Below, piece after piece: positions 1 to 40,958 of a DNA stretch of 40,958 nt; position 1 is the first letter of the stretch; the number at the start of each line of letters is the position of its first letter. This DNA comes from Alphaproteobacteria bacterium. Lineage in GTDB: Bacteria > Pseudomonadota > Alphaproteobacteria > Sphingomonadales > Kordiimonadaceae. The DNA is taken from contig JABXIS010000044.1 in NCBI GenBank assembly GCA_013372975.1, positions 1-40,958 of the forward strand, given 5' to 3'. The position numbers and the translations under genes were made by a program. The notes under the pieces were generated by a model. It worked only from the letters and a program-made list of their open reading frames with translations. It did not search any database and was not told the origin of the DNA.

Positions 1-1038
1 GAGTATGCGGGCGAAAACAAGAAATCTGTTTTCTCCATCCTCAACTATTTGCTGCCTGAAAAGGGCATCATGCCGATGCACTGCTCTGCCAACATTGGCC
101 CAGAGGGCGATGTGGCGATCTTCTTCGGCCTTTCAGGTACCGGCAAGACCACCCTGTCTGCTGACAGCAGCCGCACGCTCATCGGTGACGACGAGCATGG
201 CTGGTCAGACGACAGCGTGTTCAACTTCGAAGGCGGTTGTTACGCCAAGATGATCCGCCTGTCCGCTGAAGCGGAGCCTGAGATCCACGCCACCACCAAA
301 CGGTTCGGCACGATCCTCGAAAACGTTGTGATGGACGAGCAGACCCGCGAACTGGATCTGGATGACAACACGCTGGCGGAAAACACCCGCGGCGCATACC
401 CGATCAACTTCATCCCGAACACGTCTGATGAAAACCGCGGCGGCAAGCCAAAGAACATCATCATGCTGACAGCGGATGCGTTTGGTGTATTGCCTCCAAT
501 CGCGCGCCTGACACCAGAGCAGGCCATGTACCACTTCCTTTCCGGTTATACCGCGAAAGTGGCTGGCACTGAGATTGGCGTCAAGGAACCACAAGCAACC
601 TTCTCCACATGTTTTGGTGCGCCTTTCATGCCGCGTCACCCAAGCGTGTATGGCGATTTGCTGCGCAAGAAAATCGCTGAAGGCGGCGTGAACTGCTGGC
701 TTGTGAACACAGGCTGGACAGGCGGCGTATATGGTGTTGGCCACCGTATGCCGATCAAGGAAACCCGTGCGCTTCTGCACGCGGCGCTTGATGGCAGCCT
801 GAATAACGCCCCGATGCGCATTGATGAAAACTTCGGCTTTGAAGTGCCTGTAGAGGTGCCGGGCGTGGACACTGCGATCCTGACCCCGCGTGACACATGG
901 GCTGACAAGGATGCCTATGACGCCAAGGCGCAGCATCTTGTAAGCCTGTTCATCAAGAACTTCGAAACTTTCGCATCCCACGTGGATGACAGCGTTCTGG
1001 CCGCCGCGCCAAACATGGCTGCAAAAGCCGCTGAATAA
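1..1038 (+). CDS. pckA: Phosphoenolpyruvate carboxykinase (ATP), 3' part
   Basis: This is the C-terminal 345 residues of the cytosolic gluconeogenic enzyme that decarboxylates and phosphorylates oxaloacetate to PEP using ATP. The reading frame is open from base 1, so the start lies outside the window; roughly 190 residues are missing compared with the usual length of about 540. Visible signatures are the Walker-A type loop [11 protein letters not shown], the metal/kinase-2 segment DDEHGW, the EGGCYAK stretch, TRGAYP and the adenine-binding region around [12 protein letters not shown] good rho-independent terminator follows, so this is the end of its transcript. The family assignment is close to certain; nothing is odd apart from the truncation by the window edge. 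Confidence 0.97.
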
Positions 1039-1061
1039 GCGTTTCGAAATCTAGAAATCAG

Positions 1062-1093
1062 AAAAGCGCGGTGCTTCGGCCCCGCGCTTTTTT
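1062..1093 (+). terminator. Rho-independent terminator of pckA
   Basis: A perfect 10-bp stem, AAAAGCGCGG (1062-1071) with CCGCGCTTTT (1082-1091), encloses a ten-base loop containing TTCGG and runs into a T tract. It sits 24 bases after the pckA stop codon. Confidence 0.92.
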
Positions 1094-1123
1094 ATTGCCA
1101 TTTAGTCAATCTTCATCCAAGCA

Positions 1124-1447
1124 GTGTCTATGGAACCAAATAGTTTTGGATGTGGTATCGTTGTGATCGGGGCGTTTTCCCTTCCGGGATTATGTGCTGT
1201 TGTGACTTTGATTTTGGCATCAATAAACTGTTCAAATAAAAGTCGGGCTTTGAGCATCTTGCTGGTGGGCCTTATGATAAGCATAAGCACCACCCCTATC
1301 ATCAATACAACGGCAAGTAGTTGTTACAAAGACAGCGACTGGCAGTATTTCTTACACGCCAGCTTCGCCATCTCACTTGCAATGACGCTCCTTGTGGCTT
1401 TGGGGTCGGGTTTGAAGACAGTCCTGAGGGACATTCTTGTGGACTAA
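1124..1447 (+). CDS. Small hypothetical membrane protein
   Basis: I do not recognise this protein. The 107-residue frame opens at GTG 1124, with ATG at 1130 as an alternative. It has three hydrophobic segments at about residues 10-32, 42-60 and 78-98, and a Cys/Ser/Thr-rich loop between the second and third. This pattern looks like a real small inner-membrane protein rather than an out-of-frame shadow, and the opposite strand offers nothing better here. Base composition is visibly more AT-rich than the neighbouring genes. No clear Shine-Dalgarno sequence precedes either start, which lowers confidence. Its TAA stop overlaps the TAG stop of the convergent TerB-like gene by four bases (CTAA). 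Confidence 0.55.
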   Translation: MSMEPNSFGCGIVVIGAFSLPGLCAVVTLILASINCSNKSRALSILLVGLMISISTTPIINTTASSCYKDSDWQYFLHASFAISLAMTLLVALGSGLKTVLRDILVD

Positions 1448-1881
1448 CCCGCCTCAACCTCGTGTTTGATGCGCACACGGTCGGCGGGGGAAACACCCAA
1501 CAGGCCAGAGACTTTCGCCAGAACATTCTCTTCAAAGTTATCGATATGCCGGTCGGCGAAGGCCACGCGCCACAGAAGGCGCACAATTTCCTGCCGTTCT
1601 TCGTTATCCAGTTCCTTGGCGATAGTGCGGGTGAAGGCATAAAGGCAGGTTGCGTCTGACTGGTCGCGTTCGGCGCAGGCGAGCAAATCTTCGGCCTCTG
1701 CCTGCCCCAGGTCAAAATGGTCCTTCACACAAGCCACAAGCTGCGCGCGTTCGTCATCGGTGAAATCACCGTCTGCCTTCGACACCTGCACCAACAGGGC
1801 CGCTGTTGCAAGCTCCAGCCCCGATGCGCCTGTTTCATCTTCGCCCTTGAGGCCCAGAAGTCTGCTGATTTTCTCAAACAT
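1444..1881 (-). CDS. TerB-like protein
   Basis: A 145-residue soluble, all-helical protein of the tellurite-resistance TerB superfamily. The diagnostic pattern is a repeated acidic-helix motif: a first half with KADGDFTDDERAQL and a second with FADRHIDNFEENVL, each an Asp-rich turn followed by an amphipathic helix, as in COG4103-type proteins. The start at 1881 (MFEKISRLLG) was chosen over an upstream in-frame ATG because AAGGAGAACGGT precedes it at good spacing and the conserved region begins directly after. TerB domains bind metal at the membrane and occur in many stress contexts; no ter operon partners are present, so the role here is unknown. It converges with the small membrane protein gene, overlapping it by four bases. 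Confidence 0.85.
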   Translation of the reverse strand: MFEKISRLLGLKGEDETGASGLELATAALLVQVSKADGDFTDDERAQLVACVKDHFDLGQAEAEDLLACAERDQSDATCLYAFTRTIAKELDNEERQEIVRLLWRVAFADRHIDNFEENVLAKVSGLLGVSPADRVRIKHEVEAG

Positions 1882-2042
1882 ACCGTTCTCCTTGACCTCT
1901 ATGTAAGGGGGTCGGCCCAAAAACCCAAGCCCCGGAGCGACAGGCTGTGGCACACCCGCGATCATTTGCATGCCACGGGCGTAAAAATTTGTTATACTGG
2001 CCCCATAAGTATGGGGCTGAACAGAACGATTTCACCACCGAC

Positions 2043-2843
2043 ATGTTTGGCAGAACACTTTTTACATTCCTCATGGGGCTGACGATGACCCTAGGCACTC
2101 CTGCAGGCGCGCAGGAAGGCACCCCCCAGTGCACCCACATCAAAGCCAGTGGCCACCCGGACTATCCACCCTTTAGCTGGCGCGAGGGGGATCAGATTGT
2201 TGGCACATCGGCCACACTTGTGCGGGAAGCGGCGAAAGATCTTGGGGTTGATATTTCCATCACTTACGGCGGCCACTGGAAGCGGGTTATGAACCGCCTG
2301 ACAAAAGGCGAGATTGATCTGGTGGTGGCACTCTATAAAGACGACGCACGCGAGAGAAATCTCCTGTTCGGCAGCCCTATCGTTCACGACCCCGTTGCGC
2401 TTTTCACGCCGACAGGCAAGCCAATAGCATTTGGCGACTGGCAAGACCTCGAAAACAAACGCGGCGCCGTGGTGCTTGGTGAGGTGTTTGGCCCCAAGCT
2501 GGATGCCAAAATCAAAACACTCACCCGTCTGCGGTATGCCGAGAACATCAATTCGCTTTTGCGATTACTGGACCTGGGGCGGGTTGACTATGTGATCCAC
2601 GGAGAATATCCGGTCCTTGCCGCGATCCACAAACACCGGGACGCCCCTACGATCGAGCGAACAGCAATTCTTGGGGCAGAAAAATCCTATTTCGCCATGG
2701 CTCCCGGTTCGGCTTGCCGCCACCTGATCGGCCCACTTTCTGAAAAAATCGCTGAATTGAAAGGCGCAACATTTGCTGAAAAAGTCCGCGCGGATTTCGA
2801 CCGCTGGACACGCACACCCTCAAGCGCGCAGGCCGCTCCCTGA
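2043..2843 (+). CDS. Periplasmic solute-binding protein, family 3
   Basis: A 266-residue protein with a cleavable signal peptide: hydrophobic core FLMGLTMTLG, then a GAQ cleavage region near residue 24. The mature part matches the bacterial family-3 solute-binding fold: YPPFSW near the N-terminus, the lobe-1 motif around GEIDLVVALYKDDAR, and the hinge/lobe-2 segment in the middle. Two cysteines lie near the start and end of the mature chain. ATG 2043 is preferred because earlier in-frame starts would place 32 unlikely residues before the signal. No ABC permease or ATPase genes flank it, so it is an orphan. It may serve a distant transporter, or act as a sensor subunit for the convergent histidine kinase; the latter is only inference from position. 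Confidence 0.85.
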   Translation: MFGRTLFTFLMGLTMTLGTPAGAQEGTPQCTHIKASGHPDYPPFSWREGDQIVGTSATLVREAAKDLGVDISITYGGHWKRVMNRLTKGEIDLVVALYKDDARERNLLFGSPIVHDPVALFTPTGKPIAFGDWQDLENKRGAVVLGEVFGPKLDAKIKTLTRLRYAENINSLLRLLDLGRVDYVIHGEYPVLAAIHKHRDAPTIERTAILGAEKSYFAMAPGSACRHLIGPLSEKIAELKGATFAEKVRADFDRWTRTPSSAQAAP

Positions 2844-2860
2844 GGCTGGTGCCGTTCGCC

Positions 2861-4933
2861 CTATGCGCTTGTCACATGTTCGGGGTAAGCCAACCGTTCT
2901 TTCGGGAAAAACAGCGTGATGGTGGTGCCCTCACCCAGCTTGCTGTCCACCATCAGCTTACCATCATGCTGGCGCATCAAAACTTCGCTTAACGGCAAGC
3001 CAATCCCTACACCGGCATTTTTCTGCCGCCTTTCGCTATCGGCCTGACCAAAGCGCTTCAACACGACGGGCAGATCAGCTTCCGCAATCCCAAGCCCGGT
3101 GTCCGACACATCCACATAGAGGCCATCATCCTCAAGCCGCATGACGATACGCACCTTGCCCTTTTCCACGTTGAACTTGATGGCGTTCGTAACAAGATTC
3201 ATCAATATCTGGCGGATCTTGCGCCTGTCCCCCAGCACGCGCGGCAGGCCGCGCTGGCGCTCAAGCTTCAGGCTTACCTGAAGTTGTTCCGCCTGCAGGC
3301 GCAACAGCTTCAAGGCCTCATCTGCCACCTCGCTGATGTCCACCCGTTCAACATGAAGCTCATCCACCCCCGCCTCGATGCGCGAGAGATCAAGAATATC
3401 GTCCACCAGCGCCAGCAGATGTTGGCCCGAGGCATGGATGTCGCGCATATAGTCGATATAAAGAGGGCTGCCCAGCTTGCCAAAAAGCTCGCGCTCCATC
3501 AGTTCGGAAAAGCCGAGGATGGCATTCAGTGGTGTTCTGAGCTCATGGCTGAAGGTGGCAAGGAAATGACTTTTGGCGTTTGATGCCTGCTCGGCTTCCT
3601 GTAGCGCCAGATCAAGCGCAAGCGCCCGGTTTTGCAGGTCGCGGTTTGTATCTTCCAGACTTGCGAGCAATTCGTCCCGCTCGCGCTCTGTGCGCCGGGC
3701 CTGCACCACAAATGCCTGCGCATGCATCATCATCACCAGGAAAATCAGGAACTGCGACCATTCCATCGATGATGCAATAGTACCGGTGGCGGAAAGAACC
3801 TCATACACCCCATAGCCGAACCCCGCGAAGCTGACAATCATGGCCTCACGGCGGTTTTCCGGGTGGGTGATGGTGGCCCTGAACACCGCATAAATCACCA
3901 TGGCCGTAATGGGTATCCACAACACCTGAAAGGGTTCACGCGCCAGTGTAATGGTGCCGGGTGCAAAGAAGGGTGCAAAAAACAGCGCGAAAATCGCGAG
4001 CGCCCCGGAACTGGCATACACAAAATAATCCACCATCATGCGTTTGCCGGGCCTGAGCAAATGGCTGATAAAGGCGTAATAGGCCATGGCAATGATAAAC
4101 AGCGACAGATATTCAAAATCATATTTGCGCGCCAGATCAAACGAAGGGAAATAATCCCATACCAGATCGCTTACAAAGGCTGCGCGCACAGCTGCCGCGA
4201 TTGCAAGAAACGCAAAATAGCGGTGCATCAGTGTCGTGCGTTTGCTTTCCCCCATGATGAGGGCAAAACTTCCCATAAACAAAAGCATGATCACCAGCGC
4301 GCTTGGCATGGCGGTTGCCCGGTTCTCCGCTGCGGCCAGTCGCCATCGATAATCCAGCGTGGGCACTTCAATCATGCCGCCCTGTTTGTGGATATAGTTG
4401 GAAAGCTGGATCACCAGCGTGAATTTGACAGTGGCATGCGGCAAGGGGATCATCGGCACAGCCGGATTGGCCACCACCTGTTCGCCGCCGGGCTCCAGTT
4501 CGCCGTTTTTGAACAAAAGCCATGTCTGTGCTGTCCCGTCCGGATTTTCAGCCACAGCGTGGATAAGGGAAACTGATCTCAGCGTCCCCATATAGAAAGC
4601 AAAGGCTTCTTCACCCTCGGGCAGGATAATCTCGCGGCAATAGGTTGCCTTGCCATGGCCAGTAGCAACAGTGGCTGTAAAACCGGGTCCCCACACGTCA
4701 GGCACGCTGATGGCCTCGGCCCCTGCACCTGTTTGGCACCGCGTGTCCAAAAGGTCAGCCGGATTGACGATCTGATCACGATAAACCGTCCAGCCATCTT
4801 TCAGATGGTACGGCCCCTCGGCGAAATTCCATTCTTCGGAAGTGTGGTCATCTGCCCTGGCCTGTGCGGATACGGCCAACCCCATAAGGGCTAGCAACAC
4901 CGCAAAAAACCAGTTTTTGGCGCAGGGCGTCAT
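2861..4933 (-). CDS. 7TM-type sensor histidine kinase
   Basis: A 690-residue membrane sensor kinase. Residues 1-27 are a signal peptide ending ARA. A periplasmic beta-rich domain to about residue 205 is followed by seven hydrophobic helices up to about 405, the arrangement of 7TMR-DISM receptors. A coiled-coil linker (about 410-450) leads to a HisKA domain with the H-box SHELRTPLN (phospho-His near 463). The HATPase has an N-box NLVTNAIKFN near 580, DTGLG near 613 and a GVGIGLPL G2 box. All catalytic boxes are intact, and there is no receiver domain in the protein and no response regulator beside it. 7TMR-DISM kinases typically sense extracellular carbohydrate-like ligands. It lies convergently, 17 bases from the solute-binding protein gene. 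Confidence 0.93.
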   Translation of the reverse strand: MTPCAKNWFFAVLLALMGLAVSAQARADDHTSEEWNFAEGPYHLKDGWTVYRDQIVNPADLLDTRCQTGAGAEAISVPDVWGPGFTATVATGHGKATYCREIILPEGEEAFAFYMGTLRSVSLIHAVAENPDGTAQTWLLFKNGELEPGGEQVVANPAVPMIPLPHATVKFTLVIQLSNYIHKQGGMIEVPTLDYRWRLAAAENRATAMPSALVIMLLFMGSFALIMGESKRTTLMHRYFAFLAIAAAVRAAFVSDLVWDYFPSFDLARKYDFEYLSLFIIAMAYYAFISHLLRPGKRMMVDYFVYASSGALAIFALFFAPFFAPGTITLAREPFQVLWIPITAMVIYAVFRATITHPENRREAMIVSFAGFGYGVYEVLSATGTIASSMEWSQFLIFLVMMMHAQAFVVQARRTERERDELLASLEDTNRDLQNRALALDLALQEAEQASNAKSHFLATFSHELRTPLNAILGFSELMERELFGKLGSPLYIDYMRDIHASGQHLLALVDDILDLSRIEAGVDELHVERVDISEVADEALKLLRLQAEQLQVSLKLERQRGLPRVLGDRRKIRQILMNLVTNAIKFNVEKGKVRIVMRLEDDGLYVDVSDTGLGIAEADLPVVLKRFGQADSERRQKNAGVGIGLPLSEVLMRQHDGKLMVDSKLGEGTTITLFFPKERLAYPEHVTSA

Positions 4934-5127
4934 GGCAACAGGCCGCTCCCTTCAAGCCGTGGGCGGCGATTTCTCGTCACCACCCTGAGGCACAAAACAC
5001 CAAACAAGTGTGCACCAGCTTGCGCCCTGCGTGCAAGTGCCGTGTTTCGGATGTACAAATACAATCTATTGGGGTTCAATTCAGACAAATCGACCAGCGA
5101 CCGTGAAATCACAAGGGGTATATACTG

Positions 5128-5631
5128 ATGCAGGTCTTCGATCTTCCAGATTCAATCGCTCGGCTAGTAATTGCGAGAAACCAACTGCGTAATCACTATA
5201 TAAATATTCTTCGGGAGCGAGAAAGCTCGGTCAATCTTCGCTTCACCCTTGATGGAAATTTGATTGGGGACCTCGGCGAGGCGTTGGCAGTAGAGTTATT
5301 TGGCATACAGCTCGTCAACGCCAAATCGGTTGAGGGATATGACGGCTACATCCCAGGCACTCAAAAAACGGTCCAAGTAAAAGCTACGGGAACAGGAAGA
5401 GGCCCTGCATTCCGGAATACGAAAACCCACGCAGACTATCTACTTTTCTTCGATCTTGACATGGAAAACGCAAAAGGCAGCGTGGTCTACAACGGGCCGG
5501 AGAGATATGCGCGTGCAAAACTACGGCAGCCTTTTGAAGGCCAGAGAAGCTTGACTGCAAAACAAATCCGAGACGCCGCATCCCAAATAAAACCGGGGGA
5601 GATGATCTCGCCTATTGCTGATTTTGTCTAA
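5128..5631 (+). CDS. DUF6998-like protein with nuclease-type motif
   Basis: A 167-residue soluble protein resembling the DUF6998 family of uncharacterised proteins. The pattern of a conserved Glu in GDLGEALAVELFG (E51), Asp in EGYDGY (D72) and then VQVKAT (Q83, K85) on a predicted strand is that of the PD-(D/E)xK nuclease fold with Q in place of the second acid. The motif is seen; nuclease activity is inference. AAGGGGT precedes the ATG at good spacing. The gene is noticeably lower in GC than the kinase and glycosylase genes on either side, which suggests recent transfer. It stands alone, with no methylase or antitoxin-like partner next to it, so the biological role is open. Confidence 0.75.
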   Translation: MQVFDLPDSIARLVIARNQLRNHYINILRERESSVNLRFTLDGNLIGDLGEALAVELFGIQLVNAKSVEGYDGYIPGTQKTVQVKATGTGRGPAFRNTKTHADYLLFFDLDMENAKGSVVYNGPERYARAKLRQPFEGQRSLTAKQIRDAASQIKPGEMISPIADFV

Positions 5632-5650
5632 TCCCGGCTGAGCAGCGAGC

Positions 5651-6319
5651 TTAATCAGTGCTCATGGCCAGGGTGCGGGAGATGTGCGCAAACGAGCGTC
5701 CGCTTTCCGCTGCCCAGCCGTTAAATGCGCCCTGAACAGCCTTCAGGGCAGATTTGGATGTCGGTGCCTTGTCGATCACACCTTCACGGACAAGCGCTTT
5801 CACCACATCACGCCCCAGCGCCCAACCGTCGCGCCCCAGAAACCTGAGGAAATATTGGCCGGTCATGGCACCCAAGCGACTGCCGCGGGTTTTCAGCATA
5901 TCAAGAAGGCCGATGAAATCTTCCGCTGGCCACTCTGCAATGCATTTCGCGGCTGAGCCATATTCGTCTTCCAGGTCACACACCAGAATGGCGTTGTCGC
6001 GCACCGTCTGAATTTTCATACCGTTCCGCACGATCCGCGTGTCCTTCAAAAGATCATCCAGATCGTCGTCAGACATGAATTTCCACCTGACCGGCACAAA
6101 GCCTTCAAAGGCCTCTTCAAACCCGGGCCATTTGGCCTCGATCACTTTCCAGTTGAAACCCGCCTGGAACACCGCCTTGGTCATGCCTGCAAGCACCCTG
6201 TTATCCGGGATTGCTCGAATTTCTTCGGCTGTCTTGATTTCCGGCAGCATGCTCTCAAGCGCATCCGCGCCGCCTTTTCGTTCTGCGGCGATGGCGAATA
6301 TTTCTTCGAAGGTGCGCAT
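5651..6319 (-). CDS. Tag-like DNA-3-methyladenine glycosylase I homologue
   Basis: A 222-residue member of the DNA-3-methyladenine glycosylase I (Tag) superfamily of helix-hairpin-helix base-excision enzymes. The aligned core is QAGFNWKVIEAKWPGFEEAF followed by VRNGMKIQTVRDNA, matching the family's QAGLSW and IRHRGKIQAI blocks. The protein departs from classic Tag: there is no N-terminal Cys and no C-terminal His/Cys pair for the zinc site, and the Glu just before the QAG block (E38 of E. coli Tag) is Ala. It is therefore better called Tag-like, with altered or unknown substrate. The start at 6319 is the only sensible ATG. It is a single gene, convergent with the DUF6998-like gene. Confidence 0.8.
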   Translation of the reverse strand: MRTFEEIFAIAAERKGGADALESMLPEIKTAEEIRAIPDNRVLAGMTKAVFQAGFNWKVIEAKWPGFEEAFEGFVPVRWKFMSDDDLDDLLKDTRIVRNGMKIQTVRDNAILVCDLEDEYGSAAKCIAEWPAEDFIGLLDMLKTRGSRLGAMTGQYFLRFLGRDGWALGRDVVKALVREGVIDKAPTSKSALKAVQGAFNGWAAESGRSFAHISRTLAMSTD

Positions 6320-6536
6320 GGGTTTTCCTCTCGTCGTTGTGTTGCCTTTGTTATTCAGCCGATCCTAGCTTTCGGCCTTCACGGTAGGAAGAAATTCTTC
6401 TCTGCTTTCACGAATATTTGAGAAACACCAACACTTTGATTGTGGGTCTATTTATGGAATGCATACACAGAAGTTTACACCCCCAAAGGCCGTTTTCGCT
6501 AAGCCCCCCACACGGACAACAAATGATCGATCGGGT

Positions 6537-7181
6537 TCATATCCGAAAGTATCTCTGAGTTAATAGGCCAAGGACGAAGGCCGCTATAAAATAGGGCAAA
6601 TAGCCTATGACATTGAAGGAAACAGCATAGCTGGATGGCGCAACCAGGGTATTTTCGAGGGACGCCCATTTATGGACTTTTGCTGCATGAAATTCTTCAC
6701 TGCTGAGCATATTGATCAGGTCTCGCCGGCTGCGGTAGCGAACCATCGCAAACGATTCGAATTCCCCCGCACGCTCTCCTACAGAGTTTATGATGGTGTT
6801 GTGGCGGGTCGCGCGCGCGACTGGATAGCTTCCTCTTGTCAAAAGCTGCGGCAAAACTGATTGGGCATAAAGCCCCGCCGCTTCTTCTCCCGTCAAATCA
6901 GCACCTGACAGATGCCCGTCGGCATACACGGCAGTTTCGCGAAACTCCATCAGGTTTATCATGACGAATGAACGCCCGTCATCGTTCCGGAGAAAATCCT
7001 CAAACGCCTTTTCGTTTGTCCAGGCATCGCCGCCGCCCTCAGATTGGCTCGCCATAAAGTCGGCGATCTCGGCATCCGTCAAAGGACCTCCCATCGGCGT
7101 ATGCCAGGCAAAGAAACCCAAAAGGACCGCCAGCAAAGGAATACAATAGTATAGGGTTCTCTTTATCTGCGTTTCGGACAT
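6537..7181 (-). CDS. Membrane-anchored DUF1330-like protein
   Basis: A 214-residue protein with a hydrophobic helix at each end (about 10-27 and 190-210). Between them is a domain with MINLMEFRE, a YAQSVLPQLL helix, VGERAGEFESFAMVRYRSRRD and a closing helix. This order resembles the DUF1330-type ferredoxin-like alpha/beta barrel, normally a small cytosolic protein; the match is by motif only and moderate. The start at 7181 has AGGAAA about nine bases upstream; an upstream in-frame start adds 35 residues with no such signal. The domain would lie between two membrane anchors, on either face. It is divergent from the membrane/VOC pair at 7388. The 217 bases between it and the Tag-like gene hold no feature I can support. 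Confidence 0.7.
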   Translation of the reverse strand: MSETQIKRTLYYCIPLLAVLLGFFAWHTPMGGPLTDAEIADFMASQSEGGGDAWTNEKAFEDFLRNDDGRSFVMINLMEFRETAVYADGHLSGADLTGEEAAGLYAQSVLPQLLTRGSYPVARATRHNTIINSVGERAGEFESFAMVRYRSRRDLINMLSSEEFHAAKVHKWASLENTLVAPSSYAVSFNVIGYLPYFIAAFVLGLLTQRYFRI

Positions 7182-7346
7182 AGTGTTGCTTTCCTGGGTT
7201 TTATGTACCTGAGACTCTGTATACGCAGCGGCAACTGCGTAGCATTTCCTATAGGGATGAATGACGTAAAAAAGGCGAGGCGGCACCGCGTGTAGATCAC
7301 ACTTCAGCGATAAATAATTAAATAAATACCTTTACAAAACCGCCAC

Positions 7347-7382
7347 GCCTATTATTTAAAGAAAATACTTTAATTAATAGGC
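7347..7382 (+). promoter_or_regulatory. Long AT-rich inverted repeat abutting a start codon
   Basis: GCCTATTATTTAAAG (7347-7361) pairs with CTTTAATTAATAGGC (7368-7382) at 14 of 15 positions around a six-base loop. The right arm ends five bases before the ATG at 7388, where no Shine-Dalgarno sequence is visible. It could be a dimeric operator in the divergent promoter region or an mRNA hairpin covering the ribosome site. There is no T tract on either side, so it is not an ordinary terminator. Confidence 0.65.
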
Positions 7383-7387
7383 CGCCG

Positions 7388-7906
7388 ATGACCCCGATCA
7401 CACATCAACGCTTTTTCGCCCATGCCAGCATCCTTGCCGGAACGGCCCGCATGGTTCTGGCATTTGTCCCATGGCAAAATGACAGCCTGTTCTTGCAGAC
7501 AGTTGCGGCTTTGATCGACATCGGTTTCCTGGCGGGGCTTCTGGGGCTCTACCTCAGCCTTGCCGGTCGTGTTGACGGGCCTCTCAGGCTTGTTCAAACG
7601 ACCGGCTTTTTTCTGGGGTTTGTGGGCATCGCCAGCATTGTCGGGCCAGACGCAGTGATGTTCGGTGTGGATTTCTATGCGCTTGGCGGCGGTGTGGCCC
7701 TTCTGGGGCTGACGCTGTTGTCGACATCGTGGCTGGTTGCAGGCATCGGCCCACGCGCTGCTACCATCTGCTGGCTTGGCACCTTTCTTCTGGCCCTTGC
7801 CACGCCCTTCCATCCACAGGCCTTCGCGGCCATGGGATTTCTTTTTGGCGCGGGCTTTCTGTGTGCGGGCCTGTGGCTGCACGCTCAACATAAGGAACAA
7901 GAATAA
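7388..7906 (+). CDS. Hypothetical five-to-six-helix membrane protein
   Basis: A 172-residue, very hydrophobic protein that I cannot assign to a named family. Hydrophobic stretches rich in Gly, Ala and Leu cover most of the chain (roughly 12-30, 36-58, 66-86, 93-116, 120-138 and 142-165), with a short charged tail HAQHKEQE. The start codon has no ribosome-binding site; it is immediately preceded by the 36-base hairpin described above. A later in-frame ATG at 7451 has GGAA upstream but would cut the first helix. The stop and the start of the next gene share a base (TAATG), indicating translational coupling with the VOC protein. Confidence 0.75.
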   Translation: MTPITHQRFFAHASILAGTARMVLAFVPWQNDSLFLQTVAALIDIGFLAGLLGLYLSLAGRVDGPLRLVQTTGFFLGFVGIASIVGPDAVMFGVDFYALGGGVALLGLTLLSTSWLVAGIGPRAATICWLGTFLLALATPFHPQAFAAMGFLFGAGFLCAGLWLHAQHKEQE

Positions 7907-8289
7907 TGGATATGAACCAGGTAACGGTTGGTGCCACCAACCTTGAAGACAGCATCGCATTCTATCAAACGCTTGGCCTCAGGATGATCGTGCATTCAAA
8001 TGATCATTATGCGCGTTTTGAACTACCATCCGGCAACGCCACCTTTTCCCTCCATAAGGTAGAGGGCGATACCACCAACAGCGGCACCGCCCTTGTCTAT
8101 TTTGAAGTGCCTGATGTGGATGCCGAGGTTGCCAGGCTGGAAGACGCGGGCCTTGTCTTCGATGCGGGCCCGAAGGACCAGCGCTGGGCATGGCGCGAAG
8201 CTTATTTGCGAGATCCCGCAGGCAATCGCCTTTGCCTCTATACCGCAGGCGTCAACCGCCGCTACCCGCCCTGGCGACTGAAGGACTAA
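7906..8289 (+). CDS. VOC (glyoxalase/bleomycin-resistance) family protein
   Basis: A 127-residue vicinal-oxygen-chelate protein. The typical paired beta-alpha-beta-beta-beta modules are visible. The first has NLEDSIAFYQTLGLRMIV; the second has YFEVPDVDAEVARLEDAG and ends in the family hallmark LRDPAGNRLCLY. One metal-ligand-type Glu lies in YFEV; the other ligands cannot be assigned with certainty, so the enzyme type (lyase, dioxygenase or resistance protein) is unknown. It starts on the last base of the preceding stop codon, so it is translated with the membrane protein. Its TAA overlaps the TAG of the convergent serine hydrolase gene by four bases. Confidence 0.9.
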   Translation: MDMNQVTVGATNLEDSIAFYQTLGLRMIVHSNDHYARFELPSGNATFSLHKVEGDTTNSGTALVYFEVPDVDAEVARLEDAGLVFDAGPKDQRWAWREAYLRDPAGNRLCLYTAGVNRRYPPWRLKD

Positions 8290-9380
8290 TCCTTCAGTGC
8301 ATCCAACACCAGATAGCTAATCTCGTGCGGCAGTGCGTCGGCGCGTGCGCCGCTCATGTTCGAGAGGGCCACGATGGTGAGGCCCTCAGCGGGCAGATTC
8401 ACCAGCCAGCTTGACCCACCACCTTCGTGCCCAACAACAAAACGGCCATCCTTGCGGCGCGTGTAACTGAACCAGCCAAGGCCATAGAAACGGTCATCCT
8501 CTTTGGCAAACGGATAGCTGGCCCACATCTCATCCCTGAGCGATGCCTCCAGGAAGCCGCCATACTGCAACGCTGTCAGGTAGCGGCCCAGATCAGCCAC
8601 GGATATATTCAGGCCGCCTGCCGTGTAGGTTGCGGGGGGAAAATCATTATGATGATAAGCAAGCCCGCCATCCTTCCATTCGTACGTTAGCGGAAAGCGC
8701 CCCGGCACAATCACACTGCTGCCGCCATAATGGGCGGATGCAAGCCCCAAGGGTTTAAACACACGCTCAGCCACTACCTCTGCAAACGCCTTGCCTTCCA
8801 CTGCCTCGATGATCCGGGTCAACATGGCATAACCCACAAGGCTGTAGGAGAAGGTCTCCCCCGGTGCGGTTTTCAGTGGCTGGTTCAGGGACCACATCAA
8901 TTTCACACGATCATCGGTTTTCATGGCCGCGCGCTCCTCCTCCGGCAGCGCCTCGAATTTTTTGCTGTGGTAATAATCTTCGATGCCATGACTGTGGCTC
9001 AACAAGTGGCGCGGCGTGATCACGGCCTTGTCGTCGGGTGCGTCAAGGAACCAGTTTTGGATGCTGGCATCCAGATCCATCCTGCCCTCTGCGTGAAGTT
9101 GCATGGCTACAGTGCCCGCAAATACCTTGGATACGCTTGCTATCGGCAGCACGCTTGATGTGGTGATGGGTACATTGCGTTCCACACTTTCAAGCCCATA
9201 GCCTTTATCGAAAATCACCCTGCCTTCATGGATCACCTGAATGGCAAGGCCCGGGATATGTTTCTCGGCCATGGTCTTGGCCGCGAGGGCATCGATCTGG
9301 CTTTCAAGGGTTTCGTCCGCGATCGCGGGCACAGCAAACATCGCAGCCACCACAAGCCACACCCTTATCCTGTTGGTCAT
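8286..9380 (-). CDS. Secreted serine hydrolase, beta-lactamase/PBP fold
   Basis: A 364-residue exported protein of the class C beta-lactamase/esterase family (COG1680). A signal peptide ends near residue 20 (VPAIA). The catalytic set is the SVSK tetrad (S82, K85), a YSL element in TFSYSLVGYAML as the Tyr motif, and GHEGGGSS near the C-terminus as the HxG motif. The start at 9380 is preferred because AGGAGATATAT precedes it and the signal peptide begins there. Such proteins hydrolyse esters, D-amino-acid peptides or beta-lactams; sequence alone does not say which. The 159 bases upstream, before the LytTR gene's end, show no clear structure. Confidence 0.9.
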   Translation of the reverse strand: MTNRIRVWLVVAAMFAVPAIADETLESQIDALAAKTMAEKHIPGLAIQVIHEGRVIFDKGYGLESVERNVPITTSSVLPIASVSKVFAGTVAMQLHAEGRMDLDASIQNWFLDAPDDKAVITPRHLLSHSHGIEDYYHSKKFEALPEEERAAMKTDDRVKLMWSLNQPLKTAPGETFSYSLVGYAMLTRIIEAVEGKAFAEVVAERVFKPLGLASAHYGGSSVIVPGRFPLTYEWKDGGLAYHHNDFPPATYTAGGLNISVADLGRYLTALQYGGFLEASLRDEMWASYPFAKEDDRFYGLGWFSYTRRKDGRFVVGHEGGGSSWLVNLPAEGLTIVALSNMSGARADALPHEISYLVLDALKD

Positions 9381-9539
9381 ATATATCTCCTGCTGTCCAA
9401 AAGCCGGGTCTTGGGTTGATGCCCGGTTCGGCATTAGGCTGAGCTACTGGGGACCACGAGAGCAAGCCCAAGGCGACGGAAAACCCACCCGCGCGACAAA
9501 CGGGACAGATTTACGATGAACGGGAGACGAATGTCCGGA

Positions 9540-10325
9540 TCATGACAGCAAAGCTGCTTCCACCCCAGCTTGATAGCTGCGTCCCGTTTCCACCAGCTTA
9601 TCATCCCGCATCCTGAGCTGGTATGCGCCTTTGCTTTTGCCTTCTGTCGCAACAACTGCAGCCACAGCAACGATGCATGACCGATGCACCCTGAGAAAAG
9701 CGCCTTCAGGCAGGGCCTGTATCATCGACGCCATCGTGGCACGCTTGAGAAACGTCTCTCCGCCCGCATGAATTTCCACATAATCGCCAGCTGCACTGAT
9801 CCAGTCGATGGTTGCGATATCGAGGCTTCGATTGGTCTTGCCTTTCTGTACAGCAAGGGTTTGCAGCGGCGCAGAAGGAGCATCATCCACTGATGCATCC
9901 CGCATCATCAGCATCTCGTGCAGCAGGCACCACAGCGCCAGCACCATGGCATAGTTCAGCGCACCCGCCGTCAGCACCCGCGCCGTGATGTCGTCCAGCG
10001 GCATGCCAAGCTGGGTGAAGGTCACCGGGTTGATCACCAGCACCGTGAGCAGGCTTGCCACATAACAGGCTGCACCAACGGCAAGCAGCCGCACCAGAAG
10101 GTCACGACCCCGACAAGCCGCAAGCACCATCATCAATGGCCAGGCCAGAAGGAGCCCCACACCTGCCAGATACAGGTTTCGCACAAGTGAAACAAACACA
10201 CCGCCCTGCATCCAGCCGGACAGGAACAACAGGAAACCCGCCACAGCCCAGAAAGCACCATGGAAAATCCAGAATTTTCGCCAGAGTTTCGGTATGTCCT
10301 GCATCATCAAGCTCGTCTGCCTCAT
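9540..10325 (-). CDS. Membrane-bound LytTR-family transcriptional regulator
   Basis: A 261-residue protein with four hydrophobic helices in the first half (about 17-37, 42-66, 76-98 and 108-130). A short linker leads to a C-terminal LytTR DNA-binding domain (about 160-258). That domain shows the family pattern: DIDWISAAGDYVEIH-like first strand, LKRATMASMIQALPEG, then FLRVHRSCIV. It is a one-component regulator in which the membrane part presumably senses a signal. GAAGGGTG sits directly upstream of the start codon. The serine hydrolase gene follows on the same strand after 159 bases and could be a target, but this is inference. It is divergent from the J-domain gene. Confidence 0.9.
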   Translation of the reverse strand: MRQTSLMMQDIPKLWRKFWIFHGAFWAVAGFLLFLSGWMQGGVFVSLVRNLYLAGVGLLLAWPLMMVLAACRGRDLLVRLLAVGAACYVASLLTVLVINPVTFTQLGMPLDDITARVLTAGALNYAMVLALWCLLHEMLMMRDASVDDAPSAPLQTLAVQKGKTNRSLDIATIDWISAAGDYVEIHAGGETFLKRATMASMIQALPEGAFLRVHRSCIVAVAAVVATEGKSKGAYQLRMRDDKLVETGRSYQAGVEAALLS

Positions 10326-10477
10326 TCACCCTTCAGTGCATTAGCATCTTCATAATGCAAATCGCTGGCGCATGAGCAAGAAAGCTTTGCAATAGCGGCT
10401 TGCTTATATAAAGTGCGGCCCCTGCGAACCCGCGACTTGAACAAGACAAGACGGCTGAATTGACTTAAAATAATCTC

Positions 10478-10993
10478 ATGGCAAGCGACTATATCAAAAG
10501 TTTTGGTTTCCCCCGCTGGGGTGAATACGGCCGCGATAAAGAGGCCGAACCCGTGCGCATGTGCGATTATGTTGGCTGCTCGGAAAAGGGGGCGCATCCC
10601 GCCCCCAAATCACCGGGGTCGAGCGAGCGCTGGTATTTCTGCCGTCCGCACGCCGCAGAATATAACCGCAACTGGGATTTCTTCCAGGGCATGAGCGACG
10701 AGGAAGCCTTGCGCCACATGAATGACGAGAGCCAATCGTCGGACGCTTTCGCCCACGCCCGCACCTTCGAATGGGGTGGCGCTGTGGATGAGGATGGTTT
10801 CACGTCAACCGAACAAGCGGCCTTCGATGCGCTAGAGCTGGACAGCGGCTCGGGGCAGGACGAGATCAAGAAACAATATCGCAAGCTTGCCAAAATCTAC
10901 CACCCGGACGCCAACCCTGGCGATCCGGCAGCAGCCGAACGCTTCCACCAGATCCAGTCAGCCTACGATCTCTTGCGCGATAAAAACGCTTAG
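10478..10993 (+). CDS. J-domain (DnaJ-like) protein with Cys-rich N-terminus
   Basis: A 171-residue cytosolic co-chaperone. The C-terminal 55 residues are a J domain with the invariant HPD (in IYHPDAN) that stimulates DnaK ATPase. The N-terminal part carries CDYVGCSEKGAHPAPKS and WYFCRPHAAEYN. These give three Cys and several His that could form a small zinc site; this arrangement is common to a group of alphaproteobacterial J proteins. There is no G/F region or DnaJ zinc finger, so it is a class C J protein. No strong Shine-Dalgarno is seen. Its TAG overlaps the TAA of the convergent Lrp gene by four bases (TTAG). Confidence 0.9.
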   Translation: MASDYIKSFGFPRWGEYGRDKEAEPVRMCDYVGCSEKGAHPAPKSPGSSERWYFCRPHAAEYNRNWDFFQGMSDEEALRHMNDESQSSDAFAHARTFEWGGAVDEDGFTSTEQAAFDALELDSGSGQDEIKKQYRKLAKIYHPDANPGDPAAAERFHQIQSAYDLLRDKNA

Positions 10994-11460
10994 GCCGCCT
11001 CAAGCGGGATCTTGAAACCTTCCTTGAAAGTATCGATGCAAACAATGGTTTCGAAGCGGCCGATGGACGGGTTCGAAAACAGATATTCGCGCGTGATGCG
11101 GTCAAAATCCTTCATGTCTTTCACTGTCATGATCAGCACAAAGTCTGTCTGCCCGGTCACATAATAACATTGCTGCACCTCTGGCACACTGGCCATCTGC
11201 TGCTTGAAGGTTTCGATGGTTGCCGCGCCGCCGCATGAGAAACACACCTGCACAATCAACGTGGTGCGGCCGCCAAGCGCGCGCGGGCACAGGATCGCCA
11301 CTTCCTTCTTGATGGTGCCATCCTCGCGCAGCTTCTTGATCCGCCGCTGGGTAGCTGCGGGCGACAGCCCCACTTTGGCTGCGATCGATTCTGATGTCTG
11401 GCGGCTGTTATCCTGCATCTCATTCAGGATTTTGATGTCAAAGCTATCATATTCAGTCAT
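10990..11460 (-). CDS. Lrp/AsnC family transcriptional regulator
   Basis: A 156-residue regulator. The N-terminal winged helix-turn-helix runs DSFDIKILNEMQDNSRQTSE then AAKVGLSPAATQRRIKKL. The C-terminal RAM ligand-binding domain has the VQQCYYVTGQTDFVLIMTV core and MKDFDRIT. The start at 11460 fits the family; the frame stays open far upstream, but the extra sequence lies antisense to the EamA gene and is not credible. It is divergent from a DMT-superfamily exporter, the classic arrangement for amino-acid-responsive Lrp proteins controlling an efflux gene. The 133-base intergenic region is AT-rich and likely holds both promoters. Confidence 0.94.
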   Translation of the reverse strand: MTEYDSFDIKILNEMQDNSRQTSESIAAKVGLSPAATQRRIKKLREDGTIKKEVAILCPRALGGRTTLIVQVCFSCGGAATIETFKQQMASVPEVQQCYYVTGQTDFVLIMTVKDMKDFDRITREYLFSNPSIGRFETIVCIDTFKEGFKIPLEAA

Positions 11461-11593
11461 TCGCGCATTTTTCCCGCACATTTTAACAAATTCACGCGGA
11501 ACTTTATCACGAAATAGCGATCTTTGCGAAGAAAAAACCGGAAAACGCCCCCATATTAAGATGTAACAACGATACGACAGCAGGATAAAGACA

Positions 11594-12571
11594 ATGGCGA
11601 TTTCCTCCCCCCAATCGTCGCGCGTGCTTTCGCCGACGACCCTTGGCATCCTTTGCGGGCTGAGCGCAGCTTTCATCTGGGGCACCTGGCCCGTGGTAAC
11701 CTCGATCGGCGTAAACGCCGATGCACTCACGCCGTTCCAGCTTGTGCTCCTGAGGTTTGCTGTGGCAGGCCCCTTGCTGTTTCCGTTCGCTTTCCGCGGC
11801 AATCCCGGCCTCAAGGATTGGGGCAAGGCTTTCCTGATGATGCTGGGCGCGGGCTTCACATACAGCCTTCTGGTATCTTCCGCTTTCGCGTATGCGCCAG
11901 CGGGCCATGGCGGCGTGATCATCCCCGGCACCATGCTGGTTGTCAGCGTCACGGCGGCGCATTTCTTCTTTCATGAGCGGCTCACCCGTACCCGTATTCT
12001 TGGGGCCGGCGCCATCCTTGTGGGCCTGTTCCTCCTGGCGGGCGGCACAGGGGGCGCGAGCCTCAAGGGTGACCTGATGTTCATGGCTGGCGGCGTGATG
12101 TGGGCAGCCTATACCTTCCTTGTGCGCTTGTGGCCGATGGATGGCCTGGTGGTGGCGGCGCGCGTGTCTGTGCTTTCCCTCGGGCTTGTGGGCCTTGGTG
12201 CGCTTTTTGGGTACGCTGACGGCATCACCGCAATTTCTGCCGAAACCCTGATCACCCAGGGCATCTGGCAGGGTGTTGTGTCGGCGATCCTCGCGCTTGT
12301 TCTTTTCAACAAGGCGGTTGGCTATCTGGGCACCGGGCGCACCGCCACGCTGAATGCGCTGATCCCGGTTGTGGCTGTAACGCTGGCGTTTTTTGTGCTG
12401 GGCGAAGTGCCCACCACGCTTGAACTAATGGGTCTTGCGTCCATCATCGGCGGCATCGGCATTGCCATGGGCGTGAAGCTGAACAGACAAACGCTGCAAA
12501 ACCTGAGCAACCGCTTTCTTGCACGAGCGCGCCTTTCGGCAGCCGTGCAGCGGGATTGCCCACCCTTGTGA
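11594..12571 (+). CDS. EamA/DMT-superfamily transporter
   Basis: A 325-residue inner-membrane protein with about ten helices in two EamA repeats. The first repeat begins ILCGLSAAFIWGTWPV and the second MFMAGGVMWAAYTFLVRLW. Each repeat ends with the Pro-containing helix typical of the family (LIPVVAVTLAFFVLGE). The C-terminal 35 residues are basic and cytosolic. Members export amino acids, purines or related metabolites. Being divergent from an Lrp-type regulator suggests an amino-acid exporter induced by its substrate. CAGGATAAAGACA precedes the ATG. A terminator follows at 12630. Confidence 0.92.
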   Translation: MAISSPQSSRVLSPTTLGILCGLSAAFIWGTWPVVTSIGVNADALTPFQLVLLRFAVAGPLLFPFAFRGNPGLKDWGKAFLMMLGAGFTYSLLVSSAFAYAPAGHGGVIIPGTMLVVSVTAAHFFFHERLTRTRILGAGAILVGLFLLAGGTGGASLKGDLMFMAGGVMWAAYTFLVRLWPMDGLVVAARVSVLSLGLVGLGALFGYADGITAISAETLITQGIWQGVVSAILALVLFNKAVGYLGTGRTATLNALIPVVAVTLAFFVLGEVPTTLELMGLASIIGGIGIAMGVKLNRQTLQNLSNRFLARARLSAAVQRDCPPL

Positions 12572-12629
12572 CTTTTACCCCTCCTGTTGTTTGGCGGAAC
12601 CTCCCAATTCTTGCCCCACATCAGGACTG

Positions 12630-12673
12630 CCCGAGCGACCGGCCACACTCTCCCCGGCCCCGCTCGGGCTTTT
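12630..12673 (+). terminator. Rho-independent terminator after the EamA gene
   Basis: CCCGAGCG (12630-12637) pairs with CGCTCGGG (12661-12668), with an inner GGCC/GGCC pairing in the loop, and is followed by a five-T run. It lies 58 bases past the stop codon. Confidence 0.8.
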
Positions 12674-12737
12674 TATTGCCTTCTGAAATCTGGCGCGCCA
12701 CACTGCGGCGTTAATATAGGAATTCGGGGGAACAATC

Positions 12738-13130
12738 ATGCACCAAGGATCATGCCTGTGCGGCGCGGTGAAATTGGAGGTGGATGTGACGCACCTGCCC
12801 AAGGCGGATGCCTGCCACTGCACCAAATGCCGGAAATGGACGGGCCATGTGGGCGTGGGGGTGGAAGTGCCGCGCGACCGGGTGGCCATTGAGGGCGAAG
12901 ACGCCATCCGCTGGTTTGCATCATCAGATAAAGCGCGGCGTGGTTTTTGCGGCACCTGCGGCACGAGCCTGTTTTTCGACCCGCTCGATAAGGTGAAACA
13001 TAGCTGGACGGGGGTTTATATGGGCCTGTTTGATGGCCCCACCCAAACCGAGATTGGCCTGCATATGTTTGTCGCCGAAAAAGGCGACTATTATGAGATC
13101 AATGACGACGCCCAGCAGAATGAATATTGA
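12738..13130 (+). CDS. GFA (CENP-V/GFA) domain protein
   Basis: A 130-residue zinc protein of the glutathione-dependent formaldehyde-activating (GFA) family. The Cys ligands are all present: CLCG (C6, C8), CHCTKC (C26, C28, C31) and FCGTCG (C71, C74). A GGGGGAA Shine-Dalgarno lies upstream of the ATG. Most family members, including this one, are not demonstrated formaldehyde enzymes; they bind zinc and perhaps a glutathione adduct. It directly precedes the low-GC orphan at 13152 but differs in composition, so the two need not share a function. Confidence 0.92.
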   Translation: MHQGSCLCGAVKLEVDVTHLPKADACHCTKCRKWTGHVGVGVEVPRDRVAIEGEDAIRWFASSDKARRGFCGTCGTSLFFDPLDKVKHSWTGVYMGLFDGPTQTEIGLHMFVAEKGDYYEINDDAQQNEY

Positions 13131-13151
13131 GTGTTAACGGGGGTAATACCA

Positions 13152-14096
13152 ATGGCACGGACAAAAAAAGGGAGCCTTCGACTGGATGCCGACTTCACAG
13201 AAGATGCAGTCGCATTGGCTATCGAAGCCTTACTTACATTGATTAGCTTTCCATCTCTCAGGTACACTCTAGAACCTTTCTCTCGCTCTCAAGAACGATG
13301 GTTAGGTGCGGACGCGAAGTTGGGAGACAGAATAAGAGGTTTTCGCCCTTTCTATATGCAATTCAAGCGGCCTTCCGGGTTCCCTGACTATAGCTCCTCG
13401 TCCATTATAAGTGATCGCAAGAGTTTGGGCTTGGAGACATTCCCACGTGCATTATTTTTCCCCCTAAGGCAGAAGAGACAACACCACTATGAGTATCAAC
13501 ATAATATCCTGCACAAGCTAAGACGCCGCCTCAAAAGGATGGAGTTGGGAGATGCTGCCTATGTCTGCCCATTATTTTTGGACAGATCAGCCTACCGCAC
13601 TCATATCCACTTGGCTGGTTTTTCCCGGTGGACACGATTTTGGAGACATCATCCATGGGAATTGGAAGATGCCATAATAAACCATGGAAGCCGACAGATT
13701 CGATTCGAAAGAATCCCAATGCTAACAGAGCACGTGACAATCCCACCTCATGCAAAATTAGCCAATCCGTCGCAACACAAATACAGCTTCACCGAGAGGG
13801 GAACTGACCTATGCTTCCACTCTCCAAGCCACCTACCCGATGGGTCGATGCCTCTGGCAACATTTTTGAAAAAGATTACTGGAGGTCTGGGAAACAAAAT
13901 CACCTTAGAAAATGCCGACGAAATCCTCTTTAAATTACAGCAACAGGATGGAGAAGGGCCTGAAATAATTCAAGACGTGCAAGAACCTAGAGGAGAAAAT
14001 CCGATAGAGAGCTGGTTGGATTGGGGAAGCTTCCTCAAAAGAAAATACGACATAGACCAATATGCTATCATCTTTTGGGATGATACACGCCCTTAA
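13152..14096 (+). CDS. Orphan protein with nuclease-type motif
   Basis: I do not recognise this 314-residue protein. The start at ATG 13152 is preceded by GGGGGT; a GTG at 13131 is also open but less likely. Near the N-terminus, ERWLGADAKLGD is followed about ten residues later by FYMQFKRP (E48, D54, Q70, K72). This order of acid, acid and QxK looks like a degenerate PD-(D/E)xK catalytic core; that reading is inference. The middle is rich in His, Arg and aromatic residues; the C-terminus is acidic. The gene is clearly more AT-rich than both neighbours, with codon use unlike them, suggesting horizontal acquisition. There is no transmembrane segment or signal peptide. Confidence 0.75.
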   Translation: MARTKKGSLRLDADFTEDAVALAIEALLTLISFPSLRYTLEPFSRSQERWLGADAKLGDRIRGFRPFYMQFKRPSGFPDYSSSSIISDRKSLGLETFPRALFFPLRQKRQHHYEYQHNILHKLRRRLKRMELGDAAYVCPLFLDRSAYRTHIHLAGFSRWTRFWRHHPWELEDAIINHGSRQIRFERIPMLTEHVTIPPHAKLANPSQHKYSFTERGTDLCFHSPSHLPDGSMPLATFLKKITGGLGNKITLENADEILFKLQQQDGEGPEIIQDVQEPRGENPIESWLDWGSFLKRKYDIDQYAIIFWDDTRP

Positions 14097-14101
14097 AGAC
14101 T

Positions 14102-14797
14102 TTAGAGCGCCTGCCGATAGGCTTCGAGTGTGGCTTTTTGCTGACCTGCTGCGTCAAAATTTGTCGGCGCCAGCCATGCCCTGAAGGCCGCCTTCAGCGT
14201 CGGCCATTCGCTGTCCAGCATGGAATACCAGGCGCTGTCGCGGTTGCGGCCCTTCACCACCATATCCTGCCGGAACGTGCCCTCATAGGTGAAGCCAAAG
14301 CGTTTTGCCGCCCGCATGGACGCAGCATTGCCGTCATCGCATTTCCATTCAAACCGGCGGTAACCCAGCCCTGCAAACACATGATCCGCCATCAGGCAAA
14401 TGGCCTCGGTGGCGATGCGGGTGCGCTTCAGTTTTTCGCCAAAGGCCACACAGCCCACTTCGGCGCTGCCGAACATTTCCCTGAGGCGCATATAGCTGGC
14501 CATACCGAGGATATCACCCGTGCCCGCATCCCGGATCACCATGGTGCGCCAATTGCCGAAATTACGGATGGCCTCGAACGTGTCCCGAAACGCTTCTGCC
14601 CCGTCCTCGAACGGGCCAACGGGCATATAATCCCACAGATGCCTGTTCTGGGGGCCTGCCACCGCCGCATAAAGGCCATCCCCGTGGGTGGCCCAATCCA
14701 GCGGTTCCAGCCGGGCATACTGTCCTTCAATCACTTGATCACCCGGTGTTTTGCAGCCCACCCAATGGCCAAGATCTTTTGGTGTCTGGTCATCCAT
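14102..14797 (-). CDS. GNAT acetyltransferase, RimJ/RimL type
   Basis: A 231-residue N-acetyltransferase. After an N-terminal extension, the GNAT fold is visible: ARLEPLDWATHGDGLY, the strand MVIRDAGTGDILGMASYM, EVGCVAFGEKLKRTRIATEA in place of the usual acetyl-CoA loop, and NAASMRAAKRFGFTYEGTFR in the final motif. This is the family that modifies ribosomal-protein N-termini or small molecules, and the exact target is unknown. It is last in an operon with the DUF1272 gene (12-base gap) and the PNPOx-family gene. AAGGG lies upstream of the ATG. Confidence 0.9.
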   Translation of the reverse strand: MDDQTPKDLGHWVGCKTPGDQVIEGQYARLEPLDWATHGDGLYAAVAGPQNRHLWDYMPVGPFEDGAEAFRDTFEAIRNFGNWRTMVIRDAGTGDILGMASYMRLREMFGSAEVGCVAFGEKLKRTRIATEAICLMADHVFAGLGYRRFEWKCDDGNAASMRAAKRFGFTYEGTFRQDMVVKGRNRDSAWYSMLDSEWPTLKAAFRAWLAPTNFDAAGQQKATLEAYRQAL

Positions 14798-14809
14798 CGG
14801 TCAGGCCCT

Positions 14810-15118
14810 TCAGCGTTTTTCTGGCGGAATGTTCTTGAGGGTGGCGATGAAAGACCCATGGGCGTGCCCGTCCACCGGCTTATGCACCCGCTTTTCCCCC
14901 ACCTTCTGTTTTTCGCGCGATACACCCGGCCGCCATTCCCGCGCCGGACGAACGGGCCGCGGCACAAAACCGCCGCCACAGTTGGGGCAGGTATTTTCGA
15001 TCACGCTGTCCACACAATCCGCGCAAAAGGTGCATTCGTAGCTGCAGATCATGGCGTCGGTGGCGTCTGCTGGCAGGTCCTTGTCGCAATGTTCACAGGA
15101 TGGTCTGATCTCAAGCAT
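14810..15118 (-). CDS. DUF1272 small zinc-finger-like protein
   Basis: A 102-residue protein whose first 50 residues match the DUF1272 pattern: MLEIRPSCEHCDKDLP, then CSYECTFCADC and CPNCGGG. This gives eight Cys in CxxC-type pairs that should bind zinc. The C-terminal half is a basic, Pro-rich tail. The start at 15118 is chosen because GGGAAACCACC precedes it and the family always begins this way. No function is known for the family. It sits between the PNPOx-family gene (10-base gap) and the GNAT gene, so all three are probably transcribed together. Confidence 0.88.
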   Translation of the reverse strand: MLEIRPSCEHCDKDLPADATDAMICSYECTFCADCVDSVIENTCPNCGGGFVPRPVRPAREWRPGVSREKQKVGEKRVHKPVDGHAHGSFIATLKNIPPEKR

Positions 15119-15128
15119 GGTGGTTTCC

Positions 15129-15788
15129 CTATTTATTGTTCCAGTCATAGGCTGGCATCAGGCGGTGGTTCAGGGCCGCCTTGATGCCTTCAGCCGCACC
15201 CACAGGCCCTCGCTGCTGCATGGTGATCGGCACATGGCCCGCCCACACGGGCCAATCCAGGTCTTCCTCGTCTTCATTGGGGCCGCCGGTGCGCACCTTT
15301 GCAACAGCATCGGTAATTTCCATCACCACAAGGGCTGTGGCCTTGCGTTCTTGCGCCGCCATGGGGCGAAGCTGGTCCCAGCGGCCGGGGGCAAGCTGGT
15401 CAAAAAACAGTTTCATCTGACGCTCGAACTCGGCGTCATCTGTCACCAGTTCGGGGCGACCATAACAGATCACCGAGCGATAGTTGGCGCTGGTGTGAAA
15501 GGCTGATCGTGCCAGCACAAGCCCATCGAGGTGGGTCACTGTCACGCAGGCTTCCTTGCCCGATGTTACCTCGCGGATCATCCGGCTTTTTGATGCGCCG
15601 TGCCAATACAGCCGGTTGCCTTCGCGCCAATAACTTGTGGGAATGATCTGGGGCTGGCCATCCACCTCATAGGCGATATGGCACAGGAAATGGCTGTCGA
15701 GGATGCCGTATACGGTGTCCTCGTCATAGCGGGCCCGGTTATGCCCGCGCCGCACACGGTTGCGGTCGTTCTTTGCAAACTCGGTCAT
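15129..15788 (-). CDS. PNPOx-like flavin-binding split-barrel protein
   Basis: A 219-residue member of the pyridoxamine-5'-phosphate-oxidase-like/Nim family. It shows the split-barrel pattern: RARYDEDTVYGILDSHFLCHIAY, then PTSYWREGNRLYWHGASKSRM, the strand EACVTVTHLDGLVLARSAFH and YRSVICYGRPELV. The start at 15788 has GAGAAGAA just upstream; upstream extension runs into the MocR control region. Related proteins bind FMN or haem and reduce small molecules; the substrate here is unknown. It heads an operon with DUF1272 and GNAT genes and is divergent from a MocR/PdxR-type regulator, which suggests a link with vitamin B6 or PLP metabolism (inference). Confidence 0.88.
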   Translation of the reverse strand: MTEFAKNDRNRVRRGHNRARYDEDTVYGILDSHFLCHIAYEVDGQPQIIPTSYWREGNRLYWHGASKSRMIREVTSGKEACVTVTHLDGLVLARSAFHTSANYRSVICYGRPELVTDDAEFERQMKLFFDQLAPGRWDQLRPMAAQERKATALVVMEITDAVAKVRTGGPNEDEEDLDWPVWAGHVPITMQQRGPVGAAEGIKAALNHRLMPAYDWNNK

Positions 15789-15896
15789 GGGTTCTTCTCG
15801 AAACTTGTTATCCTCGCTGCCGCGCCCCTGCGGGGTATTGGGGTATTCAGGGGCTAGACACTTTGTCACCCTGCCCTTAAATTGATCCCCCATTAA

Positions 15897-15928
15897 GGTC
15901 CAATTTGTTTTTTCTGAAGGGTCCAATT
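15897..15928 (+). promoter_or_regulatory. Direct repeats, candidate MocR operator
   Basis: GGTCCAATT occurs at 15897-15905 and again at 15920-15928, same orientation, 23 bases apart start to start (about two helical turns). A looser inverted relative, AATTGATCCCC, lies just upstream. The site is in the divergent gap between the PNPOx-family gene and the MocR gene, and the second copy ends directly at the proposed GTG start. MocR/PdxR regulators are known to bind direct repeats in such gaps. Confidence 0.55.
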
Positions 15929-17494
15929 GTGCAAACAGGCAAACAGCGCAGCGACAGGATGATCGAAACCCTGCTCACGCCGGGGCTGAATACTGAAAGC
16001 ACCAGCCCGCTCAACGAACAACTGATGGCCCTGTTGCAGGAAGCCATCCTCAAGGGCCACATCCGCGCGGGTGATCGGCTTCCCGCCAGCCGCGCCATGG
16101 CGGCCCGGCTTGCCATCTCCCGCAATACGGTGCTCGCGGCCTATGACCAACTTACAGCAGAGGGCTATCTGGAAAGCCGGACAGGCTCTGGCACTTTTGT
16201 CAGCAGTGATCTGCCGGACGCCTATATGCAGGCAGGTACGCCTGAAGTTGCCCCCACTCGTGCACCGAAACACACAGCCGAGCCCGGACGGCCGCTGGCG
16301 GGCATGCCTGCCTTAGACCAATTTCCTTTCAACCTGTGGGGGCGTTTGTCCGGCAGTGTCTGGCGCCGGGCCAGTACGCGGGAGCTTCAGCATAATGACC
16401 CCGCCGGATACCGCTCGCTGAGGGAAGCCATCGCCACCTATCTGCAGGCCGCGCGCGGCGTATCTGCCACCCCCGACCAGATCATGATCACCACCGGGCT
16501 GCAGCAGGGCCTCAGGTTTGTGGCTGACAGCATCATCCCGCAGGACCGCGCGATCATCCTAGAGGACCCGGGCTATGGCGGCCTCCGGAAAACCGCGATG
16601 CACCTGCCGCATCCCGTTACCTACACCGGGTTGGATGATCACGGCGCCATGGTGCCACAGGGCGACACAGAAAAGGGCACAGACCCAAATTTGGGCAAAG
16701 ATGGTAGTGCCCTCACGGAAAGCGCAGAAACCGGCGACCAAATGGGCACAACCAAGTGTGCCCCTGTGTGCCCAAATTCGCCCGCACCGGGGCTCTTGTT
16801 GATCACCCCGTCCCGGCAATATCCGCTTGGCCACACAATGCCGCTCAGCCGCCGGCTGGAGCTGCTGGAATGGGCAAAAGCGACAGGCGCCTATATTGTT
16901 GAAGATGATTATGACAGCGAATTTCGCTATGCCGGGCGGCCTGTGCAATCGCTTCAGGGGCTGGACCAGCATGGGTCCGTGATCTATGGCGGCAGCTTCT
17001 CAAAGTCGCTGTTTTTATCGCTCAGGATTGGGTATCTGATCCTGCCACAGGCTGTTGCAGAAACCGTGATCCGCCACCGTGAACGCACCGAAAGCTTCCC
17101 CCCGCTCGGCGACCAGATGGTGCTTACCCGCTTCATTGAGGAAGGCCATTTCGCCAGGCATCTCAGGAAGTTACGGGCTCTCCACAAGGTGCGACTGGAT
17201 GCTTTTATGGCCGCAGCGGAAAGCCATCTCGCTTCCTTTTTCCACTTTGTGGCAACCGATGCAGGCCTTCATGTGGTGGCTTTTGCCGATCCGCGCCTCG
17301 CGAAAGTATCGGACGCTGATCTGGCGCGCGCCGCGCACCGGGCCGGAGTTGGAGCCGTGCCGCTGTCTGGTACCTATGTGCAGGCGGTGAAACGCATGGG
17401 TCTGCTGTTCGGTTTTGCCAATATCCCGGAAGCGGAAATCGACAAGAGGCTCGAGGCCCTCAGGCGTAACATTCTTGAAATAACAGGCTTTTAA
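15929..17494 (+). CDS. MocR/PdxR-type transcriptional regulator (GntR + aminotransferase fold)
   Basis: A 521-residue regulator with an N-terminal GntR winged helix (PLNEQLMALLQEAILKGHIR, then LPASRAMAARLAISRNTVLAAY) and a C-terminal class-I aminotransferase-like domain that binds PLP. PLP-site landmarks are TTGLQQGLRFV, the EDDYDSEFRY Asp/Tyr block and the Schiff-base Lys in GGSFSKSLF (about residue 359). GTG 15929 is chosen because GAAGGG precedes it; TTG 15905 and ATG 15959 are alternatives. The protein is some 40 residues longer than typical because of a low-complexity, palindrome-containing stretch at about residues 244-286, between the PLP-domain strand ending TYTGLDDHGAMV and LLLITPSRQYPLG. 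It is divergent from the PNPOx operon it probably controls. Confidence 0.92.
   Translation: MQTGKQRSDRMIETLLTPGLNTESTSPLNEQLMALLQEAILKGHIRAGDRLPASRAMAARLAISRNTVLAAYDQLTAEGYLESRTGSGTFVSSDLPDAYMQAGTPEVAPTRAPKHTAEPGRPLAGMPALDQFPFNLWGRLSGSVWRRASTRELQHNDPAGYRSLREAIATYLQAARGVSATPDQIMITTGLQQGLRFVADSIIPQDRAIILEDPGYGGLRKTAMHLPHPVTYTGLDDHGAMVPQGDTEKGTDPNLGKDGSALTESAETGDQMGTTKCAPVCPNSPAPGLLLITPSRQYPLGHTMPLSRRLELLEWAKATGAYIVEDDYDSEFRYAGRPVQSLQGLDQHGSVIYGGSFSKSLFLSLRIGYLILPQAVAETVIRHRERTESFPPLGDQMVLTRFIEEGHFARHLRKLRALHKVRLDAFMAAAESHLASFFHFVATDAGLHVVAFADPRLAKVSDADLARAAHRAGVGAVPLSGTYVQAVKRMGLLFGFANIPEAEIDKRLEALRRNILEITGF
16674..16785 (+). repeat. In-frame palindromic insertion in the MocR gene
   Basis: The stretch contains the perfect palindrome CCCAAATTTGGG (16684-16695), GGGCACA facing TGTGCCC around 16744-16763, a second TGTGCCC at 16767-16773, and an imperfect long inverted repeat pairing AATTTGGGCA near 16688 with TGCCCAAATT at 16769-16778. 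It is translated as a Gly/Thr/Asp-rich, low-complexity segment that has no counterpart in ordinary MocR proteins, and the reading frame is preserved. Confidence 0.6.
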
Positions 17495-17585
17495 TAGCGC
17501 GCGCGCCATAGTAGTTTGTGGAAATCAGGTTCCTGCGGCAAACCCGTTAGCCGCATCAGGCAGTAAGTATATCCGGGAGGAATGT

Positions 17586-18326
17586 ATGATCCGAACACGT
17601 GCTATGTCGGCATTATTGGGGGCGGCTATGGCCACCTCTGGCGCCTATGCGCTGCAAGACGGCTGGAGCTATTCCGGCAGCACCGGCCCCTCTTCCTGGT
17701 CTTCGGTATCGCCAACCTGTTCGGGCAGGATGCAGTCACCCATTGTCATCGAAGGCACAGAAGCCGTGATCATGCACCGGCTTGACCCGCAGTATCGGGT
17801 GAACCCGATCGCCACCCATAATGATGGCCGCATGGTGGGGCAATCCTATGAAAGTGGCAGCATTCTGAGGGTTGGCGCCAAAATCTATATGCTGCAGGAA
17901 TTCCATTTTCATACGCCAGCAGAACACCAGGTTCTCGATCGCACCTATCCCATGTCGATCCAGTTCACCCACCGCTCGCTGACCGGCGAGTTGGCTGTGG
18001 TGTCTGTGCTGGTGCGCGAAGGCAAGGCTAATGTGGCAGCGGCAGAGCTACTGCCGAACCTGCCGGTAGAGCCGGGGCAAACCATGAACCTGCCCAATGT
18101 GCTCATCAACGCGCGGGATTTCATGCCCGCCGACCATAGCTATTATCGCTATATGGGGTCGCTCAGCCATCCGCCCTGCACCGAAGGGGTGAACTGGTAT
18201 GTGATGAAGACACCGATAGAGTTTTCCGCCGAACAGATTGCTGCCATCAAGGGCATCACCGGCGAAAACGCGCGCCCCACCCAACCTCGTAACAACCGGA
18301 TTATCCTCGATGCGCAGCCACAATAA
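17586..18326 (+). CDS. Alpha-carbonic-anhydrase homologue with altered zinc site
   Basis: A 246-residue exported protein of the alpha-class carbonic anhydrase family, with a signal peptide ending about residue 22 (GAYA-LQDGW). Family blocks are QSPIVI, EFHFHTPAEH (H107 and H109, two zinc ligands) and GSLSHPPCTEGVNWYV; C45 and C198 could form the usual disulfide. The block that should read like YPMEAHFVH instead reads YPMSIQFTH. Gln126 therefore replaces the third zinc His and Ser124 the supporting Glu. The proton-shuttle position (NNGH in active enzymes) is Arg82 in NDGR. It resembles vertebrate CA-related proteins that lost catalysis. A GGGAGGA Shine-Dalgarno precedes the ATG. It is followed at once by the SPOR lipoprotein gene. 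Confidence 0.88.
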   Translation: MIRTRAMSALLGAAMATSGAYALQDGWSYSGSTGPSSWSSVSPTCSGRMQSPIVIEGTEAVIMHRLDPQYRVNPIATHNDGRMVGQSYESGSILRVGAKIYMLQEFHFHTPAEHQVLDRTYPMSIQFTHRSLTGELAVVSVLVREGKANVAAAELLPNLPVEPGQTMNLPNVLINARDFMPADHSYYRYMGSLSHPPCTEGVNWYVMKTPIEFSAEQIAAIKGITGENARPTQPRNNRIILDAQPQ

Positions 18327-18327
18327 C

Positions 18328-19113
18328 ATGCTCAAACCCGCACTCACCAAGGCCGCCGGAGGTATTCTCACGCTGATGCTGGTAGGTGCTTGTTCCTCTT
18401 CGTCGGGCCCTACCGTCAAACAAGAGGCTGGCACCCGCCGCGCAAGCAATGCCGTAGAGGCAGCTCTGTGTGAAGGACGTGCTTCAGATGCGCAGGAAAT
18501 CCTGCTTGCAGAACCGCTCGCCAGCCCGACTGACCGCTTCTATACGGCGCTTGCGCTCGAGAAAAGCGGCCTCGCGATTTCGGCTCGCAAGATTTATGCA
18601 GGCCTGATGCAATCCGGCGCTCAGGATGGTGTGTTCCTGCGGTGCGGCAGTGAAATCCTGGCCAATGGTACCGTAACGGCAGAATCGGGGCGCCGGCTTG
18701 CGGCGCTTGCCCAGCAGTTGCAGGCGATGGATGTTGCGCCTGAGAAACCTAAGAAACTGCACACAGGCTTACCGGTACGCGTGTCCACCCAGCCAACGGG
18801 GGCCACGGCCACATCGAGCAACTTCAATTCGGCCCCCATGGCCATTTACCGCCCCAACTCCACCTCTCCGCTGGGTCGTTGGTTCGCGCATCTTGAATCC
18901 TATAAGACCTACAAAAACGCCTTGGAAAACAAGCCTGTACTGGAAGGAAAGTTCCCGCCATTGAAGGGCTATATCGACCAATGGCAGGTTGATGCAGCAG
19001 GCGGCGTCGTACGCCTTGGTGTCCGCCTCGACAGCCGAGATGATGCACGGCGTTTGTGCCAACAAGTAAAAAGTAACGGCAGTTATTGTGCCGTGCTGGA
19101 CACCTCCGGCTAG
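18328..19113 (+). CDS. SPOR-domain lipoprotein
   Basis: A 261-residue lipoprotein: a hydrophobic signal with lipobox LVGAC, the Cys at residue 22, then a Ser/Gly-rich linker. A helical TPR-like region (EAALCEGRASDAQEILLAEP, YTALALEKSGLAISARKIYAG) fills the middle. The last 75 residues resemble a SPOR peptidoglycan-binding domain: VVRLGVRLDSRDDARRLCQQ, then GSYCAVLD. SPOR domains bind denuded septal peptidoglycan, so a cell-envelope role is likely. ATG 18328 lies two bases after the stop of the carbonic-anhydrase homologue, implying one transcript; ATG 18310 would give a slightly longer signal and is also possible. Confidence 0.82.
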   Translation: MLKPALTKAAGGILTLMLVGACSSSSGPTVKQEAGTRRASNAVEAALCEGRASDAQEILLAEPLASPTDRFYTALALEKSGLAISARKIYAGLMQSGAQDGVFLRCGSEILANGTVTAESGRRLAALAQQLQAMDVAPEKPKKLHTGLPVRVSTQPTGATATSSNFNSAPMAIYRPNSTSPLGRWFAHLESYKTYKNALENKPVLEGKFPPLKGYIDQWQVDAAGGVVRLGVRLDSRDDARRLCQQVKSNGSYCAVLDTSG

Positions 19114-19258
19114 GCACTACCTATAACATTCGTATCGGTTCCTTCTCTCTGACGCAGATTCCCACTAGCGATTTCGGCATCATCTTTCTATGATGGCGCC
19201 CAATTGCGCACGGGTCGTGATCCTGCGCAAAAAACACAGTAATCTGGGGAGAGGGATT

Positions 19259-20608
19259 ATGGCTGGAGCATCGCACGCGCATTGGTCGTCGCGTTGGGCC
19301 TTTATCATGGCAGCCGTCGGCAGCGCCGTTGGCTTGGGCAATATCTGGAAATTTCCATACGAAGCAAACGCCGGCGGCGGCGGTGCCTTCGTTATGGTGT
19401 ATCTTGCATTCGTATTTTTGATCGGCACACCGCTTCTGGTGGCTGAACTTTCACTTGGCCGTCGCGGCCAGCTTTCACCAATACGGTCGATGGAAAAGGT
19501 GGCGAAAGAAGAAGGTCGCGCCAACTGGTGGTCATTGGTTGGCTGGTCCGGCGTTATCGGCTCATTCATTGTCATCAGCTTCTATAGCGTGGTTGGCGGC
19601 TGGACGCTGTCCTACGTGCTGGAAGCGCTAACAGGTGGCATGTCTGGCATCACAAAGGAAGCGGCAGAAGCACATTTTAATGGCATGGTGACAGACCCTA
19701 TAACACCGCTGTTCTGGCATGCCGGCTTTATGGCGATCACCGTCGGCATTGTTCTGCGCGGTGTAGAGGGCGGCCTTGAAAAAGCGGTGACTGTATTGAT
19801 GCCTGCGTTGTTTGTATTGCTGGTTGGCCTTGTGATCTACTCGGGCGTAACAGGTGATTTCATGGCAGCTGTAAACTTCCTGTTCGCACCTGACTGGAGC
19901 AAGATGAATGCGGATGTCGCCTTGAATGCTCTTGGCCAGAGCTTCTTCTCACTGTCGCTCGCACTTGGGTCCATCATGGTATATGGCTCGTACCTCACCA
20001 AAGATGTGAAGATTGGCAAGGCCGCCGTGACAATTGCTGCGGCTGACAGCGCCGTCGCCATTCTTGCTGGCCTCGCAATTTTCCCGATTGTGTTTGCGTT
20101 TGGCTTGACCGTTAGCAAAGAAGAAGGCCTTGTCTTCATGACCTTGCCAATCGCTTTCGGCCAGATGACAGGTGGCGCTCTGATCGGCACCCTGTTCTTC
20201 GGCCTGTTGACCGTTGCGGCTATCACCAGCAGCATCAGCCTGCTTGAGCCGTCCGTGAGCTATCTCGAGGAAACTGGCAAGATGAGCCGCAAGAAGGCGA
20301 CTTTCACCATCGGTGTAGCCGCCTTCATTCTGGGTTCCTTCTCGAGCCTCGGCTTTGGCGAGCTGAGCGACTTCACGATCTTCGGCAAAAGCATCATCGG
20401 CTTCAAGAGCTACATCACAAACAACCTGATGATGCCACTCGCTGGCATGTTCATGGCGATTTTTGTGGGCTGGTTCATCAGCCGCAAGGGCATGATGGAA
20501 GAACTGGCGATGGAGGAAAAGTGGTTCCGCATCTGGTTCTTCATGATCAAGTTCATCTGTCCGGTTGCGATCCTGATCGTCTTCTACAATATCGTGTTTG
20601 GCTTCTAA
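19259..20608 (+). CDS. Neurotransmitter:sodium symporter (NSS/SNF) family transporter
   Basis: A 449-residue inner-membrane Na+-coupled symporter of the LeuT/MhsT kind. The first helix carries the family signature SAVGLGNIWKFPY, with the unwound sodium/substrate region, followed by GGGGAFVMVYL and the cytoplasmic gate segment ELSLGRRGQ. About eleven to twelve helices follow; the segment LGQSFFSLSLALGSIMVYGSY is the TM6 substrate helix. Substrates in bacteria are usually amino acids. The start at 19259 is set by GGGGAGAGGGATT immediately upstream; an earlier in-frame ATG at 19190 has no such signal. A strong terminator follows. Confidence 0.95.
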   Translation: MAGASHAHWSSRWAFIMAAVGSAVGLGNIWKFPYEANAGGGGAFVMVYLAFVFLIGTPLLVAELSLGRRGQLSPIRSMEKVAKEEGRANWWSLVGWSGVIGSFIVISFYSVVGGWTLSYVLEALTGGMSGITKEAAEAHFNGMVTDPITPLFWHAGFMAITVGIVLRGVEGGLEKAVTVLMPALFVLLVGLVIYSGVTGDFMAAVNFLFAPDWSKMNADVALNALGQSFFSLSLALGSIMVYGSYLTKDVKIGKAAVTIAAADSAVAILAGLAIFPIVFAFGLTVSKEEGLVFMTLPIAFGQMTGGALIGTLFFGLLTVAAITSSISLLEPSVSYLEETGKMSRKKATFTIGVAAFILGSFSSLGFGELSDFTIFGKSIIGFKSYITNNLMMPLAGMFMAIFVGWFISRKGMMEELAMEEKWFRIWFFMIKFICPVAILIVFYNIVFGF

Positions 20609-20630
20609 TCAACCGAGACAAATAGAAACA

Positions 20631-20657
20631 AAAAAGAGGCCTTTTGGCCTCTTTTTT
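20631..20657 (+). terminator. Terminator between NSS transporter and sufE-like genes
   Basis: AAAAAGAGGCC (20631-20641) and GGCCTCTTTTT (20646-20656) form a perfect 11-bp stem with a TTTT loop. A-rich and T-rich flanks let it work in both directions for the convergent genes. Confidence 0.93.
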
Positions 20658-20679
20658 CACGCCAAATCTCAACTTCGGC

Positions 20680-21096
20680 TTAGCTCTGTTCTGCAATATT
20701 CCTGATACGCTCGACCATTGAAAACAAGCCGTTAGCGCGCATTGGCGACAAGTGGGACGCCAGGCCGAGCTTGTCCAGCATGCCCTTGGCGTCCGTATCC
20801 AGGATTTCCTTTGCGGTTTTACCGGAATAGATCAGCAACATCAGCGCCACTAGGCCCTTTACGATATGGGCGTCACTATCGCCGCGCAAATGAATACGGC
20901 CTTCGCTATCCGTCTCAGGCACCAGCCAAACCTGGCTTTGGCAGCCGCGGACTTTATAGTCGTCTGTCATCTCTTCGGCCGCCAAGGGAGGCAGCTTTTT
21001 TCCGAGGTCGATCACATAGCGATACCGCTCTTCCCAATCATCGAGAAACTCAAAGGTATCCAAAATTTCAACGATCGTTGTATTTTCTAGTGACAT
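20680..21096 (-). CDS. sufE: SufE family sulfur-acceptor protein
   Basis: A 138-residue SufE-like protein that accepts persulfide sulfur from a cysteine desulfurase (SufS) for Fe-S cluster building in the cytosol. The catalytic Cys lies in VRGCQSQVWL; other family blocks are EILDTFEFLDDWEERYRYVI and the LIYSGKTAKEILD helix. Length and order match the family fully. It is a single gene, away from any suf operon in this window. It converges with the NSS transporter gene and is divergent from the MFS gene, with about 150 bases of promoter region between. Confidence 0.95.
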   Translation of the reverse strand: MSLENTTIVEILDTFEFLDDWEERYRYVIDLGKKLPPLAAEEMTDDYKVRGCQSQVWLVPETDSEGRIHLRGDSDAHIVKGLVALMLLIYSGKTAKEILDTDAKGMLDKLGLASHLSPMRANGLFSMVERIRNIAEQS

Positions 21097-21246
21097 AGTC
21101 TATATCCAAATACCGAAAGCCTTGACAGGCAGGCGGGTTGCCCAACCTAATGCCTTACATACAGACAGTGTGTCTATCGGATTGGCCAGGGAAGTTAAAG
21201 GCCTAAAGCCGAAAAGAACAGAAGACACAAAGCGAGGGGAGCGCAT

Positions 21247-22578
21247 ATGTCACCACAGAAAGACGGCTATCCAAGCCCGGCTCGTGCCTGGTATATGGTT
21301 GCCCTGCTACTTGTCATTTACACGATTTCCTTCATTGACCGGCAATTGCCCGGCCTTCTCGGTAAGGAGATCATGTCGGAATTCCAGATATCCTATACCA
21401 AGTTTGGTATCCTGACAGGCTTCGCCTTCGCTATCTTTTACGCCACATTCGGCCTTCTGTGCGCCCGCATCGCTGATAGTAAAAGCAGGCGCGGCCTGAT
21501 TGCTGCCGGACTCTTTATCTGGAGCCTGATGACCGCCGCCACAGCACTTACCCGCAGCTATATGATGCTGTTTCTGTTCCGGATGGGCGTGGGCGTGGGT
21601 GAAGCGACCCTCGCGCCTGCAGCCAACAGCCTGCTGGCTGACAGTTTCAAAAAAGAGAAACTTTCAACGGCCATGTCGGTTTATTCGATGGGTATCCCGG
21701 TTGGTACCGCACTTGCTTTTATCGCGGGTGGCAGCGTTATTGGCTTGGCGGACGGCATACCGGATATCGACCTGGGTGCCCTGGGTATTATCTCCGGCTG
21801 GAAGAAGGTATTCCTGATGGTGGGTATTCCAGGCATCGTTCTGACCCTCCTTCTGTGGACAATTGAGGAACCAACACGAAAGGGCATCACCGGCCCATCA
21901 GGCGCAATTCCGCTTGGCGCTGTCATCGCCCATGTGAAGGGCAAACTTCGGGCTTATACGAGCGTCTGTATCGGCGTTTCCCTGAATGCGATGCTCGGCT
22001 TTGGCAGTGTTATTTTCGTGACATTGTTTTTCGACAAATATCACGGCATGAGCAGTGCCGAAGTCGGCATTACCTTTGGATCAATTTCCCTTATTACTGG
22101 CCCTGCAGGCTTGCTGCTGGGCGGCTATCTGGCTGACCGCTGGTACAAGCAAGGCCGCAAGGACGGCAATGTCCTTGGCCTGATGGTTGCGCCGCTGGGC
22201 TACGCTATTCCTGCCGTCGCCTTTCCTTTCATGACGGACACCACATGGGCGTGGATCATGCTGGGGATTAGCAATCTCTTTATCAACCTGCCTTCAGGTG
22301 TTGCGTACGCCAGCCTGCAGATGATCACACCGAACCAGATGCGCGGCCAGATCATCGCCGCCTATGTGCTGTGCACCACAATCATTGGATATGGCATGGG
22401 CCCCTTCCTGATTGGCCTGTTTACCGACCAGTTGTTTGGCGGCGAGCTGAAATATGGCATGATCCTGATCGGCGTAATCACCACGCCGCTTTGCCTGTTC
22501 ATGTATCAATGGGGTAGAAGAGCCTATGCGCAGGCATTGGAAGAAGAAGAAGCCCGTCTGTCTGCCGTGGAGGCCTAA
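21247..22578 (+). CDS. MFS transporter, spinster-like
   Basis: A 443-residue twelve-helix major-facilitator protein. Helix 1 contains YTISFIDRQLPGLL, the DRQ form seen in spinster-type and related anion carriers. The loop 2-3 signature is present as ARIADSKSRRGLIAAG, and GVGVGEATLAPAANSLLAD matches the helix 4-5 region of these transporters. The C-terminal tail is acidic (EEEEARL). Bacterial relatives often sit near catabolic genes; here the substrate cannot be told. AGGGGAG precedes the ATG by seven bases. It is divergent from sufE and followed by a terminator. Confidence 0.92.
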   Translation: MSPQKDGYPSPARAWYMVALLLVIYTISFIDRQLPGLLGKEIMSEFQISYTKFGILTGFAFAIFYATFGLLCARIADSKSRRGLIAAGLFIWSLMTAATALTRSYMMLFLFRMGVGVGEATLAPAANSLLADSFKKEKLSTAMSVYSMGIPVGTALAFIAGGSVIGLADGIPDIDLGALGIISGWKKVFLMVGIPGIVLTLLLWTIEEPTRKGITGPSGAIPLGAVIAHVKGKLRAYTSVCIGVSLNAMLGFGSVIFVTLFFDKYHGMSSAEVGITFGSISLITGPAGLLLGGYLADRWYKQGRKDGNVLGLMVAPLGYAIPAVAFPFMTDTTWAWIMLGISNLFINLPSGVAYASLQMITPNQMRGQIIAAYVLCTTIIGYGMGPFLIGLFTDQLFGGELKYGMILIGVITTPLCLFMYQWGRRAYAQALEEEEARLSAVEA

Positions 22579-22587
22579 CACAAAAAA

Positions 22588-22620
22588 GGGGCGGGCCCGA
22601 TCAGCACCCGCCCTTGCTTT
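22588..22620 (+). terminator. Probable terminator of the MFS gene
   Basis: GGGCGGG (22589-22595) pairs with CCCGCCC (22607-22613) around an eleven-base loop, followed by an imperfect T-rich run. It starts ten bases after the stop codon and separates the MFS gene from the convergent psp genes. Confidence 0.7.
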
Positions 22621-22662
22621 CTCTTCTCTTGGGAGGAAGGGAAAGATAGGTCTCTTGATTTT

Positions 22663-23052
22663 CTAGTCCTCGAGGGCCCTCAACTCACGCTCCAGACGGA
22701 ACCGCTTACTTGTCATGTAGGCTTCCATCTCTGAGGTCCGGCGTTCAATATCACGAAACCGGCGGCGCAGCTCTGCCGCAGTATAATCAGGGCTTTTGCG
22801 CGTCTGTTTCCAGAATTCCTCTTCCTTGTCGTCCTGGTAGAGGCCTTCGGGTTTCGGGTCCAATGCCATACCGAGAATGAAATAGCCGATCAGGAGCCAT
22901 GGGAAGGTAAATAGAATACCGAAGAAAGCCAGAAACCGAACCACACCTACCTTGATATCGAAATAATCTGCGATACCGGCACATACCCCCATCACGCGGC
23001 CACGTGCCGGATGTTTATAGAGCTTGGTTGGACGTTCCTTAAAATTTGTCAT
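22663..23052 (-). CDS. pspC: Phage shock protein C
   Basis: A 129-residue inner-membrane protein with a PspC domain: LYKHPARGRVMGVCAGIADYF, then a long hydrophobic stretch (about 40-63) ending GMALDPKP. A charged helical tail (EFWKQT to the end) would lie in the cytosol or, after membrane insertion, face its partners. PspC senses inner-membrane stress with PspB and binds PspA when the stress signal arrives. The start at 23052 gives the canonical N-terminus and lies inside the end of pspB, a 14-base overlap that implies translational coupling. Confidence 0.95.
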   Translation of the reverse strand: MTNFKERPTKLYKHPARGRVMGVCAGIADYFDIKVGVVRFLAFFGILFTFPWLLIGYFILGMALDPKPEGLYQDDKEEEFWKQTRKSPDYTAAELRRRFRDIERRTSEMEAYMTSKRFRLERELRALED

Positions 23053-23269
23053 GATGGCGGCTCCTCCAATCTGGCACTTCATCATCCATGATCCGCTCCA
23101 TGGTGCGAAGGCGATCCTCAAGGCGGTCTGCGGCATTTCTGAGATCACCTAGCGATGCCTCATCTTCCGGCGTGATGCCCTTCATCTGTTTCCATTTCGT
23201 GATGTAGTGAAAAATCAACCAAAGTGGAAACACCACAACGATGAGCAGGATCGGAATTGTCTCGTCCAT
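23039..23269 (-). CDS. pspB: Phage shock protein B
   Basis: A 76-residue protein with one N-terminal membrane helix (IPILLIVVVFPLWLIFHYI) and a cytosolic amphipathic region LRNAADRLEDRLRTMERIMDDE, the leucine-zipper-like part that contacts PspC and helps release PspF from PspA. Length and order match E. coli PspB. AGGGGAATAAA precedes the ATG. It begins 36 bases after pspA and overlaps pspC by 14 bases, so pspABC form one transcript from the sigma-54 promoter at about 24417-24433. Confidence 0.95.
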   Translation of the reverse strand: MDETIPILLIVVVFPLWLIFHYITKWKQMKGITPEDEASLGDLRNAADRLEDRLRTMERIMDDEVPDWRSRHHDKF

Positions 23270-23305
23270 TTTTATTCCCCTCGTTTCTTATTGTTGGGCG
23301 CCGAA

Positions 23306-24007
23306 TTATTTCGACGCCGATTTTTTTGCAGGAGCTTTTTTCTGGCTACCGCCTGCGGCTTTTGCCTTCAGCGCTGCGAGCTCTTGATCAATCTCGTCAT
23401 TGCTTTCCAGTTCCTTGAATGCATCTTCAAGGGTTTCACCACGGCCTAGTGCCATCGCCTCAGCTTCACCCTCCAGCCGGTCAAGGCGAGCATCCACTTT
23501 ATCAAAACGATCAAATGCATCCTGGATGCGGTTGTCATAGAGGTTTTTGCGCACACGCACCTGGTTGGTGGCTGATTTATGGCGCGCCTGCATGCTTGCT
23601 TTTTTGGCCCGCGCTTCACGAAGCTTGGCTTCAAGCTTGATCACATCTTCTTCGTTGCGGGTAAGCGCCTCAGCCAGATGCTTGAGCTCTTCCTCAAGAT
23701 GCGCAGCCATCTCTGCAACCTTGGATTTTTCAATCAAGGCGCCCTTCGCAAGATCATCACGACCCTTGGAGATCGCCAGCTCAGCCTTCTTTTCCCAATC
23801 GCCTTGCGCCTGTTTCACCTTTTTGATGCGACGCTCCAGGTCTTTCTGGTCAGCGATGGTTTTCGCGGCGGAAGACCGAACTTCCACAAGCGTGTCTTCC
23901 ATTTCCTGAATCACCATGCGGATGATTTTCTCAGGATCTTCCGCCTTATCCAGAATGGCATTGATGTTGGAATTGATGATGTCAGTCAGGCGTGAAAAAA
24001 TACCCAT
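23306..24007 (-). CDS. pspA: Phage shock protein A
   Basis: A 233-residue PspA/IM30-family coiled-coil protein of the ESCRT-III superfamily. It begins MGIFSRLTDIINSNINAILD, the amphipathic membrane-binding helix, and continues with long charged helices rich in Lys/Glu (about 25-185). The Lys/Ala-rich tail (AAGGSQKKAPAKKSASK) is an extension beyond E. coli PspA. It inhibits the PspF ATPase at rest and, under membrane stress, assembles on the inner membrane to limit proton leakage. AAAGGAAGTATAAA sets the start at 24007; the frame is open 17 codons further upstream, but that part is leader. Confidence 0.96.
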   Translation of the reverse strand: MGIFSRLTDIINSNINAILDKAEDPEKIIRMVIQEMEDTLVEVRSSAAKTIADQKDLERRIKKVKQAQGDWEKKAELAISKGRDDLAKGALIEKSKVAEMAAHLEEELKHLAEALTRNEEDVIKLEAKLREARAKKASMQARHKSATNQVRVRKNLYDNRIQDAFDRFDKVDARLDRLEGEAEAMALGRGETLEDAFKELESNDEIDQELAALKAKAAGGSQKKAPAKKSASK

Positions 24008-24028
24008 TTTATACTTCCTTTCGTATGT

Positions 24029-24301
24029 CCTCGCTACGTGTCCCGGGCTTTTCGCCATTTTTGGGGGACTTGCTTCCCGATCCTCGCTTTTTGTTTTATC
24101 GGGCTGCTTTGTAAGTCACGGCCCCGGCCTCCCTCTTTTCGGGGATCAGCCGGAGCCAGAATGAACTAGTTAAGACGACGTTGACGTTTCGTGCGGCGCT
24201 GGCGGCGGCTTGGCTCAGGAAGGCGGCCATCTGTGTGACGCACCAAATTAAAGCCTGCAAGCACACCAGCTGTCTCCATCCCCTCGCGTCGTGTCCCGGG
24301 C
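24029..24301 (-). repeat. Pair of 20-bp direct repeats in the psp leader
   Basis: Plus-strand CCTCGCTACGTGTCCCGGGC (24029-24048) and CCTCGCGTCGTGTCCCGGGC (24282-24301) match at 18 of 20 bases. The first lies just before the pspA ribosome site; the second is inside the small leader reading frame. Whether they act as RNA or DNA elements is unknown. Confidence 0.6.
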
Positions 24302-24333
24302 AAAACCGGCATCATCTGGAGCATGTTGGTCAT
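24166..24333 (-). CDS. Small basic 55-residue protein in the psp leader
   Basis: A short reading frame that begins MTNMLQMMPVLPG, has a middle segment ETAGVLAGFNLVRHTDG and ends in a very basic tail, RRQRRTKRQRRLN, followed by TAG. GAGGA lies about nine bases before the ATG. It falls within the approximately 400-nt leader expected between the sigma-54 promoter and pspA, in the same direction, and its codon choice resembles the neighbouring genes. It has no membrane helix or signal peptide. I know of no family. It might be a regulatory or nucleic-acid-binding micropeptide, or a leader peptide whose translation affects pspA. The 158 bases between its stop and pspA hold one copy of the 20-bp repeat and no other gene I can support. 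Confidence 0.65.
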   Translation of the reverse strand: MTNMLQMMPVLPGTRREGMETAGVLAGFNLVRHTDGRLPEPSRRQRRTKRQRRLN

Positions 24334-24416
24334 CTTTATCGTCCTCTAGTTCTTGTTCGCTGTCATAGTTGTTTTTGATGTCAGTCTTTTTGATCTCTCG
24401 CTGACACACCTATATT

Positions 24417-24433
24417 TGCAGGCCGCGTGCCAG
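24417..24433 (-). promoter_or_regulatory. Sigma-54 promoter of the psp operon
   Basis: Read on the minus strand, CTGGCACGCGGCCTGCA fits the sigma-54 consensus TGGCACG-N4-TTGC with one mismatch. It has the invariant GG (-24) and GC (-12) separated by exactly ten bases. The predicted transcript start is near 24406, running through the small ORF into pspA, pspB and pspC. It lies in the gap between pspA and the divergent activator gene pspF. Confidence 0.88.
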
Positions 24434-24493
24434 TTTTTAAAAAAATCATAAGATGTTGTTTTTATTGAATAAAAAATTTTACCCCTTGAATTT

Positions 24494-24531
24494 CGGTTAT
24501 CACCGTTGTAAATAATTGCTAATATTTAGCA
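24494..24531. promoter_or_regulatory. Candidate PspF upstream activating sites
   Basis: Two inverted repeats lie here: CGGT-tatc-ACCG (24494-24505) and TGCTAA-tat-TTAGCA (24517-24531). Relative to the predicted psp start at 24406 they fall at about -88 to -99 and -111 to -125, the range of the two PspF sites known in E. coli. They also lie just ahead of pspF itself, so binding could feed back on its expression. The A/T-rich stretch 24436-24485 would favour DNA bending. Confidence 0.55.
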
Positions 24532-24545
24532 TTTTTCACCATTAA

Positions 24546-25586
24546 ATGGCTACCATGGCAAAACAAGACCAAATCATTGGCAATTCGGCCTCCTTCCTGG
24601 ACCTGATGGACCAAATCAGCCGGGCTGCACCGTTGGACCGCCCCATGCTGGTGATAGGTGAACGCGGCACAGGCAAAGAATTGATCGCGGCACGACTTCA
24701 CTATCTTTCAGGCCGTTGGAATCGCAATTTTCAGAAAATGAACTGTGCTGCGTTAGCGGAATCGCTTTTGGAAAGTGAACTCTTTGGATATGAACCTGGC
24801 GCTTTTACCGGCGCCCGCAACCGCCGCGCAGGCCGCTTCGAAGCGGCTGACGAAGGTAGCCTTTTTCTTGATGAGATTGGCACCATGAGCATGGCAGCGC
24901 AGGAGAAACTCCTGCGTGTGATCGAATATGGCGAGTTTGAACGTGTTGGCGGCACAGACACAATCAATGTCGACGTACGCGTGATCGGCGCGACCAACAT
25001 TGATTTGCCGGCCGCGGCGGATGCAGGTGAATTCAGGCACGATTTACTAGATCGCCTGGCATTTGATGTAATCACCGTTCCGCCGCTCAGAGAGCGACCC
25101 GAGGACATTATGCTGCTGGCCGAACACTTTGGCATGGCAATGGCGCGCGAACTGGAATGGCTTGTTTTCCCTGGCTTCTCCCGCACAGCGACGGAAGCTA
25201 TGATGGACTATGCTTGGCCCGGCAACATTCGGGAGCTTAAAAATGTTGTCGAACGTGCAATCTATCGTGCATGGGATGGAGAGGCCCCAATTTGCGACAT
25301 TGTTTTTGATCCCTTTGAAAGTCCGTTCAGGCCACCCGCAAAAACCAACAGACCGCAAAATACCACACCAGAAGACAATGCTGACCAGCAAGAAGATGTC
25401 GCAAAGGCCGGGCCTTGCTTGCCGGAAGGCCCTTTCGACTTGCGTTCGCAGGTATGTGAGTTTGAGAAAACGCTCTATGGTCATGCATTGAAGGTCAATC
25501 GGCACAACCAGCGCAAGGCTGCTGAGCATGTCGGATTGAGCTATGATCAGTTCCGCCATGGGCTAAAAAAACACGGCTTGCTTTGA
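24546..25586 (+). CDS. pspF: Sigma-54 activator PspF
   Basis: A 346-residue bacterial enhancer-binding protein without a receiver or other sensory domain, as expected for PspF, which is controlled directly by PspA. The AAA+ domain shows Walker A (GERGTGKE), the sigma-54-contacting loop GAFTGA, Walker B (GSLFLDEIG), and the arginine-finger region LRERPEDI. A linker rich in Pro, Asn and Gln follows, then a Fis-type helix-turn-helix at the end (NQRKAAEHVGLSYDQFRHGL). Two in-frame ATGs (24546 and 24555) are possible; neither has a clear Shine-Dalgarno, suggesting low translation. It is divergent from pspABC, with the sigma-54 promoter between. Confidence 0.95.
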   Translation: MATMAKQDQIIGNSASFLDLMDQISRAAPLDRPMLVIGERGTGKELIAARLHYLSGRWNRNFQKMNCAALAESLLESELFGYEPGAFTGARNRRAGRFEAADEGSLFLDEIGTMSMAAQEKLLRVIEYGEFERVGGTDTINVDVRVIGATNIDLPAAADAGEFRHDLLDRLAFDVITVPPLRERPEDIMLLAEHFGMAMARELEWLVFPGFSRTATEAMMDYAWPGNIRELKNVVERAIYRAWDGEAPICDIVFDPFESPFRPPAKTNRPQNTTPEDNADQQEDVAKAGPCLPEGPFDLRSQVCEFEKTLYGHALKVNRHNQRKAAEHVGLSYDQFRHGLKKHGLL

Positions 25587-25652
25587 AACAGTCTTCGCGC
25601 CAAGGATCTATAGCCGCTTGACCGGCCTGTCCCTGTTGCCCATAGTGCCGCC

Positions 25653-25982
25653 ATGTCTGAGAACCCACTAATAAAAAAACGCCAACGTGAACGCAAACGC
25701 GACGGCATCAACCTGACAACCAAACATCTGTTTGGCCTGATCCTATTGGGATTGGTAACTTATGGTGCCTTCAGGGTATGGGTTGGCAACCCCTGGGAAA
25801 GCGTGTGCGGCGACAATTGCGAAAGCATGTACAGCCTGCTCGCATGGGTACTGGCCTTTGCCATGGTGTTTGGTGCCATCATCGCTGCTGGCGCTGTTTT
25901 CGGCGTGATCATCTCCCTGATCAAACGCCGTTCCGCAGACAAGCAAAGTCCGTTCTCGGAAACTTCAACTGAAGAAGAATAG
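25653..25982 (+). CDS. Small two-helix membrane protein
   Basis: A 109-residue protein I cannot name. A basic N-terminus (KKRQRERKRDG) precedes a membrane helix (about 25-42). A short periplasmic loop with two Cys (VCGDNC) leads to a second helix (about 62-90), and a charged, Ser/Glu-rich tail follows. The positive-inside rule places both ends in the cytosol. It starts 66 bases after pspF on the same strand and may be co-transcribed with it; an envelope-stress role is a guess from position. Its stop is four bases from the end of the convergent ligase gene. Confidence 0.7.
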   Translation: MSENPLIKKRQRERKRDGINLTTKHLFGLILLGLVTYGAFRVWVGNPWESVCGDNCESMYSLLAWVLAFAMVFGAIIAAGAVFGVIISLIKRRSADKQSPFSETSTEEE

Positions 25983-25986
25983 CCTG

Positions 25987-27363
25987 TCACCTGCTGGTGG
26001 CAGACCCAGTACGCGCAGCAGGACGCGGCGGTGACCATTTTGGGCCCGCTGGTGACCATTTTTTGCTACCTTCGGAGGTCGCATCCTCAACGTCATCGTT
26101 CTTTTTGGTGTACGCGGTCACACCTTTTGCGACGAGTTGGTCACCAATCTGCTTACATAGAACGATGATAATCAATAGATCGTAGAAATAGTCAAATGTG
26201 GCGATATTCACTGTCAGGCCACCCGCTGCATAACCAACAAGCGAAAGTTGGCACGCGGTACACAAGTCAGCTAGCCACCGTGTTTCATTGTAGGGCCTGA
26301 ATTGTTTGGCAGCCGTACCCCCCGAATACCAGCCAGTGAATAACATCGTAAGAAACAAAACCAGCCCAACATATCCGTGCTCGCCTAACACCTCGAAATA
26401 AATGGAGTGCGGCGCACGTGCGCGCTCCCCTGGCGGCGTGAAGAGCTCACGGGCGCGCTGGACATAAAATACATCGTAGCCACCCCCTTCAATCGGGTGA
26501 TCTGCAACCAGATTGCTGGAAAATTTCCACATAACCACGCGGCCACGGAAGCTGCTGTCCTCCGTCGTTTTTTCAGAGCTTTCAATTCTGGCCTTCCAAC
26601 TGTCTGGCGCAAAATATATGCCGCCTGCCACCAGGGGTATCATCACCGCAATCAGAGTAAATTTACGTTTGGTCTTTAGTGCCAACATGAAAAACACGGC
26701 AGCCATCGCAGCAAAACCACCTCGAGACTGTGTACCGATCACAGAAAGGATCACGGTTAGCGCCAGAAAAGCGGCGGGCCATTTCAACAGCCTGTGTGGC
26801 GGGTTGGCATATAGATACAGGCTAAGCGGCAAAGTCATCGCCATTGCAACGGCAAGCTGATTGTTATCCGCCATCATGCCACCTGCGCCCTGCACCCGCC
26901 CAAGGCCGCCTGTAGCCAATGTGAAAAGGCCGCCCTTGATGGCAATATATCCCATCGAAACGATCAAAACCCAGATGTAGGCCTTAAGCCGGTTTGGTGA
27001 CTGCATAACAATCATCACCACAAAGGCAAACAACATCACCTTGAAGGCGTGATTGAATTTGTTAAAGGAGTAGGCAGGATCGTATGCGAATATCGTGGTC
27101 ACACAGGTCCACACAAAATAAAGCGCAATGGCAATCACAATGGGATGCGCTGGTAGCGATTTTTTCCCTCGATCTAGCAACATGCCCGCAAGGGTAGCTA
27201 CCACCACGAAGTTCAGAAAACCGAAATAGCGGGCAAAACCGTATGCTTGTTTGTGAGGATTCATGTGGGAAAGCCAATCCCAAAGCAACACCCCGACATA
27301 AGGTTTGAACAAGGCGATGGGAAGCCAACCAAACATGATTAAGGCAACAACAACGTCACGCAC
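25987..27363 (-). CDS. Putative O-glycosylation ligase, exosortase-A-associated type
   Basis: A 458-residue inner-membrane protein with about ten to twelve helices. The start (LFKPYVGVLLWDWLSHMNPHKQAYGFA) is characteristic of the ligases found with exosortase A (TIGR03097-type), and the large periplasmic loop with SSFRGRVVMWKFS and APHSIYFEVLGEHGYVGL matches the Wzy/WaaL O-antigen-ligase family. Members join lipid-linked glycan to protein or polymerise exopolysaccharide. No exosortase, PEP-CTERM protein or glycosyltransferase lies in the window. The C-terminal tail contains a tandem heptad, KWSPAGP-KWSPPRP, encoded by two copies of GGTGACCATTTT (plus strand, 26030-26041 and 26051-26062). It is divergent from the amidohydrolase gene. 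Confidence 0.85.
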   Translation of the reverse strand: MRDVVVALIMFGWLPIALFKPYVGVLLWDWLSHMNPHKQAYGFARYFGFLNFVVVATLAGMLLDRGKKSLPAHPIVIAIALYFVWTCVTTIFAYDPAYSFNKFNHAFKVMLFAFVVMIVMQSPNRLKAYIWVLIVSMGYIAIKGGLFTLATGGLGRVQGAGGMMADNNQLAVAMAMTLPLSLYLYANPPHRLLKWPAAFLALTVILSVIGTQSRGGFAAMAAVFFMLALKTKRKFTLIAVMIPLVAGGIYFAPDSWKARIESSEKTTEDSSFRGRVVMWKFSSNLVADHPIEGGGYDVFYVQRARELFTPPGERARAPHSIYFEVLGEHGYVGLVLFLTMLFTGWYSGGTAAKQFRPYNETRWLADLCTACQLSLVGYAAGGLTVNIATFDYFYDLLIIIVLCKQIGDQLVAKGVTAYTKKNDDVEDATSEGSKKWSPAGPKWSPPRPAARTGSATSR

Positions 27364-27508
27364 AATCCGGGCCCCTTACTTTCGCTTTCCCTACATGAAC
27401 AACCATTGTGCCCGCCAACAGGTGATGAAGCAAGCACCTCGCCTCGCCTTTATCTTGACAGGCGAATGATCCCCAATAGCATGGGCACGTCAGATCGGGA
27501 GAACCAAT

Positions 27509-29224
27509 ATGCTGTCGCTCAATAAATTCGTTGCCTGTGCCGCCTTATGGGGCGCCGTCTCAAACACTGTATTCAGCCAGGACGAAGGTACCCAGCCAAC
27601 AGACCAACCCCTTTCACCTTCGCCTGTTGCAGACATGGTGATCTGGGGTGGGCCAGTTTATACCGCCGATGATAGCAATCCGAAAGCGGAAGCGATCGCC
27701 ATCGAAGGGGGCATCATTGTCTTTGTCGGCTCCCGCCAAGATGCTGAACGATATGTTGGCGACGATACAACAATCCTCTCTCTTGATGGCGCTGCACTAT
27801 TCCCCGGCTTTGTGGATGGCCATGCCCATCTGCATGGCATCGGCGAACGTGAGCTTACACTGAACCTGGAAGGAACGCCTTCTATCAGCGCCCTGAAAGA
27901 AACTGTTGCATTATGGCGCGCCAACGAACAACCAGCTGTTCTTGTTGGTCGTGGATGGATTGAGACACATTGGCCAGAAGGTCGCTTCCCAACCCGTTGG
28001 GATATCGATGCCGTTGTTGCTGACATCCCGGTGATCCTCGCCCGCGCGGATGGGCACGCCATCGTAATCAACTCCAAAGCCATGGAACTCGCAGGCATAT
28101 CCGGTGACACAACAGCACCTTACGGCGGCGAGATTATCAAGAATGCACTGGGCGAGCCAACTGGCATGTTAGTGGATGCGGCAATGAGCCTTGCCACGCA
28201 GCTTATTCCTGCCGACACACAGGACGACATCGATCGCGCGCTCGTAACAGGTGCGAATGTCTACGCCCGCTATGGCTGGACGGGCCTTCACAATATGTCT
28301 GTGCCGCTCAGTCGGGTCGATGCACTCGAAAGACTTGCCGATGCGGGCGACGTGAAAATACGTGTCTATAACGCCATCGAACCAGAAGATGCCCCATCAC
28401 TGTTCGAGAGCGGGATGAGGCAGAATGCGGACGGACGGATCGTGACCCGCGCCATCAAACTTTATATGGACGGCGCGCTAGGCTCTCGTGGTGCTGCGCT
28501 CCTGGAGCCCTATGCGGATGCTGCGTCATCTGGCCTGTTGCTGACAACCAGGGAACAGACCATGCCGCTCCTGCAACAGGCGCTGGGCTCTGGCATACAG
28601 ATCGCCATGCATGCCATCGGCGATCGTGGCAATCGCCTGCTGCTGGACTGGTTTGAAGAAGCCATGAATGATATTCCAACGATCGAGCGCGCCATAGCCA
28701 TTCCGCGCTGGCGCGATGAGCACACACAGATTGTGAACCCGGAAGACCTGCCACGCTATGCTGCACTGGGCGTCATCGCCTCAATGCAGCCAAGCCACGC
28801 AATTGGAGACTTGCATTTTGCACCGGCAAGGCTGGGCGATGAACGTCTTGTGGGCGCCTACGCATGGTCCAGCCTGATCGCCAGCGGCGCCACGGTAATC
28901 GGCGGATCAGATGCCCCAGTTGAGCGGGGCGATCCTATGATCGAATTCTATGCAGCTGTGCATCGCCATGACCTGGAAGGGTTTCAAGGAGAAAACTGGC
29001 ATGCAGAGGAAGCCGTTCGCCGCGAAGAAGCCCTGAAGATGTTCACCTTGTGGCCAGCATACGCGTCCTTTGCAGAAGACCGGCTAGGAAGCATCACAGT
29101 CGGCAAGGAAGCAGACCTGACCGCGTTCGATCGAGATATTATGACCATAATGCCCACCGACATCCCGAAAACCAGGGCGATAATGACCATTGTCAAAGGA
29201 CAGATTGCCTATAAGGCAGACTAG
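27509..29224 (+). CDS. Exported amidohydrolase, YtcJ-like
   Basis: A 571-residue metal-dependent hydrolase of the amidohydrolase-3 (YtcJ) family with an N-terminal signal peptide (hydrophobic to about residue 23, FSQ). Metal-site and family motifs are GFVDGHAHLHG, GLHNMSVP, LYMDGALGSRGAALLEPY, MHAIGDRGNRL with the HxxGD motif, and GSDAPVERGDP carrying the catalytic Asp. Typical relatives hydrolyse amides, esters or cyclic ureides; some act on N-acyl compounds. GGGAGAA precedes the ATG. It converges on the exported S9 peptidase with a shared terminator, so the two may act on peptide- or amide-type nutrients outside the cytosol, but this is inference. Confidence 0.92.
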   Translation: MLSLNKFVACAALWGAVSNTVFSQDEGTQPTDQPLSPSPVADMVIWGGPVYTADDSNPKAEAIAIEGGIIVFVGSRQDAERYVGDDTTILSLDGAALFPGFVDGHAHLHGIGERELTLNLEGTPSISALKETVALWRANEQPAVLVGRGWIETHWPEGRFPTRWDIDAVVADIPVILARADGHAIVINSKAMELAGISGDTTAPYGGEIIKNALGEPTGMLVDAAMSLATQLIPADTQDDIDRALVTGANVYARYGWTGLHNMSVPLSRVDALERLADAGDVKIRVYNAIEPEDAPSLFESGMRQNADGRIVTRAIKLYMDGALGSRGAALLEPYADAASSGLLLTTREQTMPLLQQALGSGIQIAMHAIGDRGNRLLLDWFEEAMNDIPTIERAIAIPRWRDEHTQIVNPEDLPRYAALGVIASMQPSHAIGDLHFAPARLGDERLVGAYAWSSLIASGATVIGGSDAPVERGDPMIEFYAAVHRHDLEGFQGENWHAEEAVRREEALKMFTLWPAYASFAEDRLGSITVGKEADLTAFDRDIMTIMPTDIPKTRAIMTIVKGQIAYKAD

Positions 29225-29233
29225 TAAATCAAA

Positions 29234-29262
29234 AAAAGGGCACCAACTGGTGCCCTTTTCTT
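29234..29262. terminator. Bidirectional terminator between amidohydrolase and S9 peptidase
   Basis: AAAAGGGCACCA (29234-29245) and TGGTGCCCTTTT (29248-29259) form a perfect 12-bp inverted repeat with A and T runs on each side. It serves both convergent genes. Confidence 0.94.
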
Positions 29263-29275
29263 TTCCTATTTCCGG

Positions 29276-31330
29276 CTATTCTTCAGCAGCTGGCTTATGG
29301 CGTTCAAACCAGGCCAGAATATTCCCGATTTTTTGTATCAGGTTTGAGGGTTTTGCCGCGATACCATGGCTTGCGCCAGGAATACGTACCATCACGCTGT
29401 CTACTTTTTGCAGCTTCAAGGCCTGATAATATTGTTCGGTTTCAGACATCGGCGTCCTGTAATCTACCTCACCTGTCAGCAACATGGTTGGCGTTGTAAC
29501 ATTACCAACAAGGCTCAGCGGCGAGCGCGCCCAATAATTGGCCTGATTTTCCCATGGAAAACCGTCAAACCAATATTTGGTAAAGAAGGGGCTGAAGTCC
29601 GCTGTCAGGACAAAGCTTGTCCAGTTGATCACGGGCTTCGCAACCACTGCGGCACGGAACCTGTTTGTTTTGCCAATGATCCATGCAGTCAGCACACCAC
29701 CGCCAGAGCCGCCGGTGACATATAGCTGATTTTCATCCACGTAGCCCTGTCCAACCACATGATTTACAGTGTCCATCAGGTCGTCATAGTCGTTCGACGG
29801 ATAATTATGGTGGATGGTGTTGGCAAAATCCTTTCCATACGACGTGCTACCCCGCGGGTTCCCATAAACAACGACATGGCCGGCAGCGGCATATGCCTGA
29901 ATTTCGCTGGAGAAATGAGGCCCATAAGCTGTGTGCGGACCACCATGAATTTCCAGTACCAGCGGATATTTCTTTGAGGCATCAAACCCGGCAGGCTTCA
30001 CAACCCAAGCTTGGATTTCCCTGCCATCAACGCTGGATGGGAACCGAATTTCTTCGACACTTGCCATCTGCTTGTGGCCCACAACATCGCTATTGAGATC
30101 CGTGAGTGTCGTCACCCGACCAATTCGATCAACTACGGCTAGGTCCGCAGGCCGATCAGGGCGGGACAGAGTAAACACAACCCGGCCATCTGGTGCTGCA
30201 CGATAGCCACCACTTGTGTAGGGCCGACCAAGCGTGGTGCCACCCAGTGCATCAGTTATAACGCGGCCGCTGCCCGATAGGTTGAGATAGGCGACAAGGG
30301 TTTTGCCCTCATTGTCATAGGTATAGTACAGACCCTTGCCATCAGCGGCCCATTGTATAGCCGCAATGTTGCGGTCGATGTTGCCCGTAAGGCTTCTGCC
30401 TCCGGTTCCGTCCAAATTCATAACGAATAGTTCGGCATTCTGGCTGGACATGCCGTCGTCGTCATTGCCCAAATAGGCTATCATGCTGCCATCAGGCGAC
30501 AGGCGCGGACTGAAGTCAGGGCCCCTGCGATCCGTCAGTGTTTCGATCGCACCACTCCCAACATTCACCCTGTGAATCTCAGATTCGCGAGGGTTCAAGT
30601 CCCAATCAACAATACGATTGGCTGAAAAAAGAATGCTTGCCGAATCGGAGGTCCAGGCAAGAGCTCCGTTGTGGTTATAGTCGCCGCTAGTAATCTGACG
30701 TGGCGTGCCACCGTCAGCGGGAACAACAAATACATGTGTGAAACCTCGCGGCAAATAGCCCGCACCGTCTGCCCGATAGGTCACGCGATCGACGACCTTT
30801 GCGTTACCTGCCCATTCCGCACCTTTAGGCTTTTTCGGCATGGAGAAAACGGGTTTGGCCTCAGAGGGCACAAACATAGTGAAGGCAATGGATTTTCCAT
30901 CCGGTGACCAAGTTAGCGAACCGGGGCCAAATTGCAGGTCAGTCACGCGGGCGGTTTCACCTGTATCGAGCCAGCGCACATATATCTGGTTCTTACCTTC
31001 AACGCTGGACACATATGCCATGCGAGCACCATCAGGAGAAAAGCGTGGCATTCGGTAATTTGCTTTCCCAGACAGCACAGGCCGATGGCCAGAACCGTCG
31101 AGCGACACCTGCCAGATATTGGATCGTGCGCTATCAGTCATCACATCGAAGGATCTGCGTTCATATACAACTGCGTCGCCAGATGGCGTCAGCCTTGGCG
31201 CCGTCGCATATTCGAGATTGAAGATGTCGGTCAGCTCAAATGTTTTTCCGTCGTCTTCCGCAAATGACACCGACGCGGTTGCCGCCAGCGCCATCATTGA
31301 ACCCGCTGCAAAAAGTTTTTTGGCCCGCAT
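29276..31330 (-). CDS. Exported S9-family prolyl oligopeptidase-like peptidase
   Basis: A 684-residue serine peptidase. A signal peptide ends about residue 22 (SVSFA). Residues 30-400 form a WD40/TolB-like beta-propeller (repeated FSPDGARMAYVS, WSPDGKSIAF, LSPDGSMIAYL), and the alpha/beta-hydrolase domain follows. The nucleophile is in TGGSGGG, the Asp in GEVDYRTP and the His in GASHG. This is the dipeptidyl/acylaminoacyl peptidase group; which peptide end it cuts cannot be read from sequence. AAGGGGAAACATACC sets the ATG at 31330. It is divergent from the EAL gene. Confidence 0.93.
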   Translation of the reverse strand: MRAKKLFAAGSMMALAATASVSFAEDDGKTFELTDIFNLEYATAPRLTPSGDAVVYERRSFDVMTDSARSNIWQVSLDGSGHRPVLSGKANYRMPRFSPDGARMAYVSSVEGKNQIYVRWLDTGETARVTDLQFGPGSLTWSPDGKSIAFTMFVPSEAKPVFSMPKKPKGAEWAGNAKVVDRVTYRADGAGYLPRGFTHVFVVPADGGTPRQITSGDYNHNGALAWTSDSASILFSANRIVDWDLNPRESEIHRVNVGSGAIETLTDRRGPDFSPRLSPDGSMIAYLGNDDDGMSSQNAELFVMNLDGTGGRSLTGNIDRNIAAIQWAADGKGLYYTYDNEGKTLVAYLNLSGSGRVITDALGGTTLGRPYTSGGYRAAPDGRVVFTLSRPDRPADLAVVDRIGRVTTLTDLNSDVVGHKQMASVEEIRFPSSVDGREIQAWVVKPAGFDASKKYPLVLEIHGGPHTAYGPHFSSEIQAYAAAGHVVVYGNPRGSTSYGKDFANTIHHNYPSNDYDDLMDTVNHVVGQGYVDENQLYVTGGSGGGVLTAWIIGKTNRFRAAVVAKPVINWTSFVLTADFSPFFTKYWFDGFPWENQANYWARSPLSLVGNVTTPTMLLTGEVDYRTPMSETEQYYQALKLQKVDSVMVRIPGASHGIAAKPSNLIQKIGNILAWFERHKPAAEE

Positions 31331-31532
31331 GGTATGTTTCCCCTTGGACAAATTATTGTTCTGAAATTCCAGTTTCGCTGAAATCTAGCAGAGCTTGTCC
31401 TTGCACCACAAGCAGGATAAGTTTTTGGCATCGTATACGATAAATTCTTTACCTTTATGCCCTAGCAATGAGGTAATAGTGAATTGTCCGGGACACCCTT
31501 CCCTGACATGACCAAATACCGACAGGGAATCT

Positions 31533-33143
31533 ATGTCTGGCCCAATTGAAGAAATCAAAAAAGAGCGTGAACGCTTCGTTGCTTTTGCCTTTGCTGCGGC
31601 AGAAATCTTTTTTGAAGTGAATGACAAAGGCAAGATTGTCTTTGAAGGAGGCGCCGTTGAGCGCGTGGGCTCAGGTGAAGGCAGCCTGATTGGTGAACCT
31701 ATTCTGGACCAAATCGACGAGGATGACCGTGACGTTTTTGCGGCGTTGCAGCTTCATCTGGACCATAAGGGCCGAATAGGCCCCATTCCCGTTCGCTTTA
31801 TGTCATCTGGCGGCCGCAGCCTTGCCTTGAGGCTTTTCGCGTTGAAGATGCCCGGAGAGAGTAGCCATACATTTCTCGCCCTCCGAGCGGCCCCGCTTGG
31901 CAGCAGTGCTGGCGGCGAAATCAATGCTGATCCGGAAACCGGCCTTCTGACACGAGATTCATTTATGGATTTGGCCTCACGCACCATGAAGGACAATCCG
32001 GCAGGCAGCAATCTTTACATGACTGCCATTGAAGTCGACGGCATTGAAGACGCCAAAAAAAGGTTTGGTCCCAAATATATGCGCCGCTTGCTCAAGCAAG
32101 TTTCCGCGCATCTAAAAACCCTTTCGGTTGATGGTGAAATCGCCGGTCAGATCGACGACAAGCATTTCGCGTTCCTTCACAGGGCAAAATCTGACGGCAC
32201 CCAACTTGATAAATCGCTTAAAGGCGTAGATGAAAATGTAAAGTTGAAAACTGCCTATTCGACATTGACATCGGACATGGCCAATGAATCAGAAGATCAG
32301 GTGTTGCGCACGCTCAGCTATGTCCTGAACCAATTCTGCAAGGACCCGGGATCGGTTAATTTCGACACACTTTCCACCGCCTACGAGGATATGGCAGGTG
32401 AAGCCCAAAGGCGCGTCGTGCAAATGCGCAATATGATCGAAACAGGCACTTTCAAAATGGTGTTTCAACCGGTTGTGTCACTGTCGACCAACGAAGTGCA
32501 CCACAATGAAGTATTGAGCCGCTTTGACGATAGAATGGGTGATGACAGCCCGCTTGAAATCATACGTTTCGCCGAAGATGTTGGCATTATCGAAGAGTTT
32601 GATATCGCACTGTGTCACAAAGCCATCGACTATGTTCGCAAGATGAAGAAATTGGGCACACCGCTGACGCTTGCTGTGAACCTTTCAGGCCGCACGCTAG
32701 ACAGCGGACGTTTTGTTCAAAGCCTGATGCAAGAGCTGTCTGCAGGCAAAGAAGTGGCCCGCCACCTTATGCTTGAACTGACAGAGACAGCCGCCATTGA
32801 AAACCTTGAAAAGGTCGAAGCTGTACTGAATGACCTCAAAGCAATGGGTTATCGCATTTGCCTTGATGACTTCGGTGCGGGCGCCGCCGGATACCAGTAT
32901 CTTCGGGCTTTCAATGTCGATTATGTCAAGATCGATGGCACTTACGTCAAAGACATGAACACACCGGGATACCGACCAACTTTCCTGCTTTCGATCGTCA
33001 GGCTTTGTAATGATCTTGGGGTCAAAACCATCGGTGAACATGTCGAAAACCGCTTCCAGGCTGATTTCCTCAGGTCCCTTGGCGTGGATTATGCCCAAGG
33101 GTTTCATTTTGGCAAACCTGATTATTCACCGCGCACGGACTAA
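31533..33143 (+). CDS. Cyclic-di-GMP phosphodiesterase (EAL) with degenerate GGDEF
   Basis: A 536-residue cytosolic signalling protein. Residues 10-110 look like a PAS-type sensor; about 130-250 is a GGDEF-fold domain whose active loop reads GQIDDKHFAFL, so it cannot make c-di-GMP. The EAL domain (about 290-530) keeps the needed residues: EVLSR in place of EALLR, VNLSG, LELTET, DDFGAG, VKIDG, the Glu in GEHVEN and AQGFHFG. Phosphodiesterase activity is therefore likely. The degenerate GGDEF may act as a GTP-sensing regulator, as in some relatives. The next gene begins on the base after its stop. Confidence 0.93.
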   Translation: MSGPIEEIKKERERFVAFAFAAAEIFFEVNDKGKIVFEGGAVERVGSGEGSLIGEPILDQIDEDDRDVFAALQLHLDHKGRIGPIPVRFMSSGGRSLALRLFALKMPGESSHTFLALRAAPLGSSAGGEINADPETGLLTRDSFMDLASRTMKDNPAGSNLYMTAIEVDGIEDAKKRFGPKYMRRLLKQVSAHLKTLSVDGEIAGQIDDKHFAFLHRAKSDGTQLDKSLKGVDENVKLKTAYSTLTSDMANESEDQVLRTLSYVLNQFCKDPGSVNFDTLSTAYEDMAGEAQRRVVQMRNMIETGTFKMVFQPVVSLSTNEVHHNEVLSRFDDRMGDDSPLEIIRFAEDVGIIEEFDIALCHKAIDYVRKMKKLGTPLTLAVNLSGRTLDSGRFVQSLMQELSAGKEVARHLMLELTETAAIENLEKVEAVLNDLKAMGYRICLDDFGAGAAGYQYLRAFNVDYVKIDGTYVKDMNTPGYRPTFLLSIVRLCNDLGVKTIGEHVENRFQADFLRSLGVDYAQGFHFGKPDYSPRTD

Positions 33144-33362
33144 ATGATCATGACGCTTACTATCGCAATTATCGGCCTTGTGGCCGGCCTGGCGCTGTGG
33201 GCGTATGGCTTTTGGCGAGAGAAAAAGAAACAGTTGGGCCACGTGCCTATACTTAGCCCGTTTGCCTACCAATTTCTGGGATTGATCGTAACGCTTGTGA
33301 TGGCAGCCAACCTCGTTGCCCTGCTCACCGGCGTTGAGTGGAAATCACCCTTCATGCGGTGA
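33144..33362 (+). CDS. Small membrane protein coupled to the EAL gene
   Basis: A 72-residue protein with two hydrophobic helices (about 3-22 and 44-64) separated by a basic loop (REKKKQLG) and a Pro-rich turn. I do not recognise a family. It begins directly after the EAL stop codon (TAA-ATG), with ATG 33150 as alternative start, so it is almost certainly co-translated with the phosphodiesterase. It may be a membrane partner or simply a neighbour. It converges with the gene ending at 33374. Confidence 0.72.
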   Translation: MIMTLTIAIIGLVAGLALWAYGFWREKKKQLGHVPILSPFAYQFLGLIVTLVMAANLVALLTGVEWKSPFMR

Positions 33363-33373
33363 CGCAAAAGGGC

Positions 33374-34234
33374 CTACTCGGCCCCGTCCGACGGCATAGG
33401 CTCTCCAATCATCTGCGGGGCGCTTGTTTCGAACATACGCACACCAAATGACCTATACATTGCCGCCCAGGTACGAGAGCGGAAAAACCTTCGTTTGCCC
33501 CGTTTGCCCCGTGCGATATACATGCCGGAAGGATGCTTGTAGATGTTCGCTGCGACCCGCTCGCTTTCCTTCAACAGCTGATCCTTCACCGAGGTTGTTG
33601 CCTGCACTGTATGGCGAGCCATAGGCTTAACCTTCCGGCGATGTTTCTGTTTGCTCTTACGCTTCTGCCACATACGAAACCAGACAGCGGCAATCGCAAT
33701 AACACCTGCCAGAATGACTGCAAACATCGCCAGCACATACATCAGGTTCCAGTCATCGCCGAGCTGCAGGCGTTCAACAGTTTCGTCAAAGGCCTCATCT
33801 GCGGTCAGCCTGGAATCGGATTCAAGTTGCCCTGTCGCACCAAAGCTATAAATCAAGGCATCCCTGCGATCGAGCGCGGAAACCATCCCATTCCCGCCGT
33901 AAACCGCAACATAGCCGTTTGACGCAACGGTAACGCCGTATAGTGGGTCACCGCTACATTTGGCCTTGATGTCCAAAAGGTTCGGCCGCTGCACAAACAC
34001 CTGATAATCGGTTACCCGCGTACAGCGGAATCTATATACGCGAATCACTTCAGCGATCTTCAGTGCAACAGACGCCGGAGGGCTGCCTCTGTTCACACCG
34101 CTATAAATATCGTGCGCCATCTGGCGTGGATCGAGACTATCCAGAGAAAGCTGTGCATACACCCCCGAAGACAAAGGCCCGCCAGCCATTGCCAAAAAGA
34201 GGAACATCAAAGAATTCAATCGATTCAACCGCAT
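33374..34234 (-). CDS. Orphan single-pass membrane protein
   Basis: A 286-residue protein of unknown family. A signal peptide covers about residues 1-28 (ending YAQ), followed by a periplasmic domain with CTRVTDYQVFVQRP and CSGDPLYGVTVASNGYVAVYGG, whose two Cys could pair. A membrane helix at about 164-186 is next, then a strongly basic cytosolic tail (WQKRKSKQKHRRK, ARGKRGKRRFFRS). The start at 34234 was chosen because it opens the signal peptide; the frame continues upstream without one. A terminator-like hairpin lies 78 bases ahead of the start. The topology of periplasmic sensor plus basic cytosolic tail suggests, without proof, a signalling or anchoring role. Confidence 0.75.
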   Translation of the reverse strand: MRLNRLNSLMFLFLAMAGGPLSSGVYAQLSLDSLDPRQMAHDIYSGVNRGSPPASVALKIAEVIRVYRFRCTRVTDYQVFVQRPNLLDIKAKCSGDPLYGVTVASNGYVAVYGGNGMVSALDRRDALIYSFGATGQLESDSRLTADEAFDETVERLQLGDDWNLMYVLAMFAVILAGVIAIAAVWFRMWQKRKSKQKHRRKVKPMARHTVQATTSVKDQLLKESERVAANIYKHPSGMYIARGKRGKRRFFRSRTWAAMYRSFGVRMFETSAPQMIGEPMPSDGAE

Positions 34235-34311
34235 ATGCAGCCCCACTGTTGTCTTTGTCCTATTGAAATTGATCTTGGGTTGGCTTGCAAGAGGGGAGTG
34301 GCTATCGCCCA

Positions 34312-34354
34312 TAAAAAAGCGGAACCGCAATCGGGGGAGGACATGCGGTTCCGC
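34312..34354 (-). terminator. Terminator-like hairpin upstream of the orphan membrane gene
   Basis: On the minus strand GCGGAACCGCA and TGCGGTTCCGC form a perfect 11-bp stem with a 14-base loop, followed by TTTTTT. It lies between the lepA terminator (34513) and the start of the gene at 34234, so it cannot be lepA's main terminator. It could be a leader attenuator for the downstream gene or the 3' end of a small RNA transcribed from the 34355-34512 gap. That gap otherwise shows nothing I can support. Confidence 0.75.
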
Positions 34355-34512
34355 GCGACACAGTCAGATCAAGGGAGCTATTAGGCTGTATCAGCATCTT
34401 CGTTATAGAATGAAGCCTGTTAACAACGGGTAAACAAAGCCGGAAAAAATTCCCAAACCAGACAATTGCGAAAAATTTTTGCGACAGGACCATATCGGAC
34501 CTATTTCAAAAA

Positions 34513-34542
34513 TAAAAAGCGGTGGAATAAATATTCCACCGC
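34513..34542 (-). terminator. Rho-independent terminator of lepA
   Basis: On the minus strand GCGGTGGAATA pairs with TATTCCACCGC (34519-34542) and a TTTTTATTTTT run follows. It lies 27 bases after the lepA stop. Confidence 0.9.
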
Positions 34543-34569
34543 CTTGCAATTTTCTGGCCGATAAACGCC

Positions 34570-36372
34570 TTAGCTATCACGCATCTTAAGTGCGGCAATA
34601 AAGGCTGTGTGGGGAATTTCCACCTTGCCGTACATGCGCATCTTGGCTTTACCCTTTTTCTGCTTCTCAAGAAGCTTCTTCTTCCGGGTAATATCGCCAC
34701 CATAACATTTTGCTGTAACGTCCTTGCGCATCGCAGAGATGGTCTCGCGGGCAATAACCCGGCCGCCGATGGCAGCCTGAATTGGAATCTTGAACAACTG
34801 GCGTGGGATCAGATCTTTGAGCCGTTCACACAAGGCACGGCCACGGCTATCGGCCTGGCTGCGGTGAACCAGCATGGAAAGTGCGTCCACAGGTTCTGCA
34901 TTTACCAGGATCGACATTTTCACTAGGTCAGATGTTTCATAACCGCTCATGTCATAGTCAAAGCTCGCGTAACCGCGACTCACAGACTTCAGGCGATCAT
35001 AGAAATCATAAACGACTTCGTTAAGCGGCAGCTTGTATTTAAGCATGGCCCGAGAGCCTGCATAGGTCAGATCCTCCTGAATACCGCGCTTGTCTTCACA
35101 AAGCTTCAGAACCGCGCCCAGATGCTCGTCAGGCACAAGAATGGTGGCGTTGATCCATGGTTCGTCAATATGATCAATACGCACAACGTCAGGCATATCC
35201 GCCGGATTGTGCAGCTCCACCATTGTGCCATCAGTCTTGTAAACCTTGTAGATAACGCTTGGGCTTGTGGTGATCAGCTCAAGATCAAACTCGCGCAGCA
35301 GGCGCTCCTGGATGATCTCGAGGTGTAACATGCCCAGGAAGCCACAGCGGAAACCAAATCCGAGTGCGGCCGATGTTTCCATCTCGAACTCAAAGCTGGC
35401 ATCGTTGAGGCGAAGCTTCTGGAGGGCATCGCGGAGGCGTTCAAATTCGGAGCTATCCGCCGGGAACAAACCACAGAAAACGACAGACCGACTTGGCTGG
35501 AAACCTTCAAGTGGCTCTGCGCAGGGGCGGGCAACGTCAGTGATCGTATCACCCACATGTGTATCAGCCACTTCTTTGATTGATGCGGTAATGAAGCCAA
35601 CCTCACCAGGGCCCAGCTCCGGCACCATGACGCCCTTGGGCGTAAACACACCAACGCGTTCAATTTTGTGGAGCGCGTCGGCAGCCATCATCTTGATGGT
35701 TTGGCCCTTCTTGATCTTGCCGTCAATCACACGCACCAGAACCATCACACCGAGGTAGGCGTCATACCAGCTATCCACCAGCATCGCTTTCAGCGGCGCA
35801 TCGGGATCACCTTCTGGTGCCGGCAGCCGTGCGACAATAGCCTCCAGAACATCTTCGATTCCAAGGCCGGACTTGGCGGAACATTCGACGGCATCTGTGG
35901 CATCAAGGCCAATCACATCTTCAATTTGCTGCCGCACCCGATCAGGTTCCGCGGCCGGCAGGTCAATCTTGTTCAGGACGGGCACAATATCATGGTCGTT
36001 ATCAATGGCCTGATACACGTTGGCAAGTGTTTGAGCTTCCACGCCTTGACTGGCGTCAACAACCAGAAGCGACCCTTCGCACGCTGCCAGACACCGGCTT
36101 ACTTCATAAGCAAAGTCAACGTGGCCCGGCGTATCCATAAGGTTCAGAGTATAGTTCTGACCGTCTTTGGCTTTATATTCCAACCGCACTGTCTGGGCCT
36201 TGATGGTAATGCCGCGTTCGCGTTCGATATCCATCGAGTCGAGGACCTGTGCCTGCATTTCACGGTCCGTCAGCGCGCCTGTGTTCTGGATCAGGCGATC
36301 TGCCAGTGTCGATTTGCCGTGGTCAATGTGCGCAATGATTGAAAAATTGCGGATGTTCTTTTGATCGGTCAT
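34570..36372 (-). CDS. lepA: Elongation factor 4
   Basis: A 600-residue translational GTPase, the usual LepA/EF4 length. The G domain shows the P-loop (AHIDHGKST), the switch region with [15 protein letters not shown] and NKIDLP. Domains II and III follow, and the LepA-specific C-terminal domain contains RGYASFDY and the final basic block ([13 protein letters not shown]). EF4 acts on stalled or mis-translocated ribosomes and in ribosome assembly. It is transcribed as a single gene with its own terminator. Its 94-base upstream region contains a short hairpin, CCGCAC/GTGCGG at 36420-36439, without a T tract. Confidence 0.98.
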
Positions 36373-36466
36373 GGCCGTTTTCTACTTCATACTTTCTGCG
36401 TGCCCCTGATGGGCGACGACCGCACATAGAAGCGTGCGGCCGATGTATAGCTATTCAATTATTTGA

Positions 36467-37459
36467 TCAATAGGGTACAACTCGGTCTGGTGGCCGGTGC
36501 CCGTCGATGTAGGCACGAATGTTGATCAACACTTTCTCACCCATTGCCATGCGGGCTTCAACGGTTGCTGACCCCATGTGAGGCAACAGCACAACATTAT
36601 CCAGCTCGAGAAGCTTCGGGTTGATCTCTGGCTCTTGCTCGAACACGTCAAGACCTGCTCCAGCAATACGGCCAACTTCGATCAGGTTTGCCAAAGCTTC
36701 TTCATCAATTATTTCGCCGCGGGCCGTGTTGATGATAACGGCATGTGGCTGCATCTTTTTCATCCGCTCACGGTTGAGAAGATGATGTGTTTCGCTGGTA
36801 AGCGGGCAATTGACAGACACGAAATCCATCCGGCCGAGCATCTCGTCCAGGTCATCCCAATAGGTGGCTTCCAGCTCTGCTTCAACGTCTTCAGGCAAGC
36901 GCGAACGCTTGTGATAATGCACGGACATATTGAAGGCCTTGGCGCGACGTGCAATTGCAGTACCGATTCGGCCCATGCCGATGATACCAAGGCGTTTACC
37001 CTGAATACGATGCCCCATCAGAAAAGTCGGAGCCCAGCCCGTCCAGTCGCCAGCTCGCAGAATTTTTTCCGCTTCAAAAAGACGTCGCGGCACAGACAGC
37101 AAAAGTGCCATCGCGAGGTCGGCAGTATCTTCTGTCAGAACACCGGGTGTATTGGTAACCACAATACCCTTTTCATGCGCAGCCTTGGCATCGATGTGGT
37201 TCACACCAGCACCAAAGTTGGCAATCATCTTCAGGTTTTCGCCCGCAGCAGCAATAACTTCGGCATCCACTGTATCGGTTACTGTAGGCACCAATACGTC
37301 AGCATCCTTTACGGCTTTCAGCAGACCCTCTTTACCAAGTGGCTTGTCTTGCAGGTTCAACTGCACATCGAACAGCTCTGCCATTCTAGTTTCGATATTG
37401 TCAGGCAATTTCCGCGTCACCACAACTTTGGGGCGCTGCCGTTTTTCTTTTTGAACCAT
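36467..37459 (-). CDS. D-2-hydroxyacid dehydrogenase (glycerate/glyoxylate type)
   Basis: A 330-residue NAD(P)-dependent dehydrogenase of the D-isomer-specific 2-hydroxyacid family, closest in pattern to glyoxylate/hydroxypyruvate reductase. The Rossmann fingerprint is GIIGMGRIGTAIARRAKAF. The substrate-binding Arg lies in NTARGE, the Glu in FEQEP and the catalytic His in LLPHMGSA. GAGVNHID and NTPGVLTEDTAD are further family blocks. After the fingerprint the cofactor-selecting loop reads HYHKRSRLP; the Lys/Arg there suggests NADPH. It lies upstream of lepA on the same strand, 94 bases away, and is divergent from the SH3 gene. Confidence 0.94.
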   Translation of the reverse strand: MVQKEKRQRPKVVVTRKLPDNIETRMAELFDVQLNLQDKPLGKEGLLKAVKDADVLVPTVTDTVDAEVIAAAGENLKMIANFGAGVNHIDAKAAHEKGIVVTNTPGVLTEDTADLAMALLLSVPRRLFEAEKILRAGDWTGWAPTFLMGHRIQGKRLGIIGMGRIGTAIARRAKAFNMSVHYHKRSRLPEDVEAELEATYWDDLDEMLGRMDFVSVNCPLTSETHHLLNRERMKKMQPHAVIINTARGEIIDEEALANLIEVGRIAGAGLDVFEQEPEINPKLLELDNVVLLPHMGSATVEARMAMGEKVLINIRAYIDGHRPPDRVVPY

Positions 37460-37572
37460 GGGGCACAGTTACCTTTTCAGAACCTTGAGACAGGGCTTGC
37501 CTCAGACCATGCGCTTCTAGTACCAGAAGGAGGAGGCTAGTTCAAACGCCAAGCGACGGGGGAAGGCGTCCA

Positions 37573-38076
37573 ATGCTGCGCATTTTATCGATTTTAGTGT
37601 TTTTGGGTGCCATTTCCATGGGGGAAGCACATGTTTCCGCCCAACCGGCAAGAGTTGGAGCAAGCGGGCAACCGATTCCCCGACTGATTTCCCTGGCCGC
37701 AAGCAAGGCTTATATGCGCACGGGACCAGGCCGCCAATATCCTATTGAATGGGTCTACCGTCGCTCACATCTTCCGCTGGAAGTGGTTGATGAACATGGT
37801 GCATGGCGCCAGGTCCGCGATCACGAAGGCATCACTGGCTGGATGCATGTTTCGCTTCTCTCTCCGCGCCGCACAGCCATTATCATCGGTGAAACACGTA
37901 AACTTTATGCTGAACCCGACCCCTCGTCTCGTCTGCGTATAACGGCAGAGCCAAGTGTCGTGGGTGAAATTTCTAGATGTGAGGGGATTTGGTGCAAACT
38001 CGAGATTGATGACACCGAGGGATGGATCGAGCGGCGTTATATCTGGGGAGTTTATCCGAACGAGACGATAAAATGA
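37573..38076 (+). CDS. Exported SH3-domain protein
   Basis: A 167-residue protein with a signal peptide to about residue 24 (HVSAQ). Two bacterial SH3-like units follow: AYMRTGPGRQYPIEWVYRR with WRQVRDHEGITGWMHVSLLS, and a second with KLYAEPDPSSRLRITAEPS, then CEGIWCKLEIDDTEGWIERRYIWG. This is the DUF1058/SH3_4 type common in alphaproteobacteria. Such domains bind peptidoglycan or other envelope parts. GGGGGAAGG precedes the ATG. Two Cys in the last unit may form a disulfide. It is divergent from the dehydrogenase gene. The 162 bases to the RTX gene are AT-rich and presumably carry its promoter. Confidence 0.88.
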   Translation: MLRILSILVFLGAISMGEAHVSAQPARVGASGQPIPRLISLAASKAYMRTGPGRQYPIEWVYRRSHLPLEVVDEHGAWRQVRDHEGITGWMHVSLLSPRRTAIIIGETRKLYAEPDPSSRLRITAEPSVVGEISRCEGIWCKLEIDDTEGWIERRYIWGVYPNETIK

Positions 38077-38238
38077 TCTCACCCAAAAAGAGCTCTTAAA
38101 ATTAGCTGAAAAATTTAGCGGAATTTTATTATAACCAATTGTATTTATTGATCTTTTATTCATTTCCATCCATCAAAATCCCTACTTCAGGCAATATAAA
38201 TCATGCCGCCTAATCAGGCACGAATGTAGGAGGCAACA

Positions 38239-40113
38239 GTGACCTTTTTTGACACCCCAACGGGGCCGTCTGCCGCAGGCGTGGCAGTCCTATCCCCCCG
38301 TTCCCACGACAATGAATCCGACAATATCAATGACGAAGCCGCCAATGCCCTAGAACAGGAGCAAGAGCAAGAATGGCAAGACCTTCTGGATGCGCAGGAA
38401 CTTGAATGGTCCGCACTCGAAGAGGAATACCAAGAAAAAATAGATGCTCTTGCCGCTGAACATGATCTGCAAACAGACATCCTGTACACAGAGAAACAGG
38501 GCAAAATAGATGCCCTTTGGGAAGCACAAGAAGCAGAAGTCAGTGCGCTGACTGCTGTGCATGAAGCGGCTTGTGAAGCCCTGAATGCTACTTTTGAATC
38601 GTCATACGACGCCTTGAATGCCGTCCTGTTCGCAGAGTGGGAGGCCCTTGAAGCAGAGCTTGAGGCCGCGTGGGCCGCCGCAGAAGACGAAGGTACGGCG
38701 ACAGACGACCTCGCCGCAGAGCACGATGCCCTCCGCGAAGCTCAGGAATTGGACCACGCCGCCCAACTAGAAGAGTTTGAAGCAGATTGGGACGAAGCGC
38801 TCGATACCCTGAAAGACGCACAGGACGAAGAATGGCAAGCACTAGAAGAGCTGCATGACGAGGCCTGGGACGCGCTAGAGGATGAACTCCACGCACTAAT
38901 CGATGCACTCGACGAAGTTCAGGATGCCGAATGGGAAGCTCTTTGGTCTGAAAAAGAGGCCGCATTTGACGCCCTTAAAGAGCAACATGAAGCCGCCCAA
39001 GAAGCCCTTGAAGAAGAGCATGAGGCTGAATGGGAAGAACTTGAAGGTGAGGAAGAGCACGAAGAGCAGGAAGACGGCGACTTCTTCAAAGGCAGCCAGG
39101 AAGATGACACCATTGAAGGTACCGAAGGTGATGACACACTGACCGGGTTTAATGGCAACGACATGCTGCGTGGTGGTGCAGGGGACGACGTTATCTGGGC
39201 CGGTTCAGACGCCAACGGCAACGACAATGTTGGCGGCGGCGCTGGAGACGACATCATTGGCGGTGGCGGCGGCGATGATTTCCTGCTCGGCGGCGAAGAA
39301 GGGGAAGGCATATCGGGTAGTGACATGATCTTCGGCGGTGCAGGCGACGATACGCTGATTGGTGGCTCCTGGCAGGACAATAACCAGAACGGCATTGTTG
39401 ACGATGGCGATACGTTTGAGGAAAACGAATCGAATGCCAACGAAGACGGAAGCGCCAATGACGATGGTGGCGCCAACGATGATGGTAGTGCCAACGATGA
39501 CGGAAACGATGTCGAAAATGACAACGACATGGATGACCCGTACGGCGATCAGCTCTGGGCAGGCATTGGCGACGATCTCGTAATCGGCGGTGGTGGCAGC
39601 GATGTTCTGGGCGGTGGCGTTGGCCACGACAAGCTGATGGGCCTTGACGGTAACGACCTTATCTTCGGTGGCCAGACCGGCGATGACACCATTGATGCCG
39701 GTGCCGGCGATGATACCGTATTCGGCAGCCATGGCGAGGATACCATTGCTGGCGGAGAAGATGACGACCTGTTGTTCGGTGGCCATGGCAACGACGCGAT
39801 CACCGGCGGCGATGGAAACGATGTACTTTATGGCGGCAAGGATGATGACACGCTGACCGGCGGCGCGGGTGACGATACGCTGTACGGTGGCGCGGGCGAT
39901 GACCGTTTTGTCTTCTCTGCAGAATCCGGCAACGACACGATCTATGGATTCGATGACAAAGATGATGTCCTCGACTTCACCAACGCAGGCATCGCGTTTG
40001 CCGACTTGCAAACCAGCCAAGTTGACGGCGGCACAATGATCAGTTGGGCGGGCGGCAACTTGTTCCTCGCGGGCGTCACCGTTCAAATCAGTGAAGACTG
40101 GTTTGATTTTTAA
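38239..40113 (+). CDS. Acidic coiled-coil/RTX calcium-binding protein
   Basis: A 624-residue, strongly acidic protein without a classic signal peptide. After about 35 residues, a region to about 275 is nearly all Glu, Ala, Asp, Leu and Trp in helix-forming repeats (EWEALEAELEAAW, EWQALEELHDEAWDALEDE), predicted as one long helix or coiled coil. From about 285 to 590 there are some fifteen RTX nonapeptides (GGAGDDTLIGG-type) that bind calcium outside the cell. They are interrupted near 395-430 by a low-complexity Asn/Asp/Gly/Ser insert (SANDDGGANDDGS). The C-terminus has the usual RTX end (FDDKDDVLDFTNAG), suggesting type I secretion; no secretion genes are in the window. AGGAGG precedes the GTG start. 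Function is unknown; an adhesin or matrix protein is plausible. Confidence 0.88.
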   Translation: MTFFDTPTGPSAAGVAVLSPRSHDNESDNINDEAANALEQEQEQEWQDLLDAQELEWSALEEEYQEKIDALAAEHDLQTDILYTEKQGKIDALWEAQEAEVSALTAVHEAACEALNATFESSYDALNAVLFAEWEALEAELEAAWAAAEDEGTATDDLAAEHDALREAQELDHAAQLEEFEADWDEALDTLKDAQDEEWQALEELHDEAWDALEDELHALIDALDEVQDAEWEALWSEKEAAFDALKEQHEAAQEALEEEHEAEWEELEGEEEHEEQEDGDFFKGSQEDDTIEGTEGDDTLTGFNGNDMLRGGAGDDVIWAGSDANGNDNVGGGAGDDIIGGGGGDDFLLGGEEGEGISGSDMIFGGAGDDTLIGGSWQDNNQNGIVDDGDTFEENESNANEDGSANDDGGANDDGSANDDGNDVENDNDMDDPYGDQLWAGIGDDLVIGGGGSDVLGGGVGHDKLMGLDGNDLIFGGQTGDDTIDAGAGDDTVFGSHGEDTIAGGEDDDLLFGGHGNDAITGGDGNDVLYGGKDDDTLTGGAGDDTLYGGAGDDRFVFSAESGNDTIYGFDDKDDVLDFTNAGIAFADLQTSQVDGGTMISWAGGNLFLAGVTVQISEDWFDF

Positions 40114-40137
40114 TCCCTTAAAAACGCCCAAAACTTC

Positions 40138-40166
40138 AAAGGCCGGCTTTATTGCCGGCCTTTTTC
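40138..40166 (+). terminator. Terminator of the RTX gene
   Basis: AAAGGCCGGC (40138-40147) pairs with GCCGGCCTTT (40154-40163) around a TTTATT loop, followed by a T run. It lies 25 bases after the stop codon. Confidence 0.93.
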
Positions 40167-40238
40167 TTTTGCTGCCCTCTTGAATTTTTACATAAGAAAT
40201 TATATAAGTACTTAACATAATAAACCCCGAGGCACGAC

Positions 40239-40958
40239 ATGAGCAACCCTGACGAAATTTTTCTTGAGCTTGGCATCGGCACCCGAATGCGCCGATTACA
40301 GGAAATGATGACAGCTGACGCAGAACGCTTTTATGAAGAAATGGGCGTTAATTTCCGTGTCAGCTATTTCTATGTTGTTTATGCATTATCCGTGCGCGGC
40401 AGTATGCCCATCGCCGAAATCGCAAAACTGGCAGGATTCTCCCATTCTGCCGTCAGCCAAACAGTTAAACGCCTTGCAGGTGAAGGGCTGATCAGGACAA
40501 CCGCAATGGAAGATGGCCGTCAGAAGTGTGTCGAACTCACCGAAGATGGCCTTCATGTGGTGTCACGCTTGCGCCCAATCTGGGATGACATTGATGCTGT
40601 TATCAAAGAAGCCATGCTTGAAGGAGGTGCCAACCTGCTGGCCGGCATTGAGGCACTGGAATCCTCTTTCGTCCGGAAAAGCATGTATGACCGCGTGAAA
40701 GAAAAACAGAAAACACGGGCATTTGCGCCGCCTGCTTTCGAAATTGTCCCTTACGACATCAAATACAACAAGGCTTTCTACGAGCTCAACCGCCGTTGGC
40801 TGGAAGCCTATTTCGAGGTTGAGCCAATCGACGAAACCGTGCTTTCCGATCCTGAGACACATATCCTGTCAAAAGGCGGCGAGATATTCTTCACGCTCAT
40901 CGACGGCAGGCCCGTGGGCACTGTTGCCATGAAAATCCAGGGCCCCGGATCATTCGAA
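40239..40958 (+). CDS. MarR-GNAT fusion protein, 3' end beyond window
   Basis: The frame stays open to the last base (240 codons seen). Residues 1-150 are a MarR-type winged helix: VSYFYVVYALSVRGSMPIAEIAKLAG, FSHSAVSQTVKRLAGEGLI and DGRQKCVELTEDG. Residues from about 170 on begin a GNAT acetyltransferase (EIVPYDIKYNKAFYELNRRWLE, then FFTLIDGRPVGTVAM). Such fusions are known in Proteobacteria and probably regulate genes while acetylating a small molecule or protein. GAGG lies upstream of the ATG. It is independent of the RTX gene, separated by a terminator. Confidence 0.9.
   Translation, partial: MSNPDEIFLELGIGTRMRRLQEMMTADAERFYEEMGVNFRVSYFYVVYALSVRGSMPIAEIAKLAGFSHSAVSQTVKRLAGEGLIRTTAMEDGRQKCVELTEDGLHVVSRLRPIWDDIDAVIKEAMLEGGANLLAGIEALESSFVRKSMYDRVKEKQKTRAFAPPAFEIVPYDIKYNKAFYELNRRWLEAYFEVEPIDETVLSDPETHILSKGGEIFFTLIDGRPVGTVAMKIQGPGSFE

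Follow-up and report, generated by a model that had tools for sequence, protein, structure and literature searches.

Organization of the psp Locus

The DNA analysed, hereafter the window, is a stretch of 40,958 nucleotides from a member of the Kordiimonadaceae, and it carries a psp locus in which pspA (23306-24007, minus strand) is followed on the same strand by a pspB-like gene (23039-23269) and a pspC-like gene (22663-23052), two ORFs with putative names given by position, as is the start of the second. The ATG of pspA was set at 24007 by alignment with relatives, 54 of 59 of which give PspA matches with this start, and PspA is found in all 29 genomes of the window's family. The divergent pspF (24546-25586, plus strand) starts at 24546 or 24558 and occupies the matching place in relatives (tblastn). 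Upstream of pspA, the element TGGCACGCGGCCTGC (24418-24432, minus strand) was read from the sequence and is taken to be a sigma-54-type promoter on the basis of the consensus; the same kind of element occurs near gap position 126-150 in many relatives. From this element to the pspA ATG runs a leader of about 400 nt, as long as the initial annotation had indicated.

The leader contains an ORF of 55 codons (24166-24333, minus strand) that starts with ATG, ends in ...RRQRRTKRQRRLN, and is assigned as the first ORF of the psp transcript from the frame itself, the ORFs of relatives, and codon bias. A Shine-Dalgarno-like GAGGA (24342-24346, minus strand) ends 8 nt 5' of its ATG. The extent of the frame is exactly that initially annotated, where GAGGA had been noted as well placed. 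Between the small gene and pspA, a GC-rich hairpin (24120-24158, minus strand) is predicted in the fold of 24008-24165. The leader also includes a 20-nt direct repeat, with one copy in the ORF and the other just before pspA; from repeat copy and duplex energy, two sites of pairing with a small RNA (sRNA) are predicted on the minus strand, one before pspA (24027-24048) and one in the small gene from codon 11 (24280-24301), while a pattern scan detected a partial motif, ATGACAGCGA, upstream of the small gene (24357-24366, minus strand).

The arrangement resembles the classical pspF||pspABC locus of Escherichia coli and other proteobacteria in the divergent pspF, the sigma-54-type promoter, and the order of pspA and the pspB-/pspC-like genes, and differs from it in the extra small gene and in the approximately 400-nt leader with its sRNA-like sites; in fact, gammaproteobacterial pspF-pspA gaps mostly measure about 180-250 nt and are devoid of such an ORF.

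Occurrence and Coding Signature of the Small Gene

The pspF-pspA gaps were taken from 30 loci and 20 further regions. Six of the further regions come from families f5 and f8; a small ORF of this kind was not seen in their leaders, and these were used as controls. The 44 leaders analysed (29 from family f1, six from f2, one from f3, six from f6, and two from f7) represent five families, namely the Kordiimonadaceae and four neighbours. In 40 of them the slot has an ORF, 37-64 aa in length, that was classed with the family, and four lack it (L019, L020, L025, and L142). An order-wide profile matched 34 of the 40 ORFs at the slot with E <= 1.8e-5, most of these having also helped to build the profile; the other six (L007, L010, L023, L029, L147, and L151) were not matched by it and were classed on position and tail, L029 being also matched by a family profile that it helped to build and L023 being marginal (0.097).

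The family profile has 17 rows; of the 29 family genomes searched with it, 14 have no sequence among these rows. In these held-out genomes the best match fell at the slot beside pspA in eight (E from 3e-7 to a marginal 0.10) and elsewhere in three (G012, G015, and G016, E from 6e-4 to 0.14), and no match was returned in three (G009, G014, and G027). The order-wide profile located the gene between pspF and pspA in two new genomes (G063, E 3e-16; G061, E 5e-14). Across 289 genomes of the class, no match of the protein profile besides that in the window's own genome was better than 8.7e-4, in a search whose filters may lose weak matches. Matches at the psp slot, together with nothing above that level elsewhere in the class, make the gene appear lineage-specific and tied to the psp locus.

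The coding nature of the frame was evaluated on substitutions between relatives. In five pairs the counts at codon positions 1/2/3 were 48/46/125 (p 5e-13), while the 3' leader flanking the ORF in the same pairs gave 48/54/40 and gaps of which none, except one of 6, had a length that was a multiple of three. These are non-overlapping pairs chosen from a larger set of pairwise comparisons; the pooled test does not include L022/L023 (20/23/25), L152/L153 (22/21/35), the L144-L148 set, pairs that overlap, or the two whose members are near-identical. The window and its nearest relative gave 7/10/22 (p 0.0025) with an omega of 0.31. Pairwise omega lay between 0.07 and 0.51 in most comparisons, three not being computable, and single pairs of the most diverged set reached 0.70 and 1.03. 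In particular, codon models reject omega = 1 in three sets of 12, 15, and 10 sequences, with omega estimated at 0.272, 0.180, and 0.116 and twice the lnL difference amounting to 78, 151, and 154, respectively.

That the ORF arose merely by chance, as an open frame favoured by the GC-rich leader, is very improbable. Four of the 44 leaders do without such an ORF, and in the shuffled window leader alone its chance of arising is 11%; therefore, significance comes from the comparison and not from the single ORF. An ORF that begins with ATG 180-290 nt from pspF and spans 48-66 codons is present in 37 of 46 gaps (the 44 leaders, window included, and two f5 gaps) versus 4.1 (sd 1.9) expected from dinucleotide shuffles, and this excess, the codon-position counts, omega, and the profile matches all speak against chance. 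The window ORF thus looks coding, a small-protein gene conserved in Kordiimonas-like bacteria as judged from comparative sequence data. The initial annotation had proposed a real gene heading the psp operon and had pointed to loss of the frame in relatives, or to substitutions lacking codon-position bias, as what would speak against it; the frame is kept in 40 of the 44 leaders, the bias is that of 48/46/125, and purifying selection is evident at omega 0.12-0.27.

Features of the Encoded Protein and Known Small Proteins

The best-conserved form of the protein is MNxLxxLxxAL...ES...F, followed by a variable linker and RRRxRxRR. An AlphaFold2 model of the relative L145 (mean pLDDT 77.8) places helices at residues 3-28 and 45-57, from which the predicted fold is an N-terminal helix, a linker, and an Arg-rich C-terminal helix; the model of the window protein is poor (mean pLDDT 66.3), with the blocks covering the C-terminal helix 43-54 at 82-84. 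Taken with these models, the product is a fast-evolving, basic protein of about 55 aa, putatively helical in its N-terminal segment and continuing through a linker into what is usually an Arg-rich helix at the C-terminus. The Arg-rich end, where present, is usually close to the stop codon and is kept also in the two ORFs of 37 aa (L007 and L010). The strongly basic tail noted in the initial annotation is a feature of the window ORF that does not extend to all relatives: 9 of the 40 ORFs have no Arg tail (L012, L017, L018, L021, L023, L024, L026, L027, and L143), and the tail is therefore not the whole story. Two of these tail-less ORFs, L012 and L018, still have an omega of 0.07.

Searches of six family members against Pfam and NCBIfam gave nothing above cut-off, the weak matches being chance-like (e.g., Terminase_4, E 0.006), and the description of the gene as unlisted holds in this sense, as absence from these two collections. 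A PDB search with the small-protein profile did not return matches above cut-off either. The open-licence literature, among the matches listed, includes no small protein or sRNA at pspA recognised as this gene or sRNA, in agreement with the initial statement that no small protein had been described at this psp position. In the available portion of a survey of PSP systems, PspD and LiaI are named among the small partners and nothing like the small gene appears (PMC11237479).

In many long pspF-pspA gaps of other Alphaproteobacteria there is another type of small ORF, whose product has a transmembrane-like segment at its C-terminus. Fifteen were aligned (L039, L041, L043, L048-L050, L055, L062, L069, L070, L073, L080, L092, L098, and L100); an ORF of that kind was not seen in their short gaps (about 130-260 nt). 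These single-TM proteins have a basic N-terminal part and a Trp, followed by the C-terminal transmembrane-like ..YLxTRPxExWxFFAAGxxLGxILG, and the five that were scanned matched nothing in Pfam or NCBIfam above cut-off. They share with the window's small protein the location of their ORF between pspF and pspA in long leaders and differ from it in the C-terminal transmembrane-like segment; homology between the two was rejected, as hhalign found no profile similarity. Other small ORFs at the slot, in L058 and L160, have an N-terminal hydrophobic stretch, and in L053 a 70-aa ORF at gap position 187 resembles DUF1127 (E 0.012, 15.8 of 23.3 bits). The pspF-pspA slot seems to be a recurrent location of small genes.

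The small protein could be a basic peripheral membrane peptide that attaches directly, through its N-terminal helix and Arg tail, to PspA or to the inner membrane under stress, a reading that is possible and yet rather doubtful. Its place in the psp operon, the net charge of +1 to +10 across the 40 ORFs, and the small single-TM proteins at the same slot of other Alphaproteobacteria are consistent with such a role, against which stand the tail missing in 9 of 40 ORFs and an N-terminal hydrophobic moment weakly above that of shuffles (mean z 0.2-0.6; profile p 0.10). Given this weak signal, an amphipathic membrane-binding N-terminus was not retained.

DUF1127 proteins are rich in arginine. One of them, CcaF1 of Rhodobacter sphaeroides, is described in the accessible part of PMC10253847 as an RNA-binding protein of 71 aa. 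Going by that part of the source, CcaF1 with the CcsR sRNAs resembles the case studied here as a small alphaproteobacterial protein linked to stress sRNAs. The differences are that the six members tested do not match DUF1127 (PF06568; up to E 10 in four of them and up to E 1 in two more) and that the sRNA-like gene described below lies elsewhere in the genome and not in the same operon. By analogy, an RNA-binding role like that of CcaF1 may be considered for the small protein, without being the favoured one, and would be nearly as likely as the accessory role in the Psp response proposed below.

The sRNA-Like Gene

The motif GCCYGRGYNACGACAGCGAGG, or degenerate forms of it, is common to the related leaders, several of which have more than one copy; in other leaders the full motif was not seen, and scattered one-mismatch matches to its 8-nt core occur. 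Exact CCCGAGTCACGACAGC was found in 18 genomes among the matches listed, and examination of these places revealed that each of the 18 corresponds, in reverse complement, to a small sRNA-like gene, located elsewhere in the genome than the psp operon. In the window's genome this gene occupies about 80758-80843 of C40 (minus strand), with its 5' part in addition. Besides hairpins, which appeared in the six sequences folded, the gene contains a stretch, UAUCCUCGCUGUCGUGACUCGGG, and an intrinsic terminator (GGCCGGG..CCCGGCC and a U tract). The stem of the terminator and its U tract are present in 18 of 18 aligned genes, and hairpins and terminator are conserved from one family to another. The search itself fixed 16 bases of UAUCCUCGCUGUCGUGACUCGGG, and the invariant flanks ATCCTC and CCGGG are independent of it. 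A covariance model, R1, was derived from the RNAalifold consensus, which kept the terminator and a 4-bp helix and lost the upstream hairpin; the main basis of R1 is therefore the terminator together with the conserved stretch.

Of the 147 genomes of the order searched with this model, 44 gave the gene at E <= 6e-12, 18 of the 44 being builders of the model, and all are from f1 (28 of 29, the exception being G002, 76% complete), f2 (8), f6 (6), and f7 (2). At the same threshold none was found in families f3, f4, f5, and f8 of the order, where the best score was 4.6e-6 (f8), and among 289 class genomes nothing besides the own genome was better than 5.4e-5, again with filters that may lose weak matches. 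The lineage range of the sRNA-like gene is nearly that of the sites.

Rfam searched with the window leader gave no match up to E 1. The sRNA-like gene is similar to SorX (RF02784; 32.8 bits, E 1.2e-4) and SorY (RF02651; 35.6 bits, E 4.4e-4), and the elements that align are a pair of hairpins, a CCUC.CUGU stretch, and a terminator rich in GGCC. Both scores are below the gathering scores of 46.6 and 111 bits, respectively. The roles reported for SorX and SorY in the available part of PMC7074977, metabolite flux and polyamine transport, also differ in not concerning psp. Among the other places examined, a GC-rich hairpin in L203 (1092-1150, minus strand) scored with Rfam STnc390 (E 0.004, 30 of 50 bits), probably as a chance terminator match.

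Predicted Pairing with the psp Leader

The site before pspA (24027-24048) stops at its 3' end 19 nt short of the pspA ATG, which leaves about 5 nt to the Shine-Dalgarno of this gene. Its predicted duplex with the sRNA stretch has an energy of -32.5 kcal/mol, a value attained by 1 of 2000 leader shuffles; the site within the small gene (24280-24301) reaches -33.0 kcal/mol, attained by 0 of 2000, and the pairing of the partial motif at 24357-24366 is weaker than -24 kcal/mol. When each leader was compared with its own shuffles, 41 of the 44 Kordiimonas-type leaders had z < -2 and 37 had z < -3 (mean -4.8), related leaders not being independent, though four families are involved. Among 76 control leaders (mean z -0.13) four were below -2, including one below -3; these controls derive from 80 loci after subtraction of seven of Kordiimonas type (L032-L038) and three without a divergent pspF (L071, L086, and L093) and addition of the six f5/f8 leaders. 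Shuffled sRNA stretches never reached the real mean energy (0 of 150), and the reversed stretch gave -23.7 versus -32.4 kcal/mol for the real one. By these shuffles of leader and stretch and by the controls, the complementarity of the sRNA-like gene to the psp leader is beyond chance. The initial annotation makes no mention of these repeated sites.

A site of -24 kcal/mol or lower whose end lies 16-31 nt upstream of the pspA ATG is present in 32 of the 44 leaders. Most leaders have their site outside the small ORF; L003 is another case of a predicted site inside it, and in L147 and L151 a site ends 8-9 nt before the small gene. The leaders not below z -2 are L158 (-0.3), L144 (-1.7), and L145 (about -2.0), the latter two having short recognisable sites. 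L158, the most poorly pairing, is the leader of the f3 genome G030 (90% complete), which has no sRNA match. Sites and sRNA also come apart in G058 (89% complete), where a site is present and the sRNA has no match, and in G047 and G063, where the sRNA is present and the sites are weak (z -2.2 and -25 kcal/mol, respectively). The leader of G061, not used before, has a site of -42 kcal/mol 26 nt before pspA, the sRNA of this genome being among the 18 of the model.

As for accessibility in the predicted folds, the pspA Shine-Dalgarno is 0.66-1.0 unpaired, the 5' half of the site before pspA is paired, and the pairing stretch in the sRNA of the window's genome is unpaired at 0.18-0.98 over most of its length. 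This partial pairing of both partners speaks against the duplex and would also fit a different origin of the motif, namely a dispersed repeat or protein-binding element to which the sRNA-like gene is merely an inverted relative and for which the psp leader is no sRNA target. A search with the 16-nt core allowing one mismatch found 209 places in 25 genomes versus 101 for the reversed pattern, with no excess in G039 and G040, and in 32 loci around motif matches many appeared to be inside coding sequence; moreover, in G033 the antisense strand of the psp leader (C1:1322484-1322563, minus strand) scores with the sRNA model at E 4.2e-6. A repeat or protein-binding element is nonetheless improbable, considering that 32 of 44 leaders place the site at nearly the same distance from the pspA start, that the lineage ranges of sRNA and sites nearly match, and that pairing is poorest (z -0.3) in the leader of G030, the f3 genome in which the sRNA has no match. 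From the G033 score, it is conceivable that in places an antisense RNA comes from the psp leader itself.

The motif is also located shortly before other start codons (L198, L202, L244, L248, L255, and L257), preceding genes for a GntR-family regulator (Pfam) and small membrane-like proteins, and an ABC-transporter-like gene in L255, where several copies are in tandem; judged on the motif, these are possibly further members of the sRNA regulon. L197 and L242 show the same motif pair at a matching intergenic place, with no gene assigned to it, in the window's genome and in its nearest relative.

Leader Structure and Proposed Control of pspA

The region 24008-24165 folds with z -2.70, a value equalled by 2 of 200 shuffles, and comparable hairpins are visible by eye in several relatives. 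No terminator-like site was found in 23990-24560 and, with no intrinsic terminator between the small ORF and pspA, an attenuator was rejected. A leader peptide would be a related possibility, in which pspA is controlled by translation of the ORF as such, whatever its product, through a change in RNA structure or through removal of the sRNA from a site in the ORF. Such control would be in keeping with an ORF that sits in the leader, with a 3' leader more structured than its shuffles, with Arg-rich ends that are usually close to the stop, and with the predicted sites inside the ORF of the window and of L003. It is nevertheless unlikely: purifying selection acts on the product sequence well beyond the ORF end (omega 0.12-0.27), the Arg tail is missing in 9 of 40 ORFs, the distance from the small ORF to pspA varies from 34 to 238 nt across leaders, terminator-like sites are lacking in the region above, and most leaders have the site outside the ORF.

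The explanation preferred here, which is held with good confidence, is that the ORF is the genuine first gene of a psp operon driven by PspF and sigma-54 in the Kordiimonadaceae and the neighbouring families, and that the leader is riboregulatory, with sites of about 22 nt complementary to the sRNA-like gene, which would act in trans. It draws on what was computed, that is, the coding signature, the conserved sites, the structure of the sRNA-like gene, and the nearly shared lineage range. In this operon PspF and sigma-54 would induce a transcript starting about 70-75 nt before the small gene, as deduced from the promoter element, from which the small protein and PspA-PspB-PspC would be made, while the sRNA would pair beside the pspA Shine-Dalgarno, repression being the simplest sign of control. 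It is reasonably likely that an sRNA transcript is made, which pairs with the leader and lowers pspA translation, this sign being preferred because the site abuts a Shine-Dalgarno predicted to be open; activation of pspA by the sRNA instead of repression is less likely.

The role of the small protein can be proposed tentatively: acting in trans, it may be an accessory of the Psp response whose N-terminal helix docks on a partner and whose Arg helix adds affinity for RNA or anionic lipids, an inclination due to the tie of the gene to the locus and to the persistence of the N-terminal part in the tail-less ORFs. A speculative extension with a small probability is that the PspF-induced protein and the sRNA form a regulatory pair: by binding to the sRNA, or to its sites, which according to lineage precede the small gene, fall within it, or precede pspA, the protein would set the limit that the sRNA imposes on pspA. 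ORF and sites are separable, L019, L020, and L025 having sites without the ORF and L158 the ORF without sites, and joint action of protein and sRNA is therefore not claimed.

Implications for the Psp Response

The psp response is a textbook envelope-stress system that is usually described as switched by PspF, PspA, and PspB/PspC. In this lineage a putative additional small protein heads the psp operon and conserved sRNA-like sites precede pspA, both of which give directly testable predictions; the operon probably has an extra protein and an extra layer of RNA control. The occurrence of different small membrane proteins at the same slot elsewhere suggests that small accessory proteins of psp operons have been overlooked. 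If the protein and the sRNA did act as a regulatory pair, an autoregulatory RNA circuit would be built into a membrane-stress operon, and further envelope-gene leaders would belong to the same sRNA regulon.
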